In this document: positions 1 through 64,000 of the stretch, one piece after another
Position numbering within the stretch: the first letter of the stretch is position 1
How the letters are laid out: the number at the start of each line of letters is the position of its first letter
Assembly: GCF_033344935.1 (NCBI RefSeq)
Contig: NZ_JAWPMM010000001.1
Coordinates: forward strand, 310,001 to 374,000
DNA: 64,000 nucleotides
Origin: Reichenbachiella sp.
GTDB taxonomy: Bacteria; Bacteroidota; Bacteroidia; Cytophagales; Cyclobacteriaceae
Direction: 5' to 3'
Notes under the pieces: model-generated
What the model was told of the DNA's origin: nothing
The model's database searches: none
The model's input: only the letters and a program-made list of their open reading frames with translations
Position numbers and translations under genes: made by a program

Positions 1-1466
1 TTTTGAAAAAGCATGAGCTCAATATTGGCAAATTTTTTCATTACAAAATCAGAAGAGTCCAATGCCGTGTTGTCCTGGATCAGCAAACTCAAAGCCAATG
101 CATCATTGGCAATCTCTCGGGTAGTAGCCAATTTTAAAATATCCAGATGACTTTTAGCTAGCTCAAAGTTTCCCTGAAAATAATTTAGCTGTGCGTTTTT
201 CAGTTTCGCTTCATAGCCTATCGGACTATCCTTATTACTTTTTTCTACTTGCGAATAAAGCAAGGTAGCTTCCCAAGGATCACCCGTCAATAGATAAATA
301 TCTCCCAAGTCCAATTTACTTTTTGCTTTTAGAGATGGGTTAATTCTAGGTGCCAAAATTATTTCATTCAAAATATTGATTGCTGAATCTAACTCATCCA
401 AATAAAAGGCATGGAGAAGCGCCTTGCTTCTAAACGCTTCAATCGTCTGGGCATTTACACCAATGTCCAAAATCAACTGCTTATATTCATAAGTCAATTC
501 TCGAATCGCCGTTTTTTCAACTGGAAAATCGTTTTTCACTTTTTCCTCTCTTGCTTTTATTATCTGACGTCGAGCTGTGATATAATTGCCAGTGTTAGGA
601 TATGTTTTTGTGACATAAGTGTAGATCTGAATGGCATCATCATAAGCTTTATTCTCTAAAGCGATGTGGCCAATATTCATCACTCTGTTTCCATGTGTCT
701 TGAACTTTTTATCCACAGCTCTTGCTTGGATATAGGCACCATAAAAATTATTCTGTTGCAAATTTACCCAGATCAACAATTCAGGGTAGATTTTTTCATT
801 TGGGTTTTTTTGAACTTTATCAATTAGGATCTCTTGAAAATTTTGAATGGCCTCTTCTTTTTGAAGAATGTTCTGGAGAATGTTTTTTACATACCTCAAG
901 TTGTTTGGTCTAATCGAAGCAAAAACCAAATACTCTTCAATCATTTCAGATTGTTGATCCAGCAGTCGATAAGTATTCGCTAATTCCAATGCATAACTAG
1001 TTTTATCCTTATTACTTTTTCTAGCTTGTTGATAAGCCTGGAGTGCATAGGGTGTTAGCTGCTTACTAATAAAATATTGAGCAGCGGTTCCAATGAGGTA
1101 TTTATTTTCTTTGGAGTTTTCTATGGTCTGGTTGAAAGTCTCATTGGCTTTTTCGATTTGACCCATCTCTTGATAAAGCAATCCCAAGTCGATCTGATAA
1201 AAAACGTTAGAAGGATAATATCTAGTGGCTTTCTTCAGATGTTTCTCTGCCTGTTTGTATTCTCCCTTCGTTATTAAAATGTTGAGATAATTATTATGGA
1301 TCTGCTGAATGTATTGTGGATTGCCGGCTAACTTTTCATAAATATCGAGCGCCTTATCTAATTCACCATTCATGTAATACTCATTAGCGAGTTGCACTTG
1401 GTTAGAATTTTGCGCCGCCCCCAGCGTAGGAATTATTATTAATATCAGATAAAAAAATCTCTTCAT
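1..1466 (-). CDS. TPR-repeat periplasmic protein (partial)
   Basis: This reading frame stays open from an ATG at 1466 leftward through the window edge, so its C-terminus is missing. The protein starts with MKRFFYLILIIIPTLGAAQ, a clear signal peptide, and then runs as helical repeats of the tetratricopeptide type, for example NEYYMNGELDKALDIYEKLA and the following 34-residue-spaced blocks. TPR arrays are protein-binding scaffolds, so an exported interaction role is inferred; no catalytic domain is visible in about 488 residues. It is transcribed away from the candidate replication origin immediately to its right. The exact partner or pathway cannot be told. Confidence 0.8.
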   Translation of the reverse strand, partial: MKRFFYLILIIIPTLGAAQNSNQVQLANEYYMNGELDKALDIYEKLAGNPQYIQQIHNNYLNILITKGEYKQAEKHLKKATRYYPSNVFYQIDLGLLYQEMGQIEKANETFNQTIENSKENKYLIGTAAQYFISKQLTPYALQAYQQARKSNKDKTSYALELANTYRLLDQQSEMIEEYLVFASIRPNNLRYVKNILQNILQKEEAIQNFQEILIDKVQKNPNEKIYPELLIWVNLQQNNFYGAYIQARAVDKKFKTHGNRVMNIGHIALENKAYDDAIQIYTYVTKTYPNTGNYITARRQIIKAREEKVKNDFPVEKTAIRELTYEYKQLILDIGVNAQTIEAFRSKALLHAFYLDELDSAINILNEIILAPRINPSLKAKSKLDLGDIYLLTGDPWEATLLYSQVEKSNKDSPIGYEAKLKNAQLNYFQGNFELAKSHLDILKLATTREIANDALALSLLIQDNTALDSSDFVMKKFANIELMLFQ

Positions 1467-1848
1467 TTCTCAGTTGTCCACACTTTGACCAAAACCCTAA
1501 AATAAAAATATAGATTAAAGAAATTATTATTCTTTATTAAGGGCGTGGATATGTGTATAAGTTTTCTTTTGAATTCTATTTGTTATTGATTGGTGTATTA
1601 CTAAAAACTAGCTACATCTTATTCACATCATAAGTTATTGATTTTTAGTTTGGTATTGACTTATCAACAGACAGTTTCACTTTTGTGAATTACTTATTTA
1701 CATCTACGAATGCTGGGAGAAGATGTTGATATTTATGGACTTCTTGAAAGTTATCCTTTTCGTGAATCGAGTTGGTTGATAGTTCTGTAATTGTAAAAGG
1801 AAGTTCACGGGTTATTCCACCTTGATTTACATTTTATCCACAGTGATT
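1467..1848. other. oriC: Candidate chromosomal replication origin (oriC)
   Basis: This 382-base gap has no gene. It is AT-rich, with an almost pure A/T stretch at about 1496-1540 that could be the unwinding element. Matches to the DnaA box TTWTNCACA are perfect at 1552-1560 (minus), 1619-1627 (plus) and 1834-1842 (plus, TTATCCACA). Single-mismatch 9-mers lie at 1474-1482, 1661-1669, 1684-1692 (minus) and 1694-1702. By hand count, the plus strand is C-richer to the left and G-richer to the right, although both neighbours are minus-strand genes. The mnmG (gidA) gene and parS sites are within 5 kb. That these form oriC is an inference from converging signals. Confidence 0.72.
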
Positions 1849-3603
1849 TTAGAATGAAATTTGAATATTTTCTAGTTGCCAATTGGCACGAACATCAAAT
1901 ACCTCGGGGTAGAAATATACACTTTCCGGCATTTCATCTTTTAGGATGTTTCCATAAGACCAGGTACCATCAGCGTTGTTATCAATCATTATTCTGAAAG
2001 TGTATTTGCCTGGTTTTACGTAAGGAAAGGAGAAAATTGTAGTGTTATGTAGTTCTTCTATGATTTCATATTTAGCGTTGACGAGCTGTAGTGTGAATGA
2101 TTGGTAGTCTGTAGTGATTTGACCACTTACGGATCCGAGTTGATCAAGAGATTTGAATTTATAATTATTCCTTACCGCCGGCGTACTGTCGCCTTCTACA
2201 CTAATGAAAGTACCTTTTGGAAAGGATACAGTGACCTGATGGGTATTAACGCTGGAAAAGTAGTCGTATTTTGCCATTCGAATAGAGTCTGTTCGTATTG
2301 TATCGTTCACCACAAGCGAGTCAATGTTGGTTGTATCACTATATATTTTTAGTAAGGTGTCTATCTCAGTTGCGAGAAAGTCCTTATCCAAAAGAATATC
2401 AAAATTCAGTTCGGTTTTATTCTTGTTCCATGAAATTGTGCTATCTGGCACGAGTTCTACTTTAAGTGTGTCGTATAGAATGAATAGACTGTCTTGGTAG
2501 AAGGTTTCAATTGGTTTGTCAAAGGAGTAAGTATGACGTACTAATGGATCGACATAAGCATTGTCTGAAGGAAAAAAGGATGCCTTGAATGCTTCTGGTT
2601 TTCTTGATGTTTCGGCGAATTGGATATAGGCTGTATCAATGCTCTGATTAAACATACTGTCGATGGCAGTAATGATCAGACCTAAACTATCAATATCGTA
2701 TTGATAGGTTTCACGTGGATAGAATCTTAAGATCTTATTTCCTTTCACTCGATTGTTAGGAGGTATAGGAAGTGTATTAGTGGAATCAAGTTTGGTTAGG
2801 TGATATTGGATAAAAGGTTTGTTGTACTGCACATCAAAATACCTTCCGGTTTTTTTTGATCTGATAGATTTGAACTCGGAAGCATTGATCAATTGTGTTT
2901 GAATACGAACAGAATCTCTAGAAAGTGTGAGGTCTATGGAATCGGAAAGAAAACCGTGATCCTCAGTTTCAGGATTGAGTATGAGGTTTTTATTCTCGTC
3001 ACTGAAAGTGAGAATTTTGTAATAACCATTCTTTATGTTTTCAATAAGAAACTGTCCTTGCTTATTGGTTTTTGCAAAGTATCTAGGCTTGTCCTTGAGT
3101 AGATCTATGGAATCGGTAAGTTGATAGAGGCCAACTATAAATCCATCTTTGTTTTCATTTGTATAGAGATCTGTAATTTTTCCAGTGACATAAATGGAGT
3201 CGATATAGTTTCCGGTGGAGAAGGCGAAGCTTAGATTGATTACTGGATTTTTTTCAGTGACATCCACTACACCATCAGAGAAATTCAGAGTGAAGGTCGT
3301 ACTGTCATTGAAGGGTTCATCGAAGGTTAGAGTGAGTTCATTTTTTCGAACCTTCACATTGAATTTGTTTTCAATGTGCGGTGTGATGAGTAATTGACTT
3401 TTGAGTTTATCTGCATTCACTCGCTCATCGAATATGAATTGAAATTCCTGGCCTTTATAATTTATGGACTTATTTACTGGAATGCTTTCAATAAGTAGGG
3501 GAGGAATGGTATCTCTGGGACCTCCTGATGGTGACCCCTGATTAGCACAAGAATAGATATATATGGATGTTATTAGTAAGAAAAGGGGAAATAAGGATTT
3601 CAT
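1849..3603 (-). CDS. Ig-like (Big_5) domain lipoprotein
   Basis: The 584-residue product has a lipoprotein signal ending IYSC (Cys19) followed by NQGSPSGGPRDTIPP, a signature typical of a Bacteroidota family with an N-terminal SbsA-type Ig-like domain (about residues 35-130, including FDEPFNDSTTFTLNFSDGV). A transthyretin/carboxypeptidase-regulatory-like segment follows at about 140-220 (TNKQGQFLIENIKNGYYKI). It should be lipid-anchored in the outer or inner membrane. Its ATG overlaps the stop of the methyltransferase gene by four bases, so the two are probably translationally coupled at the end of the mnmG operon. Its cellular function is unknown. It ends seven bases from a perfect DnaA box. 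Confidence 0.85.
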   Translation of the reverse strand: MKSLFPLFLLITSIYIYSCANQGSPSGGPRDTIPPLLIESIPVNKSINYKGQEFQFIFDERVNADKLKSQLLITPHIENKFNVKVRKNELTLTFDEPFNDSTTFTLNFSDGVVDVTEKNPVINLSFAFSTGNYIDSIYVTGKITDLYTNENKDGFIVGLYQLTDSIDLLKDKPRYFAKTNKQGQFLIENIKNGYYKILTFSDENKNLILNPETEDHGFLSDSIDLTLSRDSVRIQTQLINASEFKSIRSKKTGRYFDVQYNKPFIQYHLTKLDSTNTLPIPPNNRVKGNKILRFYPRETYQYDIDSLGLIITAIDSMFNQSIDTAYIQFAETSRKPEAFKASFFPSDNAYVDPLVRHTYSFDKPIETFYQDSLFILYDTLKVELVPDSTISWNKNKTELNFDILLDKDFLATEIDTLLKIYSDTTNIDSLVVNDTIRTDSIRMAKYDYFSSVNTHQVTVSFPKGTFISVEGDSTPAVRNNYKFKSLDQLGSVSGQITTDYQSFTLQLVNAKYEIIEELHNTTIFSFPYVKPGKYTFRIMIDNNADGTWSYGNILKDEMPESVYFYPEVFDVRANWQLENIQISF

Positions 3604-4484
3604 GCTTGTTTAAATATATATATCAAACTTGAATAATTTTTATTGTTTTTTCTAGCCCAAGTATTTGATTTCCAACCGTTTATAACTGATTTTAGATAAT
3701 TTATTTTACCCGTTTTGTGCTTTTCGCTGAGCATACTTACGTAATAGGCGTCGAGTTTCATGGGTATGGTTTCCTCTAACGTGAACTTGTTGTACTTCAT
3801 CAACTCTTTGATAGTCAATTGGTTGAAGTGATAAAGGTGTCTTGGAACGTCATAGGCTGCCCAGTGCTGTTGGTATATTTGTTCATCTAATGATTTGTGA
3901 TTGGGAACCGCAATCACTAATCGACCTTTTTTGGATAGATGTTTCTTAAGTGCTTGGATAGTTTCATTGAGATCGTGGACATGTTCGAGTACGTGCCAGA
4001 GTGTAATGATTCCGAATTTTTTATCAGGTAGGTCTTCAATAGAAGAAACTACGTTGAGACCATGATCACTAATGGCGATAGTTCGAGCGGTTTGATCAGG
4101 TTCAATGCCAAGAGTCTTCCATGATTTGTTTTGCTGAATGTAGTTCAGCAGGTGGCCAGTACCACAGCCGTAATCAAGAATTGATTCTTTAGATGCCAGT
4201 CGTTTGATGAGTTTGAACTTTTTTCTGAGCGTATAGTTTCTAGCAATTTTGTAAACCCAGTTAATGAGATTGTTGGCTTGATTGGTGTGAGATATGTAAT
4301 CTTCAGATTGGTAATAGGAACCAATCTTATCTTTGCTTGGACGTGGTGAGGTTAGTAAAAGCTCACAATTGGAGCATTTCATTATCGCGAAACTTTCTTT
4401 TGAAACCGAGTAGTCATCACAAATCATGTGATTGATGAACTCTTTGGAATGACAAGAAGGACAGGATTCTACTTTTTCGTACAT
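3600..4484 (-). CDS. Class I SAM-dependent methyltransferase with zinc ribbon
   Basis: The 294-residue protein begins with a probable zinc ribbon (CPSC at 8-11 and CSNC at 37-40) and then a Rossmann methyltransferase domain whose SAM-binding motif I is LDYGCGTG at 103-110. A methyltransf_23-like fold follows, with the post-motif HVLEHVHDL. This arrangement is common in Bacteroidota methyltransferases annotated only as class I SAM-dependent; the substrate is not evident. It lies three bases downstream of mnmG and overlaps the next lipoprotein gene by four bases, so it belongs to one transcription unit with them. Linkage to mnmG hints at, but does not prove, RNA modification. Confidence 0.88.
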   Translation of the reverse strand: MYEKVESCPSCHSKEFINHMICDDYSVSKESFAIMKCSNCELLLTSPRPSKDKIGSYYQSEDYISHTNQANNLINWVYKIARNYTLRKKFKLIKRLASKESILDYGCGTGHLLNYIQQNKSWKTLGIEPDQTARTIAISDHGLNVVSSIEDLPDKKFGIITLWHVLEHVHDLNETIQALKKHLSKKGRLVIAVPNHKSLDEQIYQQHWAAYDVPRHLYHFNQLTIKELMKYNKFTLEETIPMKLDAYYVSMLSEKHKTGKINYLKSVINGWKSNTWARKNNKNYSSLIYIFKQA

Positions 4485-4487
4485 AAA

Positions 4488-6350
4488 TTATCGAGCCATA
4501 TAGACCATCAATACAGAGATATCTGCAGGATTGACTCCACTGATTCGTGAAGCTTGTCCGAGGTTTGTAGGTTTAATATTAGAAAGTTTTTCTTTTGCCT
4601 CAGCGGACAAAGCTGGAATATTTCTGTAGTCAAATCCTTGTGGGATTTTTTTGTTGTCCAGATTACCCATTTGATCAGCAAGACTTTTTTCTTTCTCTAT
4701 GTAGGTTTCATATTTAACTAGAATAGAAGCTTGTTCAAGAATATCCGACTGATTGTTTTGAATCAATACTTGACCTTCTGGGTGGAAAGAAAGTACATCT
4801 AGAATATCGAGTTCAGGCCGCCGTAGAAAGTTTATCAATGGAGTTTTTTCCTTAATGTTGGCTGAGTTGATTTCTGTCAACTTACCATTAATCTCATCAG
4901 GCTTTACTTTGATCTTACTGAGCTGATTGATAAGCTCATCTGTATCAGTTATTTTTTTGTTTACTTTTTCGAGACGTTCTTCTGAAGCTAATCCGAGTTG
5001 ATGTCCTATGCCAGTTAATCGGATATCTGCATTGTCCTGACGTAGTAGGATTCTAAACTCAGCTCGTGAGGTAAACATACGGTAAGGCTCATCTGTCCCT
5101 TTATTGATAAGGTCATCTATGAGTACACCTATGTAGGCTTCTGATCTACCAAGTACAAAAGGGTCTTTCTCGTGTACTTTGTTGTGTGCATTAATACCTG
5201 CCATCAACCCTTGACTGGCAGCTTCCTCGTAGCCTGTAGTGCCATTGATTTGACCTGCAAAGTAGAGATTGGCGATCAGTTTAGTTTCCAGAGTAGACTC
5301 TAACTGTGTGGGTGGAAAGTAATCGTATTCAATGGCATAGCCAGGTCTAAACATTTTCACGTTTTCAAATCCTGGTATTTTGGTGATGGCTTTGTATTGC
5401 ACATCTTCCGGTAAACTGGTGGAAAAACCATTGACATAGATCTCTACTGTATTCCACCCTTCTGGTTCAACAAATATTTGATGTCTATCTCTTTCTGCAA
5501 ATCGATTGATTTTATCTTCAATGGATGGACAGTACCTGGGTCCCAGTCCCTTTATTCTACCGGTAAACATTGGAGATTTCTCGAATCCAGTCTTGAGTAT
5601 TTCGTGTACCTCAGAGTTAGTATAGGTGATATGACAAGGCCGTTGGGTCTTGAGTGGTTCAGTATCCGTGAAAGAGAATTTACCTGGAGTTTCATCACCT
5701 GGTTGTTCTTCCATGACTTTCCAATTTAAGGATCTACCATCTACTCTAGGAGGAGTCCCGGTTTTCATTCTTCCAGACTCAAAGCCTAATTTTACTAATT
5801 GTTCGGTAATTCCTGTTGCTGCCTTCTCCCCTGTTCTTCCACCTCCGAAACGTTTTTCTCCTATATGAATAAGTCCATTAAGGAAAGTACCGTTTGTAAG
5901 CACTACAGATTTCCCCATGATTTCAATGCCCATGCTGGTACGAACGCCAATTACTCGGTTGTTTTTAACAACGAGCCCTGAGACCATTTCTTGCCAGAAG
6001 TCAACGTTAGGCGTTTGCTCAAGTGCAATGCGCCATTCTTCAGCAAAGCGCATTCTATCGTTTTGAGTACGTGGGCTCCACATTGCTGGTCCTTTGGACT
6101 TATTGAGCATCCTAAATTGGATCATTGATTTATCGGATATGATTCCGGAGTAACCTCCTAGCGCATCAATCTCCCGAACAATCTGTCCTTTGGCTACTCC
6201 TCCCATGGCAGGGTTGCATGACATCTGAGCGATGGTATTCATATTCATGGTAATGAGCATGACCTTAGAACCCATGTTGGCGGCCGCCGCGGCTGCTTCG
6301 CATCCGGCATGTCCTGCCCCTACTACTATTACATCGTATTGTGGAAACAT
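4488..6350 (-). CDS. mnmG: tRNA uridine-5-carboxymethylaminomethyl synthesis enzyme MnmG
   Basis: The 620-residue length and sequence are those of MnmG/GidA. The FAD dinucleotide-binding motif VGAGHAGCEAAAAAANMG lies at about 10-27, followed by SCNPAMGGVAKG, the conserved family stretch GRTGEKAATGI and the C-terminal helical domain (FDYRNIPALSAEAKEKLS). With MnmE it installs the cmnm5 group at the wobble uridine of several tRNAs in the cytoplasm, using FAD and methylenetetrahydrofolate. In many bacteria gidA sits beside the replication origin, which fits the oriC candidate 2.6 kb beyond this gene. Its upstream gap holds two parS sites. Confidence 0.97.
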   Translation of the reverse strand: MFPQYDVIVVGAGHAGCEAAAAAANMGSKVMLITMNMNTIAQMSCNPAMGGVAKGQIVREIDALGGYSGIISDKSMIQFRMLNKSKGPAMWSPRTQNDRMRFAEEWRIALEQTPNVDFWQEMVSGLVVKNNRVIGVRTSMGIEIMGKSVVLTNGTFLNGLIHIGEKRFGGGRTGEKAATGITEQLVKLGFESGRMKTGTPPRVDGRSLNWKVMEEQPGDETPGKFSFTDTEPLKTQRPCHITYTNSEVHEILKTGFEKSPMFTGRIKGLGPRYCPSIEDKINRFAERDRHQIFVEPEGWNTVEIYVNGFSTSLPEDVQYKAITKIPGFENVKMFRPGYAIEYDYFPPTQLESTLETKLIANLYFAGQINGTTGYEEAASQGLMAGINAHNKVHEKDPFVLGRSEAYIGVLIDDLINKGTDEPYRMFTSRAEFRILLRQDNADIRLTGIGHQLGLASEERLEKVNKKITDTDELINQLSKIKVKPDEINGKLTEINSANIKEKTPLINFLRRPELDILDVLSFHPEGQVLIQNNQSDILEQASILVKYETYIEKEKSLADQMGNLDNKKIPQGFDYRNIPALSAEAKEKLSNIKPTNLGQASRISGVNPADISVLMVYMAR

Positions 6351-6364
6351 GAAATATCCTCTTA

Positions 6365-6380
6365 TGTTCCACGTGAAACA
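6365..6380. promoter_or_regulatory. parS: parS site 1 (ParB/Spo0J binding)
   Basis: The 16-mer TGTTCCACGTGAAACA fits the published parS consensus TGTTNCACGTGAAACA at every position. It is 15 bases upstream of the mnmG start. parS is the centromere-like site loaded by ParB and is normally confined to the origin-proximal part of bacterial chromosomes. Confidence 0.88.
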
Positions 6381-6401
6381 GTTGATAGAAACACTGGAAA
6401 G

Positions 6402-6417
6402 TGTTCCACGTGAAACG
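6402..6417. promoter_or_regulatory. parS: parS site 2 (ParB/Spo0J binding)
   Basis: The 16-mer TGTTCCACGTGAAACG differs from the parS consensus only in its last base. It lies 37 bases centre to centre from site 1, in the same mnmG-ybeY gap, so the two form a tandem pair. Confidence 0.83.
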
Positions 6418-6429
6418 TTTTAAATTCTC

Positions 6430-6861
6430 TTAACTCTGAAATTGCGGCAAAGATAAATAAGCATTCTCTTTTTCTCTCATAAGCGTTTGCTCCGACTCCG
6501 TCTTATCATTGTATCCCACTAAATGTAAGATGCCATGAATAATGACTCTTCGTAGCTCCTGTTCAAATGGGATGCCTTGGTCCTGTGCATTGTCTTGCAC
6601 CCTCTCTATGCTTACGAAAATATCGCTCTCAACGATACCCTCTTCTTCAGAATTATCGAAAGTGATAATATCTGTATAGTAATCGTGCTGTAGATAGTCT
6701 ACGTTGATTTGATGCAAATACTCGTCTGAACAAAAGATGTAATTGATTTCTGAGAGCTCATGATCTTCTGAGGTAATAGTATGAGCAATCCATGAGGAAA
6801 TGATTTCTTTATGAGCCAGCTCAAAGGCTGTGTCTTCATAGAAGAAATTGATTTGTTCCAT
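6430..6861 (-). CDS. ybeY: Endoribonuclease YbeY (rRNA maturation)
   Basis: The 143-residue product carries the UPF0054/YbeY metal motif as HGILHLVGYND, with His109, His113 and Asp119. The third position is usually His in E. coli YbeY; Asp here matches the form I recall as usual in Bacteroidota, so activity need not be lost. YbeY is a zinc-dependent RNase involved in 16S rRNA 3'-end maturation and ribosome quality control. Its start overlaps the stop of the upstream RsbW-like gene by one base (TAATG), which points to coupled translation. Confidence 0.92.
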   Translation of the reverse strand: MEQINFFYEDTAFELAHKEIISSWIAHTITSEDHELSEINYIFCSDEYLHQINVDYLQHDYYTDIITFDNSEEEGIVESDIFVSIERVQDNAQDQGIPFEQELRRVIIHGILHLVGYNDKTESEQTLMREKENAYLSLPQFQS

Positions 6862-7262
6862 TAAGGTAGGTAAAAGCTGAGTTCTACTTTTTTTCCGTTG
6901 TCAGCAAAGGAGACCGCGTCGCATAGGTTTTTCATTAGAAAAATTCCTCTACCTCCAGGCTTTTCCAAATTCTCTGGGGCTGTTGGATCTGGTAAATTGT
7001 CAAAGTCAAACCCCGGACCTTCATCTTCTATAATGAACTTTACCTGATTGTCTTCAAGGCTTAATGACAAATGAACGTTTTTTGATTTATCAGATTGATT
7101 GCCATGAACGATCGCATTGTTGACTGATTCTGTTACTGCGATCATGATGTTGCCGTATATGTCATCCGTGAAGTTATACTGCTCCTTGGCATTGTCTATG
7201 AAGCTTTCAATGATTCTGATGTTTTCTGAAAGCGACGGAATCTGAATTTTGATGGCGTCCAT
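6861..7262 (-). CDS. RsbW-like ATP-binding anti-sigma/serine kinase
   Basis: The 133-residue protein is a single HATPase_c_2 domain of the RsbW/SpoIIAB type. The N-box is TESVNNAIVHGN (44-55), the G1 box is DEGPGFDF (80-87) and the G2 box is GGRGIFLM (103-110). Such proteins bind ATP and either sequester a sigma factor or phosphorylate an anti-sigma-factor antagonist. No STAS antagonist or sigma-B-like gene adjoins it, so its partner must be elsewhere, and the name rsbW is not applied. It is coupled to ybeY and sits 33 bases downstream of the DUF4175 gene. Confidence 0.85.
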   Translation of the reverse strand: MDAIKIQIPSLSENIRIIESFIDNAKEQYNFTDDIYGNIMIAVTESVNNAIVHGNQSDKSKNVHLSLSLEDNQVKFIIEDEGPGFDFDNLPDPTAPENLEKPGGRGIFLMKNLCDAVSFADNGKKVELSFYLP

Positions 7263-7295
7263 TATTCTCTGTTAGTCAATTTGTTTACAAATATA

Positions 7296-10200
7296 TTACT
7301 GTTCGTTCAACCGACGGAAATATTTATTTACTTCTTCCTTATAGTAAGGGTTCATCTTTGGTGGAACGGTATTTAGTAGTTCAAGTTCTTTTTGTTTGGC
7401 TTTGATGTATTCTTCAAATTCAGGAGGAAGGTTACGTTCGTAGTTGTCTGCTTGTTCTGCCTCTCGCTCGTCATCTAGTTCGCGTTCGCGTAAGGCATCT
7501 TCTGCTTTTAGCATACGAGTAAGTATATCCTTTTGCCTGTTGATAGTTTCTTGTGTAATTCGTTTGTTCACTAAGTCCATCTCTGTTTGCTCCATTTTTT
7601 CAATGGCTTCCTTAAGGTTTTGACCAGCACCTCCTTCGTTTTCACCGAGTTGGTCTTGTAGTTTTTGAAGTTCATTACGAAGCATTTCTTGTTCAGCAGC
7701 TAGCTCGGCAAGTTCTTTGGAGAGCGGTCTTCCGGATTTTCCACTTTTCTTTAGGTCTTCAATTTTCTGATTGAGTTGTTTTTGCAGTTCAGACATACCT
7801 GGAAGTTTCTGTTTTTGTCCCTTTTGCCCTTTCTGAGGTTTACCCATGGCATCAGCCATTTGCTGTTGCATTTGCCGTAGTACGTCATCCAGTAACAGTG
7901 CTAGATTGTTTATAGAGGTCATGGCGTATTGCTGATGGGTTGTAGCTTCTGCTTTTCTTCTGTCCTTTAACCCTTGCAGACTTGCTTCTATTTCGTCGTT
8001 CATGGCGCCTACTTCTCGGGTCACAAAGCTTTGAATCTGAAACACACGATTGGCTAAGGACAGTAAACTATCTTCAATAATTTTGGCATCGTCTTTTAGT
8101 TTCAGTTGTTGCTGAGATAGAGTCACGTATCGTGGATCACTTTGATTCACCCCTTTAAACTCAGTCATAATGTCTTCTTGATCAAAGGATACTTTGACAA
8201 GGTTATCTACAATGTCTCTAAGATGGTCTAAATTCTCTTGCATCATGGTCATTTCCATGCCTGCTTGCATCTCTTCCATCTTCTTTTTCATTTGCTTCAT
8301 TTTGTCTGAAGCATTTTGTTGTGACTGAGAAGATTTCTTTCTTTTCTTCTGTTCAAGCATTTCTAAACTCTCTTGTTGTTCTTCTTGGATGTCAGACTCT
8401 TCTTGATCAAAGTTTTCTAGGCTTTCTGGCTGTTTCATTTCCTCATTGAGCTCTTCCAATTGATCGATTTGTTCTTGTAGATCTTTAAAGGACTCATTAA
8501 GTTCTTTTTGTTTCTCTTGAAGAGATTCAGTGTCATTGTCCTTATCGAGAGTTTCCTTAGACAGTTGTTCCTGCTCTTCGCTGAGTTCATCAAGATCATT
8601 GATAATCTCGTCCATTTTATAATCAAACTGTAATCGCTTGAACATTTCTATGGCGCGTTCGATTTCCTTTTGCAGATTTTCTTCCTTGTTTTCAATCTGA
8701 TCCATGACTTCTTCAATATCCTCAGATCCTTTCTGCTCTTCTAATAGCTTTTTTAGTTCATCGTAAAGCTTTTTGGTTTCCTCATCCAGTATATCGTCCA
8801 TCAATTTTTGGAGTTGGTCGACTTTTTCCTGGAGCTTTTCATTTGGCTTGTTGAAGCGTTCCTGCTTTTTGGCCAAATCTTTATTTTGCTGGGATATTTT
8901 TTCAATGGCTTCTTCTAATTTTTCCTTTTGGTTGATAAGATCATTGATCTTCTTGTTTTCCTGCCAATTGAGGTTTTCCTTGCTTTTCAAATCATTTTGG
9001 ATGTCTTTGATTTGTTCATTCAAATCTTCAGCTTCTTCCAATGATTTATCTAGTTCCTTTTTAGCTCCTTCGGCTTGTTTATCTAGTTTTTCCTTGATTT
9101 CCTTCTTTTCTGGAAGTTTAAAGGTGTAAGTGGCACTTTGTGAAGGTTTGCGTCCGTTAATTGCATCATTATCCCAAACTCTAACGAAATACTGAAGTGA
9201 CTCGCCCTCTTTAATGTCTAAAGAGTCTAATTTCCATTGATAAAAATAGTTTTGAGAGGCGAGAGACTTATTAAAGGGTATGGGAAGCGAAACCCTTTCA
9301 TCGCCTTGATCATAGACGAACTCCAATTTAGAAATGCCATAATCGTCACTGATGAGGCCATTGAAAACAATAAATGCAAAAAGCGTAGTATCCTGAAAGG
9401 CATCTACCGAAATCTTGGGAAATTCATCTTTGATCACATCAATCTTGTAAGAAATTGAGTCTTTGTTAGGACTATGCTGGTTTTGTAACTTTAGTTTATA
9501 GGCATCGCTTGATTTTACTGTTTTTTTGGATTCAAATAGTTGATTCCCAGTGCGTTTCAGTTCTATGGTTGATTTTTCTTGCTCAAATATCATTTGAACT
9601 GATTCAGTTTCTATAGTCTTTATTCTCCAGTGAACTTGAGTACCTTCAGGAATAGTTAGGTTTCCTACATTCTCTAGCGTTTCATTTTTCTTTCCAGTAT
9701 AGTTGGGATAAACTAGATTAATATTAAATGTTTTGATATCTGGCCTTTGAAGTACTTCGACTTCATAGCTCTTCGATTGGTAATCAGCAGCCTCTATTCG
9801 AAAATTGAAATTGTCCTGCACTTTAGTAAATACATATTCTAACCTTTGGTTCGCATTGGTTTTCATCTTTGCCCTTCTACCCCTTGCGCTAATGTAAACT
9901 TGCTCAGGAATGGCTGAGCCAGACACTTCAACTTCAAGCACAAAATCTTCGTTTTTAAAGGCTTTGAAGTTATCGTTCAGTGGTGTGATTGAGAATAAAA
10001 ACCCTGGTGAAAACTCTTTGTCATAATTGACAATGCGCTTGGTACTCTCGGTTAAATATTGTGGCACGATAAGAAAGAGTAAAAGCAGTACAAAACCTGG
10101 GTAGGCAATGTATTTGAGATATTTTTTATTCGATTTTATATCAATGCTTGAGTTAAACTCGAATGGAGTAATCTCAATAGTTCGTTTTTCAATACTCGCA

Positions 10201-10580
10201 ATGGCCAAACTATTGTTAGAAGATGAAATTTGACCTAACTGTATGGTATTCAATAGTTTATCGCCAATTTCTGGAAAAAATCTACCAATTAGCTTAGCGG
10301 CTTCTTCATCACTTATCTGGGAATTAGCTTGAATGATATTCAAATACGGCCGTATAATTAGTTTGAATAATAAAAATAATAACGAAAGAAGTGTGGTGTA
10401 AAAAAGAATTGTTCGAGCAGAAGAATTGAGCTGAAGAGAGCCTTCGAATCCTGTGGCAAAGAGATATATAGTAAGAACCAGAGATACAAAGACAATGGTA
10501 TTCTTTACAAGAATATTGAGATAATACTTCTTTTTGAAAGCATTTATCTTATTTTTCAATATGTCTGTTGATTGGTCCAA
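7296..10580 (-). CDS. DUF4175 family membrane-anchored coiled-coil protein
   Basis: This 1094-residue protein has three probable membrane helices (about 22-43, 56-75 and 156-175), then a beta-rich extracytoplasmic region (about 190-490). After that come long, extremely charged coiled coils rich in Glu, Lys and Gln (about 495-780 and 900-1060). The layout matches the Bacteroidota DUF4175 family, often annotated simply as DUF4175 or ATPase although no Walker motif is visible here. Its role is unknown. The large coiled-coil part suggests a structural or envelope-spanning function. It lies seven bases from the upstream lipoprotein gene in the same operon. Confidence 0.82.
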   Translation of the reverse strand: MDQSTDILKNKINAFKKKYYLNILVKNTIVFVSLVLTIYLFATGFEGSLQLNSSARTILFYTTLLSLLFLLFKLIIRPYLNIIQANSQISDEEAAKLIGRFFPEIGDKLLNTIQLGQISSSNNSLAIASIEKRTIEITPFEFNSSIDIKSNKKYLKYIAYPGFVLLLLFLIVPQYLTESTKRIVNYDKEFSPGFLFSITPLNDNFKAFKNEDFVLEVEVSGSAIPEQVYISARGRRAKMKTNANQRLEYVFTKVQDNFNFRIEAADYQSKSYEVEVLQRPDIKTFNINLVYPNYTGKKNETLENVGNLTIPEGTQVHWRIKTIETESVQMIFEQEKSTIELKRTGNQLFESKKTVKSSDAYKLKLQNQHSPNKDSISYKIDVIKDEFPKISVDAFQDTTLFAFIVFNGLISDDYGISKLEFVYDQGDERVSLPIPFNKSLASQNYFYQWKLDSLDIKEGESLQYFVRVWDNDAINGRKPSQSATYTFKLPEKKEIKEKLDKQAEGAKKELDKSLEEAEDLNEQIKDIQNDLKSKENLNWQENKKINDLINQKEKLEEAIEKISQQNKDLAKKQERFNKPNEKLQEKVDQLQKLMDDILDEETKKLYDELKKLLEEQKGSEDIEEVMDQIENKEENLQKEIERAIEMFKRLQFDYKMDEIINDLDELSEEQEQLSKETLDKDNDTESLQEKQKELNESFKDLQEQIDQLEELNEEMKQPESLENFDQEESDIQEEQQESLEMLEQKKRKKSSQSQQNASDKMKQMKKKMEEMQAGMEMTMMQENLDHLRDIVDNLVKVSFDQEDIMTEFKGVNQSDPRYVTLSQQQLKLKDDAKIIEDSLLSLANRVFQIQSFVTREVGAMNDEIEASLQGLKDRRKAEATTHQQYAMTSINNLALLLDDVLRQMQQQMADAMGKPQKGQKGQKQKLPGMSELQKQLNQKIEDLKKSGKSGRPLSKELAELAAEQEMLRNELQKLQDQLGENEGGAGQNLKEAIEKMEQTEMDLVNKRITQETINRQKDILTRMLKAEDALRERELDDEREAEQADNYERNLPPEFEEYIKAKQKELELLNTVPPKMNPYYKEEVNKYFRRLNEQ

Positions 10581-10587
10581 CTGAATT

Positions 10588-11967
10588 TTAATAAGTTTCT
10601 ATTTCTTGATAATATGCATTTCTTACCATATTACTAAAGCTTGTATTTGTATTGATTCCGTTTAATTTATTGTTATAAATAACATACTCTGGAAAAGACT
10701 CTAATATCAGAATGACGGAATTATTATCGCCTTTCAATTCTTTAGTAAGTTCATTTTTCGACAATATTTTGATATTTCTAGGCCAAAACTCGACTTCCAC
10801 TTCCCTTATTACGATTTGTGGCTGAGTTGGATTTATATTTTCGTGATTAGTCTCAACGAATTCAAGGTATGGAGTATTGGTAAAGTACTGGCTGGAGTCA
10901 CTTGATAGTTCAGAATACCATTGGACTTTATGATAAGATGAATCTAATGCCACATTAGTTTTTGGACTATCCAAAGGAAGAGGTGCTTGGCTGATTTCAT
11001 TATTTATATCAATTGACTCTTCTGTATTAGAGTTGATCGACGCTATCACCTGATGAAGCAATGTTGAATCTGTAAACATCTTGAAATCCATAAATTTAAG
11101 GATGGATTTTTCGTTTTGTGTAATCTGATAGTCTGGATATTGACTGTTGAGTATTTTGTTGAGGCGTTTCGTCTGAGGTGTAAGCTTTGACCTATAGGGT
11201 TGGTATAATATAATATCAAGTGCTCCACGAAAAAACTCTGAATAAACCAGATCTTCGTTTTTAATAAAACTCAACCGAATGGCTTCGATTTTGTGATTAC
11301 CTGGAATTTTTCGGACTAGGTTAGCCGAAATATCTTCGTTTAAGTTTTTTAACTCAAAATCACCGCTTCCGATGTACGTGCCGCTACTTTCTTTGAATAG
11401 TGTGAAAATAGGACTCTGGAACCAATCGAGCAGCTTATCCTTGTTGGTTCTCAGTTGAATGCTAAAACTGGTTTGATCTATAACTTGAAAGCCGCTGGGA
11501 ATTGAATCTTTGATGCCTCGATTTTCGCGATACCAACTGATTGGACCGAAACCGTCCATTGATGAAAATAGTAAGTGCACGTATTGATCGTCATAATGGT
11601 TTTTTAGAAGATACTTAAAGAAGTTTTTAATGGCATCAGAATTAACAGGAGTTCCATCATGGAAGCTTTTATCTGTTTCTAGCTGAAAAGTATATAACCC
11701 AAGTAGAGAATCAACTTGATAAGATGCAAATAAATGACTAGAGAGATCTTTTTCTATGAATGGGTCAAAAACCAGATCTTTTACAAATTGTTCGCTTCTA
11801 CTTTCGGCTTTAATGGGGTTGAGCTGTAGAATGTTATCGTGAAAGTTAATTCGAATAGTTTTTATTATTTCTTGCTCCTTGTGGTTAACAAGTTTTGTTC
11901 TTGTTTCACATGAAACAATGAGCCCCAATACACAAAGAATTAAATGATATATTCTGATGGTTTTCAT
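10588..11967 (-). CDS. Divergent family-5 substrate-binding-like lipoprotein
   Basis: The 459-residue product has a lipobox (LIVSC, Cys20). Its N-terminal half resembles peptide/nickel ABC binding proteins (SBP_bac_5), notably the stretch ending KSFHDGTPVNSDAIKNFF, which corresponds to the family's FHDGxP signature. The rest is poorly conserved and no ABC permease or ATPase gene is nearby, so it may be an orphan or repurposed binding protein. It abuts the next upstream gene without a gap and is followed after seven bases by the DUF4175 gene. A parS-like 16-mer overlaps the codons around the lipobox cysteine. Confidence 0.68.
   Translation of the reverse strand: MKTIRIYHLILCVLGLIVSCETRTKLVNHKEQEIIKTIRINFHDNILQLNPIKAESRSEQFVKDLVFDPFIEKDLSSHLFASYQVDSLLGLYTFQLETDKSFHDGTPVNSDAIKNFFKYLLKNHYDDQYVHLLFSSMDGFGPISWYRENRGIKDSIPSGFQVIDQTSFSIQLRTNKDKLLDWFQSPIFTLFKESSGTYIGSGDFELKNLNEDISANLVRKIPGNHKIEAIRLSFIKNEDLVYSEFFRGALDIILYQPYRSKLTPQTKRLNKILNSQYPDYQITQNEKSILKFMDFKMFTDSTLLHQVIASINSNTEESIDINNEISQAPLPLDSPKTNVALDSSYHKVQWYSELSSDSSQYFTNTPYLEFVETNHENINPTQPQIVIREVEVEFWPRNIKILSKNELTKELKGDNNSVILILESFPEYVIYNNKLNGINTNTSFSNMVRNAYYQEIETY
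11902..11917. promoter_or_regulatory. parS: Possible third parS site (intragenic)
   Basis: TGTTTCACATGAAACA differs from parS TGTTTCACGTGAAACA by one central base. It lies inside the lipoprotein coding region, over the codons for Val-Ser-Cys-Glu-Thr, so coding constraint could have produced part of the match. Confidence 0.5.
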
Positions 11968-12327
11968 TTAGTTGATAATGCCTATTTCATCAGAAAAATA
12001 CTCAAGTACATGCATTTTGAGCAATTTCTCTTGCTCCAGAACATCAAAATGAGGAAGTTGTTTTTTTAGAACCCAGTGTGGCCAGCCATCGGCATCTGTC
12101 CCTTCTAGCTCATAAAAACCCGCTAGGCTTAGACATTTGCATATTCCTAAATGTATAAGGTCTTGTTTCTCTTCTTTGGAAAAATTAGCATATCCACGAC
12201 CAAGCTCTTGAACTCCAATTAGAAAAAGAATACCCTTTAAATCAGCTGGCTTTTTGCCCAACACTTCCTTGAGCTTTTCCCTCAACTTTACCCACTTTCT
12301 CTCTAGATCTAAATCTTTTTTGAGCAT
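11968..12327 (-). CDS. Conserved hypothetical protein
   Basis: A 119-residue soluble protein with no signal peptide or membrane segment. It is helical in character, with a Lys/Leu-rich N-terminus (DLERKWVKLREKLKEVLG) and a tryptophan-containing core (DADGWPHWVLKKQLPHF). I do not recognise a functional domain. It is the first gene of the leftward operon, directly abutting the substrate-binding-like lipoprotein gene, and its start lies about 40 bases from a good -7 box. The protein looks real because of its position and its uninterrupted coupling to the next gene. Confidence 0.7.
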   Translation of the reverse strand: MLKKDLDLERKWVKLREKLKEVLGKKPADLKGILFLIGVQELGRGYANFSKEEKQDLIHLGICKCLSLAGFYELEGTDADGWPHWVLKKQLPHFDVLEQEKLLKMHVLEYFSDEIGIIN

Positions 12328-12365
12328 TTTAGTAAATCACTTCCGACCAAAACTAACCGTATTAT

Positions 12366-12373
12366 CAAAGATA
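12366..12373 (-). promoter_or_regulatory. -7 box of the mnmG-region operon
   Basis: On the minus strand this reads TATCTTTG, a perfect match to the Bacteroidota sigma-70 -7 element TAnnTTTG. It lies 39 bases before the start of the hypothetical gene that leads the eight-gene leftward run. No clear -33 element was resolved. Confidence 0.5.
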
Positions 12374-12419
12374 TTCTACCTTGTGTTTGAAATAGAACAG
12401 GCAGCAGTTTAATTTTCAT

Positions 12420-13115
12420 ATGATGATAAAAAAATACTGGAAAGACTTCTTATCGCTGCTATACCCTGAACTCTGCTACAATTGTGACGTTGCCCTGGTC
12501 GAAGGAGAAGATAAAATTTGTCTTCGGTGCTATCGTGACTTTCCCTTAACCAATTATCATGAATCTGAACCAAACCCTTTGGTTCAGATAGCTGCCGGAA
12601 ATGAAAAGGTTAAGGGCGCATTTTGTTACATGAAGTTTAATAAACATGGAGTAGCTCAAAAACTACTTCATGAAGTAAAGTATAAAGGTAATTCAACGAT
12701 TGGAGTGCTACTTGGCGAGTGGTTTGGAAAATATATTAAGAGAGAATTGGATGCTTTGGAATTGGACGCAATTATCCCCGTTCCACTACATAAAAGCAAA
12801 AAAAGAAAACGTGGTTACAACCAAAGTGAACTAATAGCTAAAGGGATTCAAAATGTGACAGGACTAAAAGTTATGGAAGGCGTGCTAATTAGGACAAGGA
12901 ATGTCAGCACACAGACAAAAAAAGGAAAAGTAGAACGATGGCAAAATGTGGATTCACTATATCAGGTAGTGAATAAAGAATCAATTATAGGCAAAAAGCT
13001 TTTGTTAGTTGATGACGTAATCACCACAGGAGCGACGATTAGTATGGCCGCTGAAGTCCTTGGGAATGGTGGAGTCAGCGACATCTATTTTGGTTGTATC
13101 GCATCAGGCAAATAA
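12420..13115 (+). CDS. ComF family phosphoribosyltransferase-like protein
   Basis: The 231-residue protein has an N-terminal four-cysteine zinc finger (Cys19, Cys22, Cys34, Cys37). Its C-terminal phosphoribosyltransferase domain has a PRPP loop at about 194-206 (LLLVDDVITTGAT) and the family motif RGYNQSELIAKGI. In competent bacteria ComF acts in DNA uptake or its processing, but Bacteroidota homologues are mostly uncharacterised. The ATG at 12420 is followed directly by a second ATG, so the start could be three bases later. It stands alone, divergent from the hypothetical gene and convergent with gldJ, and shares a hairpin terminator with it. Confidence 0.9.
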   Translation: MMIKKYWKDFLSLLYPELCYNCDVALVEGEDKICLRCYRDFPLTNYHESEPNPLVQIAAGNEKVKGAFCYMKFNKHGVAQKLLHEVKYKGNSTIGVLLGEWFGKYIKRELDALELDAIIPVPLHKSKKRKRGYNQSELIAKGIQNVTGLKVMEGVLIRTRNVSTQTKKGKVERWQNVDSLYQVVNKESIIGKKLLLVDDVITTGATISMAAEVLGNGGVSDIYFGCIASGK

Positions 13116-13117
13116 AA

Positions 13118-13141
13118 AAGGCCGATTCGAAAACCGGCCTT
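13118..13141. terminator. Bidirectional hairpin terminator between comF and gldJ
   Basis: Arms AAGGCCG (13118-13124) and CGGCCTT (13135-13141) form a seven-pair stem around a ten-base loop. An A-run precedes it, which gives a U-tract on the minus-strand transcript. It lies between two convergent genes. Confidence 0.7.
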
Positions 13142-13162
13142 CATATCTAAGTTTGTTATCTT

Positions 13163-14392
13163 TTAGTAGTTAGTTCCTGCTCTGATCATCGCACATCGGA
13201 AACCGATAGTAGATGTAGCAGAATCTTCTTCTAAGTATCTTCTTTGTCCTGGAGACATCCAGTAAGCAACATCTGCCCATGACCCTCCTTTATAAACTCT
13301 TACTCTGTCGTTGATAAGTGAATTGTAGTTGGCGAAATCATAACCATCTTCTTCATCAAGGAAACCATCTCTTCTTACTGGGTTAAGATCATCAAAGTCT
13401 TGGTAAGAAAGCGGACGGTAAACATCTTGCACCCACTCGTTTACATTTCCAGCCATGTTGTAAAGACCAAAGTCATTTGGAGGGTAATCATAGATGTAAG
13501 TAGTAATCATGGCCCCATCATTCAACTTACCAGCAATACCGGCATAATCTCCTCTACCTCTTTTGAAGTTAGCTAAGAATGTACCTAGTTGTTTTCCGTA
13601 AGGGTTTCTTAATGCGTGACCGTCCCATGGGTAAAGTCTGCTGTGTGTTTGATTTTCATCTAACCACTGAGTACCGATAAGTGCAAGTGCAGCATATTCC
13701 CATTCTGCCTCAGTTGGGAGACGATAGTTAGGCAATACGAACCCAGATTCTAATGGAATTCTTCCTGCAGAAGGCAAATCAGCTTCAGCTTCAATAGCCT
13801 CATCATAATATCCGGCGTCCTCGGCCAATTTTTGATTTACAACTATCGATCTCCAAGTACAGTAGTCTTGCGCCTGCTTCCAGGTGACACCTACAACAGG
13901 GAAAAATCTAAAGCCAGGATATCTCAAATAATGATCAACATAGGGATCGTTGTATGCAAGGTTTTTTGCCCAAACCGTGGTATCTGGTAGAGCAGATTCG
14001 TAAAATTCACGAGAGGAGTCCAATCGAACGTAGTGTAAGTACTCCAACCAGTGAATATTGGCTACCTCAGTTTCGTCCATATAGAACGAAGCAACTGTAA
14101 CTGTTCTTTCGTGATTGTCGCTTTGATTAGCCACATCTTCCTCAAAACTACCAAGGATAGTTCTACCACCTTCGATAAATCTTAAGTTTGGACCATCTGG
14201 TTGACCGCGGAAGTCATTCACCTGAAAGCCACTTTCTTCTTCGTTGAAAGCAAGACCAGTTGCTGTACTCGCTTCACCAGGATTATGACTGGTCGCGTGG
14301 CCACCACCACCCAGCGAACCACAAGAGGAGATACCCATTGTGAGCCCAACAAGGATTGCTGATGCGTTTAAGTAGGGAACAAATTTTTTCAT
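13163..14392 (-). CDS. gldJ: Gliding motility lipoprotein GldJ-like (SUMF1 domain)
   Basis: The 409-residue lipoprotein (lipobox GISSC, Cys24) carries a formylglycine-generating-enzyme/SUMF1 fold from about 70 to 405. Visible family blocks are FYMDETEVANIHWLEYL, FPVVGVTWKQAQDYCTWR, RLPTEAEWEYAA, GNVNEWVQDVY and GFRCA. The linker TATGLAFNEEESGFQV resembles the GldJ N-terminus of Flavobacterium. GldJ stabilises GldK and is needed for gliding and type IX secretion; it is not thought to be an active FGE. GldK is the alternative call, but the usual gldL-gldM-gldN neighbours are absent. A T9SS cargo gene lies 2 kb away. Confidence 0.75.
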   Translation of the reverse strand: MKKFVPYLNASAILVGLTMGISSCGSLGGGGHATSHNPGEASTATGLAFNEEESGFQVNDFRGQPDGPNLRFIEGGRTILGSFEEDVANQSDNHERTVTVASFYMDETEVANIHWLEYLHYVRLDSSREFYESALPDTTVWAKNLAYNDPYVDHYLRYPGFRFFPVVGVTWKQAQDYCTWRSIVVNQKLAEDAGYYDEAIEAEADLPSAGRIPLESGFVLPNYRLPTEAEWEYAALALIGTQWLDENQTHSRLYPWDGHALRNPYGKQLGTFLANFKRGRGDYAGIAGKLNDGAMITTYIYDYPPNDFGLYNMAGNVNEWVQDVYRPLSYQDFDDLNPVRRDGFLDEEDGYDFANYNSLINDRVRVYKGGSWADVAYWMSPGQRRYLEEDSATSTIGFRCAMIRAGTNY

Positions 14393-14465
14393 AACAAACT
14401 CAAATTTTATTCAAGCTCCTAAAATAAGGACATTTTTTCGTAAAACAAACACTGCAAAATGCAAG

Positions 14466-14494
14466 CTGGAAAAATAATCACAATTTATTTCCAG
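14466..14494 (-). promoter_or_regulatory. Hairpin in the gldJ leader
   Basis: CTGGAAA (14466-14472) and TTTCCAG (14488-14494) are perfect inverted arms. With one bulge the stem can extend through the adjoining ATAA/TTAT. It lies about 75 bases upstream of gldJ, in the region that would be its 5' leader if the minus-strand TATTTTTG at 14551-14558 is the promoter. Its function is unknown. Confidence 0.35.
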
Positions 14495-14646
14495 ACAACG
14501 TTGATTAGTCCATACCGGGAGGTTAACATTTTTTATCTATATATAGAATCCAAAAATATTTAATTTATTGTTCATGTGCACAACTTTTAACCGATTAAGA
14601 AAGAATCACAGAACAAATACATCTGATCGGTGAAGAATATTTTAGT

Positions 14647-14654
14647 TAAATTTG
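14647..14654 (+). promoter_or_regulatory. -7 box for the ECF sigma gene
   Basis: TAAATTTG is a perfect TAnnTTTG element 12 bases upstream of the ATG at 14666. It lies inside the reading frame that would begin at the GTG at 14630, which argues for the ATG as the true start. Confidence 0.5.
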
Positions 14655-14665
14655 CAGTTCAAAAT

Positions 14666-15259
14666 ATGTCTCAAGCAGAAGCAGCACTATATCGTCCCTT
14701 ACTTCATACCATTGCCTACAAGATTGTTGGGTGTTCGGCTATTGCTGAAGATATGGTACAAGATACTTTTTTAAACTGGTTCAAAAATGAACGAAAGGAA
14801 GTAAAGGATGCTAAAGCCTATTTGATTTCTTCCGTTAGAAACCTGAGTATTAATCATCTGAAAAAGAAAAAGGATGAGCTATTTGAGAATTTTACACCAA
14901 ACCTTCCCTCCTTTAGTATCAACACCGATATCTCTTATTTGGACATAAAGCAGGAAATTTCAGAATCAATGGCGGTTTTGCTGAAAAAATTGGCTCCAGC
15001 AGAACGAGCAGTTTTTGTTCTGAAAGAGGTCTTTAATTTTGACTATTCTGATTTGCCAGCCATAATTGGTAAGACATCGGATAACTGTCGCCAATTGTTG
15101 AGCAGAGCTCAGCAAAAGTTGAATCAAGAAAAGGAGCGCTTCACACTTGAGCCGCAGAAATTATCTTCACTGATTGGTAACTTCAAAAAGGCAACTCTTG
15201 GAGAGTTCGAAGGGCTTATCAAGACTTTGAAAGAAGATATTGGCATGGAATCTACTTGA
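14666..15259 (+). CDS. ECF sigma-70 factor, SigJ/ECF41-like
   Basis: Starting at the ATG, the protein has 197 residues. Sigma region 2 spans about YRPLLHTIAYKIVG to VQDTFLNWF, and region 4 contains LAPAERAVFVLKEVFNFDYSDLPAIIGKTSDNCRQLLSRAQ, the pattern of SigJ-type (ECF41-like) factors. ECF41 factors carry a C-terminal SnoaL-like domain that tunes activity. Here only its first helix-like stretch remains (FKKATLGEFEGLIKTLKEDIG), so the domain is cut short. A GTG at 14630 would add 12 residues, but a promoter -7 box lies within them. No obvious target or anti-sigma gene adjoins. Confidence 0.85.
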   Translation: MSQAEAALYRPLLHTIAYKIVGCSAIAEDMVQDTFLNWFKNERKEVKDAKAYLISSVRNLSINHLKKKKDELFENFTPNLPSFSINTDISYLDIKQEISESMAVLLKKLAPAERAVFVLKEVFNFDYSDLPAIIGKTSDNCRQLLSRAQQKLNQEKERFTLEPQKLSSLIGNFKKATLGEFEGLIKTLKEDIGMEST

Positions 15260-15363
15260 CCAGTATGATTAATATGACTCGGTCATAGCTGATATCTGTT
15301 CAATAATTTCATTTCTTTATTAAGACTCCCTAAATTATCATTACGAAATAACAAATATCCACC

Positions 15364-16530
15364 ATGAAAAAATTTGCCCTTCTACTAGCTAGCTTGACCC
15401 CACTTTGGAGTTTTGCTCAAACTCCTACAAAAAGCATCCCATTTGAACTTTTCGGTGATCACATTATTATTCAGTTAAGTGTGGACGGTTCAGACCCCTT
15501 AGATTTTATATTCGATTCTGGAGACGGGATAACTGTTATAGATGAAGATATCGCAGATCAACTGCACCTGGTCAAAGAGAAAGTAATCCTAAATCAAGGG
15601 ACTGTTGCAGGTTCATTGATCAAGCATAATAAACTAGAAATTGGGGACTATTTGCTTGAAAAAAACATCAAGGTGTATTCTACGGATTTAGATCATCTAG
15701 AGATAAGTTTGGGAAGAGACTTTGATGGCATTATTGGATATGACTTATTGCATCACCACGCTGTTCGTATCGATTACGACAATATGAAATTCGAAATCTA
15801 CGAGCATGGCCAGCATCCAAAAAAAGGAGAAGCTATTCCATTCAAACTGAACACAGCAATTCCTACCATCAAGGGAAATGTCGTTCTAAACAATGGCGAG
15901 CCACATCCAGGTACCTTTTTTGTTATGACAGGTGCCGGTACCACACTGGACTTCAATTCTCCATATGCTGAGGAGTATGACGTCATTCACAAAACTGGAG
16001 AGCACTACTTCTACTACGTCAAGAGTATTTCTGAAGATGAGACTAAACACTATGAAGGCATGGTGAAGTCTTTCACTTTTGGCAATCAAAAATTTGAGGA
16101 CCTTCCAATTGGTATCAGTCAAGCGAAATCAGGCACACAAGCACATGAAAAAGTGTCAGGCATATTGGGCAACAAAATACTCAGTAGATACAATGTGATT
16201 TTTGACCTCCCAGCTAAACTCATCTATTTGGAAAAAAACAAAAACTTTGACGATCACTTTACGGTGAATTGCAGCGGTATTGATATTCAACTTTCTAAGG
16301 ACAAAAAGAAGGTTTTGATTCATCAGGTATTTGAAGGAAGTGTGGCTGAGGCTGTTGGAATTAAGCAAAACGCCGAACTGATTAGCATTGATGGAAAGCG
16401 TGCACTATCAGAAGTGAACTTTCCTCAAATACAAAACTTGCTTGTTCAGCCTGGTAAGTCTGTAAAGCTTGTTATTGCCCAGGACGGTCAAGAAAAATCC
16501 GTTAACCTCGCATTGAAACCATTATTGTAA
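15364..16530 (+). CDS. Exported retropepsin-like aspartic protease family protein with PDZ domain
   Basis: The 388-residue protein has a signal peptide (MKKFALLLASLTPLWSFAQ). Two clan AA barrel halves follow, then a C-terminal PDZ domain at about 310-388 (VFEGSVAEAVGIKQNAELISIDGK). The first active-site motif is present as FDSGDG with Asp51. The second half reads FVMTGAG where relatives have a DTGA motif, so the second aspartate is replaced by Met188. The protein may be inactive, or may need to dimerise like retropepsins. It ends four bases before the convergent T9SS gene with no visible terminator. Confidence 0.82.
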   Translation: MKKFALLLASLTPLWSFAQTPTKSIPFELFGDHIIIQLSVDGSDPLDFIFDSGDGITVIDEDIADQLHLVKEKVILNQGTVAGSLIKHNKLEIGDYLLEKNIKVYSTDLDHLEISLGRDFDGIIGYDLLHHHAVRIDYDNMKFEIYEHGQHPKKGEAIPFKLNTAIPTIKGNVVLNNGEPHPGTFFVMTGAGTTLDFNSPYAEEYDVIHKTGEHYFYYVKSISEDETKHYEGMVKSFTFGNQKFEDLPIGISQAKSGTQAHEKVSGILGNKILSRYNVIFDLPAKLIYLEKNKNFDDHFTVNCSGIDIQLSKDKKKVLIHQVFEGSVAEAVGIKQNAELISIDGKRALSEVNFPQIQNLLVQPGKSVKLVIAQDGQEKSVNLALKPLL

Positions 16531-16533
16531 GGG

Positions 16534-19305
16534 CTATTTATTTAGTATCATTTTCCCGCCGTAACTATTACCTTGATAGATGATGAGGTAATGGTATAAC
16601 CCATTTTGAACTGGGTTTCCGCTCTGGTTTTTGCCATCCCATGTAGCTGTAATGTCACCGGCGTATTGTGATGTGCTGAATAAAGTTCTGATCACTTTGC
16701 CTGCAACATCTGTGATATGAATAGTCATTTCGGATTCTTCTGGAATAGACAATCTGATATGGAATTCGTCTTCAAAAGGATTTGGGTATCCTAAAGCTAC
16801 TGATACATTTTCCTCAAGGTCGGCTCCTGGAGTAACTGGTTTGGTATTAAACAGGTTAGTTTCAAAAATGCCATTGCCATGCGTGGCTACAGCCATTTTT
16901 CCATCACTAGACCGATAGTCCATCATTGTAACCACTGAATTTCCAATACTTTCAATTCCCTCTTGTTGCCAAACGGTTTCATTGGCAACCAACTGATCAG
17001 TGCTATACAAACCCATGCTTGTCCCTACAAAATATTTATATGAGCCATCATTGAGTGCAATGATTTCTGACCATCGAATACTGGGACCATTGCCAGAGCC
17101 ATCTGGGTTTTCTTCTAAATTACCGCCAACCTCGACAAAAGATTGACCTCCGTTATCTGACCAAAATAGACTCAGGATATTGTAATTGGAAAAACAAACT
17201 AGAATACGTGACGCATCATCTGGATCAATGCAAATGTTCGAAATGTAACCCTCATGAGAAAAAACGGCTTCAGATTCAGCTGAAGGAGAATTTGCGTTAG
17301 TACTTTTATAAACGGTGCCCATGGGTGTACCACTCATGAAATTATACGTTCCAAAAAATAGCGTATGCGCAGGGTTGGTAGAAATATCTAAAGCTGTAAC
17401 ATTTTCACTTCTACTAGGAGCCACTGAGACTACTTGCCAGTTAACCGAAGTTGAAACCTGTTTGAAAGGTTTAATCTGAGATAAATTATCATTTCGCCAC
17501 ACGGCACTATCTCCAGCCAAATACATTCTATTGTAATTGTTGGGGTCTAAAACAAATGGGGTAATGAACAAGTAATTGTCCCGGTTTACTCCTTTTGGAT
17601 CTACTTTGGCCCAAGTATCTATGCCGCCGTCATCCTCATAAGAAATTTTAAAAATTCCGGCTTCTTGAAAAGACATGTACCAAAATTGATTACCTGGCGT
17701 GGTAGCACAATAACTGCCATCGCCTCCAAGAACAGAGCTCCAACTTCGATTAACTCCATTTCCTGAACTAAAATAAGTACCATTGTCTTGCATTCCACCG
17801 AGCATTTCATTTCTTCCTTGGTCTTTAGAAATGGCGACCGTATAAAATTGTGAAGTGACATAACCATTATTGAGTGAAGACCAGGAAACGGAAGCTGCTC
17901 GATTATCAAAGGTTTTAAATATGCCTCCATCGCACGATGACAACATTTGATTACTGTTTGATAGAAATAATAGTTCGTGCTGATCTGGATGATGGTTTTC
18001 ATAAGGTTGGTTCACATTTTCTGTATCGTACCCTCCAATTTGTGTAATATTGGATGTAGTGGTGAATCCATCTGTTGAGCGATAGAGGTTGGTTCCACCG
18101 ATAAATACCGTATTCGGGTCTTCAGGGTGAACCTTTATTACCATATTATATGAACCTTGGCTATCAAAAGCTTCTAATTCAGAGTCCTCATTTGGTATTT
18201 GGTCTGAATGGTTAGACCATATGCCGTTTTGAAATTTCCATAACTGAAGACTTGTTCCTTCCAATAAAAAGTAAATGATGTTTTCATTGGATGGAGCATA
18301 AGACATGACCAAGCGCTCAGAAAATGAATTGAAACCAGTAGGTGTAATGTTGGACCAATTTATCCCATCCTCTGAGTAAAAAACACCTTTGTTGATACCA
18401 CTGAACCCGCTACCTGTGGAGGTACTTAAGTAGGCATACATTTTCCCAGCTGGAGTAATCATGACATTGGTATAGAAGGATGCTTCTGAATTATTGAGAT
18501 CTCCTGATTTGTCTTCCAAAAGGTTAGGTTCACCGAGTACTTTTTCCCAGCTATTTCCACCATCTGTGGAGCGAACAATATTTCCATATATAGCGGCATA
18601 TACAACATCATTTGAAAATGGTTCGAGCGGGTTGATTGCTAAATTCCATACATAGTTGAATGGGCTGTCGAATGAAGCGGGGTTGTTCGTCGAGGTTGAA
18701 GCTAGCAAGTCCCAGGACTCGCCGTTGTCAGTAGATTTAAATATGCCATCGCCTCGATAAGGGGCACCTGAGGCTCTGGCCGAATTTCCGTCTAGTTCTC
18801 CCGTCCCGAAATACCAAGAGTCCCTTTTTCCGATTCTGGAATCTTGAACAATCGATGTTACACTATTGAGTGCTGATGGTTGGGTGGTCCTACTCCAGCT
18901 GATGCCGCCATTAGTAGATCTCCACATTCCACCAGACACTCCGCCAGCCAGTAGGACATTCTCATCTCTCACATCAAACGCCAAAGCACGGGTTCTACCT
19001 CCTACATTGTGAGGACCCGCCAGCGACCAGTTCTCTTGTCTGCTTCTTAAATTACTTTGACTTTTTTGTATTTTTCTAGCAAAGGCAAATTCCTTTTGAT
19101 GAATATCTGCAGGAACTTTATTGGTTTTAGGATCCACTAGCATTCGTCTCTCATAGTCAAACCGAGCATTGGGATTTTCTTTTGTTCCAATGGTTGAGGG
19201 TGCACTTGGCAAGGGAGGAATACTATTTTTTCGGGAGCTGGTTTCACATCCTAATATCAAAACGCTGAGTGTAATACTCAATAAACCTATCTTCAAATTC
19301 ATCAA
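16534..19305 (-). CDS. T9SS cargo: sortilin/BNR-type beta-propeller protein
   Basis: The 923-residue protein contains many BNR/Asp-box-like blades (STDGGNSWEKVLG, STNGGISWSRT, STDNGESWDLL), as in sortilin/VPS10-type propellers. It ends with a type IX sorting domain at about 840-923 (GYPNPFEDEFHIRLS to NGLYHYLIIYQGNSYGGKMILNK). The N-terminus has a lipobox (LILGC, Cys20), which is unusual together with a T9SS tail. The product should be exported and retained at, or released from, the cell surface through the machinery that GldJ supports. Its start overlaps the stop of the upstream reductase gene by four bases. Confidence 0.88.
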   Translation of the reverse strand: MMNLKIGLLSITLSVLILGCETSSRKNSIPPLPSAPSTIGTKENPNARFDYERRMLVDPKTNKVPADIHQKEFAFARKIQKSQSNLRSRQENWSLAGPHNVGGRTRALAFDVRDENVLLAGGVSGGMWRSTNGGISWSRTTQPSALNSVTSIVQDSRIGKRDSWYFGTGELDGNSARASGAPYRGDGIFKSTDNGESWDLLASTSTNNPASFDSPFNYVWNLAINPLEPFSNDVVYAAIYGNIVRSTDGGNSWEKVLGEPNLLEDKSGDLNNSEASFYTNVMITPAGKMYAYLSTSTGSGFSGINKGVFYSEDGINWSNITPTGFNSFSERLVMSYAPSNENIIYFLLEGTSLQLWKFQNGIWSNHSDQIPNEDSELEAFDSQGSYNMVIKVHPEDPNTVFIGGTNLYRSTDGFTTTSNITQIGGYDTENVNQPYENHHPDQHELLFLSNSNQMLSSCDGGIFKTFDNRAASVSWSSLNNGYVTSQFYTVAISKDQGRNEMLGGMQDNGTYFSSGNGVNRSWSSVLGGDGSYCATTPGNQFWYMSFQEAGIFKISYEDDGGIDTWAKVDPKGVNRDNYLFITPFVLDPNNYNRMYLAGDSAVWRNDNLSQIKPFKQVSTSVNWQVVSVAPSRSENVTALDISTNPAHTLFFGTYNFMSGTPMGTVYKSTNANSPSAESEAVFSHEGYISNICIDPDDASRILVCFSNYNILSLFWSDNGGQSFVEVGGNLEENPDGSGNGPSIRWSEIIALNDGSYKYFVGTSMGLYSTDQLVANETVWQQEGIESIGNSVVTMMDYRSSDGKMAVATHGNGIFETNLFNTKPVTPGADLEENVSVALGYPNPFEDEFHIRLSIPEESEMTIHITDVAGKVIRTLFSTSQYAGDITATWDGKNQSGNPVQNGLYHYLIIYQGNSYGGKMILNK

Positions 19306-20348
19306 ATATCTTCTCGCTTCGTGTTTGCAACATTCAAAATTAAATCAGCACCGAATGCCATACTTGGTGTTTGAAACCCTGTCCCCGATAGCTGCTCACT
19401 TAGTTTCTCCACAATCATGAGCGATGTGATTGCTGTAAGTTTATAGCCCTCTGGCGTTGTGAGTTTCGCCGAACGAGTTTCTCCTGCCGCATTCTTGACC
19501 TCACCCCATAAGTAACAGTGACTTTCTTCCCTCATTTGTTCACTTGGTCCTGTTACTGTGTTTTTGACTTTGTTCTGTAGGTAGCTCTGCACCAGTCCAA
19601 TATTGAAAAACCAACGCCACTTTTGAACGAACTTCATTTTTTTAATCTGACCCGGGTGCATAGCGGTATACACCATAATATTGGGGATGCTTGTACTTCT
19701 ATAGGCAGTCGATACATCTCCCCACGGAATTGAAACGAATGATTTTTCTTTTCCATCCAGGTTTAATTTTCTGGTAGCGTATACATGGGGAACAGGAATA
19801 ATTTTTCCACCTTTTCTAATGGCTCCACCTTTTCCAATGCCTTGTGTCATCGTGAGGGCCGTTCCACGTGAAGTGGAAGATTCACTCATAAAGGCCAGTT
19901 CAAGATGAGTGGCATCTGGAAGTTTTGATTTTAAATGACTAGCCAAACAATCACTGGGCACCACATCAAATCCTACGCCAGGCATGATTAAAATCCCAGC
20001 ATCTTTTGCTTTTTGATCGAATGACGCGCCCAATTCAAACACTTCGATTTCACCGGTAATATCTAAATAGTGTGTTTTAGTCGATAGGCATGCCTGCATC
20101 ATGACTTTGGCTGTTGAAGAAAATGGACCTGCACAATGCAAAATAAGGTCAACTTCATTTAATGCTTCATGGAGTTTATCGGATTCGGATAGATCAAAAG
20201 TGCGATAGTCAAAACCTAATTCATCTGCGAGTGCTTTAGTTTTAATAGCATCACGCCCACCCAGCATAGGGTTAAGCCCTTTGTCTTTAGCCAGTTTTGA
20301 AATAAGTTTTCCTGTATACCCGTACGCACCGTAGATGAGAAATTTCAT
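19302..20348 (-). CDS. Saccharopine dehydrogenase-like NAD(P)-binding reductase
   Basis: The 348-residue protein begins with a Rossmann motif (YGAYGYTGKLISKLA) and continues as a saccharopine-dehydrogenase NADP-binding domain, with LILHCAGPFSSTA and YLDITGEIEVFE. This is the same superfamily as trans-acting enoyl reductases and oxidoreductases of unknown substrate. True lysine-pathway function is unlikely, since short single-gene members of this type are generally unassigned. It is followed by the T9SS propeller gene with a four-base overlap, an odd pairing of a cytosolic enzyme and a secreted protein. Confidence 0.85.
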   Translation of the reverse strand: MKFLIYGAYGYTGKLISKLAKDKGLNPMLGGRDAIKTKALADELGFDYRTFDLSESDKLHEALNEVDLILHCAGPFSSTAKVMMQACLSTKTHYLDITGEIEVFELGASFDQKAKDAGILIMPGVGFDVVPSDCLASHLKSKLPDATHLELAFMSESSTSRGTALTMTQGIGKGGAIRKGGKIIPVPHVYATRKLNLDGKEKSFVSIPWGDVSTAYRSTSIPNIMVYTAMHPGQIKKMKFVQKWRWFFNIGLVQSYLQNKVKNTVTGPSEQMREESHCYLWGEVKNAAGETRSAKLTTPEGYKLTAITSLMIVEKLSEQLSGTGFQTPSMAFGADLILNVANTKREDI

Positions 20349-20498
20349 GTTGTTTAATTTTTAAGATTGGAAATTAAGCAAATCCTTTCAATCCCTTGAC
20401 TCTTAACTACAACAATAATGCAAGCTAAGTTCACCAAGTTTTTTTATGTTAAGTGACTTGTTGTATTTTTATTGCCACAAAACAGACTTACAATTCCT

Positions 20499-21440
20499 AT
20501 GTCGATGAACAGCCGCAATTTTATCTGGTATGCGCTTCCCATGATGATCTTTTTGGGCCTCATGTGGCTATATGAACCTTGGTTTTATCAAAGATATATT
20601 GCCAGCGAAAAACTGGAGAAGATCAAGAAGCGCGATTTTAAAATTGTTGGTCATAAGGGAGCTGCAGGGTATGCACCTGAAAATACGTTGTCCTCATTTC
20701 AAATCGCTATGGACATGGGTGCCGATATGATTGAAGTGGATGTGCATTACACTAAAGATGGTGAAGTGGTTGTTTTTCATGATGAGGAAGTATCAAGAAC
20801 AACTAATGGCACCGGTCGAATTCACGAAATGACTTTGGCAGAGGTTAAGGAGTTGGATGCAGGTTACTGGTTCTCACCAAAGTTCGAGGGTGAAAAAGTA
20901 CCGACACTAGGAGAAACCATTGATTTGATCCATGGCAAAATGGAGTTGATTATTGACATCAAGTCTAAAGGACATGGTTATTACGATGGCTTTGCCGAGA
21001 GAATCGTTGAAGTCATCGATGAAAAAGGAGCTATGGATTGGTGTATTATCCAGGCTTATGATGAGCAGTATCTGGAGCATGCTTATGAAGCGGATTCTAC
21101 GATCGAAATGAAAAAGATAATGATGGGCGAAGACGAAACCCATTTGTTGGCCTTTTATATTAATGCCAAGAGTTTCACAGACCATAGAAACATGCACGAG
21201 TTTTATGGCACATTGAATCCACATTACAAGACCTTATCGCAAAGACGAATTTTCAGATTTCATGCCAGGGGCTACAAAGTGTATACTTATGTAGTAAATG
21301 AAAGATCTGATATGCTCAAAATGCTGAATATGGGATTAGACGGTATCATTACTGACTATCCAGATCGTATGGTGAAAATTAGGGAGGAATTGGAGCAGCT
21401 AGACAGAAGAAGAGCAGCCGGAGACGAAGAAACACCTTGA
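20499..21440 (+). CDS. Membrane-anchored glycerophosphodiester phosphodiesterase family protein
   Basis: From the ATG at 20499 the protein has 313 residues: an N-terminal membrane helix (FIWYALPMMIFLGLMWLY) and a GDPD TIM barrel. The barrel motifs are GHKGAAGYAPENT, GADMIEVDVHYTKDGEVVVFHDE and the C-terminal GLDGIITDYPD. The family hydrolyses glycerophosphodiesters to glycerol-3-phosphate and an alcohol. The usual His-Arg of the first motif is His-Lys here. A TTG at 20472 would add nine residues without improving the signal. It overlaps the following membrane-protein gene by four bases. Confidence 0.87.
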   Translation: MSMNSRNFIWYALPMMIFLGLMWLYEPWFYQRYIASEKLEKIKKRDFKIVGHKGAAGYAPENTLSSFQIAMDMGADMIEVDVHYTKDGEVVVFHDEEVSRTTNGTGRIHEMTLAEVKELDAGYWFSPKFEGEKVPTLGETIDLIHGKMELIIDIKSKGHGYYDGFAERIVEVIDEKGAMDWCIIQAYDEQYLEHAYEADSTIEMKKIMMGEDETHLLAFYINAKSFTDHRNMHEFYGTLNPHYKTLSQRRIFRFHARGYKVYTYVVNERSDMLKMLNMGLDGIITDYPDRMVKIREELEQLDRRRAAGDEETP

Positions 21441-21940
21441 CAAATCATTACAAAAACGGAGAAGAGTATTACAACAAGATCTATCTCCTATTTAATTTTT
21501 TTATTGCCATTTCATTGGTTCCTTTTGGCTATTTGCTTTTACAGAAACAAGTAGGTGAACTTGAGTCATTGGTGATTGATGAATGGTACTACGTGATTTT
21601 AGTCGCTTTATTGTTGGCTTCAGCAGCTATCATATTTCAATCCCATCAGAAATTCAGAGCTTATCTCAAAAAAGAACAAAGCTCAACAAGCCTCAGAGAC
21701 AAGCTCAATGTTTACAAAAATGAATCAGTCAAAAAATTCGTTGGCTTTTTGCTGGCCAGTATGATTTGTGTTTGTGGCTTTTATCTTACTGCCAGTGCAT
21801 TTTTCATTGTTGGTTATATTGTGTCGACCATTTTATTATCTATCAAACGACCGACACTCAATACCATTATCGAGGATTTGAAACTATCTGAAGAAGAACA
21901 AAATGTTCTAATTGAAAAAAAGGATATACCCTTTAACTAA
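21437..21940 (+). CDS. Small integral membrane protein of unknown function
   Basis: The 167-residue protein appears to start with TTG at 21437, overlapping the GDPD stop as TTGA, since no in-frame ATG occurs before the middle of the gene. It has about four hydrophobic segments (LLFNFFIAISLVPFGYLLL, WYYVILVALLLASAAIIF, and two near the C-terminus). No domain is recognised. Translational coupling to the membrane-anchored GDPD gene suggests a shared role in the envelope. Its stop overlaps the stop of the convergent SulP gene by four bases. Confidence 0.65.
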   Translation: MTNHYKNGEEYYNKIYLLFNFFIAISLVPFGYLLLQKQVGELESLVIDEWYYVILVALLLASAAIIFQSHQKFRAYLKKEQSSTSLRDKLNVYKNESVKKFVGFLLASMICVCGFYLTASAFFIVGYIVSTILLSIKRPTLNTIIEDLKLSEEEQNVLIEKKDIPFN

Positions 21941-23517
21941 GCCTCAACTCCCACCGCTTCGGTCATTACATAATACCTCGGGTCGTCGATATCCGAAATG
22001 ATAATTTCATCAAACTTAGGATTGGCTTTTTTCAGCACTCTTTTACAGTCTGGACTCAAGTGTTTAAGCATTACTTTTTTACCCAATGCCTCATATTTGT
22101 TGACCACTATTCTTACCGCTTCTACACCTGAATGGTCTGATACTTTAGAATCAATGAAGTCTATTTCAATTTGATCCGGATCTTCTACTGGTGTGAATTT
22201 ACCATTGAAGGCTTGTATGGACCCAAAAAACAATGGACCCCAGATTTCATAAACTTTAGTGCCATCTTCTCGCATGGTTTTGCGTGCTCTAATCTTCGTC
22301 GCGTTTTCCCAAGCGAATACTAATGAAGAGACAATCACACCACAAATCACAGCAATCGCTAAATCAAACATAACCGTAACTGCAGAAACAAGGATGAGAA
22401 CAAAGGCATCAGCCTTTGGAATTTTATTGATAATCCTAAAGCTAGACCAGGCAAAAGTTCCGATTACCACCATAAACATGACACCTACTAAAGCTGCAAT
22501 GGGTACCTGTTCGATATATGGAGAAAAGAATAATATAAAAGACAAGAGCATCAAGGCAGCTACAATACCTGACAAACGACCACGACCACCAGATTCCACG
22601 TTGATCATTGATTGACCAATCATGGCACATCCACCCATTCCACCAAAGAATCCATTAATGATATTGGCGGTACCTTGAGCAACACATTCTTTATTACCAC
22701 TACCTCTGGTTTCTGTGATTTCATCTATGAGTGTTAATGTCATCAATGATTCAATTAAACCAATGGCGGCAAGAATCAAAGCGTAAGGGAAAATGAAGTA
22801 CAAGGTATCTAATGTAAGAGGAATCTGAGGAATCATGAAAGAAGGTAAACCTCCTTCTATGCCTGACCCACCATTGGACTGCACAAATGATAATACGGTT
22901 TGTGTGTCAATACCTCCGAAGATCACAACTAAGGAAACGGTTAGAATCGCTGCTAGTCCAGCTGGAATTTTATTGGTGATTTTAGGTAAACCAAACATGA
23001 TACCCATAGTCAATAATACCAGACCTAACATGACCCAAAGATCAGTTCCAGCCAACCATTGACCTTCAACTTTGAACATACCTAGCTGAGACAAGAAAAT
23101 CACAATGGCCAAACCATTGACAAAGCCCAGCATCACTGGGTGCGGGATCAAACGCACGAATTTCCCCAATTTGAAAATACCCGCAGCCATTTGAAGCAAC
23201 CCCATGATCACCAAAGTGGCAAATAAATATTGGACACCCGCACCTTCTACTCCCGGCATCAAATCATTACCTTCCTTTACCAAAGAAACCATCACTACAG
23301 CGAGTGCGCCAGTTGCCCCAGAAATCATTCCTGGGCGACCACCGATTACCGCGGTGACCAAGCCGACCATGAAGGCACCATACAAACCAATGATAGGATC
23401 GATACCTGCTACAAACGCAAAGGCAACAGCTTCGGGAACTAGCGCTAGCGCAACCGTCATTCCTGAAAGAATATCATTTTTGGCGTTTTGGGTTTTATTC
23501 TTGATCAGCTCAAACAT
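21937..23517 (-). CDS. SulP family inorganic anion transporter
   Basis: The 526-residue protein has the SLC26/SulP transmembrane core, including ALALVPEAVAFAFVAGIDPIIGLYGAF and GMISGATGALAVVMVSL near the N-terminus. A cytoplasmic STAS domain follows from about residue 420 (GPLFFGSIQAFNGKF, DSKVSDHSGVEAV). Members move sulfate, bicarbonate or other anions in exchange or symport with sodium or protons; the substrate cannot be read directly. A sulfotransferase gene is divergent from it, which makes sulfate a reasonable guess. A -7 box TACCTTTG on the minus strand lies at 23547-23554. Confidence 0.93.
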   Translation of the reverse strand: MFELIKNKTQNAKNDILSGMTVALALVPEAVAFAFVAGIDPIIGLYGAFMVGLVTAVIGGRPGMISGATGALAVVMVSLVKEGNDLMPGVEGAGVQYLFATLVIMGLLQMAAGIFKLGKFVRLIPHPVMLGFVNGLAIVIFLSQLGMFKVEGQWLAGTDLWVMLGLVLLTMGIMFGLPKITNKIPAGLAAILTVSLVVIFGGIDTQTVLSFVQSNGGSGIEGGLPSFMIPQIPLTLDTLYFIFPYALILAAIGLIESLMTLTLIDEITETRGSGNKECVAQGTANIINGFFGGMGGCAMIGQSMINVESGGRGRLSGIVAALMLLSFILFFSPYIEQVPIAALVGVMFMVVIGTFAWSSFRIINKIPKADAFVLILVSAVTVMFDLAIAVICGVIVSSLVFAWENATKIRARKTMREDGTKVYEIWGPLFFGSIQAFNGKFTPVEDPDQIEIDFIDSKVSDHSGVEAVRIVVNKYEALGKKVMLKHLSPDCKRVLKKANPKFDEIIISDIDDPRYYVMTEAVGVEA

Positions 23518-23546
23518 AAAAATTAAGATTTTTCTAAAATGGGGTG

Positions 23547-23554
23547 CAAAGGTA
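23547..23554 (-). promoter_or_regulatory. -7 box of the SulP gene
   Basis: On the minus strand this reads TACCTTTG, a perfect TAnnTTTG element 30 bases before the SulP start. An inverted repeat GACTAT/ATAGTC (23558-23580) lies directly upstream of it, in the promoter spacer, and could be a regulator site. Confidence 0.5.
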
Positions 23555-23673
23555 GAAGACTATTTCATTAGCTCATAGTCTATGTGTAAATTATAAACAT
23601 TGCTCATTTGACGTAAGAAGCAGCAAAAGAATAGATAACTAAAATGTAGTCTACGGTCACCAAATCATTTTCA

Positions 23674-24783
23674 ATGTCCAATTTCAGAATACCACCTATA
23701 TCAACCTTATCAGGCAGTACATTTTCGAATTATGTGCGAGCGATTAAAAGTGGTCGTGTCGAATGGAGATATTACCATAAAGTATTGTTGACAGGATTGG
23801 TTTGTGGCTTGGCAACACCTTTTCATTTTTGGGAAAGGCTTCGAGAAATTGAAAAGCCAAAAGGAAGCAAATCTCCCCTTTTTATTATTGGCCATTGGAG
23901 AAGTGGTACTACGTTTCTTCACAACCTCCTGTGCCAAGACCCAAATGCTGCCTATGTTTCAACCTATCAATCACTTTTCCCGAACAACATGCATAGCAAA
24001 ATCATTTTCAAAAACTTCATGAAAATGAATATGCCAGATAAACGGCCCAGTGATAATGTACGACTCGGGATAGACCTGCCACAAGAAGATGAGTTTGCAT
24101 TAGGCAATTGGCAACGGTTATCCTTTTATGACTTTTTCTATTTTCCTGATCAGTTCGAAGTTTTGTTTGACCGAACCGTTGAGTTCAAAGGTGTTGAGCA
24201 AAAAGATATTGACGAGTGGAAGTCGGCATACCAAGGGCTTATCAGAAATACACAGAAACATGGACAAGGCAATTATCCCATTTTGAAAAACCCTGTCAAT
24301 ACGGGTCGAGTAGATAAACTGCTGGAACTTTTTCCAAATGCAAAATTTCTCCATATTTATCGAAACCCAGTGGTTGTTTATCTTTCGATTAAGAAGTTCT
24401 TCTTGTCTCTTTTTCCAACCTTACAATTTCAGCACACCACAGAAAAGCAATTGGTGGACTTGATCATGCAACTGTATCCAAGGTTGATGAAACGATATTT
24501 AGATCAGCGTCATTTGATTCCGAAAGGACAATTGTATGAATTGTGTTTTGAAGATTTCGAAAAAGAACCCATGCAATACACTCATGAGATTTTCTCACAA
24601 TTGAATCATTCGAATTGGGACGAAGCCAAGGCTCAAATTCAGAAGTACTTGGAGGCACAGAGTGATTATCAAAAAAACAGCTACCAAATTTCAAGATTTG
24701 AATTGGACCGAGTTGTAAAGAAATGGGCCTTTGCCTTCGAAGCCTTTGATTATGACGTTCCAGAAAATATTAAGGTCATTTGA
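23674..24783 (+). CDS. Sulfotransferase family protein
   Basis: The 369-residue protein has the PAPS 5'-phosphosulfate-binding loop IIGHWRSGTTFLHNLL (71-86) and the 3'-phosphate-binding stretch IYRNPVVVYLSIKKFF. These are the two landmarks of the Sulfotransfer_3 type. It should transfer sulfate from PAPS to a hydroxyl or amine acceptor such as a lipid or glycan; the acceptor is unknown. It is divergent from the SulP transporter and is followed, 33 bases later, by the TetR gene. Confidence 0.88.
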   Translation: MSNFRIPPISTLSGSTFSNYVRAIKSGRVEWRYYHKVLLTGLVCGLATPFHFWERLREIEKPKGSKSPLFIIGHWRSGTTFLHNLLCQDPNAAYVSTYQSLFPNNMHSKIIFKNFMKMNMPDKRPSDNVRLGIDLPQEDEFALGNWQRLSFYDFFYFPDQFEVLFDRTVEFKGVEQKDIDEWKSAYQGLIRNTQKHGQGNYPILKNPVNTGRVDKLLELFPNAKFLHIYRNPVVVYLSIKKFFLSLFPTLQFQHTTEKQLVDLIMQLYPRLMKRYLDQRHLIPKGQLYELCFEDFEKEPMQYTHEIFSQLNHSNWDEAKAQIQKYLEAQSDYQKNSYQISRFELDRVVKKWAFAFEAFDYDVPENIKVI

Positions 24784-24812
24784 CAAAACTTACTTACTAG
24801 TAAGTATATTTG
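24779..24812 (+). promoter_or_regulatory. Promoter of tetR-fabF with near-leaderless start
   Basis: A -33 TTTG at 24779-24782 and a perfect -7 TATATTTG at 24805-24812 are separated by 22 bases. The -7 box ends only four bases before the ATG at 24817, so transcription should begin at or very near the start codon. Confidence 0.6.
24791..24806. promoter_or_regulatory. Probable TetR-family operator
   Basis: TACTTACTAGTAAGTA is a perfect 16-base palindrome lying between the -33 and -7 elements and touching the latter. Its position just before the tetR gene is the classic layout for autorepression. Confidence 0.68.
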
Positions 24813-24816
24813 CATT

Positions 24817-25377
24817 ATGTCGAATACCAGACAGCAAATATTGAACCTGGCAGAAGAGCTAATCAGAACGCGTGGTTACCATGCTTTTAGTTACAAAGAC
24901 ATCAGTCAAAAGCTAAATGTGAAGAATGCCGCCGTGCATTATCACTTTCCATCGAAAGAAGCATTGGGCGCAGCGATTATCCAGGATAGTATAGATCTGT
25001 TCAAAAGCAAGGAAGAGTCATGGGATCAAATGTCATCCAGGGATCAACTTCAGGATTTTATCAGTATTTACCAAAAAAGCAACGATCGTAAATGGTCTTG
25101 CTTAATGGGTGCCTTAAGTGCTTCAGTGGAAGCGCTCCCAGAAAGTATGCAGGGCAAGCTCAACGAAATGGGGAAATACATTCTTGATCGGTTGACAGTC
25201 ACTTTGCAGGAAGGGCTACAAAGTGGCGAGTTCAGTTTCCCCGAGGAGCCAAGGGCAAAAGCAGAACTGATTATATCTTCGCTGCTTTCTTCACTTTTAC
25301 TCGAAAGAGTGATGAAAGAAAAAGTATTCGACTCGATTAAAAATTCAATTATTCAATCTGTAATATCAAATAACTAA
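24817..25377 (+). CDS. TetR/AcrR family transcriptional regulator
   Basis: The 186-residue protein has a typical N-terminal TetR helix-turn-helix (about 5-50, with GYHAFSYKDISQKLNVKNAAVHYHFPSKEALG) and a variable ligand-binding C-terminal domain. It is followed after eight bases by a fabF-type gene and preceded by a perfect 16-base palindrome. The inference is that it represses its own gene and the ketoacyl synthase gene in response to an unknown ligand, perhaps an acyl compound. Confidence 0.92.
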   Translation: MSNTRQQILNLAEELIRTRGYHAFSYKDISQKLNVKNAAVHYHFPSKEALGAAIIQDSIDLFKSKEESWDQMSSRDQLQDFISIYQKSNDRKWSCLMGALSASVEALPESMQGKLNEMGKYILDRLTVTLQEGLQSGEFSFPEEPRAKAELIISSLLSSLLLERVMKEKVFDSIKNSIIQSVISNN

Positions 25378-25385
25378 ATCATACA

Positions 25386-26633
25386 ATGGCTGAAAGAAGA
25401 GTAGTAGTCACAGGCATGGGTGCAATCACCCCGCTGGGCAACGATGTACAAACCTTTTGGGACAATGCAGTAAAAGGGGTGAGTGGAGCTGGACCAATCA
25501 CGCATTTCAATGCAGAAAAATTCAAAACACAATTTGCCTGCGAAGTCAAAGACTTCGACCCGAAGTTATATCTGGACAGAAATGAAATCAAACGAACTGA
25601 CTTATACAGTCAGTACGGATTATATGCTGCTGCACAAGCGATCGAAGATTCTGGTTTCGAATTGGACAAAATGGATCCTTTTGATGTGGGTGTCATCTGG
25701 GGAACGGGCCAAGGTGGTTTGGAAACACTGGAACAAGAGGTTCAGTACTTTATGGAGAAGGACAAAGAGCCGAAGTTCAATCCATTTCTGGTTCCAAAGA
25801 TGCTAACCAACATGTGTGGTGGAATGATCGCCTTGAAATATGGTTTTATGGGAATTGGCTTTACCACTATTTCTGCTTGTGCCACCACAAACACAGCTAT
25901 TATGGATGCCTTCAATTACATCAAATTGGGCAAAGCCAAAATTTTTGTGACTGGCGGATCAGAAGCGCCAATCACAGAAGCGAGCATTGGAGGCTTTGGA
26001 TCCATGAAAGCATTGTCCACTAGAAATGAAGACCCTGCAGGAGCATCTCGTCCGTACGATATTGACAGAGATGGCTTCGTGATGGGTGAAGGTGGAGGAG
26101 CCTTGATTTTGGAAGACTATGATCACGCCAAAGCGCGAGGTGCAAAAATCTACGCAGAGATTGTAGGGTCGGCTATGACGAATGATGCCTACCACATGAC
26201 GGCGACTCACCCTGAAGGACTAGGGGCACTTCGTGCCATGGAGTGGGCACTGAAAGAAGCGAATCTGACACCAAGTGATTTGGACTACATCAATACGCAT
26301 TCTACCTCTACGCCTGTGGGTGATTTGAGCGAACCAGCGGCTATTGCCAAATTGATGGATGGTTATGAAAACAAATCCGTGATCAGTGGTACCAAATCAA
26401 TGACCGGTCACATGCTGGGTGCGGCAGGAGTAGCTGAAGCCATACTTTCGATCCAGTCGATCAACAACAACGTGGTGCCTCCTACCATCAATACCGAAAC
26501 GATTGATCCGGAGATTGTAGGTGATCATGACATTGTGACGAAGGAAGCCAGAGAAAAAGAAGTGAATGTGGCGATGAGTAACACTTTTGGCTTCGGTGGC
26601 CACAATGCCATTTCGATTTTTAAAGCGGTTTAA
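25386..26633 (+). CDS. fabF: Beta-ketoacyl-ACP synthase II (FabF type)
   Basis: The 415-residue protein is a full-length KAS II. The active-site cysteine is Cys165 in SACATTNTA, and the two histidine regions are NTHSTSTPVGD and SMTGHMLGAAG; the C-terminus ends NTFGFGGHNAIS. It condenses malonyl-ACP with acyl-ACP in fatty acid elongation. No acpP or fab cluster is beside it; instead it is paired with a TetR gene. It may therefore be a regulated, second KAS II rather than the housekeeping copy. This cannot be settled without the rest of the genome. Confidence 0.93.
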   Translation: MAERRVVVTGMGAITPLGNDVQTFWDNAVKGVSGAGPITHFNAEKFKTQFACEVKDFDPKLYLDRNEIKRTDLYSQYGLYAAAQAIEDSGFELDKMDPFDVGVIWGTGQGGLETLEQEVQYFMEKDKEPKFNPFLVPKMLTNMCGGMIALKYGFMGIGFTTISACATTNTAIMDAFNYIKLGKAKIFVTGGSEAPITEASIGGFGSMKALSTRNEDPAGASRPYDIDRDGFVMGEGGGALILEDYDHAKARGAKIYAEIVGSAMTNDAYHMTATHPEGLGALRAMEWALKEANLTPSDLDYINTHSTSTPVGDLSEPAAIAKLMDGYENKSVISGTKSMTGHMLGAAGVAEAILSIQSINNNVVPPTINTETIDPEIVGDHDIVTKEAREKEVNVAMSNTFGFGGHNAISIFKAV

Positions 26634-26641
26634 AACAAATC

Positions 26642-26770
26642 ACGTCATTGCGAGCAAAGCGAAGCAATCTTATTCCTTTTACATACATAAAAATAGATGT
26701 AGTAGAAGTCTGGGAGGGATTGTCACGTCTTCTGTTTTGCATTGGCAAAACAGACTCCTCGCAATGACGT
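26642..26770. repeat. Full-length intergenic repeat with terminal inverted repeats
   Basis: The element is bounded by perfect 13-base inverted ends, ACGTCATTGCGAG (26642-26654) and CTCGCAATGACGT (26758-26770). Inside it, TCTGTTTTGC (26731-26740) and GCAAAACAGA (26745-26754) form a ten-pair hairpin with a four-base loop. A second, left-truncated copy is at 29953-30066. It contains no coding sequence of its own and lies between fabF and the NTF2-like gene. Confidence 0.78.
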
Positions 26771-26781
26771 ATGCTAATAAC

Positions 26782-27159
26782 ATGAACCCAGACCAAAACA
26801 AGAAATATGCCGTCGCCTTCTACCAAATGGCCTATGAAGGGAACCCCGCCAAAGCCATTGAACTATATGTTGGTGATGACTACATTCAGCACAACCCTGA
26901 TGTAGCCAATGGGACTCAAGGATTCATTGACTACTTCGAAAGAATGCAAAGGGAATATCCTGAGAAAAGTATCGCGTTTGTTCGGGTGATTGCTGAAGGA
27001 GACCTCGTGGCACTACACACCCATCAGACCTGGCCTGGTAATGACCAATATGTGACTATGGACTTTTTCAGGTTTGACAACAACGGCAAAATCGTAGAGC
27101 ACTGGGATGCTATTCAGCAGATCCCTGAAACTTCGGCGAACCCTAATACCATGTACTGA
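26782..27159 (+). CDS. NTF2-like/SnoaL-like protein
   Basis: From the ATG at 26782 the protein has 125 residues of the SnoaL-like polyketide-cyclase/NTF2 fold (FYQMAYEGNPAKAIELYVGDDYIQHNP, MDFFRFDNNGKIVEHWDAIQ). Such proteins are small alpha/beta cones with enzymatic or ligand-binding roles; no substrate can be named. An earlier in-frame ATG at 26764 lies within the right end of the repeat element, so the later start is preferred. The frame upstream of that is repeat DNA rather than protein. A 26-base perfect palindrome begins four bases after its stop. Confidence 0.82.
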   Translation: MNPDQNKKYAVAFYQMAYEGNPAKAIELYVGDDYIQHNPDVANGTQGFIDYFERMQREYPEKSIAFVRVIAEGDLVALHTHQTWPGNDQYVTMDFFRFDNNGKIVEHWDAIQQIPETSANPNTMY

Positions 27160-27162
27160 TCA

Positions 27163-27188
27163 AATTTCTTAATCTAGATTAAGAAATT
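27163..27188. promoter_or_regulatory. 26-base perfect palindrome upstream of DJ-1 gene
   Basis: Arms AATTTCTTAATCT (27163-27175) and AGATTAAGAAATT (27176-27188) are exact reverse complements with no spacer. It lies between the NTF2-like stop and the DJ-1/PfpI start (45 bases away). It could be an operator for a dimeric or tetrameric regulator, or a long hairpin in RNA; no U-tract follows, so termination is less likely. Confidence 0.55.
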
Positions 27189-27233
27189 CGCTTTCTCCTT
27201 TTCGTTCAATCAGTCAAACAAAATTTTAAAACC

Positions 27234-27929
27234 ATGATTAAATATATGTTTGGCCTGGGTTTTCTATTGGCCATTAGTATTTCCAGTTGTGAACAAAAAG
27301 TGGCTTCTCAAGAAACCACTTACATCAACAAAGATTTGCCGACCATTGGCATCATCATTTTTGATGCGGTGATCACCAATGAAATTTTGGCTCCGCTCGA
27401 TGTGTTTTCCAAACACACGGCTAATGGAGAAAAACTTTTTAATGTCATTTTTATTGCCGCCGAACAAAGAGCCTATAAAACCGAAGAAGGCATGCGTATG
27501 TTGCCCGACTTTTCTTTTGAGAACACACCAGACCTGGATGTATTGGTGATTCCCAGTTCTTATAAGCCCGCCAAACAATACAAGGATCCACAACTGGTTG
27601 GTTTTGTCAATCAGCAGTACGATCAATTGGATTATGTGGCCACCCACTGTGCGGGTGCGTTTACCCTGGCTGCTTCAGGGAAAATTGACAATAAAGAGCT
27701 GGTGACCTACATTACTGGTGGAGAGTCTCTTCAGAAAGAATTTCCAAACTTGAAAGTACAGGACGATGCTGTGGTTTCTGTGGCGAGAGATGGTAAAGTA
27801 TTTTCTTCCAATGGGAGCTTAGTGTCTTACCTTGGCTCATTGGACTTACTAGAAGCACTCACTAGCTCAGAACATAGAAAATATGTGGAGGGCTCTCTGT
27901 ACCTAGATCGGCTAATAGTGTCAAATTGA
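27234..27929 (+). CDS. DJ-1/PfpI family lipoprotein
   Basis: The 231-residue protein has a lipobox (ISSC, Cys19) and then a DJ-1/PfpI flavodoxin-like domain. The domain has the nucleophile-elbow cysteine in THCAGAF (Cys139) and the strand PTIGIIIFDAVITNEILAPLDVF, typical of the GATase1-like subgroup related to isonitrile hydratase and AraC-fused sensors. Export of this fold as a lipoprotein is unusual but is seen in Bacteroidota. The activity is unknown. It is flanked by palindromes on both sides, at 27163-27188 and 27947-27979. Confidence 0.82.
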   Translation: MIKYMFGLGFLLAISISSCEQKVASQETTYINKDLPTIGIIIFDAVITNEILAPLDVFSKHTANGEKLFNVIFIAAEQRAYKTEEGMRMLPDFSFENTPDLDVLVIPSSYKPAKQYKDPQLVGFVNQQYDQLDYVATHCAGAFTLAASGKIDNKELVTYITGGESLQKEFPNLKVQDDAVVSVARDGKVFSSNGSLVSYLGSLDLLEALTSSEHRKYVEGSLYLDRLIVSN

Positions 27930-27946
27930 TTGAGAACCAAATAAGT

Positions 27947-27979
27947 GTGTTTATTCAGCTACTATGTCTGGATAAACAC
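27947..27979 (+). terminator. Hairpin downstream of the DJ-1 gene
   Basis: GTGTTTATTCAG (27947-27958) pairs with CTGGATAAACAC (27968-27979) over 12 positions, with one G-U pair and a nine-base loop, followed by CCCCTTTT. It lies 17 bases after the stop codon. Confidence 0.55.
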
Positions 27980-27986
27980 CCCTTTT

Positions 27987-28006
27987 GATTAATTTGGGGA
28001 TTAATC
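27987..28006. promoter_or_regulatory. Inverted repeat before hypothetical gene
   Basis: GATTAAT (27987-27993) and ATTAATC (28000-28006) are perfect seven-base arms around TTGGGG. The repeat sits 39 bases upstream of the likely ATG at 28046 and may be a regulator site. Confidence 0.35.
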
Positions 28007-28045
28007 GTAAGCATAGTGCTCGATGTGAAAATAATTAATGCTAAA

Positions 28046-28459
28046 ATGGAAATCGCAGAGACACTTACTAAACTTCAGGAACGAAATCTGAAGCTTAATA
28101 AATTCTTGGATCAAACAGGTAGAGATTATGAACATGCAGGTCAAAATGTCCCTAAATTCAAAAAATTCATTGAGGAACATGGGCTGGACTCATTCCTAAT
28201 CATCGATTTAGTAACCAATCTTCAACTATTGAATAATCCAGATTTCGACTTTCGATTAGATGACCTTGCTAAGGTTTTGAAAAGTTATAATGACTTAAAT
28301 TCTAGTGATTTGGACGGATACTTGGAATATGGACATTTTCAAAATGCTGTTATGGATGATTCAGTTACTGCATTGCTAACAGTAGAAAAAGGGATAGAAA
28401 TAGCCAATAAAAAACTGGAGGAACTAAAGAGATTAAAAAATTCAATAACTACGGAATAG
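28046..28459 (+). CDS. Hypothetical helical protein
   Basis: From the ATG at 28046 this is a 137-residue, acidic, mainly helical protein without signal peptide or membrane segment (METAETL-like N-terminus MEIAETLTKLQERNLKLNKF; C-terminal coiled-coil-like IEIANKKLEELKRLKN). A GTG at 28016 would add ten residues. I recognise no domain. It stands alone between the DJ-1 gene and an AraC regulator gene and has somewhat AT-richer codon use than its neighbours, which could indicate recent acquisition; that remains weak evidence. Confidence 0.6.
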   Translation: MEIAETLTKLQERNLKLNKFLDQTGRDYEHAGQNVPKFKKFIEEHGLDSFLIIDLVTNLQLLNNPDFDFRLDDLAKVLKSYNDLNSSDLDGYLEYGHFQNAVMDDSVTALLTVEKGIEIANKKLEELKRLKNSITTE

Positions 28460-28555
28460 TATCCCAAATAGTCCTTGTTTTTAACGAGTATGAAAGAAGC
28501 CGAGCCTTTGTAACGCGAATTCCAGCTAACTTTATAGCCTACCCCCAATACCTAA

Positions 28556-29371
28556 ATGAATTACCAAACCTATCAGCCCCATTCGGACTTAGAATCCATT
28601 ATTCGTTGCTACTGGACTTTGGAGCTTCCTGCTGATCCTAGCGCGCAAAGACAGCGCATTGTGCCTGATGGATGTATTGAAATGGCTTTTATTCTCGGAG
28701 ACGATATCAAACGATATACTTCAAAAGATTCATTTATTCTTCAACCTCGTGCCATGGTTCTTGGGCAAACTATTGAACCGTTCTATATTGAGCCCACAGG
28801 CGATGTCAATACCTTTGCTGTTAGCTTTTACCCCTATGGTTTTGCTAATTTGGTTACCGTACCTATAAAAGATTTAGCAAACAAGGAGACGCCAATCGAA
28901 TGCCTGCTAGATGAAAAAAAAGCAAAGGAATTGACCAGGAAAATAATTGAAGCCGAGGACGTTGGACAAAGAATAGAGATCATCGAACGCTTTCTTTTGA
29001 GCAAGTTGACGCGGCAACCAATGGTCGACCATATTGTTAAAACGACTATAGATACCCTTTTATCAAAAAAGGGGAGTTCTTCAATAAGCAATATTCTCAA
29101 AGAAGATTTATCCAAAAGGAGGCAACTGGAACGGAAGTTTGTGAAACAAATCGGGATCAGTCCGAAGCAATTGGGCAAGGTGATTCGACTTCAAGGCGCA
29201 TTAAAGATGATGCTAAATGAAGAAGGAGAAAGTTTGACCAACATAGCTTACGAAAGCGAATACTACGATCAAGCCCATTTTATAAAAGACTTCAGGGAGT
29301 TTACAGGAGTGAGTCCCAAGGAATTTTTAGGCAATGAAAATATGGTGCTTTCCTCCCTGTTCTACAAATAG
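28556..29371 (+). CDS. AraC family transcriptional regulator
   Basis: The 271-residue protein has an N-terminal sensing domain of the DUF6597 type (YWTLELPADPSAQRQRIVPDGCIEMAFILGD). A C-terminal AraC double helix-turn-helix follows (about 165-262, ending YESEYYDQAHFIKDFREFTGVSPKEFLG). It probably controls nearby genes; the VOC protein gene 73 bases downstream is the nearest candidate. The effector is unknown. Confidence 0.9.
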   Translation: MNYQTYQPHSDLESIIRCYWTLELPADPSAQRQRIVPDGCIEMAFILGDDIKRYTSKDSFILQPRAMVLGQTIEPFYIEPTGDVNTFAVSFYPYGFANLVTVPIKDLANKETPIECLLDEKKAKELTRKIIEAEDVGQRIEIIERFLLSKLTRQPMVDHIVKTTIDTLLSKKGSSSISNILKEDLSKRRQLERKFVKQIGISPKQLGKVIRLQGALKMMLNEEGESLTNIAYESEYYDQAHFIKDFREFTGVSPKEFLGNENMVLSSLFYK

Positions 29372-29413
29372 ACTCGGCGTCGCACTTTTACAATTTTACT
29401 TCTAGCTAGGCCA

Positions 29414-29421
29414 TACTTTTG
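29414..29421 (+). promoter_or_regulatory. -7 box of VOC gene
   Basis: TACTTTTG matches TAnnTTTG and lies 22 bases upstream of the ATG at 29444, so the VOC gene probably has its own promoter rather than depending on read-through from the AraC gene. Confidence 0.45.
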
Positions 29422-29443
29422 TCTCAAAAAGAAACTAATCAGT

Positions 29444-29908
29444 ATGAAGAGATTTTTTACCACAATGATGCTCTGCTGCCTGGCTGCTTCTTATTCAAAA
29501 GGCCAAAACATGGAGTCATCGATAAACACTACAAAAGACATGAATAGCTTCGTTTCCATTTTTGAAATTCCCGTAACGGATATCACTCGCGCCATCAATT
29601 TTTACCAGACCATTTTAGATATTGATATTGAAAGGATGGATTTTCCGGGTATGGAAATGGGTCTGTTCCCATATGAAAATCAGCTGGTTACCGGAGTTTT
29701 GATGAAAGGAGAAGGTTATCAACCATCGTCAGAAGGAGTAACGATATACTTGAACGGAGGTACAGACCTCCAAATTATTCTTGACAAGGTTGAAAACAAT
29801 GGAGGGAAGATTTTGATACCCAAAACACCCCACGCCGATGAAAGTGGCTTTTTTGCTATTTTCATTGATTCAGAAGGCAATAAAATGGGTTTACATTCTC
29901 TTAAGTAA
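29444..29908 (+). CDS. Exported VOC (glyoxalase/bleomycin-resistance fold) protein
   Basis: The 154-residue protein begins with a signal-like segment (MKRFFTTMMLCCLAASYSKGQ). One VOC domain follows (FVSIFEIPVTDITRAINFYQTILDI at 36-60, and GFFAIFIDSEGNKMGLHS at the end). VOC proteins are metal-dependent enzymes or binding proteins and normally cytosolic, so the leader is unusual. An internal ATG (MESSINTTKDMNSF) could give a cytosolic form. It follows an AraC regulator gene that may control it. Confidence 0.83.
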   Translation: MKRFFTTMMLCCLAASYSKGQNMESSINTTKDMNSFVSIFEIPVTDITRAINFYQTILDIDIERMDFPGMEMGLFPYENQLVTGVLMKGEGYQPSSEGVTIYLNGGTDLQIILDKVENNGGKILIPKTPHADESGFFAIFIDSEGNKMGLHSLK

Positions 29909-29952
29909 TTGAAGCCCGCTGGTCACAAGACCAACTGGGGCATAAAACTCAC

Positions 29953-30066
29953 GGAGCAATCTCATTCCATTTTTCCTGAATTTAAATTGATATAATAGAA
30001 GTTTTGGGAGGAGATTGCCACGTCGATTTTTTGCCTTTCGGCAAAATACTCTTCTCGCAATGACGT
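29953..30066. repeat. Second copy of the intergenic repeat (left end truncated)
   Basis: It shares with the copy at 26642-26770 the segments GCAATCT-ATTCC, TAGAAGT, GGGAGG-GATTG-CACGTC and the right end CTCGCAATGACGTA. The left terminal repeat is missing. The internal hairpin is kept with different bases (TTTTGCC/GGCAAAA around TTTC). Confidence 0.72.
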
Positions 30067-30135
30067 ACTAAAACAATAAACAACCTAAATCTCCCTCTCC
30101 CGTTAAGGCATTTGTAGGACTAAAAATTAAATGCC

Positions 30136-30225
30136 TACCTTTGTAAAAATTATTATTAACCAATCGAGTAGAGCCAACCCTGGCAAGCTTTCGCATGAGT
30201 TGCGAAAATGATCATCATAAGATCA
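30136..30225 (+). other. Upstream leader region of rnr with tandem hairpins
   Basis: A perfect -7 box TACCTTTG (30136-30143) is followed by two hairpins: TTTCGCA/TGCGAAA (30189-30207) and TGATC/GATCA (30209-30225). This could be a long rnr 5' leader, or a short transcript of its own. The wider 29909-30311 gap otherwise holds only the repeat copy and the rnr promoter. Confidence 0.35.
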
Positions 30226-30257
30226 TATCCGATAAGAAAGATTCTCACCCTTCCCCG

Positions 30258-30265
30258 TATCTTTG
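30258..30265 (+). promoter_or_regulatory. -7 box proximal to rnr
   Basis: TATCTTTG matches TAnnTTTG exactly and is 46 bases before the rnr ATG at 30312, a normal distance for the main promoter. Confidence 0.5.
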
Positions 30266-30311
30266 TTAGGATTGTGTTCGACTCCAATCACATCTTATTA
30301 TATTCCCATAC

Positions 30312-32477
30312 ATGGCGAAAAAGAAAAAAGACAATAGGCGGAAAATCAACCGCACTAAAAAAGTACTAAACATAGACGTTGTAAGAAGACAAGTCGCCGG
30401 ATTGTTCGAGGAGAACCCCGGAGAAGCCTTTACAGTCAAACAAATATTTAGCAAGGCTGGTTTGAGAGACAAACTGGCGAAGAAAGAAGGCCTCAACTTC
30501 GTGCTCGACCTAGAGCAGGAAGGCGCAGTAGAACAGTTGAGAAATGGATCATTCCGATCCAGAAAATCAAACACAGCATCAGGTCTGGAAGGTCTTGTAG
30601 ATCATGTGAATCGTAGATTCGCCTACGTGATCTGTGAAGGTGAAGAAGAGGACATCTGGGTGAAAACCGATGATCTGAAAGGCGCCATTAACGGTGACCG
30701 AGTAGCTGTAAGGATCAAAAGTGGCGGCCGTCAGGGCAATAGGCCAGAAGGTGTCGTTACCAAAATTGTATCCAGAGGACGAACAGAGTTTGTGGGTAAA
30801 ATTGAAGTACTCCCTAACTATGCCTTTGTAGTGCCAGACTTCAGAAAGATCTATCACGACATTTTTATCTACCCAGAAAAAATTGGTAAGGCCAAAACCA
30901 ACGACAAGGTGCTGGTCAAAATCAAAGATTGGCATGGCGGCAAACAAAAGAATCCTGTAGGGCAAGTCGTAGAAGTACTAGGTCAAGCTGGTGATCATGA
31001 AACAGAGATTCATTCGATCATGGCCGAATTTGAGTTGCCCTTTAGATTTCCTAAGAATGTAGAAGCTGCTGCAGAGAAAATTCCTGTAGAAGTTCCAAAA
31101 GACGAAATCAAGAAAAGAAGAGATGTCCGGAAGACTACCACTTTTACGATTGACCCGGAAGATGCGAAGGATTTCGATGATGCGATATCGGTAGAGTATC
31201 TGAAAAATGGCAATTATGAAATCGGTGTGCACATCGCCGATGTGTCTTACTATGTGGAAGAAGACGGCATTCTCGATGACGAAGCGGTAAATAGAGCTAC
31301 TTCGGTTTATTTGGTGGATCGAACAATTCCTATGTTACCCGAGAAACTATCAAACGGACTTTGTTCACTCAGGCCGAATGAAGAAAAACTCACTTTCTCT
31401 GCCATGTTTGAAATTACGCCAAAAGCGGAAATCAAAAACCAATGGTTCGGACGAACAGTGACGTACTCTGATCGCAGGTTTACCTACGAGGAGGCACAAG
31501 AAAGAATAGAATCTGGCGAAGGCGATTTTCAAGAAGAGATCAACTTACTCAATGGCTTGGCACATCAGCTCAAAGACAAACGTTTCAAAAAAGGAGCGAT
31601 TGGTTTTGAAACTGTGGAGGTCAAATTCAAGTTGGACGAAACAGGAAAGCCTATCGGACTTTTTCCAAAGGAAAGAAAAGACGCCCATAAACTGGTGGAA
31701 GAGTTCATGCTCTTGGCCAATAAGAAAGTAGCGGAGTTTGTCTTCAACAAACACAAAGGAGAAGATACATTCGTGTACAGAACACACGATGATCCTAATC
31801 CTGAAAAATTAGAAACGTTCTCTAAGTTCGCAGCGAAATTTGGTCACCGCATGAATCCGGGAAAAGATGTAGCCGACAATCTGAATACGCTGATGAATGA
31901 TATTCATGGGAAGCCAGAGCAAAACGTATTGGAATCATTGGCAATCCGTACCATGTCTAAAGCGGTATATACCACCGAGCCTAAGGGTCACTTTGGATTG
32001 GCCTTTCCACACTATACGCATTTTACGTCACCAATTAGGAGATATCCGGATGTGATGGTTCATCGCTTGTTGCAGCACTATCTAGATGGAGGGAAATCTC
32101 CAAAAGTAGATCCTTATAACGAGTTGTGTCGTCATTCTTCGGAAAGAGAAAAAAGAGCAGCTGACGCCGAAAGAGCATCTATTAAATACAAGCAGGTTGA
32201 GTTTATGGCGATGGCCGAAAATCGTCCGTTTGCTGGTATTATATCTGGTGTAACTGAGTGGGGCATTTTTGTGGAAATCACAGAAACCAAATGTGAAGGG
32301 ATGATCAGAACATCATCCATGACCGATGACTTCTACGAGTTTGACGAAAAGAACTTTCGCATGATTGGCAAACGAAACAAAAGGATGTTTACTTTGGGCG
32401 ACGAAGTGACGGTGATGGTGGTAGACACCGACATCGACCGTAGAACCATAGATTTGGAATTTGTAGATCATGACTGA
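30312..32477 (+). CDS. rnr: Ribonuclease R
   Basis: The 721-residue protein has the RNase R order: an N-terminal winged-helix-like region, cold-shock domains, a central RNB catalytic domain with DPEDAKDFDDAISVEYL and HIADVSYYVEEDG, and a C-terminal S1 domain (FAGIISGVTEWGIFVEI). It degrades structured RNA 3' to 5' in the cytoplasm and takes part in rRNA and mRNA turnover. The last eight bases overlap the polyprenyl synthetase gene, so the two are co-transcribed. The N-terminal Lys-rich start (MAKKKKDNRRKINRTKK) is typical. Confidence 0.95.
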   Translation: MAKKKKDNRRKINRTKKVLNIDVVRRQVAGLFEENPGEAFTVKQIFSKAGLRDKLAKKEGLNFVLDLEQEGAVEQLRNGSFRSRKSNTASGLEGLVDHVNRRFAYVICEGEEEDIWVKTDDLKGAINGDRVAVRIKSGGRQGNRPEGVVTKIVSRGRTEFVGKIEVLPNYAFVVPDFRKIYHDIFIYPEKIGKAKTNDKVLVKIKDWHGGKQKNPVGQVVEVLGQAGDHETEIHSIMAEFELPFRFPKNVEAAAEKIPVEVPKDEIKKRRDVRKTTTFTIDPEDAKDFDDAISVEYLKNGNYEIGVHIADVSYYVEEDGILDDEAVNRATSVYLVDRTIPMLPEKLSNGLCSLRPNEEKLTFSAMFEITPKAEIKNQWFGRTVTYSDRRFTYEEAQERIESGEGDFQEEINLLNGLAHQLKDKRFKKGAIGFETVEVKFKLDETGKPIGLFPKERKDAHKLVEEFMLLANKKVAEFVFNKHKGEDTFVYRTHDDPNPEKLETFSKFAAKFGHRMNPGKDVADNLNTLMNDIHGKPEQNVLESLAIRTMSKAVYTTEPKGHFGLAFPHYTHFTSPIRRYPDVMVHRLLQHYLDGGKSPKVDPYNELCRHSSEREKRAADAERASIKYKQVEFMAMAENRPFAGIISGVTEWGIFVEITETKCEGMIRTSSMTDDFYEFDEKNFRMIGKRNKRMFTLGDEVTVMVVDTDIDRRTIDLEFVDHD

Positions 32478-33447
32478 AGACATTAAAATCTTTCAACAAA
32501 AACTTAGCGAAAGATTGCTCGAATTGGATTTGGAGAAAGAGCCGAAAGAGCTCTACCAGCCTATTCATTATACATTGAGTTTAGGAGGCAAACGTATGCG
32601 TCCTATCCTTGTCATCATGGGCTACTTGTGTAACAAAGAGGACTGGGAAAAAATTATTGATCCGGCGTTGTCTATTGAGCTTTTTCATAATTTCACCTTG
32701 ATCCATGATGACATCATGGATGAAGCCCCTCTTCGTAGAGGTGAACCGACCGTTTACAAAAAATGGAATAAGGACATCGCTATTTTATCTGGCGATGTAC
32801 TGATGGTAATGGCGTATGACTTGCTTATGAGAGCGGAGTATTCGGATTTCAAATATATCCTGCGATTATTTAATCAATGTGCTGCAGAAGTTTGCGAAGG
32901 CCAGCAGTTGGACATGAATTTTGAGGAAACCTCTTCGGTTAGTGAAGCGGATTATTTGGAAATGATCCGACTCAAAACGGCCGTATTGTTAGGGTTCAGC
33001 TTGGAACTGGGTGGTTTACTTGGTGGCATGTCGAAAGAAGATGCCCATCACCTCAGAGATTTTGGAGTAAACATCGGTATTGGTTTTCAGCTCAAAGATG
33101 ATCTTCTAGATGTGTATGGTGATGCACAAAAATTCGGTAAACAAGTGGGAGGCGATATTATTGCCAATAAAAAGACCCTATTACTTATAAAAGCGATTGA
33201 ATTAGCCGAAGGCAAGCAAAAATTGGACTTGCATAATTTAATGGCGGATAAAGATATTGACCCAGACAAGAAAGTGAGGGAAATGAAGGCCATTTATGCC
33301 GATTTGAATATCGAAGCCATTGCAGAAAAAGCCATGAATGATCACTTCGAAAAAGGCTTTGACCAACTCAATGATCTTGAAAAAGCTGATTACAACCTCG
33401 CCCCACTTCGCGAATTCACGGAAGCATTAATTGCACGCGATCACTAG
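32470..33447 (+). CDS. Polyprenyl diphosphate synthase
   Basis: The 325-residue trans-isoprenyl diphosphate synthase has both aspartate-rich motifs: LIHDDIMD (Asp80, Asp81, Asp84) and the second as LKDDLLDVYGD. GGKRMRP marks the isopentenyl diphosphate site. It makes a linear polyprenyl diphosphate such as farnesyl or geranylgeranyl diphosphate. The residues before the first motif suggest a short-chain enzyme, but chain length is not certain. It overlaps rnr by eight bases, a pairing that I recall in other Bacteroidota. Confidence 0.92.
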   Translation: MTEDIKIFQQKLSERLLELDLEKEPKELYQPIHYTLSLGGKRMRPILVIMGYLCNKEDWEKIIDPALSIELFHNFTLIHDDIMDEAPLRRGEPTVYKKWNKDIAILSGDVLMVMAYDLLMRAEYSDFKYILRLFNQCAAEVCEGQQLDMNFEETSSVSEADYLEMIRLKTAVLLGFSLELGGLLGGMSKEDAHHLRDFGVNIGIGFQLKDDLLDVYGDAQKFGKQVGGDIIANKKTLLLIKAIELAEGKQKLDLHNLMADKDIDPDKKVREMKAIYADLNIEAIAEKAMNDHFEKGFDQLNDLEKADYNLAPLREFTEALIARDH

Positions 33448-33452
33448 AAAGA

Positions 33453-33974
33453 CTAGATAGGAAATCCCCTGATTGTGGTAATCACATATTCTCCTGATTT
33501 TAGATTGACTGACTCAAATTCGAATTGAATAGAGCCGTCTGAGAAAATCAGACCATCGAATGTTCCCAAAGAAGAGTTTCCGTCCTCGAGGACTATATTG
33601 GTTGTCCCGCTTACTCTGAATTCATTGTCATCATCACTGATGGCATTGGATAGATATTGACCACTTCTCACGATTCGGAAAGAGGTGGCTGAAGTTCCGT
33701 CACTCAGAGTATGTTCTACCAGATTATCAAATGTCAGTTCATAGGACCATCCCAACCGAGGGTATATGGTCATGCTCATCTGATCTTCGGATAAGAATAA
33801 ATCTAAAGAACCTCTGTTGGTGCTTTGATGGGATAAACGGTCTCTATCATCAAAATAATCAGACGATGAATTATAGTCATAAGAACTTTGGCTGTAGTCT
33901 TGCGGAATACTGGTGAAATCACTGGATTCACAACTGAATAATAAGAGGAATATTATGTAGAATGTATGTTTCAT
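33453..33974 (-). CDS. Small hypothetical lipoprotein
   Basis: Starting at 33974 gives 173 residues with a lipoprotein signal (MKHTFYIIFLLLFSC). A Ser/Tyr/Asp-rich linker follows (SSYDYNSSSDYFDDRDR) and then a beta-rich C-terminal domain. An upstream ATG would add 26 residues that overlap the preceding gene and hide the signal, so it is rejected. No domain is recognised. It lies seven bases after the stop of the barrel-like protein gene and is probably co-transcribed with it. Confidence 0.72.
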   Translation of the reverse strand: MKHTFYIIFLLLFSCESSDFTSIPQDYSQSSYDYNSSSDYFDDRDRLSHQSTNRGSLDLFLSEDQMSMTIYPRLGWSYELTFDNLVEHTLSDGTSATSFRIVRSGQYLSNAISDDDNEFRVSGTTNIVLEDGNSSLGTFDGLIFSDGSIQFEFESVNLKSGEYVITTIRGFPI

Positions 33975-33981
33975 GATGATT

Positions 33982-34686
33982 TTATCTAAGGTCGGAATAA
34001 AATTTCCACTGAAGGACAAACTGGAAAACGCCATTTCGCATATTGAATTCACTGAAATCCCCGCTTTCGAATATATCTAACAGGCCATAGTTATATCTGA
34101 AAGTCATGTTAACTACATTCGTGCTAAGACCAAACCCACCCAATACGCCTGCATCAAAACCTCTTACACCTGTCAGTTGCGTTCTATCGTTTTCAGTATT
34201 GACCTCCCACCAGGGAACAAACCGTTCGGCAGATAACAGGGAAGACCCATAACCACCGACTTGAAAAAATACCCTTTCATTGAACTTGATATTGGCTGCT
34301 AAGGCGGCCTTGATATAGTCGGCGGCAAAGGACACATTTTCTGTACCTTCGAATGCGCCAAGATCATGGAGGTAGGTGGTTGTTTTTTGAAAATGTCCAC
34401 CCATATAGCTATAAGCCACTTCTGGTTGCAGAGCAATGCTTTTGGATAAATGAACGACAGCAAACATGCCTAAATCGAAGGTGACTCGATTTCTGATGGG
34501 CTCGTAGTATTCGATGCGATTGCTGTATACTATTGGCCCTCCGGTTCCACTCAAATGTGTGAAATTGATCGAATTATGAAGCCCAAATTCTACACCGGTT
34601 TGGCGCAGACTATCGCGTTGAGCGAGTGCTTTTTCGCACCACAGGATGGGTGCCAAAAGCACAAGTAGTTTTAGTGATTTGTCCAT
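33982..34686 (-). CDS. Outer-membrane beta-barrel-like hypothetical protein
   Basis: The 234-residue protein has a signal peptide (MDKSLKLLVLLAPILWCEKALAQ) and alternating aromatic beta strands. It ends FQFVLQWKFYSDLR, consistent with a porin-like PorT/OmpW-type outer-membrane barrel family of Bacteroidota. No specific homology is certain. It precedes the small lipoprotein gene by seven bases, so the pair may form a membrane complex. It is divergent from the rhomboid gene. Confidence 0.65.
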   Translation of the reverse strand: MDKSLKLLVLLAPILWCEKALAQRDSLRQTGVEFGLHNSINFTHLSGTGGPIVYSNRIEYYEPIRNRVTFDLGMFAVVHLSKSIALQPEVAYSYMGGHFQKTTTYLHDLGAFEGTENVSFAADYIKAALAANIKFNERVFFQVGGYGSSLLSAERFVPWWEVNTENDRTQLTGVRGFDAGVLGGFGLSTNVVNMTFRYNYGLLDIFESGDFSEFNMRNGVFQFVLQWKFYSDLR

Positions 34687-34834
34687 TGTTGTGAGTTTGT
34701 GTATAAGACAAAATTTCCGAAGTTATCCCTCAAAGTAGACGACTTTTAAAAGGCCTTAATTCTGCCCAAATTGACATATTTCGGAGTTTTTAGTTGATAT
34801 TGCGACCAAAATCAGAATAAGTAGAATTTCAAAT

Positions 34835-35458
34835 ATGTCCTGGACCATCATCATCATTATTGCCAATGTAGTTGTAAGCTATATGGGCTTTCAAAACCAC
34901 AATCTACAGTACAAACTCACCATGAATCCTGTAGCTATTTTGAGACATGGCCAGTGGTATCGTGTGGTCACGAGCGGGTTTATCCATTCCAACTGGGCGC
35001 ACCTTGGGTTCAACATGTTTACCTTTTACTTTTTTGGTCGATTGGTAGAGCAAATTTTCACCGCTTTAAAAGGAGACTTGGGAGGAATATATTTTGTGGC
35101 TTTTTACCTACTAGGTATTGTGATTTCAGATTTACCTTCCTTGTTAAAACACAAAGATCACCCTCATTATAATTCATTGGGAGCTTCTGGTGGAGTAGCT
35201 GCGGTGGTGTTTTGTAGTATTTTGTTTTTCCCAACTAATGACATTTGCCTATATGGTTTCTTATGTATTCCTGGATTTATTCTTGGCGCACTGTATCTGA
35301 TTTACTCCTATACTAAAGGCAAACAAATTTCAGATAACGTCAATCATGATGCACACTTGATTGGAGCAGTATTCGGATTAGTTTTTAGTGTGGTAATGGA
35401 GCCGAGGGTGTTGGCTAGTTTTATTCAACAGATATCCGAGTGGAATCCGTTTGGTTAA
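34835..35458 (+). CDS. Rhomboid family intramembrane serine protease
   Basis: The 207-residue protein has about six membrane helices. It has the rhomboid HxxxN-type motif (WAHLGFNMFTFYFFG), the catalytic serine in NSLGASGGVAAVVF and the catalytic histidine in DAHLIGAVFG. It should cleave membrane-anchored substrates within the bilayer. Its substrate is unknown. It is divergent from the barrel-like protein gene and convergent with the DUF1571 gene. Confidence 0.92.
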   Translation: MSWTIIIIIANVVVSYMGFQNHNLQYKLTMNPVAILRHGQWYRVVTSGFIHSNWAHLGFNMFTFYFFGRLVEQIFTALKGDLGGIYFVAFYLLGIVISDLPSLLKHKDHPHYNSLGASGGVAAVVFCSILFFPTNDICLYGFLCIPGFILGALYLIYSYTKGKQISDNVNHDAHLIGAVFGLVFSVVMEPRVLASFIQQISEWNPFG

Positions 35459-35468
35459 AAAAACGCTG

Positions 35469-36323
35469 TTAGAAATTATAGGCGGTGTATCCGTCAGAAA
35501 ACTCTTCTTCGCTGAGGTCCGGGTTGATTTCTACGTTTCTGAATTCGTATTTCTCGAATAGCCCTTTTTCGTCATATACTTCGAGCTTCAGCGGAATTTG
35601 TCTTTTTTGATCGATGAACAAAACCATTTTAGCGGCATAGTCAGAAGGTAGTTGGATAATGTCCCCTTCCTTAACCTGACCAAATACACTTACGCTTTTA
35701 TTTTTCTCATAGATCATGTACTCATTGAGCCTGTTTTTTAAAGCTATACTCGAGATACTCTCTCCACGTTTGACCACATGATTGTTATAAGTAAAGTTTG
35801 GGTTGACCATAGAAATGATCTCACAAGGTTGGCCGTTGAGGTTTCCGGTGCCGTGATCATTGAGTAAATCTGATATACCGTCCTTATGCTTATAGAATAG
35901 ATATTCCATTACCGAAACGACGTAATCGTACCCACCTTCTAATATCGTATGGTGTTGATCTTTTCTCATCAACTCACCATTAGGATCGAGCTTCAAGTTT
36001 ACCCAAGGGAATCCATTGGGGTTGACTAACGCTTTTTTCTCATCCAAGGGATGGGGGTATAGTACTTCAAGTCCGGTGTTTGGGGCCAACTCTTTAATGT
36101 AAATCTTGTATGGCCTCCTGTGCATCTTGATAGACACATGATTTTCCAAATAAGTCCCATTGATTCTTTCTGAACGAATCAATTCGTACTTAAGCGTTTC
36201 GATATTTCTCGTAGCGGCAAATACCTGCTTCACCTTTTCAGGCGCCGACTTTTTGCTCGGGTCTGTAAAGCTTAAAGAAAGGGTGGCAAAAAATGTAACT
36301 AACCAGAAATGAGACTTCATCAT
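35469..36323 (-). CDS. DUF1571 domain protein with LysM-like module
   Basis: The 284-residue exported protein (signal MMKSHFWLVTFFATLSLSF) carries a DUF1571 region (about 35-170, with EGGYDYVVSVMEYLFY). A LysM-like module follows at about 185-235 (HVVKRGESISSIALKNRLNEYMIYEKNK). The module suggests peptidoglycan attachment in the periplasm; the DUF1571 part has no known activity. It is divergent from the S9 peptidase gene. Confidence 0.78.
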   Translation of the reverse strand: MMKSHFWLVTFFATLSLSFTDPSKKSAPEKVKQVFAATRNIETLKYELIRSERINGTYLENHVSIKMHRRPYKIYIKELAPNTGLEVLYPHPLDEKKALVNPNGFPWVNLKLDPNGELMRKDQHHTILEGGYDYVVSVMEYLFYKHKDGISDLLNDHGTGNLNGQPCEIISMVNPNFTYNNHVVKRGESISSIALKNRLNEYMIYEKNKSVSVFGQVKEGDIIQLPSDYAAKMVLFIDQKRQIPLKLEVYDEKGLFEKYEFRNVEINPDLSEEEFSDGYTAYNF

Positions 36324-36435
36324 AATCTATTGAATGGCTGTAACCAACTCGTGTATTCTGTGATAAGACAAAAAATAAACGACTCACCCCCAAATGCATC
36401 TGTATTTTGTAAATTGCCGGCAAATCCAAGATGCT

Positions 36436-38337
36436 ATGAAAAAGATTATTTCCCTGTTTTGCCTTTCCTTAATTATTCAAACCGTTTGGGCTCAAGAAGT
36501 GATGTCTCCGGAATTACTTTGGAGTTTAGGCCGAGTAAGTGGAGTAGGAATATCCACAGATGGTAAGAGTGCTGTATATGGCGTAACCAGGTATGATGTC
36601 AACTCCAATGAAAGTAACACGGAGTATTATTCCATCCCATTAAGCGGAGGAACGCCCATTAAGATAGATGACCCTAATAAACTAGTGGCTGATCCCAGTA
36701 TTTCTCCCAATGGAAAGTACAAACTTTATCATCGCGCAGTAAAAATCTACAGCGTTACAGGCAAGGATTACTATCCAGAACTGGACAAATCTGAAGTACA
36801 GATCTACAATGACCTGATGTATCGACATTGGGATACTTGGGCAGATGGTTCATACAATCATGTATTTATGAGCAACGTAGATGGCTCCAACGAAGTGGAC
36901 ATTATGAAAAACAAAACTTTTCATAGTCCGACAAAACCTTTTGGGGATGAATCTGATTATATCTGGAGTCACAAAGGCGGTAAGGTTTTGTATGTGACTA
37001 AAGCGAAAACGGGAGCTGCTTATACCACCAGCACGAATACCGATATCTATTCTTATGACCTCAATACACAGACAACCACGAATCTAACCAAAGGAATGAT
37101 GGGCTATGATAACAGCCCGGCCTATTCTAAATATGGCATTCTGGCTTGGTTGAGCATGAAGACAGATGGGAATGAGGCTGATAAAATCGATATCATCATC
37201 TCGGATAGATTTGGCAAAAAGAACCTAACGGAAAATTGGGATGGTTCGGCGGATAGCTTCCTATGGTCTGAGGATGGTAAAACGATTTATTTCATCGCCC
37301 CATTTGGTGGAGAAAAGCATTTGTTTGCTGTAGACTATCCAGGAAAGTCGAAGAAGCAGCCAGTCGTAAAACAAATTACTCAAGGACAGTTTGACGTGAC
37401 AGGTTTTGTAGGTCAAAGTGGTAAGCAAATGATTGTATCCAGAACGGATATGAATCATGCTACAGAACTATACAGTGTAAACCTCAGTGATGGCAGTATG
37501 CAGCAATTGACGCATGTCAATGACGAAGTGTATAATAGCATAGGTTTGAGCAAAGTGGAAAAGCGAATGGTCACCACTACGGATAACAAACAAATGGTGA
37601 CTTGGGTGATCTATCCTCCTAATTTTGACCCTGCAAAAAAGTATCCGACCTTGTTATATTGTCAAGGAGGTCCACACGGCGCGCTTTCACAATTCTATTC
37701 TTATCGCTGGAATTTTCAGGTCATGGCTGCTCAAGGATACATCGTAGTAGCACCTAATCGTAGAGGTATGTATGGCCATGGCGTAGAATGGAATGATCAA
37801 ATCAGTAAAGACTACGGTGGTCAAAACATGCAAGACTATCTATCGGCCATCGATGATATGGCCAAGGAGCCATTTGTAGATGAAAACAGACTGGGGGCTG
37901 TTGGCGCTAGTTATGGTGGATATTCGGTTTTTTATCTGGCGGGCATGCACAACAAAAGATTCAAAACGTTCATTTCACATGATGGGATTTTCAACTGGCG
38001 GAGTATGTATGGCACGACTGAAGAAATGTTTTTTGTCGATTGGGAAATTGGAGGCCCATATTGGGACAAGAACAACGCTGCCGCACAAAAATCCTACGCA
38101 GAATTCAACCCCATTGAGTTCGTGCAAAACTGGGATAGTCCGATCATGATCGTGCAAGGAGGCAAAGATTATCGCGTACCTATTGGGCAAGGGTTGGAGG
38201 CATTTCAGGCCGCTCAATTATTAGGTATCAAGAGTCGATTGATTTATATCCCTAATGAAAACCACTGGGTGTTATCAGCACAAAACGGTTTGGTTTGGCA
38301 ACGTGAGTTTTTTCGTTGGTTACAAGAAACCCTGTAG
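36436..38337 (+). CDS. Exported S9 family peptidase (prolyl oligopeptidase type)
   Basis: From the ATG at 36436 the protein has 633 residues with signal MKKIISLFCLSLIIQTVWAQ. An N-terminal beta-propeller is followed by an alpha/beta hydrolase domain with Ser in GASYGGYSVF, Asp in VQGGKDYRVP and His in NENHWVLS. It should be a periplasmic or surface dipeptidyl-/acylaminoacyl-peptidase-like enzyme. An upstream ATG would add 14 residues without a signal and is not preferred. The zinc-ribbon protein gene follows after three bases. Confidence 0.9.
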   Translation: MKKIISLFCLSLIIQTVWAQEVMSPELLWSLGRVSGVGISTDGKSAVYGVTRYDVNSNESNTEYYSIPLSGGTPIKIDDPNKLVADPSISPNGKYKLYHRAVKIYSVTGKDYYPELDKSEVQIYNDLMYRHWDTWADGSYNHVFMSNVDGSNEVDIMKNKTFHSPTKPFGDESDYIWSHKGGKVLYVTKAKTGAAYTTSTNTDIYSYDLNTQTTTNLTKGMMGYDNSPAYSKYGILAWLSMKTDGNEADKIDIIISDRFGKKNLTENWDGSADSFLWSEDGKTIYFIAPFGGEKHLFAVDYPGKSKKQPVVKQITQGQFDVTGFVGQSGKQMIVSRTDMNHATELYSVNLSDGSMQQLTHVNDEVYNSIGLSKVEKRMVTTTDNKQMVTWVIYPPNFDPAKKYPTLLYCQGGPHGALSQFYSYRWNFQVMAAQGYIVVAPNRRGMYGHGVEWNDQISKDYGGQNMQDYLSAIDDMAKEPFVDENRLGAVGASYGGYSVFYLAGMHNKRFKTFISHDGIFNWRSMYGTTEEMFFVDWEIGGPYWDKNNAAAQKSYAEFNPIEFVQNWDSPIMIVQGGKDYRVPIGQGLEAFQAAQLLGIKSRLIYIPNENHWVLSAQNGLVWQREFFRWLQETL

Positions 38338-38340
38338 AAA

Positions 38341-38583
38341 ATGAAGTGCGTGACCAACAAGGTTTGTTATGACACCAAAGAGCTGGCCGAAGATGCGCTT
38401 ATCGAGCACCGCTCACGTCACTATCACAATGAAAACAGCGGGCCGATCAACGTTTATGAGTGCAGGGATTGTGGAACTTACCACTTCACGTCACAAGGAG
38501 AAGTAAGTGATTTGATCAAAGAGAACAAGTCCAAAATCGATGCTAATCGCGAGGCCAATTATTGGGAAAGGAAATTGAGATAA
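38341..38583 (+). CDS. Small zinc-ribbon-like protein
   Basis: The 80-residue protein has a treble-clef-like pattern: CVTNKVC at 3-9, paired with CRDC at 51-54. The GPINVYECRDCGTYHFTS stretch is characteristic of a small Bacteroidota family of unknown function. It probably binds zinc. It follows the S9 peptidase gene by three bases and precedes a strong terminator, so it ends that operon. Confidence 0.75.
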   Translation: MKCVTNKVCYDTKELAEDALIEHRSRHYHNENSGPINVYECRDCGTYHFTSQGEVSDLIKENKSKIDANREANYWERKLR

Positions 38584-38584
38584 A

Positions 38585-38613
38585 AAAAGGGGTCACATTT
38601 GCGACCCCTTTTT
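38585..38613. terminator. Bidirectional terminator between zinc-ribbon and TonB receptor genes
   Basis: AAAAGGGGTC (38585-38594) pairs perfectly with GACCCCTTTT (38603-38612) around an eight-base loop. The flanking A- and T-runs allow termination on both strands between two convergent genes. Confidence 0.85.
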
Positions 38614-38645
38614 ACTACTAACTAATTACTCAACTTTACTCATCT

Positions 38646-41438
38646 TTAAAACCTTACATTCACCGTTAGGTTATACAATGAACCCAACTGGCTGAAATGA
38701 TAACCATCGTAAGTCATTTGAGAATATCTTTGGTTGAATGTGATCAGGTTGGATTGATTTTGAACCTGAGCGGGATCATTCAACAAAGTTTCACCAGAGG
38801 CATTAAGTGCTTTAAACTCCCATTCTGGCAACACATTCAAGATGTTGTTTACATTGAAAGAGATATTTACTTTGTCACTAGCTCTGAAATTGACTCCCAA
38901 ATCCGTTACTACTTTAGGCTTGAATTCAGTTTTTAGGTTAGAATCCATTCCTTGTTGTCTGAAGGTAGTCGTACCGAAGTAAGTGTTGTTTAAAGAGAAT
39001 CCGAACTTACCTAAGTCATAGTTAATACCTAATATCCACTTAGTCTTTGGCCTTGAAGTAAAGAATAAGGCCTCTTGAGTCTCATTCACAACAGACTGAC
39101 CAGCACCTGCTACCAAGTCAGGGTTTTTCACATCTCCATCTCTTTCGTTTTCAATCGTATAGTTTCCAGAAAGAGTGAATCCTAGAGTACCATTACCAAC
39201 ACCTAAGTTTTTGTAATTGGCTACGAAATCAATACCTGAAGTTTTAGTATCCAATGCATTAACGAAGAAACTCACATCACTTAAATTATTGTCCGCAAGT
39301 ACTTGATCTAATGGCGTGCCTCCACCAGCTGTAGGGCCAATCTCAGTACTCAACACAATTCTATCAGACACGGATATATTGTAATAATCTACCGTGATAT
39401 CAAAATTGTCAGATGGTCTCAATCCCATTCCAACAGTAAAATTGAAGGACTCTTCAGCATCCAACTGAGGAATACCTAAAAGTTTGGCTTGAGGAGATAC
39501 ATTGTTAACCAATCCACCAACTTGGATACCAGCTCCAGGCACAAAGCTGTACTGCGCTTTTTGAGTATAAATTTGGTGCAAGGTAGGTGCTCTGAAACCA
39601 GTAGACGCAGAGGCTCTTACGGTCATCTTATCATCCATCAATTTGTATCTGGAACTCAACTTCCAAACAAAGGCTTGCCCGAAATCACTATAATTTTCAG
39701 CTCTTACTGTACCGTTCAATAGGAAGTCTTCAGTGACATCAAAAGATAAATCAAAGTATCCACCGAAATTGTATCTATTGAATTTGCCCGAGTTCTCAGG
39801 GGTGTTACCAGCGAAAGAATCAGCTCCACCACCATCGTAAGAAGCTTTACCTCCTTCAATTACTGTAAACGTTTCGTTTCTAAACTCAGCACCGAAAGCC
39901 ATCGCCAATGACGAAGAGATTTCTTTTGAGATATCGATGTTCCCAACAATATGATTGAACTTGGTTCCTCCTGGGTCGAAGCTAATTGGGCTATTTTCTC
40001 TGTAGAGTAAAGAACCCTCATTGATTTCTCCATCATCTACAGAGCCATTGCCATTGGCATCTAGCCAGGTAGAAGGCGAATAAACAAAGTTTCTATTGTG
40101 AGAATTGGTCACTTTATAAGTCTGAGTATTTCCTCCAACGGTGAAACTTCCATCATAAGTCCAACCATTCATTTCGGATCTTACCCCTAGCGTTCCATTA
40201 TAGTCATTCAACAATCCGTCGAAAGTTGGCACATACCCGTCGTATCCTCCGGGATTCGTAGGGTGGTTGCCAGGAAAGAAATCTGCTAAGTATGGCATGT
40301 CAGCTACAGTTCTCCAATAAGGAGTTCTATAGTTGGCGTAACTGTTTACGTTCTTATAAACGTATGCACCATTAAAATATCCCTTGGTATTGTCGCTGAT
40401 ATTGAATCCACCATTTACTAAAAATTTAGCAGCTGTTGTTTCTGGAGAACCATTGATATTTCCTGCATCAGGTCTTCTGTTCAAGAATTCCTGAACATCT
40501 GCGAGTGCCGCACCAAAATCAGAAGCCTCACCTTGAGCGTTTACTGTTCCCGGTCTGTTGGCTAACTCTCTTTTCGAGAAATCAACCGTGTAGTTTAAGA
40601 ACCCTCCATTTCCAAGGCCAGTACCTGCATTTAGGCTTACTCCTACAGACTCACCATCACCTTCGCCTGTGATTCCAGCTCTTAAAGTTACTGAGCCATA
40701 GTCCACGTCATCTTTAAGGATGATATTCATGACACCAGCGATGGCATCAGAACCATACTGTGCAGACGCTCCATCTCTCAATATCTCGACTCTTTCAATC
40801 GCATCCTGAGGAATGGCAGATATGTCTGCACCAGTTTCACCTCTACCTGGAGAAGTTTGTGTGTAAAGCAATGCACTTAGATTCTTTCTTTTTCCATTGA
40901 TCAAAATCAAGGTTCTACTTGGTCCCATGTTTCTAATTTCATAAGGGTCAAGTAGCGAAGTCGCATCGTTTACCGGTGTTTGCACGGAGTTGAAAGAAGG
41001 CACTCTATACGTCAAGGCCTTATCAAAAGTATTTTGCCCGGTGCTAGTTAGGTCCTTGGCATCCAGAATGTCTACTGGCACAGCAGTGTCAACATTAGAC
41101 CTAGGTCTACTCCTAGTACCTACTACTACCAATTCATTTAGCAATTCCACATTCTCTTCGATAGTGACATTCAAAGTTTTGTTTTCACCCGAAGCGACGG
41201 TAACACTCTGTGTTTTTTTGTTGTACCCAACAAAAGCAACAGAAACATCGTGCGTGCCAGCTGGCACTTTCAATGAATAGGTACCATTCACGTCTGTGAT
41301 TGTACCGTTGCTACTGGAGATACTTACTGTAGCTCCAATTACGGGTCCGTTTTTGTCAGAAACGGTACCGCTGATTTGCTGAGCATGGACCAAAAATGGC
41401 ATGGCCAGCAACATTAAAATCTGTAATGATTTCTTCAT
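38646..41438 (-). CDS. TonB-dependent receptor with carboxypeptidase-regulatory-like domain
   Basis: The 930-residue outer-membrane receptor has a signal peptide (MKKSLQILMLLAMPFLVHAQ) and a CarboxypepD_reg-like domain at about 21-100 (ISGTVSDKNGPVIGATVSI). The plug domain follows (LVVVGTRSRPRSNVDTAVPVDIL, ILINGKRKN, ILRDGASAQYGSDAIAGVMNI), then a barrel ending LGSLYNLTVNVRF. It imports an unidentified ligand such as a siderophore, glycan or vitamin complex using TonB energy. No SusD-like gene follows it, so it is not a standard Sus pair. A strong terminator follows its stop. Confidence 0.93.
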   Translation of the reverse strand: MKKSLQILMLLAMPFLVHAQQISGTVSDKNGPVIGATVSISSSNGTITDVNGTYSLKVPAGTHDVSVAFVGYNKKTQSVTVASGENKTLNVTIEENVELLNELVVVGTRSRPRSNVDTAVPVDILDAKDLTSTGQNTFDKALTYRVPSFNSVQTPVNDATSLLDPYEIRNMGPSRTLILINGKRKNLSALLYTQTSPGRGETGADISAIPQDAIERVEILRDGASAQYGSDAIAGVMNIILKDDVDYGSVTLRAGITGEGDGESVGVSLNAGTGLGNGGFLNYTVDFSKRELANRPGTVNAQGEASDFGAALADVQEFLNRRPDAGNINGSPETTAAKFLVNGGFNISDNTKGYFNGAYVYKNVNSYANYRTPYWRTVADMPYLADFFPGNHPTNPGGYDGYVPTFDGLLNDYNGTLGVRSEMNGWTYDGSFTVGGNTQTYKVTNSHNRNFVYSPSTWLDANGNGSVDDGEINEGSLLYRENSPISFDPGGTKFNHIVGNIDISKEISSSLAMAFGAEFRNETFTVIEGGKASYDGGGADSFAGNTPENSGKFNRYNFGGYFDLSFDVTEDFLLNGTVRAENYSDFGQAFVWKLSSRYKLMDDKMTVRASASTGFRAPTLHQIYTQKAQYSFVPGAGIQVGGLVNNVSPQAKLLGIPQLDAEESFNFTVGMGLRPSDNFDITVDYYNISVSDRIVLSTEIGPTAGGGTPLDQVLADNNLSDVSFFVNALDTKTSGIDFVANYKNLGVGNGTLGFTLSGNYTIENERDGDVKNPDLVAGAGQSVVNETQEALFFTSRPKTKWILGINYDLGKFGFSLNNTYFGTTTFRQQGMDSNLKTEFKPKVVTDLGVNFRASDKVNISFNVNNILNVLPEWEFKALNASGETLLNDPAQVQNQSNLITFNQRYSQMTYDGYHFSQLGSLYNLTVNVRF

Positions 41439-41669
41439 GTTAAATTTATTTTAGTTGATATAGATATAGGCGCGGTTGTCTGCGCTTGTTTAGATATACA
41501 GATGATTATGGGCTAGCACCCACTCCAACTAGAATAAAATTTTTATTTTTTCTTCGGGACAGAATAAATGGCTTGAAATAGAATGAACTCAAGTAGAATC
41601 AACGGAACCGGAATTGGAAAGAATTAACCTTAACTTAATATTGAATACTAAACCCTCTCCTAAGTATTT

Positions 41670-41809
41670 GCGTTCTTTGTGGTAGAAAATAGTTGCAGAC
41701 GTGCAGCTACCAAAGACACAGCGGGGATGACCAAGCAAAAGTAGATCGTCGCGAAAGGGGTTTTATGAACAAGAAGCCTCAGCTGAACTGGCCAACGCCG
41801 GTTTTTTTT
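41670..41809 (+). ncRNA. Candidate structured small RNA
   Basis: A promoter-like TATTTG (41665-41670) with an upstream TTG is followed by a long hairpin. GTTGCA/TGCAGC (41692-41707) is enclosed by CTTTG-GTA/TACCAAAG (41675-41715). A further possible pairing is CAGC with GCTG. The region ends in a rho-independent terminator. No known family (6S, tmRNA, RNase P, SRP) is recognised in it. Structure and terminator are seen directly; transcription is inferred. Confidence 0.42.
41786..41809 (+). terminator. Rho-independent terminator ending the RNA candidate
   Basis: AACTGGC (41786-41792) pairs with GCCGGTT (41797-41803) over seven positions, one a G-U pair, with a four-base loop. It runs straight into eight T residues. 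No plus-strand protein gene ends here. Confidence 0.72.
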
Positions 41810-42026
41810 GTGCCTAATTTTTTCTGAAAGGCAGATCACCCTATCAATAACTGTCATTTAACAGTTTAATTTATGCCATAAAAATCGACTGTTCGTGTTA
41901 TCTGCCATAGTTATCGATTATGGGCCCTCCTAGATTTGTAATACAATTTTAATATGAGAAAATGCTTACAATCGGGGTATTGGAGATGCCGGTACTCCGA
42001 ATTTTCACTCACTAAAATTTTGGATT

Positions 42027-42443
42027 ATGACAAATACAGTATCAATTACTCCTTACCATAAAAAACTTGTTCGGGCTACGTTTTGGATGGTAGAACCTAA
42101 AGCGGACGAGGCAGCAGAAATCTTTTATAATAAACTTTTTGAAATGAGCCCTGAGCTCAAGCCTTTATTCAAAGGTGACATGAAAGATCAGGGAAGAAGA
42201 ATGATGGAAATGTTAGCGACCGTTGTTAAGGGGCTGAACACTTTGGATGTATTGGCACCATTGGTTAGAAGTATGGGAAGAAGACACGTGAATTATGGAA
42301 TCAAAACAGAACACTACCACATGGCGGCTACAGCGCTCATGTATTCTCTCAAAGAAGAGCTCAAAGAAAACTGGAATGAAGAAGTTGAATCAGCTTGGCT
42401 CGAAGTCTACCAAACAGTTTCATGTATCATGCAATCTGCTTAA
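42027..42443 (+). CDS. Single-domain bacterial hemoglobin
   Basis: The 138-residue protein is a flavohemoglobin-type globin domain without the reductase part. It has KADEAAEIFYNKLFEMSPELKPLFK, the proximal His87 in RRHVNYGIKTEHY, and helix H with LYSLKEEL-like sequence. Such proteins bind oxygen or nitric oxide and often protect against NO or assist respiration at low oxygen; a separate reductase would be needed. A 26-residue hydrophobic open frame follows after three bases. Inverted repeats upstream may be regulatory. Confidence 0.88.
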   Translation: MTNTVSITPYHKKLVRATFWMVEPKADEAAEIFYNKLFEMSPELKPLFKGDMKDQGRRMMEMLATVVKGLNTLDVLAPLVRSMGRRHVNYGIKTEHYHMAATALMYSLKEELKENWNEEVESAWLEVYQTVSCIMQSA

Positions 42444-42446
42444 ATC

Positions 42447-42527
42447 ATGACATTCAAAAAATATGTTCGAATAGCCATCAGCTTAATTTCCTATATGCTC
42501 ATCATGTTGCTAGTAATTGCTGGCTGA
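42447..42527 (+). CDS. Possible 26-residue membrane peptide
   Basis: An open frame from ATG at 42447 to TGA at 42527 encodes MTFKKYVRIA followed by a hydrophobic helix (ISLISYMLIMLLVIAG). The basic N-terminus and single membrane span are the usual form of small bacterial membrane proteins. It begins three bases after the globin stop, so it could be co-translated with it. The frame is short enough to be chance; only conservation or expression would settle it. Confidence 0.35.
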   Translation: MTFKKYVRIAISLISYMLIMLLVIAG

Positions 42528-42549
42528 ATGGAGTCTCGTAAATAATGAG

Positions 42550-43698
42550 CTATAGTGTTGCTTTCAGCGCTTGAATCAGTTTCTTCATATCCCTTTCGTC
42601 ATTGTATACATGCGGAGATACTCGAATAAACTCTCCACGAATAGAGACACTTACTCGATTTACTTTTAGCGCTGTGGCAAGGTTTTCCATTTTTTCCTTA
42701 GGAAACTTGATGCCGAATAGGTGAGCACTGCGGGCCGATGAATCTTCGACGTAAAGTCCAAGTTGCTTTACTTCGTGCAATGGCGATTGGATCAGGTCTT
42801 GACAATATTGCTGAATATTCTCCACCCCCCATTTTCGTATTTCTTTAATTGAGGCGATCAGCATCGGGTTGGCAATGAAGTTACTTTGCTGTCCCATGCC
42901 ATAGCGCAAGGCACCCTCCATATATTCGTCTTGATAATTGACCAAATTGGCAAAATCATCACTGTGCAATCGATTGATCCAGTTTTGTTCTATCGGTTCC
43001 CCTTGATCGAATCTGGGGCCATAATAAGCGAGTCCAGAAGTATAGGGACCCAGCAGCCATTTGTATCCGGCTACAATCAACGCATCAGGTTTAATTTCTT
43101 GTATGTCGAAGGGTAGAGCGCCTATGGATTGCGTGCCATCAATTATCAAGGCTGCGCCAACTTCATCACATTTTTTTCGAATGGTTTTCAAATCAAACAA
43201 AGTACCATCTGCCCAATGGACATGACCGAGGCTTACGGCTTTAGTCTTTTGTGTAATGGCTTTTAATATTTCTTCATTCCATTTTTTACCTCGTTGTTCT
43301 TCGGTATCTGGCGCTGCCACAAGAATAAGGTCGGCTCCGTGCTTGTCGCAATGATTTTTCCAGGGATAGACATTACTCGGAAACTGCCCATCAGTTAATA
43401 CAATATTTTCACCCTTTCCAACTGGAATATTGTTTACCACATTGCCAATACCATACGATACTGAAGGTATCATGACTATGCGGTTTGGCTCCGGGTTGTT
43501 GATCAAATCAGAATAAAGTATGCGTAAGGTCTCGGCATCCTTGAAAAAATCTTCTCCACTTACTTTATTCGGTTGGCGTTTGGCTTTGATTCCTTCTATG
43601 CCTGCCTTTTCCACTTTTTTGAGCAACGGCGCCATATAGGCGCAATTCAGGTAAGCGAATTTTTTGTTGAGATTAAATTTCTTTCTTTGACAGTTCAT
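42550..43698 (-). CDS. Class V-fold PLP-dependent aminotransferase
   Basis: The 382-residue protein has the class V/cysteine-desulfurase fold. The pyridoxal phosphate lysine lies in VAGYKWLLGPYTSG, preceded by IIDGTQSIGALPFD (the cofactor aspartate and the DGTQ motif). Related enzymes include kynureninase-like and isopenicillin-N-epimerase-like proteins, so the exact reaction is open. It is divergent from the Rieske protein gene. Confidence 0.87.
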   Translation of the reverse strand: MNCQRKKFNLNKKFAYLNCAYMAPLLKKVEKAGIEGIKAKRQPNKVSGEDFFKDAETLRILYSDLINNPEPNRIVMIPSVSYGIGNVVNNIPVGKGENIVLTDGQFPSNVYPWKNHCDKHGADLILVAAPDTEEQRGKKWNEEILKAITQKTKAVSLGHVHWADGTLFDLKTIRKKCDEVGAALIIDGTQSIGALPFDIQEIKPDALIVAGYKWLLGPYTSGLAYYGPRFDQGEPIEQNWINRLHSDDFANLVNYQDEYMEGALRYGMGQQSNFIANPMLIASIKEIRKWGVENIQQYCQDLIQSPLHEVKQLGLYVEDSSARSAHLFGIKFPKEKMENLATALKVNRVSVSIRGEFIRVSPHVYNDERDMKKLIQALKATL

Positions 43699-43816
43699 AG
43701 TGTGTGTTAATGCCGTTAACTTGTAAAAAGTGAAAAGTTATAAGTTAAAAAGTTATTTGGGATCGAAATCAATAAATTAATCTCCCAATAACCATTCAAC
43801 CAATAACTTACTTGCG

Positions 43817-44137
43817 ATGGATAAAGTTTTAGTTTTTGAGTCTAAGGAGCAAGCGGAAAGGGTCATTCCATTAAATGAGATCAGAAAAATTAGAATTGAC
43901 AAACTTGAGATCTGTTTGGCAAATACAAGAAAAGGCTTTGTAGCTTTTGAAAAGGAATGCCCGCATCTGGGTGATGACCTGAGCAAGGGAAAAATTAACC
44001 CCGATTGTGAAGTGGTTTGTCCCTGGCATTCTTATCGATTCAATTTAACAACAGGAGACGAAAATGAAAATCGGTGCGACAGTCTGATTATCTATGGCAC
44101 CGATTGGGAAAACGAACAGCTCTATGTGTTCGTCTGA
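43817..44137 (+). CDS. Rieske [2Fe-2S] ferredoxin-like protein
   Basis: The 106-residue protein is a small soluble Rieske domain with both ligand pairs: Cys48-Pro-His50 (CPHLGDDL) and Cys68-Pro-Trp-His71 (CPWHSYRF). Such proteins pass electrons to oxygenases or serve as nitrite-reductase small-subunit-like proteins; no oxygenase gene is adjacent. It ends two bases before the convergent aminopeptidase gene. Confidence 0.9.
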   Translation: MDKVLVFESKEQAERVIPLNEIRKIRIDKLEICLANTRKGFVAFEKECPHLGDDLSKGKINPDCEVVCPWHSYRFNLTTGDENENRCDSLIIYGTDWENEQLYVFV

Positions 44138-44139
44138 TT

Positions 44140-45609
44140 TTATTCTCCAGACTTTAATTCAGGAAGTTGATAATCAGTGAAAATACTCGGCTCCTTCATG
44201 AGCTTTTCTATTTCATCTGATTTACGTGGTGCTTTGTTAGACATCAATTCACAGCCATCTTTGGTAATCAAATAATCATCTTCAATTCTTACCGGAATGT
44301 CCCACCATTTTTTATCTGATGGGCTTCCACTTGGAATATAGATTCCTGGCTCAATGGTGATTGTCATGTTTTCTTCCAGATTACCATACATGCCCTTGTC
44401 ATGAACATCCAATCCGATATGGTGGCAACAGCCATGTGGGTAGTATCTGTTTCTGCCAGTTTCTGGATTGATTACGTCCTGATCTGCTGTGCTTTCATAC
44501 AAACCCAGTTCTACCAAACCATTATTCACGATTTCTTTAGTCGTTTCGTAAAGAACCGAGAAAGGAATGCCTGCCTTGCAAGTATCGGCTGCAGCTTGTT
44601 GAGCTTCATACACCAAATCGTAAATCAATTTTTGCTCCTTGGTGAATTTTCCGTTTACTGGTACCGTACGAGTGACGTCTGCGGTGTACCCATGATACTC
44701 TGCACCCAAATCCATCAGTATTAATTCCCCGTCTTCGATCGCAGGTTTATAGTTGTCAATATAGTGTAGCGTGCATCCATGATTTCCCGCACCTACGATA
44801 CTTGGATAGCCTTCATATTCTGCCCCATATTTTTTGAAGACAAATTCATGTATGCCCTGAATTTCTGCTTCAGACATACCAGGCCTCATGGCTTTCATTA
44901 CTTCTCGCTGACCTATAGTGGATATGTCTACAGCTTTTCTGATCAGTGCCAATTCTTCTTCAGTCTTGACTCCTCTAAGTTCTCTCATTAATGTATCGAG
45001 AGATACTACATCTAGATTATTTTTTTGTGGTTCGATGGACAAGTCCCCTTGATTATAGCCAGCCTTCTCTTTGAATTGTTCGATCAAGTCATAGAGGTCG
45101 CCTTCTTCTTTTGTATTTCTTACGTCATTGTGGAAGTCATAAAACAACACCTTGTCAAACGTTGAAAAATCAATGTTGAAAGCTTTGAAGTCAGGGTTTT
45201 CAAAAGCCATTTGAACATCCAGCTTTTCTGAAGCTCCGTCTTTGCCTAATCGAGGCCCATCATACAATTCTTTCAGTGCATCCCGACCTCTCACAAAAAG
45301 AATTTCGTTCAGCTTTTCTTCATTGATCTGTTGCTCCTCTTTAAATATCAACAAAACACCGTGCGGCTCCTTTTGTCCTGTCAGGTAGTAGAAGTTCGGA
45401 TCCTGATGGTAGATATAATACACATCATTGGCCCTGTTGCGAATCGGATTAGCAAAAAAAACGGCTACAGAGTTGTTTGGCATTTTAGCTCTAAGCTCCG
45501 CCCGCCTTTCTTTATGAAACTCGCTATTCAAATCATCTGGACTCACCTTTTGCTGCGCTGATGCTAGTATTGGCAATACACACAACAGCATTCCTAAAAT
45601 TTTTCTCAT
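44140..45609 (-). CDS. Exported Xaa-Pro aminopeptidase (M24B)
   Basis: From the ATG at 45609 the protein has 489 residues with signal MRKILGMLLCVLPILASAQ. An N-terminal AMP_N domain (FHKERRAELRAKMPNNSVAVFF) precedes the M24 metallopeptidase domain with ligands in LMDLGAEYHGYTADVTRTV, HHIGLDVHD, TIEPGIYIP and RIEDDYLI. It removes N-terminal residues preceding proline, outside the cytoplasm. An upstream ATG would run back through the terminator at 45713-45739 and is rejected. Confidence 0.92.
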   Translation of the reverse strand: MRKILGMLLCVLPILASAQQKVSPDDLNSEFHKERRAELRAKMPNNSVAVFFANPIRNRANDVYYIYHQDPNFYYLTGQKEPHGVLLIFKEEQQINEEKLNEILFVRGRDALKELYDGPRLGKDGASEKLDVQMAFENPDFKAFNIDFSTFDKVLFYDFHNDVRNTKEEGDLYDLIEQFKEKAGYNQGDLSIEPQKNNLDVVSLDTLMRELRGVKTEEELALIRKAVDISTIGQREVMKAMRPGMSEAEIQGIHEFVFKKYGAEYEGYPSIVGAGNHGCTLHYIDNYKPAIEDGELILMDLGAEYHGYTADVTRTVPVNGKFTKEQKLIYDLVYEAQQAAADTCKAGIPFSVLYETTKEIVNNGLVELGLYESTADQDVINPETGRNRYYPHGCCHHIGLDVHDKGMYGNLEENMTITIEPGIYIPSGSPSDKKWWDIPVRIEDDYLITKDGCELMSNKAPRKSDEIEKLMKEPSIFTDYQLPELKSGE

Positions 45610-45712
45610 TTTGAAAACGTTAATGGTTTTGAGTGCAACATACGCATTGACGTATGAATATGCCAATGACAATATTAGTAAGCGGAGGACTGATGATTTG
45701 AATGGTAACAAA

Positions 45713-45739
45713 AAAGCCCCGATCAATGACCGAGGCTTT
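45713..45739 (-). terminator. Terminator of the desaturase gene
   Basis: AAAGCC (45713-45718) pairs with GGCTTT (45734-45739), with additional inner CG pairs. On the minus strand it is followed by a T-run, and it lies 22 bases after the desaturase stop. Confidence 0.75.
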
Positions 45740-45760
45740 CAATATTTTTTTAGCGCCTAA

Positions 45761-46531
45761 TTAGGCTGCTTTCTTGAAGCTTTCTCGTTTCACAGAAACT
45801 TCTAGCTTTTTGATATGGATCATGCCTAGCTTATCCATCACCCACATAATCATATAGGTTGGATCGATCTCGTGCCAACGGACACCACCGAAGTTGGCTC
45901 TGTTGCCATGCTTGTGGTGATTGTTGTGATAGCTCTCACCCATCATCAAGAAATCAAATGGAAGGAAATTTTTAGAAGTATCCCCTACTTTGAAATTTAC
46001 ATATCCATAAACATGGGCGAACCAATTGATAATTGCACCGTGAATAGGCGCCATCATCCAGGCCATTGGCAAGAATAGCCATTGCCACCAAGCAGTAGCA
46101 AAAGTAAAAAAGAAAGCGAAATAGGCAGTACCCCAAAGCAATCTTGATACCCAAGACCTTGCAAACCTGTCGAATGCAGGCCACTCAGGCACATCTCTGG
46201 TAAACCTTTCCTCAACTTCCATTTTTTTGCTAGTTATCGCAGAATATGTAGTTTTTGTACGCCACATCATAGCAAACAAATTGCCGTCGTATTTAGGCGA
46301 GTGCACATCCTTTTCTGTATCAGCATAAGCATGGTGCATACGGTGCATCACCCCATAACCATAGGCGCTTAGATAGTTAGAACCTTGAAATACCCAAGTA
46401 AGAAAGTAGCAAAGCTTCTCACCAAATCTTGACATCGTAAAACTCTGGTGCGCTGAATAGCGATGCAAGAAGAAGGTCTGAAAAAACAAACCACCATACC
46501 ACATCACCAACATAAATATTAATATCTCCAT
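45761..46531 (-). CDS. Acyl-CoA/acyl-lipid delta-9-type desaturase
   Basis: The 256-residue membrane protein has the three histidine boxes of fatty-acid desaturases: HRYSAH (23-28), HRMHH (63-67) and HNNHH (about 206-210), with hydrophobic spans between them. It introduces a double bond into membrane fatty acyl chains with a di-iron centre and oxygen. An inverted repeat TTGTAAT-CCTA-ATTACAA is 10 bases before its start and may be an operator. It is divergent from uvrA. Confidence 0.92.
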   Translation of the reverse strand: MEILIFMLVMWYGGLFFQTFFLHRYSAHQSFTMSRFGEKLCYFLTWVFQGSNYLSAYGYGVMHRMHHAYADTEKDVHSPKYDGNLFAMMWRTKTTYSAITSKKMEVEERFTRDVPEWPAFDRFARSWVSRLLWGTAYFAFFFTFATAWWQWLFLPMAWMMAPIHGAIINWFAHVYGYVNFKVGDTSKNFLPFDFLMMGESYHNNHHKHGNRANFGGVRWHEIDPTYMIMWVMDKLGMIHIKKLEVSVKRESFKKAA

Positions 46532-46540
46532 TTCAATTGT

Positions 46541-46558
46541 TTGTAATCCTAATTACAA
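46541..46558. promoter_or_regulatory. Inverted repeat before the desaturase start
   Basis: TTGTAAT (46541-46547) and ATTACAA (46552-46558) are perfect arms around four bases. The site lies 10 bases upstream of the desaturase ATG, a plausible regulator-binding place in the uvrA-desaturase divergent gap. Confidence 0.42.
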
Positions 46559-46642
46559 GGACAGTATCAACCCTTGTTTGTGACAAAGTTCGGTAAAAAA
46601 ATCAATATTTTTTGATCGCGTGCTTTTTGACATCCGTATCTC

Positions 46643-46650
46643 TATCTTTG
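46643..46650 (+). promoter_or_regulatory. -7 box of uvrA
   Basis: TATCTTTG matches TAnnTTTG and is 24 bases before the ATG at 46675. A possible TTG start at 46612 lies upstream of this promoter element and is therefore rejected. Confidence 0.55.
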
Positions 46651-46674
46651 CGGATTGTTAAAAATTCACTTTCA

Positions 46675-49491
46675 ATGGCGGAAACACTAAAAAATCAGGT
46701 AGCTAAAAATATAGATCAATTGGACCCACGTGATTTTATTATCATCAAGGGCGCGCGAGTCAACAACCTGAAGAATTTAAGTGTTGCTATTCCAAGAAAT
46801 AAGCTGGTTGTGGTCACTGGATTATCCGGATCAGGGAAATCATCTTTAGCCTTTGATACGCTTTTCGCTGAAGGCCAGAGGAAATATGTAGAGAGTTTAA
46901 GTTCATATGCACGTCAGTTTCTAGGGCGGATGGAAAAGCCTGAAGTCGACTACATCAAAGGAGTTTCCCCAGCAGTGGCTATCGAGCAAAAGGTAAACAC
47001 CAGAAATCCGCGTTCCACCGTGGGTACCACCACGGAGATTTACGATTACATCAAATTGCTCTACGCTAGAATAGGGCAAACGATCTCGCCTGTCAGCGGT
47101 AATCCGGTGAAAAGAGATACCGTATCTACTGTCGTGAATGCCATTAACCAATATGAAGACGGTACCAAATTTATGGTCAGCGCACCACTGACATTAGCTG
47201 CTGATCGTACCCTAGAAATAGAATTCAACATTTTGCTAAGCAAGGGTTTTACAAGAGTATTAGTAGATGGAGCGCTAGAGCAAATAGAAGATTTAGACCC
47301 TCAGAAAGTAGACCCTGGTAAAGTTGAAATTCTGATTGATCGTTTGAGTGTGAATAAGGAAGATGAAGATGCCACTTTCCGATTGTCTGATTCTGTACAA
47401 ACTGCATTTTTCGAAGGTCATGGCGATTGTATCATTCATTTCCGTGAGGGCGAACCAAGAAAATTTTCTGATCGCTTTGAATTGGACGGCATGACGTTCG
47501 AAGAGCCGTCTGTCAATCTTTTTAGTTTCAACAACCCGTACGGCGCTTGTCGCAAGTGTGAAGGGTTTGGGAAGGTGCTGGGGATAGATCCGGATTTGGT
47601 CATTGCTGATAAAAACTTGTCGGTTTACGAAGGCGCCATTGTGCCTTGGCGCAGTGAGACCATGAAGAAGTGGTTGCAGCCCTTGCTCCATATGGCACAT
47701 GATATAGACTTTCCAGTGCATCGTCCGGTGAAAGATTTGACTGAAGATGAATATGATTTGCTCTGGGAAGGAACAGGGAATTTTGAAGGGCTTCATGCCT
47801 TCTATGCTTTTATAGAATCTCAACTGCACAAAATTCAGTACCGTGTGATGCTTTCTCGCTATCGCGGAAAAACCACTTGCCCGGATTGTAAAGGCACCCG
47901 ATTAAGGAAAGATGCTTTCTATGTAAAAGTGGGTGGCAAGGCTGTTTCGGAACTAGTATTAATGCCTATTGATCGGGCTTTAGACTTTTTCGAATCCCTT
48001 GAGTTGAGCGATTATGATCAAAAAGTAGCCAAGCGAATATTGAAGGAAATTCAAAACCGCTTGAGCTATATGAAAGAAGTGGGATTGGGTTATCTCACGT
48101 TGAATCGATTGACTTCCACTCTTTCAGGAGGTGAATATCAAAGAATCAAATTGGCTACTTCACTTGGAAGTGCGCTGGTAGGCTCGATGTACATTTTGGA
48201 TGAACCAAGTATTGGTTTGCACCCGAGAGACACAGCCCGATTGGGCAATGTGTTGGAAACACTCAAACGACTAGGCAACACGGTCATCGTAGTAGAACAC
48301 GAGGAGGAGGTGATGAAGCGGGCCGATCAGATCATTGACATTGGTCCTGCTGCTGGTATACATGGTGGTGAATTAGTCTTTCAGGGAGATTGGGAGGCGA
48401 TTTTGGAAGAGAAGGAATCAGTGACCGCGAGATTTCTAAACGGCACCGAATTTATCCCGACCCCAACCCGAAGAAGACCATGGAAGCATAGCATTGATAT
48501 TTTGGGTGCGAGAGAGAACAATCTAAAACGCATTGATGTTTCTATCCCGTTGGGCGTTTTGACTGTAGTTACTGGAGTGAGCGGTTCTGGCAAATCTACT
48601 TTGATTAGAAAAATATTATATCCTGCGCTAGGCAAGATCGTTGGTGTCACTGGCGAAGAAACCGGTAAGTTTGGTGAGCTCGATGGTGACTACAAAATGA
48701 TCCAGCGTATGGAGATGATCGATCAAAATCCGCTGGGTAGAAGTTCTCGATCAAACCCAGTGACTTATGTGAAAGCTTACGATGCCATTCGTCAGCTTTA
48801 TGCAGACCAGCCCACAGCCAAACAAAGAAATCTGAAACCAGCTCATTTCTCTTTTAATGTAGATGGTGGACGATGCGAAACTTGCCAGGGAGAGGGTGAA
48901 GTGAAAATCGAAATGCAGTTCATGGCAGACTTGCACTTGACCTGTGATGAATGTAAAGGAAAACGATTCAAGGAAGAAATTCTGGAAGTCACTTATAAGG
49001 ACAAACACATTGCAGACATACTTGATTTGAGTATAGAAGAAAGCCTGTCTTTCTTTGAAGATCAAAAAGCAATTGTCTCAAAATTGCAGCCGCTAGATGA
49101 TGTTGGACTGGGTTACGTGAAATTGGGGCAATCTTCTAACTCGCTCAGTGGAGGAGAAGCTCAGCGTGTGAAATTGGCGTCATTCCTTGGCAAAGGGCAG
49201 TCGGCTAATAAAGAAAAGATCCTTTTCATATTTGATGAACCTACGACTGGCCTGCACTTCAAAGACATTGAAAAACTATTGGATAGTATCAATGCGCTAG
49301 TGGACCAGGGCAATACAGTGCTGATCATTGAGCACAATATGGAAATAATCAAATCGGCAGATTGGATTATTGACCTTGGCCCTGATGGTGGAGATCATGG
49401 CGGACAGCTTTGTTTTGCTGGCACACCAGAAGATATGGTGAAGTTGGAGAATAATCATACAGCGAGGTATCTTAGAGAAAAAATCAACTGA
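46675..49491 (+). CDS. uvrA: Excinuclease ABC subunit A (UvrA)
   Basis: From the ATG at 46675 the protein has 938 residues. It has the two ABC ATPase modules of UvrA: Walker A motifs [10 protein letters not shown] and [10 protein letters not shown], signatures [12 protein letters not shown] and [12 protein letters not shown], and the zinc-binding [16 protein letters not shown] to CDECKG segment. It is the damage-recognition subunit of nucleotide excision repair. The stop overlaps the following DUF1343 gene by one base, so the two genes are coupled. Confidence 0.97.
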
Positions 49492-50663
49492 TGGTAACAA
49501 CCGGACTAGAATCGCTTAAGAAGAACCATGCTGACATTAAAGGTAATGTAGGCTATCTGTGCCATGCGGCATCTATAGATTCCAACTACAACCATGGTAT
49601 TGATATAGTCAAATCGATTTTCGGCTCCAGGCTAAAGAAGCTGTTTTCGCCACAGCATGGACTCTTTGCTGATGTGCAGGACAACATGGTGGAGTCTGAT
49701 CATTTCCATCACAAACACTATGACCTACCGGTGTACAGCTTGTACTCGGATACAAGAAAGCCAACGAAACAAATGCTGGAAGGCTTGGATCATGTCCTGA
49801 TCGACTTGCAAGATGTGGGAACAAGAGTATACACCTACATCTATACCATGACCTACATGATGGAGGCTTGCGCCGAAAATGATGTAGAAGTCATCATTTT
49901 AGATCGACCGAACCCGATTGGGGGGAAAAAAACAGAAGGAAACATCCTTGATTCAACCTATCGGTCCTTTGTCGGAAGACATGAGCTGCCCATGCGACAC
50001 GGTCTTACGATGGGAGAGGTGGCTCTGATGGCCAAAAAGCATTGGGGAATAAATGGCGACTTGAGGATTATTGAGATGCAAGGCTGGCAGCGGGATCAAT
50101 TTTTTTGGGATACCAAATTACCTTGGGTGCTACCTTCCCCCAACTTACCTAATCCGGAAACGGCCTTCTCATTTGTAGGAAGCGTGCTATTTGAAGGGAC
50201 TAATATTTCGGAAGGTCGTGGTACGACCAAAAGCTTGGAAACTATAGGCCATCCAGAAATTCTGAATTATGATTTGCACCCTCAGCTGCTCAAAACATTT
50301 GAATCAGCAGGATTGACTGGGTTTATTCTAAGACCAGTTTCTTTCATGCCTACTTTTCAAAAGCATGCGGGACAAGTTTGTCACGGTTATCAAATTCATG
50401 TAACAGATTATAAAGGTTTTTCTCCTTGGTCTGTTGGACAGGTACTCTGTCGAGAATTTTTCCATCATCTAGGTAGAGACTTTCAGTGGAAACAACCGCC
50501 TTATGAATATGAAGAAGAGTTGCTTCCTATTGATATTCTAAATGGTACGGACTTGGTTCGAAGGTGGGTAGAATCGAATGGATCCATATATGAATTAAGG
50601 ACGATCGAAAATGTAGGGATGTCTGATTTTTTGGACAAAAGAGCCGAAATATTAATCTATTAA
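49491..50663 (+). CDS. DUF1343/NamZ-like exo-beta-N-acetylmuramidase
   Basis: The 390-residue protein matches the DUF1343 family, whose characterised member NamZ is an exo-beta-N-acetylmuramidase of cell-wall recycling. Visible blocks are LFSPQHGLFADVQDNM, DLPVYSLYSDTRKPT, LIDLQDVGTRVYTYIYTM, ILDRPNPIGG and PSPNLPNPETAF. No signal peptide is visible from this start, although family members often have one, so it may act in the cytoplasm. Its ATG overlaps the uvrA stop by one base. Confidence 0.85.
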   Translation: MVTTGLESLKKNHADIKGNVGYLCHAASIDSNYNHGIDIVKSIFGSRLKKLFSPQHGLFADVQDNMVESDHFHHKHYDLPVYSLYSDTRKPTKQMLEGLDHVLIDLQDVGTRVYTYIYTMTYMMEACAENDVEVIILDRPNPIGGKKTEGNILDSTYRSFVGRHELPMRHGLTMGEVALMAKKHWGINGDLRIIEMQGWQRDQFFWDTKLPWVLPSPNLPNPETAFSFVGSVLFEGTNISEGRGTTKSLETIGHPEILNYDLHPQLLKTFESAGLTGFILRPVSFMPTFQKHAGQVCHGYQIHVTDYKGFSPWSVGQVLCREFFHHLGRDFQWKQPPYEYEEELLPIDILNGTDLVRRWVESNGSIYELRTIENVGMSDFLDKRAEILIY

Positions 50664-50824
50664 TACTTAATTCACACACTACTTAGTTTTTATCGTTAAT
50701 TTTATATCCAGTTTGCCCAAAACTGATAAGTAAGTGTTTTCTCAGACACAATATGGTGTAGGCCAAAACCTATTCCCCTAGGTCTATTGGTGCGCCGAAT
50801 ATTTTTTTAAATCAGAATAACTAT

Positions 50825-53011
50825 ATGGCTGCTAAGCAATCGTCAAAAACTATTATTGTATCGAACCGACTACCGGTAAGAATTGTCAAAGAAGATGGAA
50901 AATTAGCCTTCACGCCAAGTGAAGGTGGACTGGCTACGGGATTAGGTTCCATTTACAAACAAGGAGATAATATTTGGTTGGGTTGGCCTGGTGCAGTACT
51001 TAATAGTAAAGCAGAGGAGACACAAACCAAAAAGGAACTGAAGGAGCAAAATATGGCTCCGGTGTTTTTGACGGATGAAGATATCGAACTCTACTACGAA
51101 GGCTTTTCTAACGAGACCCTTTGGCCCTGCTTTCATTACTTCAATCAGTTTTCGGAGTTCAATCAAGAATATTGGGAATCCTATAAGGCAGTCAATCAAA
51201 AGTTTGCGGATCAAATTTTGAAAAATGCTAACGCCAATGATACCATCTGGATTCATGATTATCAGTTGTTGTTGTTGCCAGCATTGGTAAGAGCGGAAAG
51301 GCCTGATATATCCATAGGCTTCTTTTTACATATTCCTTTTCCATCCTATGAGTCGTTCAGACTTTTACCTTGGAGAAGAGAGTTGTTATTAGGTATGCTC
51401 GGCGCAGACTTTTTGGGCTTTCATACCTATGACGATACGCGCCATTTTTTGTCTTCGGTAAGCCGACTGGCTGGTATTGGTAATGAACATGGCCACATCA
51501 ACTACAACAATCGCCAGATCATGGCGGATGCTTTGCCGATGGGAATCGACTATGATAAATATGCGGAGGTGGCCGCGGCGCCTGAGACTTTAGAGCGTGA
51601 GGTGAGATATCGAACCAGTATTGGAAGTGAAAAGCTCATACTTTGTATCGATCGGTTGGATTACTCCAAAGGCATCTCGCAAAGATTGAAAGCATTTGAA
51701 AAGCTGTTGGAAAAATATCCAGAGTATCTGGAGAAAGTATCCATTCTAATGGTAGTGGTACCATCAAGAGATCAGGTGGGTAAATACAAAGAGTTGAAAG
51801 AAGAAATTGATTTATTGGTCGGACGAATCAATGGGCAATATTCACGCCTCAGTTGGACACCAATCCATTACTTCTACAGATCATTTCCTTTACATGCGCT
51901 TTCTGCTTTTTATAGAATGGCACATGTCTGTTTGGTGAGTCCTATGCGTGATGGAATGAACCTGGTGTGTAAGGAATTTATTGCCAGTAAACTGGACAAA
52001 AAGGGGGTATTGGTATTGAGTGAAATGGCTGGGGCTTCTAAAGAGCTTTCGGATGCCTTGCTTGTTAACCCTAACAACCGTCACCAGATGGTTGAAGCGA
52101 TACGTGAAGCGTTGGAAATGGAGGAGGAAGAACAAGTTCAGCGTATGACCGTCATGCAGAATACCATCAAACGATATAATATTTACCACTGGGTAGATCT
52201 ATTTATGAACCGTTTGGAAATTGTCAAAAAAGCGCAGCGATCTCTTACCACAAAACTGTTAGATGATAAGTCTACCAAAGTGGTGGTATCAGCCTATAAA
52301 AAATCTAAACAACCGCTAATTTTCTTAGATTATGATGGCACACTAAAAGGTTTCTATGGAGACCCACAAGCTGCGAAGCCGGATGAGGAATTGTATGCAT
52401 TGATTAAAAGCCTTGGTAAAAAAGCTCATGTTGTAATAATTAGTGGTAGAGACAAAACTACCCTAGGTGAGTGGTTCAAGGGTTCCAAAGTGGACCTAAT
52501 CGGAGAACATGGGGTTTGGCTAAAAGGCCACAAAGAAGATTGGCATACGATTACTAACCTGACTGATATGTGGAAAGAGGCGATTGGAGAGGTGCTGGAT
52601 GGCTATGTGGCTAGAACGCCGGGATCTTTTATTGAAGAAAAGGATTACAGTTTGGTTTGGCATTACCGCAAGGTGGAAACTGGACTTGGAGAATTAAGAA
52701 CCAGGGAGCTAACCAGCCATTTGAAATACTTGGCCTCTAACCAAAACCTGCAGGTATTGGAAGGAGATATGGTGGTAGAAATCAAAAGCACTGAAATCAA
52801 CAAAGGCCGCGCGGCTCGCAACTGGATGAAACGCTATGAGGGGTCGGATTTTATTATGGCAGCTGGCGATGACTGGACGGATGAAGACACTTTCAAGGCT
52901 ATGCCAGAGGATGCCTATACCATCAAAGTAGGGAGCTCTAACTCAGCTGCCAAGTTTAGTGTGAATAGTTATGAAGATGTTAGGGCGTTGTTAGGAGCTC
53001 TTATTGGCTAA
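50825..53011 (+). CDS. otsAB: Fused trehalose-6-phosphate synthase/phosphatase (OtsAB)
   Basis: The 728-residue protein joins a GT20 trehalose-6-phosphate synthase (about 10-465; [28 protein letters not shown]) to an HAD-type trehalose-phosphatase (about 490-728; [26 protein letters not shown]). It converts UDP-glucose and glucose-6-phosphate to trehalose in one polypeptide, useful for osmotic protection in a marine setting. The fused form is common in Bacteroidota. It stands alone, and its stop overlaps that of the convergent split-barrel gene by four bases. Confidence 0.94.
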
Positions 53012-53493
53012 AGTTCTCTAGTCATCTCCTTCAAATTTATAGACTCTCCTTTTTGAAAAGAGACTTCACGAATCATATCCATGTGGCCCCAGAGGTATTT
53101 GTGACCCTTTAGACCTCTGGTCATACGCATACGACGTTTAAGGCGAGCAATTTCTTGATCTGTGGCCTTCCTTTTATCTCCCAGTTGACCGTAGAGCTTC
53201 ACTGCCGGATAACTGTCAAACTTTCTTTTGAATAATGACTTTACCCAAAACCATCGGTTACTATTAACCCCAAGGACACAGATATTCTTTTTGTTCTTAG
53301 CATGTTTCGGCAATTTGGAAGGAAACATTTCAAAGTAGAAACCGGCTTGATTGTCATTCAAGAAAAGAGAGCCAATAGGTGTCACCGTAGGGTTGTTATC
53401 TTCATCCACAGACGCAATGGAAACATGTAAATTGGTTTTAAAACTCTGGTTGAAGTGTTTTCTGATTTTTGTCCAGTCTTCGATTAGGTTCAT
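53008..53493 (-). CDS. FMN-binding split-barrel (pyridoxamine 5'-phosphate oxidase-like) protein
   Basis: The 161-residue protein has the fold and central pattern of the PNPOx-like family (LHVSIASVDEDNNPTVTPIGSLFLNDNQAGFYFEMFPSK). The residues for true PNPOx activity are not clear. It may bind FMN, F420 or heme; its substrate is unknown. The C-terminal [14 protein letters not shown] is a short tail. It is convergent with otsAB. Confidence 0.78.
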   Translation of the reverse strand: MNLIEDWTKIRKHFNQSFKTNLHVSIASVDEDNNPTVTPIGSLFLNDNQAGFYFEMFPSKLPKHAKNKKNICVLGVNSNRWFWVKSLFKRKFDSYPAVKLYGQLGDKRKATDQEIARLKRRMRMTRGLKGHKYLWGHMDMIREVSFQKGESINLKEMTREL

Positions 53494-53557
53494 TGGGTTA
53501 GCTATTTAATTGTACACTACCTATTACGAAAACTAGACACCTGAGATGCACTATTTT

Positions 53558-53917
53558 CTATTCCATGAATACCTCTTGGATGTCTTTTGGAATGGGTTGA
53601 GGCTTGGTCATGGAGACTCGACTGCTACCTACATTGCCGACAGGAATTTGATTAATGAAAGATAGCGGTGCTCCAAAAACAAGTCTTACCACTTGACCAA
53701 TTATTTCCTTGAAATTTCCTGTCCGGCAGCCAAGCAGCAACATCTTCCAATGTGTTTCGGTGTGCTGAATCGGAAAACGCTGACCAATGACATGTGCTCT
53801 TTCTAGATGATGCCAGGCCTTAGCCATTTCATGCCTATGTAAAGCGCAACTGTACTTATTGATTTCCTCTTGATAGAAAGGTTTTATATTCTTGGGCATT
53901 GCCGTATTCAATTTCAT
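53558..53917 (-). CDS. DUF3703 family protein
   Basis: The 119-residue soluble protein matches DUF3703: ALHRHEMAKAWHHLERAHVIGQRFPIQHTETHWKMLLLG, with conserved histidines, and a C-terminal PVGNVGSSRVSMTKPQPIP. Histidine-rich helices suggest metal binding, but no function is established. A second Met (MPKNIKPF) six residues in could be the start. It lies between the FMN split-barrel gene and amt. Confidence 0.72.
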   Translation of the reverse strand: MKLNTAMPKNIKPFYQEEINKYSCALHRHEMAKAWHHLERAHVIGQRFPIQHTETHWKMLLLGCRTGNFKEIIGQVVRLVFGAPLSFINQIPVGNVGSSRVSMTKPQPIPKDIQEVFME

Positions 53918-54012
53918 ATCGATCCTTTTTTAAACAAAGTTGATCGATCAGAAAATGAATGGCTTGTATAAACCTGCTGAATATAAGGCCCATTTTCAAT
54001 TCATGAAAACTT

Positions 54013-55323
54013 TTAAGCCTCAGGCAATGGGTTGTCTGCGGTGTGAAAGCTCTCCTCACCATGGTAACCCATGTCCATGCCTTGATCTTCCAGAGCATCT
54101 TCAATTCGACCGCCTCCTGTAACAAGTGTAGTTACTTTAAAAAGTAAGGCAGAGCCTATGCCCGCATATACAATGGTGGCACCTACAGCGACTAATTGAG
54201 GAATAAGTTGACCAGGGTTGCCGTAGAAAGCACCTGCTGCACCATTTATTTCGGGATTGGCAAATAGGCCTGTAGCTATGGCACCAAAGATGCCAACTAA
54301 GCCATGAATACCAAATACATCCAACGTATCATCATAGCCAAGAATGCTTTTGAGTTTGACTACGCCGTAGTATCCAATAGCTCCAGAGAATGTTCCGATG
54401 GTAAGGGCAGCGGATACATCTACATATCCTGACGCTGGAGTGATTCCAACCAAACCTGAGACTACGCCAGATGCTGATCCAAGCAATGTTGGTTTTTTGT
54501 CTGAGGTAGACCATTCGATGATCAACCAGGATAAACCACCTGCAGCTGCAGCTACATTGGTTACAAGCAGTGCATTGGCAGCGACAAAGTCAGCGGCGAG
54601 TTGGCTTCCGCCATTAAATCCGAACCAACCGAACCAAAGTAGCGCACTACCTAAAAGCATCAATTTCGTGGAAGAAGGTTGAGCATCAATATTTTTATGA
54701 CCTTTTCTATTTCCTAATAAGTAAACCAGCACCAAACCAGAAATGCCGGCATTAATATGAATGACTGTGCCTCCTGCAAAATCTAGTTCACCATGATTGC
54801 TTAGCAGGCCCCCACCCCAGACCATGTGGGCGATGGGAGAATAAATAAACATGACCCAAAGAATAGAGAAGATGAACCAGGTGGAAAACTTGACGCGCTC
54901 AATGATGGATCCACTTACGAGAGCTACAGCAATTGCCGCGAATGTGCCTTGGAACATCACGAATAATAAATGAGGAATAGTTCCAATCAAGTCATGAATC
55001 TTGATGTTTCTGAGCAAAGCGTAATCGAAGCCTCCGATCACACCGTTGCCTGACCCAAAAGCAAAACTATATCCTATGATTACCCAAACCACAGTGGCGG
55101 TACAATACGCGACGTAGCTCATGCCAATCGTATTCAGCACACTTTTTCTACGAGTAAGGCCTCCATAAAAAAGTGTAAGTCCAGCCGGCGTCATCAGCAC
55201 CACTAAGGCCGTGGCGATAAGCATCCATGCGGTATCACCAGAGTTTAGGGTGGACTCTTGTCCAAATGCTAAAATTGGAAAAAATAAAGTGAGGCTGAGT
55301 GCAGAAATGAATTTTCTAGTCAT
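54013..55323 (-). CDS. amt: Ammonium transporter (Amt/MEP)
   Basis: From the ATG at 55323 the protein has 436 residues. It has an N-terminal signal-like segment and the Amt core (TAWMLIATALVVLMTPAGLTLFYGGL, FGSGNGVIGGFDYALLRN, HINAGISGLVLVYLLG, GSALLWFGWFGFNGGSQLAAD, GIHGLVGIFGAIATGLFA). It conducts ammonium across the inner membrane for nitrogen assimilation. No PII (glnK) gene is next to it in the window, although they often pair. An ATG nine residues earlier is less likely because it hides the signal. Confidence 0.93.
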   Translation of the reverse strand: MTRKFISALSLTLFFPILAFGQESTLNSGDTAWMLIATALVVLMTPAGLTLFYGGLTRRKSVLNTIGMSYVAYCTATVVWVIIGYSFAFGSGNGVIGGFDYALLRNIKIHDLIGTIPHLLFVMFQGTFAAIAVALVSGSIIERVKFSTWFIFSILWVMFIYSPIAHMVWGGGLLSNHGELDFAGGTVIHINAGISGLVLVYLLGNRKGHKNIDAQPSSTKLMLLGSALLWFGWFGFNGGSQLAADFVAANALLVTNVAAAAGGLSWLIIEWSTSDKKPTLLGSASGVVSGLVGITPASGYVDVSAALTIGTFSGAIGYYGVVKLKSILGYDDTLDVFGIHGLVGIFGAIATGLFANPEINGAAGAFYGNPGQLIPQLVAVGATIVYAGIGSALLFKVTTLVTGGGRIEDALEDQGMDMGYHGEESFHTADNPLPEA

Positions 55324-55548
55324 TTGTAGAGTGTTACAGTTCAACAACAATTGCCGAACAATTAAAAAAAGAATAATCTACAAATTTGGGTCAAATGACA
55401 CCCTATAAAATAGAATGCGCTGTAAATATAGAAAATTGACATTTTATTTTATGCAAAAAGACATAAAAATACATGATATGAGGATTATTAGGGTGTAATG
55501 CAAGCCACAATACTTGAAAAGTAGGACGAATGTACTAATAACTCAAGG

Positions 55549-55776
55549 TTATTTGCACTCACCTGATTCCCATGAGGTCAAACCAGCATGGGCAGCCTGG
55601 CATTGGTTTCCATAGGTTTTTCCATCGCATCCACAGACCGGGTTGTACTCCATCGTACAGATAGCGTTGGGGTTGATTTTAGATTCGTCAATACAGGGTT
55701 GAGAGGAAGTAGATTCTGTGCATTTGGCAGCAATTAAGAAAAGAAGTAAGGCGGCAAAAAGTGCATATGTTTTCAT
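55549..55776 (-). CDS. Kazal-type protease inhibitor lipoprotein
   Basis: The 75-residue protein has a short export signal ending in Cys19 (lipobox-like AAKC, the Lys at -1 being atypical). A single Kazal domain follows with six cysteines at 28, 40, 48, 50, 59 and 74 and the family stretch [20 protein letters not shown]. Kazal domains inhibit serine proteases; in bacteria they may protect the envelope from self or foreign proteases. It stands alone between amt and padR, each more than 100 bases away. Confidence 0.85.
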
Positions 55777-55836
55777 AAAACGAAGACTTGAGATTTATCC
55801 TTCAATATAAAAAGAAAATAAGACACTTAATATTTA

Positions 55837-55882
55837 GTTATACAAAACTGAAACTAATGCATTAAATTCACGTTTGTATAAC
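55837..55882. promoter_or_regulatory. 46-base composite palindrome upstream of padR
   Basis: Outer arms GTTATACAAA (55837-55846) and TTTGTATAAC (55873-55882) are exact inverses. They share one centre with an inner perfect palindrome TAATGCATTA (55855-55864), and TGAA/TTCA match between them. It ends 14 bases before the padR start and is a good candidate for a cooperative PadR operator. Confidence 0.6.
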
Positions 55883-55896
55883 AAATCGTTTTTAAA

Positions 55897-56238
55897 ATGG
55901 GAAGTACAAAAGGAAATCACTTAGGTGAATTTGAAGAGCTAGCACTGCTAACGGTAGGAGCTCTTTTTGATGAAGCATATGGCGTAGCCATCTTAGATGA
56001 AATAGCGGCTAAAACCGGCAGAAAGGTTAATATCAGTGCGGTACACGAAGTGCTGAAACGATTGGAAAAGAAAGGATTTGTAAACTCACGAATGGGAGGA
56101 GCGACCAACGAACGTGGCGGAAGGCGTAAACGTTTTTTCACGCTAACATTAGAAGGAAAGCAAGCACTCGATCATTCTATTGGCTTGAGAAACGAACTTT
56201 ACAATTCTATTCCTAAACTCACTTTTAACTTCGTTTAG
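55897..56238 (+). CDS. PadR family transcriptional regulator
   Basis: The 113-residue protein is a PadR-type winged helix: FEELALLTVGALFDEAYGVAILDEIAAKTGRKVNISAVHEVLKRLEKKGFVNSRMGG, then a winged region ending with an ALDHSIGLRNELY helix. It likely represses the ABC permease gene two bases downstream and its own gene through the palindrome before it. Such PadR-permease pairs are common in Bacteroidota and may sense an envelope-active compound. Confidence 0.88.
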   Translation: MGSTKGNHLGEFEELALLTVGALFDEAYGVAILDEIAAKTGRKVNISAVHEVLKRLEKKGFVNSRMGGATNERGGRRKRFFTLTLEGKQALDHSIGLRNELYNSIPKLTFNFV

Positions 56239-56240
56239 CA

Positions 56241-58823
56241 GTGCGTCCACGTCCTCCCAAATGGGCCGATCGATTTTTAGAATGGTACTGTGACCCTGAT
56301 CTTTTGGAAGAGATCCAAGGTGATTCACAGGAACTATTTTATCGTCGTGTGGACGAAGAGGGTTTGAATGCTGCTAAAAGAAAATATGTCTGGGACATCA
56401 TTCGCTTTTTGCGACTTTCCAATTTAAGGTCAAACAAACTCAAAATAAACTCACTCATTATGTTTAACAGTTATTTAAAAATCGGATTTAGAAATCTCAG
56501 AAAAAATTGGGGCATTTCTACTATCAACATTTTTGGATTGGCGCTGGCCATCGGTTGTGCCATTACCATTTTCATTTTTGTAGATATGATGCTGCATATG
56601 GATCAGTTTCATTCCAAAAAAGATAGAATGTACAACCTTATTAACCATGTGCAGCATGACTCGGGAACAGAGTTATGGGGAGCCAACCCAATTCTTCTAG
56701 CAGAAGAATTAAAGACTAATAGTGCAGCCGTAAACAATACCTTGAGAATAGAATATGCAAGTGGTAATGTCAGATATGGAGATAAAGTATTTGCAGAAAG
56801 ACTGTCTTATACAGACCCAAGTTTTTTGCAGATGTTTGATTTTAAATTGAAGCGTGGTTCAAGAAATGTATTGGATAACAAACAATCTATTCTGATTAGT
56901 TATGAATATGCGATTAAGTATTTTGGTGATGAAGATCCCATTGGAAAAACGCTCACGGTAAAACTACCAGGTGATCAAATACAATCATTTCTAGTAGAGG
57001 GTGTTTTAGAAAAGTACCCATCCAATTCAAGTCTGAAGTTTAATCTTATCATCCCCATGTCAAACTGGTTTGAAATTAAGGGCAATGAAAAACCAAAATG
57101 GGATTACCTCACGAATGCAACTTTTATTGAATTGGCACCAGGCCACCATCCTTCCGAATTATACGAATCGCTCAATGAATATGTCGAAAGGCATAACAAA
57201 GTGGCATCAAATTGGACTATTCAAAAATTTGAGCTCCTGCCTTTGGACCAATTGTCCTTGAGGGATTTTGAAATAAGAAGTAGTGTGTCTCAAGGAGGTC
57301 ATCCAGCGGGCAGAATAGCTTTATCGGTAATAGCGGCGATGTTACTCATTTTGGCTTGTTTTAATTATATGAACATCGCTGTAGCTTCAGCAGCCAAGAG
57401 ACTGAAGGAAATAGCGCTGCGTAAAGTGATGGGTGGGAATAGGAGCAATATCATTTATCAGTTCCTCACAGAAAACTTCATCTTATGCGTGATCGCTCTA
57501 TCCGTAGGGGTTTTACTAAGTTACTTTTTCTTCCTGCCTGGATTGAATTCTCTTTTTCCGGTTTCTATTCCATTTTCATTTTCATCGTTTCAGGTAGCGA
57601 TCATATTCTTTGGTAGTTTAATGCTGATCATAGGCTTTGCGTCGGGCTCTTACCCGGCATTTTATATTTCGAAATTTCAACCAGTATCGATTTTAAAAGG
57701 CAATCAAAAATTGGGTGGAAAAAACTGGTTTAGTAAGATTCTGTTGACGCTACAGTTGGTGTTAGCCTTTATGATGGTGGTTGGCTGTTTTGTGTTTACA
57801 GATAATGCGATGTACGTAAATGAAAAAGACTGGGGTTATAAAGCTAATGGGGTTTTTTCCATCATGGTTAATGATCGAAGTCATCTTCAGTATCTACGTC
57901 AGTCTGCAGAAACCAACCCTGACGTAGAATCATACGCAGAGGCCAAAGGTCATTTGGGTCGCACGAACTGGTTGACCCATGTGGATGTTTTGGATGTACA
58001 ACTCAAAACCTTGCATTATGAAGCGACGCCGAACTATTTGCAAACTATGAATTTACGCTTGGTTGAAGGAAAGCTGTTTGATGAAGAGGCCACCTACCCT
58101 TCTAAATTTGCCGTGATCAATCAGAAGTTTGCAGAAAAGCTAGGATGGGAACAACCGTTGGACAAGAAATTCACTCATGATAGTACAGATTATTACGTGA
58201 TTGGAGTGGTTGAAAATTTCTATACTAACAATTTTCATGATGAGGTAAGTCCTGCATTTTTCAATATTGGAACTGATGAAGAGTTCAAGTTTTTTGTTAT
58301 TAAGACATCGGAGGACAAACTCTTTGATGTGGATGACCAGATTCATGACTCCTGGTTCGAATTTGCTCCAAACGACCCCTATAATCGGGAATTTCAGCGA
58401 TTCACTTTTGACGATTTTTACAGAGAAAATAAAGGTAATCTGACTTTGACAGGTACAATTTCAGTATTTGCAATGGTTCTGGCATGCCTAGGTTTGTTTG
58501 GCCTTTTGAGTTTTAATTTACAGCGAAGAATGAAAGAATTCGGAGTTAGAAAAGTATTAGGAGCCAGTCGACTTTCAATTCTCAACCAAGCCAACAAAGA
58601 GTATATGTGGATTATGCTCGTTGCTTTTGTTATTGGGGCACCATTAGGCACTGCTCTGATTAGTCAATTGCTGAAGGTTATTTATCCTGATTCCAACAGT
58701 TTTAGCGCTGCTCCTATCATCTTGTCAGTAGTCATCATTGTGACGACAGTGGCAGGGACCATTATAGGTCAACTATTGCATGCAACCAAAGTAAATCCTA
58801 CGGAAGTATTGAGATCGGAGTAA
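56241..58823 (+). CDS. ABC transporter permease (MacB/FtsX type) with permease-prefix domain
   Basis: The 860-residue protein begins with GTG two bases after padR. It starts with a permease-prefix domain (about 1-75, PPKWADRFLEWYCDPDLLEEIQGD). An FtsX/MacB-like core follows with two four-helix halves and periplasmic domains, including ALRKVMGGNRSNIIYQFLTENF and GVRKVLGASRLSILNQ, the coupling helices. No ATPase gene follows it in the window; the ATPase must be encoded elsewhere. Substrate or signal is unknown; antimicrobial-peptide response is one inference from the family. Confidence 0.85.
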   Translation: MRPRPPKWADRFLEWYCDPDLLEEIQGDSQELFYRRVDEEGLNAAKRKYVWDIIRFLRLSNLRSNKLKINSLIMFNSYLKIGFRNLRKNWGISTINIFGLALAIGCAITIFIFVDMMLHMDQFHSKKDRMYNLINHVQHDSGTELWGANPILLAEELKTNSAAVNNTLRIEYASGNVRYGDKVFAERLSYTDPSFLQMFDFKLKRGSRNVLDNKQSILISYEYAIKYFGDEDPIGKTLTVKLPGDQIQSFLVEGVLEKYPSNSSLKFNLIIPMSNWFEIKGNEKPKWDYLTNATFIELAPGHHPSELYESLNEYVERHNKVASNWTIQKFELLPLDQLSLRDFEIRSSVSQGGHPAGRIALSVIAAMLLILACFNYMNIAVASAAKRLKEIALRKVMGGNRSNIIYQFLTENFILCVIALSVGVLLSYFFFLPGLNSLFPVSIPFSFSSFQVAIIFFGSLMLIIGFASGSYPAFYISKFQPVSILKGNQKLGGKNWFSKILLTLQLVLAFMMVVGCFVFTDNAMYVNEKDWGYKANGVFSIMVNDRSHLQYLRQSAETNPDVESYAEAKGHLGRTNWLTHVDVLDVQLKTLHYEATPNYLQTMNLRLVEGKLFDEEATYPSKFAVINQKFAEKLGWEQPLDKKFTHDSTDYYVIGVVENFYTNNFHDEVSPAFFNIGTDEEFKFFVIKTSEDKLFDVDDQIHDSWFEFAPNDPYNREFQRFTFDDFYRENKGNLTLTGTISVFAMVLACLGLFGLLSFNLQRRMKEFGVRKVLGASRLSILNQANKEYMWIMLVAFVIGAPLGTALISQLLKVIYPDSNSFSAAPIILSVVIIVTTVAGTIIGQLLHATKVNPTEVLRSE

Positions 58824-58829
58824 ATAAAA

Positions 58830-58851
58830 AAGGCCAGCAATCGCTGGCCTT
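58830..58851. terminator. Terminator between permease and DUF2911 genes
   Basis: AAGGCCAGC (58830-58838) pairs perfectly with GCTGGCCTT (58843-58851) around a four-base loop. The A-run at its left gives a U-tract on the minus transcript; it lies between convergent genes. Confidence 0.8.
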
Positions 58852-58877
58852 CCAAACATATCCAAAATTGGAATTTT

Positions 58878-60005
58878 TTATGATTCGTAGCTACTTGTGT
58901 CTACCCCCATTTCTTTCAATAATTTGATTGAATTGGCTTTTACGTTAGCTGCAGGGTTCATGGAAAGAGACTTTTTCAAGTATTTGATCGCATTCTTGTT
59001 ATCTCCTTTTGTTTTATACGCTTCGCCTAAGCTATCCCAGCAGTTGGCATTCTTAGGATTTCTTTTTGCATTAAGTGTGAAGTACTCTATCGCCTTGTCA
59101 TACTTCTGCTGGCCTAGCATTTGATAGCCGAGGAAGTTAAGCTGCCCCACATTGGCTATAGCTACAGATTCATCCATGATCGCCTGGGCTTCTGATGTTT
59201 TGCCCATCGCTGTCAATAGCTGACCTTTGGTTGAAAGATTGTTGAAGTTTTTTGTGTTGGCTATCGACCGATCTACCCAGGCAAGCCCTTGCTCTAGTTC
59301 TACATTGTTTTGTGCGCAATAGTTAGCCGCTTGGTTAAGTCCTTGCCAGCCAAAACCTGGGATCGACCTTAACTCATCTTTGAAGTTAGCAATCACAATG
59401 CTGTGAACATCATACTCCACTTTGAATGGAATGGCTTTTTTCTCCCATTTCAATGCAACTGTAGCGCTGGTGTTATCCATATTAATTACATCATAGGTCA
59501 ACACTTCTGTGTGTGCAATGTCCATAGATTGAACGTCCACCCTAAGTGCGTCTTCGGCTTCTTTGTAATAGAAACTCCCCCACGAACTGCTGTTGTTGGA
59601 GAATATTACTGTGGCTTTTCCATCTTCATAAACAGCCATATGCAAGCCGTAAGTACCGGCAGCTAAATCTTTTCCTTCAATTTTTACATCATCTGAGAAT
59701 GTGATAATCGTGTTTTCATTGGCTCCTGCTCTCCATGGAATATTGCTGCCATCTACAAATGTAGTAGCCTCAAAACCCCAAGGGATCAAAGTGCCCCAGA
59801 TGTTTCCGGTACGGTCATTTCCTCTGAGTGTAACTCTAGGTCGTGAGTATTTGATATTTACTGTCGAGATCCCGATAGTTTGGGTCATCTCACCGGCAGG
59901 TACAACTGCTCGAGGAGTAGTTACGTTTTGGGCACTTACCTCCCAGCACAGCAATGCGACGATCGCAGCTGTAAAAAGTGCTTTGATGTTAGTTTTTATC
60001 TTCAT
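58878..60005 (-). CDS. DUF2911 domain protein with TPR repeats
   Basis: The 375-residue exported protein (signal ending CWEVSAQ) has a DUF2911 domain (about 30-170; RPRVTLRGNDRTGNIWGTLIPWG, AAGTYGLHM). C-terminal TPR-like repeats follow (about 220-370; NCWDSLGEAYKTKGDNKNAIKYLKKSL). The DUF is common in Bacteroidota and its function is unknown. A terminator follows it; its upstream gap holds an inverted repeat TAGGGG/CCCCTA (60126-60147). Confidence 0.85.
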   Translation of the reverse strand: MKIKTNIKALFTAAIVALLCWEVSAQNVTTPRAVVPAGEMTQTIGISTVNIKYSRPRVTLRGNDRTGNIWGTLIPWGFEATTFVDGSNIPWRAGANENTIITFSDDVKIEGKDLAAGTYGLHMAVYEDGKATVIFSNNSSSWGSFYYKEAEDALRVDVQSMDIAHTEVLTYDVINMDNTSATVALKWEKKAIPFKVEYDVHSIVIANFKDELRSIPGFGWQGLNQAANYCAQNNVELEQGLAWVDRSIANTKNFNNLSTKGQLLTAMGKTSEAQAIMDESVAIANVGQLNFLGYQMLGQQKYDKAIEYFTLNAKRNPKNANCWDSLGEAYKTKGDNKNAIKYLKKSLSMNPAANVKANSIKLLKEMGVDTSSYES

Positions 60006-60265
60006 AATATAAATGGTTATGGTATTTGAATTTTTAACAAGTAGATAAACGTGTATCCTGTATGCGTGAGGAGATTTTGTGATAGACGGTAAATTCCGTG
60101 ATGAAAGGTTGAATGCTGCTGATAGTAGGGGAGTAAAAAAGCCCCTATTTGATGAATTTGAAGATTTTTTAAGATACCCTTATCCAAATGAGGAGCTTTT
60201 TGATTGTTGGTTGTTCTGTTTTGACAGCTAAACCCTTAAATTTATTTAAACACAAAACCCCAATT

Positions 60266-60709
60266 ATGCAAAGCTCAGCGACCTCTGTACAAGAATATCT
60301 CGAATCCCTTCCGGATGATCGAAAAGATGCCATTATGAAAGTAAGAGAAATCATCCTTCAAAATTTACCCAAAGGCATAGAGGAAACAATGAATTGGGGC
60401 ATGATAAGCTACGAAGTGCCACTTGATGTTTATCCTGATACTTACAACAAAAAACCTTTGATGTTTGCTGCATTAGCCTCCCAGAAAAATCATATGGCGG
60501 TTTACCTTAGCGGAATCTATTGTGACCCAGCGCTGCGAGAAAAGTTTGAAATGGATTATAAGGCCAGCGGAAAGAAAATGGATATGGGCAAAAGTTGTGT
60601 CCGTTTCAAAAAACTAGAAAATCTTCCGCTGGATGTCATAGGTTGGGCCATTGGCGCTGCCGATATGGAAACTTTCGTATTATTCGCGAAAGAGAATAGA
60701 AGGAAATGA
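60266..60709 (+). CDS. DUF1801 family protein
   Basis: From the ATG at 60266 the protein has 147 residues of the DUF1801 type (SVQEYLESLPDDRKDAIMKVREIILQNLPKGIEETMNWGMISYEV, and KSCVRFKKLENLPLDVI). It is small, soluble and of unknown function; related folds bind metals or nucleic acids without proof here. An upstream ATG at 60188 would add 26 residues with no supporting motif and is rejected. Confidence 0.8.
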   Translation: MQSSATSVQEYLESLPDDRKDAIMKVREIILQNLPKGIEETMNWGMISYEVPLDVYPDTYNKKPLMFAALASQKNHMAVYLSGIYCDPALREKFEMDYKASGKKMDMGKSCVRFKKLENLPLDVIGWAIGAADMETFVLFAKENRRK

Positions 60710-60946
60710 AAGGAATTCAAGAATTTTTCAAATTATCGTGGGGGTAAAATCAATTTTGGTTTTCCTGAATCTGGAAAACGATAAATTTTTCAGAAAAAAG
60801 GTAACCTCTTTGATGTAAATACTGTCTTTCTGTATGAAAACTCTACACATCAAAAAGTAATAACCAATAATTGCGTGAATTGGAATTCTTTATCGTCTTC
60901 CCAAAGGTTAATAAAAACTAAAGCTTAAAACTTTACACTAAACTCA

Positions 60947-63325
60947 ATGAACAAAATTCTATTGGCCAAACTTTTGGTTTGCCTGGCTTTTTATACGCAG
61001 GCACAAAATACCATAAGTGGCTATGTAAAAGATGCAAGTAATGGAGAAACCCTGATAGGTGCAACGGTACTTATCAAAGGGAGCTCTCAAGGTGTAATCA
61101 CCAACGTGTATGGATTTTACTCCATCACACTCCCACAAGATGTTTATGAAGTAGAATACCGCTATATCGGCTATCAGCCTATTGCGCAATCTGTAGATCT
61201 ATCTGAAAACAGAAGGATAGATGTAGAACTATTTTCAGATAGCCAGCAACTCGAAGAAGTGGTAATATCTGCAGAACCCGAGGACGTCAATGTTTCAGGT
61301 ATTCAAATGTCTTCCAACAAATTGGATATTGAAACGATTACCAAAATCCCTTCTTTTATGGGTGAGGCAGATGTGCTCAGAAGTATCCAGATGGTGCCTG
61401 GCGTGGCTACTGTTGGAGAAGGCGCATCAGGGTTCAATGTAAGAGGAGGAAGTGTTGGCCAAAATATGGTGTTGCTCGATGAAGCTCCTGTTTATAATTC
61501 TTCGCACATGCTTGGCTTTTTCTCAGTATTTAACCCAGATGCCGTAAAAGATGTCAATTTAATTAAAGGTGGTATCCCTGCCAGATATGGTGGTCGAATA
61601 TCATCTGTATTAGATATCAGAATGAAAGAAGGTAACAGTAAGGAGTTTGCCGCACAGGGTGGTATAGGAACCATTTTTAGTCGGGTGGCAGTTGAGGCAC
61701 CAATTGTGAAAGACAAGGCTTCATTTATAATAGCAGCAAGAAGATCATATATCGACGTATTTGCCAAGGCATTTACTGACGCACTAGATGGAGGTGCAGC
61801 ACTCAACTTCTATGATCTGACTATGAAGACCAACTGGAATATCAATGAGAAGAACAGAGTTTATCTTTCTGGTTATTTTGGAAGAGACAACTTTAAGTTT
61901 GATGCCAACCAAGGGTTCAACTGGGGAAACAAGACTGCCACCCTGAGATGGAATCATATTTTTACGGATCGAATATTTGCCAACTTCACGGCCTTTTTTA
62001 GTGATTACGATTATGTGTTGGCATTTGGTGAAGACGAGATGGACCAGTTTGACTGGAATTCCCGAATACTGAACTATGACTTTAAGCCAGAGTTTACCTA
62101 CTTCGTAAATCCGAACAATGAAGTATCCTTTGGCGGGGAGTTGTTATTCCTCAAATTCGAACCGGCCAATGCGGTAGGTGTGAGTAATGGAGAGTCTCAG
62201 GACATTAGCTTACCATCTAAAAATGCACTAGAGTCGGCGCTCTATATATCGAATGATCAAAAGATTGGCCAGAGTATTCAGCTACAATATGGTTTGAGAT
62301 ATTCACACTTTAGTCTATTAGGTTCTGGTGTTGCATATACTTATGGAGATACGATCCCAGGTACCAGACGGCCAGTGATTGGCGCGGAGGAATTTGATAG
62401 TAGGGAATCTATTCAAAGCTATGACAATTTCGAGCCTAGATTTTCTGTAAAGTATCAACTGAATAAATACAATTCCTTCAAGGCGAGTTATAATAAAACA
62501 AGCCAGTACTTACATCTGATATCCAATACCACGGCCTCGAACCCATTGGATGTTTGGACTCCTAGTAGCAATAATATCAAACCTCAAATAGGTCATCAGG
62601 TAGCTTTGGGATGGTTTAGAAATTTTGGACCGGATAACAATGTGGAGTTTTCTGCGGAGGTCTATTACAGAAAAACCGAAAACCAGATTGACTATATCGA
62701 CGGGGCGGACCTATTAATCAATGAATACATAGAAGGTGACCTTCTAAGCGGAGAAGGCCGAGCCTATGGGCTTGAATTATATGCGAAAAAGAATACTGGA
62801 AGGTTGACCGGTTGGGTGAGTTATACCCTTGCCAAAACAGAGTTGCAAACCGAAGGAATCAATAGAGGTAGATGGTATCCGACCCGTTATGATCAAAGAC
62901 ATAATGTGAAATTGGCGGCCTTTTATGACTTGAATGACCGGTGGAGTCTTTCTACAAACTTCACTTTCCTTACAGGTACACCTACTACCTTCCCTACCTC
63001 TCGCTACCAAATGGGAGATTATGTTGTACCCTACAACTATGGAGATGGACGAAACAATTTCAGAATACCTGTTTATCACAGATTGGATATTTCGGCGACA
63101 CTACAGGGCAAACGATTTAGAAGAAACGGAGAAAGAAGGAAAAACGAAAGCTATTGGGTGTTTTCAGTGTATAACCTCTATGGTAGAAAGAACCCATTCT
63201 CCATTTATTTCACACAAGATAATGACGTAAGGCCTGGGCCGGGTGATTTGGTTGATACCCAAGCGAGACAAGTTTCCATTATTGGTAATATGATACCGGC
63301 CGTTTCTTACAACTTCAAATTTTAA
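60947..63325 (+). CDS. TonB-dependent receptor, DUF4249-linked
   Basis: The 792-residue protein has a signal (MNKILLAKLLVCLAFYTQAQ), a CarboxypepD_reg-like domain (20-100, ISGYVKDASNGETLIGATVLI) and a plug (MGEADVLRSIQMVPGVATVGEGASGFNVRGGSVGQNMVLLDEAPVYN). A barrel ending PAVSYNFKF follows. The FNVRGG and GIPARYGG motifs are typical of the subgroup paired with DUF4249 lipoproteins. Such a gene follows with a one-base overlap, so the two probably form an outer-membrane uptake or binding complex; the ligand is unknown. Confidence 0.93.
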   Translation: MNKILLAKLLVCLAFYTQAQNTISGYVKDASNGETLIGATVLIKGSSQGVITNVYGFYSITLPQDVYEVEYRYIGYQPIAQSVDLSENRRIDVELFSDSQQLEEVVISAEPEDVNVSGIQMSSNKLDIETITKIPSFMGEADVLRSIQMVPGVATVGEGASGFNVRGGSVGQNMVLLDEAPVYNSSHMLGFFSVFNPDAVKDVNLIKGGIPARYGGRISSVLDIRMKEGNSKEFAAQGGIGTIFSRVAVEAPIVKDKASFIIAARRSYIDVFAKAFTDALDGGAALNFYDLTMKTNWNINEKNRVYLSGYFGRDNFKFDANQGFNWGNKTATLRWNHIFTDRIFANFTAFFSDYDYVLAFGEDEMDQFDWNSRILNYDFKPEFTYFVNPNNEVSFGGELLFLKFEPANAVGVSNGESQDISLPSKNALESALYISNDQKIGQSIQLQYGLRYSHFSLLGSGVAYTYGDTIPGTRRPVIGAEEFDSRESIQSYDNFEPRFSVKYQLNKYNSFKASYNKTSQYLHLISNTTASNPLDVWTPSSNNIKPQIGHQVALGWFRNFGPDNNVEFSAEVYYRKTENQIDYIDGADLLINEYIEGDLLSGEGRAYGLELYAKKNTGRLTGWVSYTLAKTELQTEGINRGRWYPTRYDQRHNVKLAAFYDLNDRWSLSTNFTFLTGTPTTFPTSRYQMGDYVVPYNYGDGRNNFRIPVYHRLDISATLQGKRFRRNGERRKNESYWVFSVYNLYGRKNPFSIYFTQDNDVRPGPGDLVDTQARQVSIIGNMIPAVSYNFKF

Positions 63326-64000
63326 TGACGATGAAAGCTTTAAAATATATTAACATTCTTATCGTGGGTATAGTCATCATGTCTTGTGATGACCAGATAT
63401 ATCCAGAACTAAATGACGCTCCTGAGGTAGTTGTGGTCGATGCTTGGGTAAACAACAAACCAGAAGACCAGGTGATCAAAGTGACCAAAACGCAGCCCTA
63501 TTTCGACAATTCAGAAAGTGTGGGTGTGACAGGAGCAGAAGTTTATATAGTCGACAATGAGGGCACTCGTTTTGATTTTATAGAATCTACTAATGGAGCG
63601 TATGTATGGTCATATAGTACAGAGGCTTTCGGCACAGTTGGCAATTCTTACACTTTGACAGTAGTTGCCGAAGGAAACACCTATACTTCCGTCTCGGAAC
63701 TCAATCGGGTACCTACAGTAGATAGCGTGACGTTTAGGTATGAATTGGAGACTGCTTTTGGAACCGAAGAAGAGTTTTATATCGGAGAATTTTGGTCACG
63801 AGACCCTGAAGGAACGGGTGACACGTATTGGATTAAATCCTTCAAAAATGAACAATACTTAGCTAAACCTTCTGAAATTAATATTGCCTGGGATGCAGGC
63901 TTTTCTGCAGGAGGTGCTATTGATGGGTTGATCTTTATTCCTCCAATTCGAGATGCGGTAAATCCATTCGATGAAGACCCAAATGAAGAAGACTCTTTTC
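63325..64000 (+). CDS. DUF4249 lipoprotein (partial, runs off the window)
   Basis: The frame begins at ATG 63325, overlapping the receptor stop as TAATG, or at the second ATG 63331. It encodes a lipoprotein (MSC lipobox) that is open at the right edge. The early region (ELNDAPEVVVVDAWVNNKPEDQVIKVTKTQPYFDN, GVTGAEVYIVDNEG) is the N-terminus of DUF4249, the accessory lipoprotein of this TonB receptor type. About 225 residues are visible; full members have about 270-400. Confidence 0.82.
   Translation, partial: MTMKALKYINILIVGIVIMSCDDQIYPELNDAPEVVVVDAWVNNKPEDQVIKVTKTQPYFDNSESVGVTGAEVYIVDNEGTRFDFIESTNGAYVWSYSTEAFGTVGNSYTLTVVAEGNTYTSVSELNRVPTVDSVTFRYELETAFGTEEEFYIGEFWSRDPEGTGDTYWIKSFKNEQYLAKPSEINIAWDAGFSAGGAIDGLIFIPPIRDAVNPFDEDPNEEDSF

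Follow-up and report, generated by a model that had tools for sequence, protein, structure and literature searches.

The gene-free gap at positions 1467-1848 of the DNA analysed here (382 bases, 70% A+T, no strand) is, to judge from its sequence, very probably the chromosomal replication origin, oriC. The window, by which is meant the whole 64,000-nucleotide stretch, comprises bases 310,001-374,000 of one 4,878,078-base contig of Reichenbachiella sp. The evidence computed here consists of a cluster of DnaA boxes within the gap, a switch in GC skew, the proximity of parS sites, conservation, and a spacing of elements that recurs among relatives. The original prediction that the gap is an origin draws support from the box cluster, the skew switch, the nearness of parS and the conservation across genera. 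Replication origins as a kind are well known; what is added is the exact place of this one, a locator that serves the family, and a two-sided layout of boxes. The exact position concerns a Bacteroidota-type chromosome in which dnaA gives no guide.

We infer that DnaA binding, duplex opening, helicase loading and the start of replication take place in the gap. DnaA-ATP would bind the box cluster and open a 62-bp AT-rich element, with the tandem boxes at 1544-1560 as the starting point and an inward-facing box at 1474-1482 as a possible second one. Helicase would then be loaded and two forks would depart in opposite directions, while ParB bound to parS sites 4.5-10.1 kb away would aid segregation of the newly copied origin.

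The gap and its DnaA boxes

The gap separates two open reading frames on the minus strand, a TPR-repeat protein gene (3-1466, extending beyond the window edge) and a Big_5 (bacterial Ig-like) gene (1849-3603), and is gene-free, as it had been described. Beyond the Big_5 gene the window includes a methyltransferase gene, mnmG (gidA; 4488-6350, minus strand, a TIGR00136 match) and ybeY. The mnmG gene is frequently found close to oriC. Further along, the reading frame at 13163-14392 bears what we take to be a resemblance to the gliding lipoprotein GldJ.

There are parallels among published origins of the phylum, so far as the portions of the reports cited here describe them. In the flavobacterium Algorimicrobium, Ori-Finder placed the origin at mnmG (PMC12843772), and the gap resembles that origin, of the DnaA-box cluster type, in being predicted at a skew switch near mnmG. 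The likeness does not extend to the flanks, however: only mnmG is named in that portion of the Algorimicrobium report, whereas the gap is flanked by the Big_5 and TPR genes and mnmG lies about 2.6 kb off. The oriC of the large Prevotella intermedia chromosome, also predicted by Ori-Finder (PMC4755523), shares with the gap its multiple DnaA boxes, a skew transition and a location away from dnaA. Blattabacterium is described as being without dnaA or recognisable boxes (PMC2768785). Among the papers that literature searches listed, we recognised none describing the layout of a Cytophagales origin.

All three perfect matches to TTWTNCACA that had been reported in the gap are present. They are TTATACACA at 1552-1560 on the minus strand, which is the first of a tandem pair, TTATTCACA at 1619-1627 on the plus strand, and TTATCCACA at 1834-1842 on the plus strand, just beyond the stop codon of the Big_5 gene. 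The four single-mismatch boxes reported with them are likewise found: TTGTCCACA at 1474-1482 (plus strand), which faces the AT-rich element from the TPR-gene side, TTATCAACA at 1661-1669 (plus strand), and the weak boxes TAATTCACA at 1684-1692 (minus strand) and TTATTTACA at 1694-1702 (plus strand), each of these two with one mismatch to TTWTNCACA. The weaker second box of the tandem pair, ATATCCACG at 1544-1552 on the minus strand, has two mismatches and overlaps the next box by one base.

It is the clustering of these boxes, and not their total, that exceeds chance. There is no excess of perfect boxes across the 64-kb window (7 against 9.5 expected), sites within one mismatch of TTATCCACA are not above chance there (24 against 20.1 expected), and genome-wide the 168 TTATNCACA sites compare with 165 for the reversed pattern. 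Of the window's 181 sites that differ from TTWTNCACA at no more than one base, 7 lie in the gap; no 382-bp interval has more, and two other places have 5 each. Five near-TTATCCACA sites fall in the gap, a number reached by none of 5000 order-1 simulations of the gap's composition, in which the mean was 0.17 and the maximum 3. Among the genome's 133 TTAT[C/T/A]CACA sites, a set that excludes the TTATGCACA variant (by subtraction, 35 of the 168 TTATNCACA sites), the gap alone has three lying within 400 bp; when 133 sites were placed at random, a triple within 291 bp arose in 107 of 20,000 trials.

With its 5 near-TTATCCACA sites the gap also ranks first in the 1.52 Mb of the genome that was sampled, the runner-up being a cluster of 4 at 4,429,591, and no further cluster of at least four such sites occurs in the contiguous region from 190 to 454 kb. 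The runner-up (4,429,591-4,429,826; L119:9591-9826) includes two copies of TTATCCACA 19 bp apart and sits partly inside a chloride-channel-like gene, before a thioredoxin-like gene, both gene names having been assigned by eye. It is possibly a DnaA reservoir or a regulatory site.

An A/T stretch beside the boxes had also been pointed out, and it is borne out by calculated stability. Within the gap, stability is lowest in the 62 bp that start at 1498 and overlap 1483-1544. Of the 63,939 windows of this size across the 64 kb, 10 have lower stability, and the stretch is fourth among separate places. The interval 1483-1544 itself (62 bp, no strand), which lies between inward-facing boxes, is a putative DNA unwinding element, and 126 of the 63,939 windows are less stable. 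The gap thus has the thermodynamically unstable AT-rich element beside its boxes that is looked for in an oriC.

Position on the chromosome

Nucleotide skew was followed in 100 evenly spaced 12-kb samples amounting to about one quarter of the genome, with contiguous sequence at 190-454 kb. Within that contiguous region the cumulative minimum, which had been proposed as a check on the candidate, falls at 311,021 (window position 1021), 446 bases from the gap, and the minimum computed from 4-fold sites falls at 307,131, 4.3 kb away. The minimum is shallow, -2065 at 311,021 against -2019 at 334,001, and because of this near tie and the displaced 4-fold minimum, skew alone resolves the location to about 25 kb. 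On the scale of the chromosome, the 100 samples place the skew switch in the zone of the candidate; a minimum elsewhere, which the original prediction gave as grounds for refuting it, was not observed. The candidate and the observed skew maximum divide the samples into two arms: of the 51 between 341 kb and 2.78 Mb, 4 have a negative 4-fold GC skew, compared with 46 of the 49 in the remaining arm. The maximum itself, sought in a 140-kb region, is at 2,785,673 (raw) or 2,794,191 (4-fold), and the antipode of the candidate is at about 2.75 Mb. All told, the gap lies at the genome-wide GC-skew minimum at a resolution of about 25 kb.

The picture is less tidy in one relative, G028, where 20 samples put the switch between 6.05 and 6.37 Mb, with one sample disagreeing. 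This is some 0.26-0.58 Mb from the G028 candidate at 5.785 Mb and speaks against a perfect match, an offset that sparse sampling or rearrangement may explain. The skew maximum of G028 is near the antipode of its Big_5 gene.

The gap is not adjacent to dnaA, which is found as an open frame at 3,330,653, about 1.86 Mb away by the shorter route. That position agrees with the remark in the original prediction that dnaA is often elsewhere in Bacteroidota, and with the cited part of a report in which the oriC of Bacteroidetes is commonly far from dnaA, adjacency being common and not defining (PMC4755523).

The segregation sites give a further landmark. The whole 4.88-Mb genome was searched for TGTTNCACGTGNAACA with up to two mismatches, the reversed pattern serving as control. 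Three sites have no mismatch or one, and all are in the window, 4.5-10.1 kb from the gap: a perfect parS, TGTTCCACGTGAAACA, at 6365-6380 (genome 316,365), a parS with one mismatch at 6402-6417 (genome 316,402), and a parS-like site with one mismatch at 11902-11917 (genome 321,902), none of them assigned a strand. Allowing up to two mismatches gives 7 sites, fewer than the 11 of the reversed control, which leaves the close matches alone as evidence. Nearby parS is a feature looked for in an oriC, and it is present here. The best ParB gene, at 2,678,248 (L256), sits near the opposite pole, far from parS and oriC.

Conservation in relatives and competing readings

The Big_5 protein is present in 56 of 60 genomes of the family, and the locus was compared across 30 loci from 30 genera, that of Reichenbachiella included. 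Reading frames and gap boundaries come from automatic parsing, and a number of the gaps are too long or too short. At 29 of the 30 loci Big_5 is followed by a TPR homologue in the same orientation (the thirtieth is without a TPR match), and within reach of the locus lie mnmG in 26 and the methyltransferase gene in 27. The gaps between Big_5 and TPR contain 74 perfect boxes in 13.5 kb, or 5.46 per kb, compared with 1 in 38.0 kb upstream (0.03 per kb), 3 in 51.8 kb inside the Big_5 gene (0.06 per kb) and 20 in 27.3 kb beyond the gap (0.73 per kb). At least one perfect TTWTNCACA occurs in 27 of the 30 gaps and none in the other 3. A box within one mismatch, in the orientation of 1834-1842, lies near the Big_5 stop codon at 19 of the 30 loci, against 0.28 expected from shuffles. 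All 30 together gave too gappy an alignment, and the 19 whose gaps measure 330-395 bp were realigned.

A perfect parS is found in 48 of the 60 family genomes and is lacking in 12. Among the matches listed, which cover 46 of the 48, parS and Big_5 share a contig in 39 genomes, our own included, and in all 39 the distance from the Big_5 match upstream to parS is 1,997-3,418 bp (median 2,825). Eight further parS entries among the matches listed are on other contigs or in a genome with no Big_5 match. For the sampled family, the probable origin can be located by a Big_5 gene that has parS some 2.8 kb upstream of it, then a box-holding gap of mostly about 350-390 bp, then a TPR gene.

DnaA boxes can regulate genes, and the gap might accordingly be read as a DnaA-regulated promoter or a DnaA-titration site, the true origin lying elsewhere in the zone of the skew minimum. 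Such a reading could appeal to that known role of boxes, to the near tie of the skew minimum at 334 kb and to the second box cluster at 4,429.6-4,429.8 kb. We consider it very unlikely, however, because box cluster, unstable DNA, skew and parS all coincide at the gap, because the contiguous 190-454 kb have no further cluster of at least four near-TTATCCACA sites, and because the boxes are retained in 27 of 30 genera. Still more improbable is that the gap is a mere promoter or 5' leader of the TPR gene, with boxes that are chance products of A/T-rich sequence. The gap is indeed upstream of the TPR start codon, but no composition-matched simulation reached its box count, relatives conserve both the boxes and their spacing, and an Rfam search of window positions 1-13000 returned nothing at gathering score.

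An origin adjoining dnaA, as in many phyla, would have a gene to adjoin, given the open frame at 3,330,653; there, however, the cumulative skew is in mid-slope with no sustained switch, and no parS within one mismatch is nearby, so this arrangement can hardly be entertained.

How far the neighbourhood serves as a marker was followed in 40 stretches around Big_5 matches (2 from the same order and 38 from outside it, two being shortened by contig ends). Of the two stretches from the same order, which belong to other families, one has 8 boxes within 500 bp and the other 5. Of the 38 loci from outside it, 1 shows a box cluster, and the Big_5 neighbourhood was rejected as a phylum-wide origin marker. 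The exception, L182, has 4 boxes in 500 bp, the other loci outside the order having at most 2. The L182 cluster (L182:2061-2353) comes from a different family within the class; some 4 kb separate it from mnmG, it precedes a gene that by eye is nadB-like, and it is possibly the origin of that group. A contig search with the single Big_5 protein yielded one distant locus only, 29% identical.

Boxes facing the AT-rich element

The original prediction described the spacing and orientation of the boxes as irregular. This does not hold for 1474-1560, where the inward-facing boxes around the AT-rich element are a recurrent arrangement, and the layout as a whole is not wholly irregular. One side of the arrangement is a tandem module with the pattern TTATCCAC-NN-ATCCAC, which in our sequence occupies minus-strand positions 1545-1560. 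When up to three mismatches are allowed, 23 of the 30 gaps have it (our own among them), 18 of these at a distance of about 270-310 bp past the Big_5 stop codon, and the flanks have 7 matches in 117 kb. TAATA follows closely after the module in 20 gaps. At three mismatches this looser pattern has 8 matches in our own genome, the origin included, against 7 for the reversed control, and so is not specific by itself. A strict tandem-box consensus was tried across the phylum and set aside: at up to two mismatches it occurs in 4 of 198 genomes and in none of the 7 own-family genomes of that set, our own included, and is either too strict or not conserved.

The other side is a box that faces back toward the module. 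It was sought at 26 loci, our own included, with a module of up to four mismatches; L132, L148, L149 and L150, with no such module in the scanned range, were left out, and the module is doubtful in L126, L134, L142, L147 and L151. A box within one mismatch faces back at 58-68 nt in 13 of the 26 loci, always at 61-65 nt, compared with a mean of 0.09 and at most 2 in 300 shuffles, a control that is post hoc in that the 58-68 nt range was set after the distances had been seen. No forward-facing box lies at 58-68 nt from the module in any of the 26. Further inward boxes are found at 53-57 nt (four) and at 80-104 nt (three). In our sequence the inward box is that at 1474-1482, 62 nt from the module.

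Beside the tandem boxes is a TAATA-type triplet repeat (1523-1541, minus strand) that is DnaA-trio-like, with its NAN register on the box strand. The canonical DnaA-trio lies on the strand complementary to the box. A printed Clostridioides difficile sequence, in the part of that report cited here, partly supports this strand assignment (PMC7561715). The basal unwinding system (BUS) of Pelliciari et al., as given in the cited portion of their paper, comprises a DnaA box, a spacer of at most 16 bp and at least three 3'-NAN-5' trios (PMC8287927). Like the BUS of Bacillus subtilis and others, the gap has boxes that face the repeat (alone or in tandem in the BUS, a tandem pair here), a short spacer that fits, and a triplet repeat in A/T-rich DNA; it differs in that, with respect to the tandem boxes, the triplet register is on the opposite strand, and in that an additional box points inward from the other end (PMC8287927). 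On the strand complementary to the tandem boxes there are not three or more 3'-NAN-5' trios within 16 bp; the run there, read as NTN, is two, and the box strand has a run of five. Over 23 loci the run averages 4.65 on the box strand against 3.2 in shuffled sequence, and 2.9 on the complementary strand against 2.5. Seen from the far box at 1474-1482 the triplets are, by eye, in the usual register, but they are about 41 nt off, beyond the 16-bp limit. With these mismatches of register and distance, the repeat is called trio-like and is not classed as a BUS.

One tentative reading, which we hold to be possible and somewhat doubtful, is a two-sided unwinding module. Origins of the order (probably Cytophagales) might start DnaA filaments from inward-facing boxes that flank a fixed AT-rich element of about 63 bp, with TAA/TAG repeats that, viewed from the tandem boxes, occupy the strand opposite the usual DnaA-trio and, viewed from the far box, have the usual register. 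With inward boxes recurring around an AT-rich element of near-fixed length, opening from both sides becomes a question that can be put to these origins directly. In several genera the far inward box overlaps the start codon of the TPR gene.
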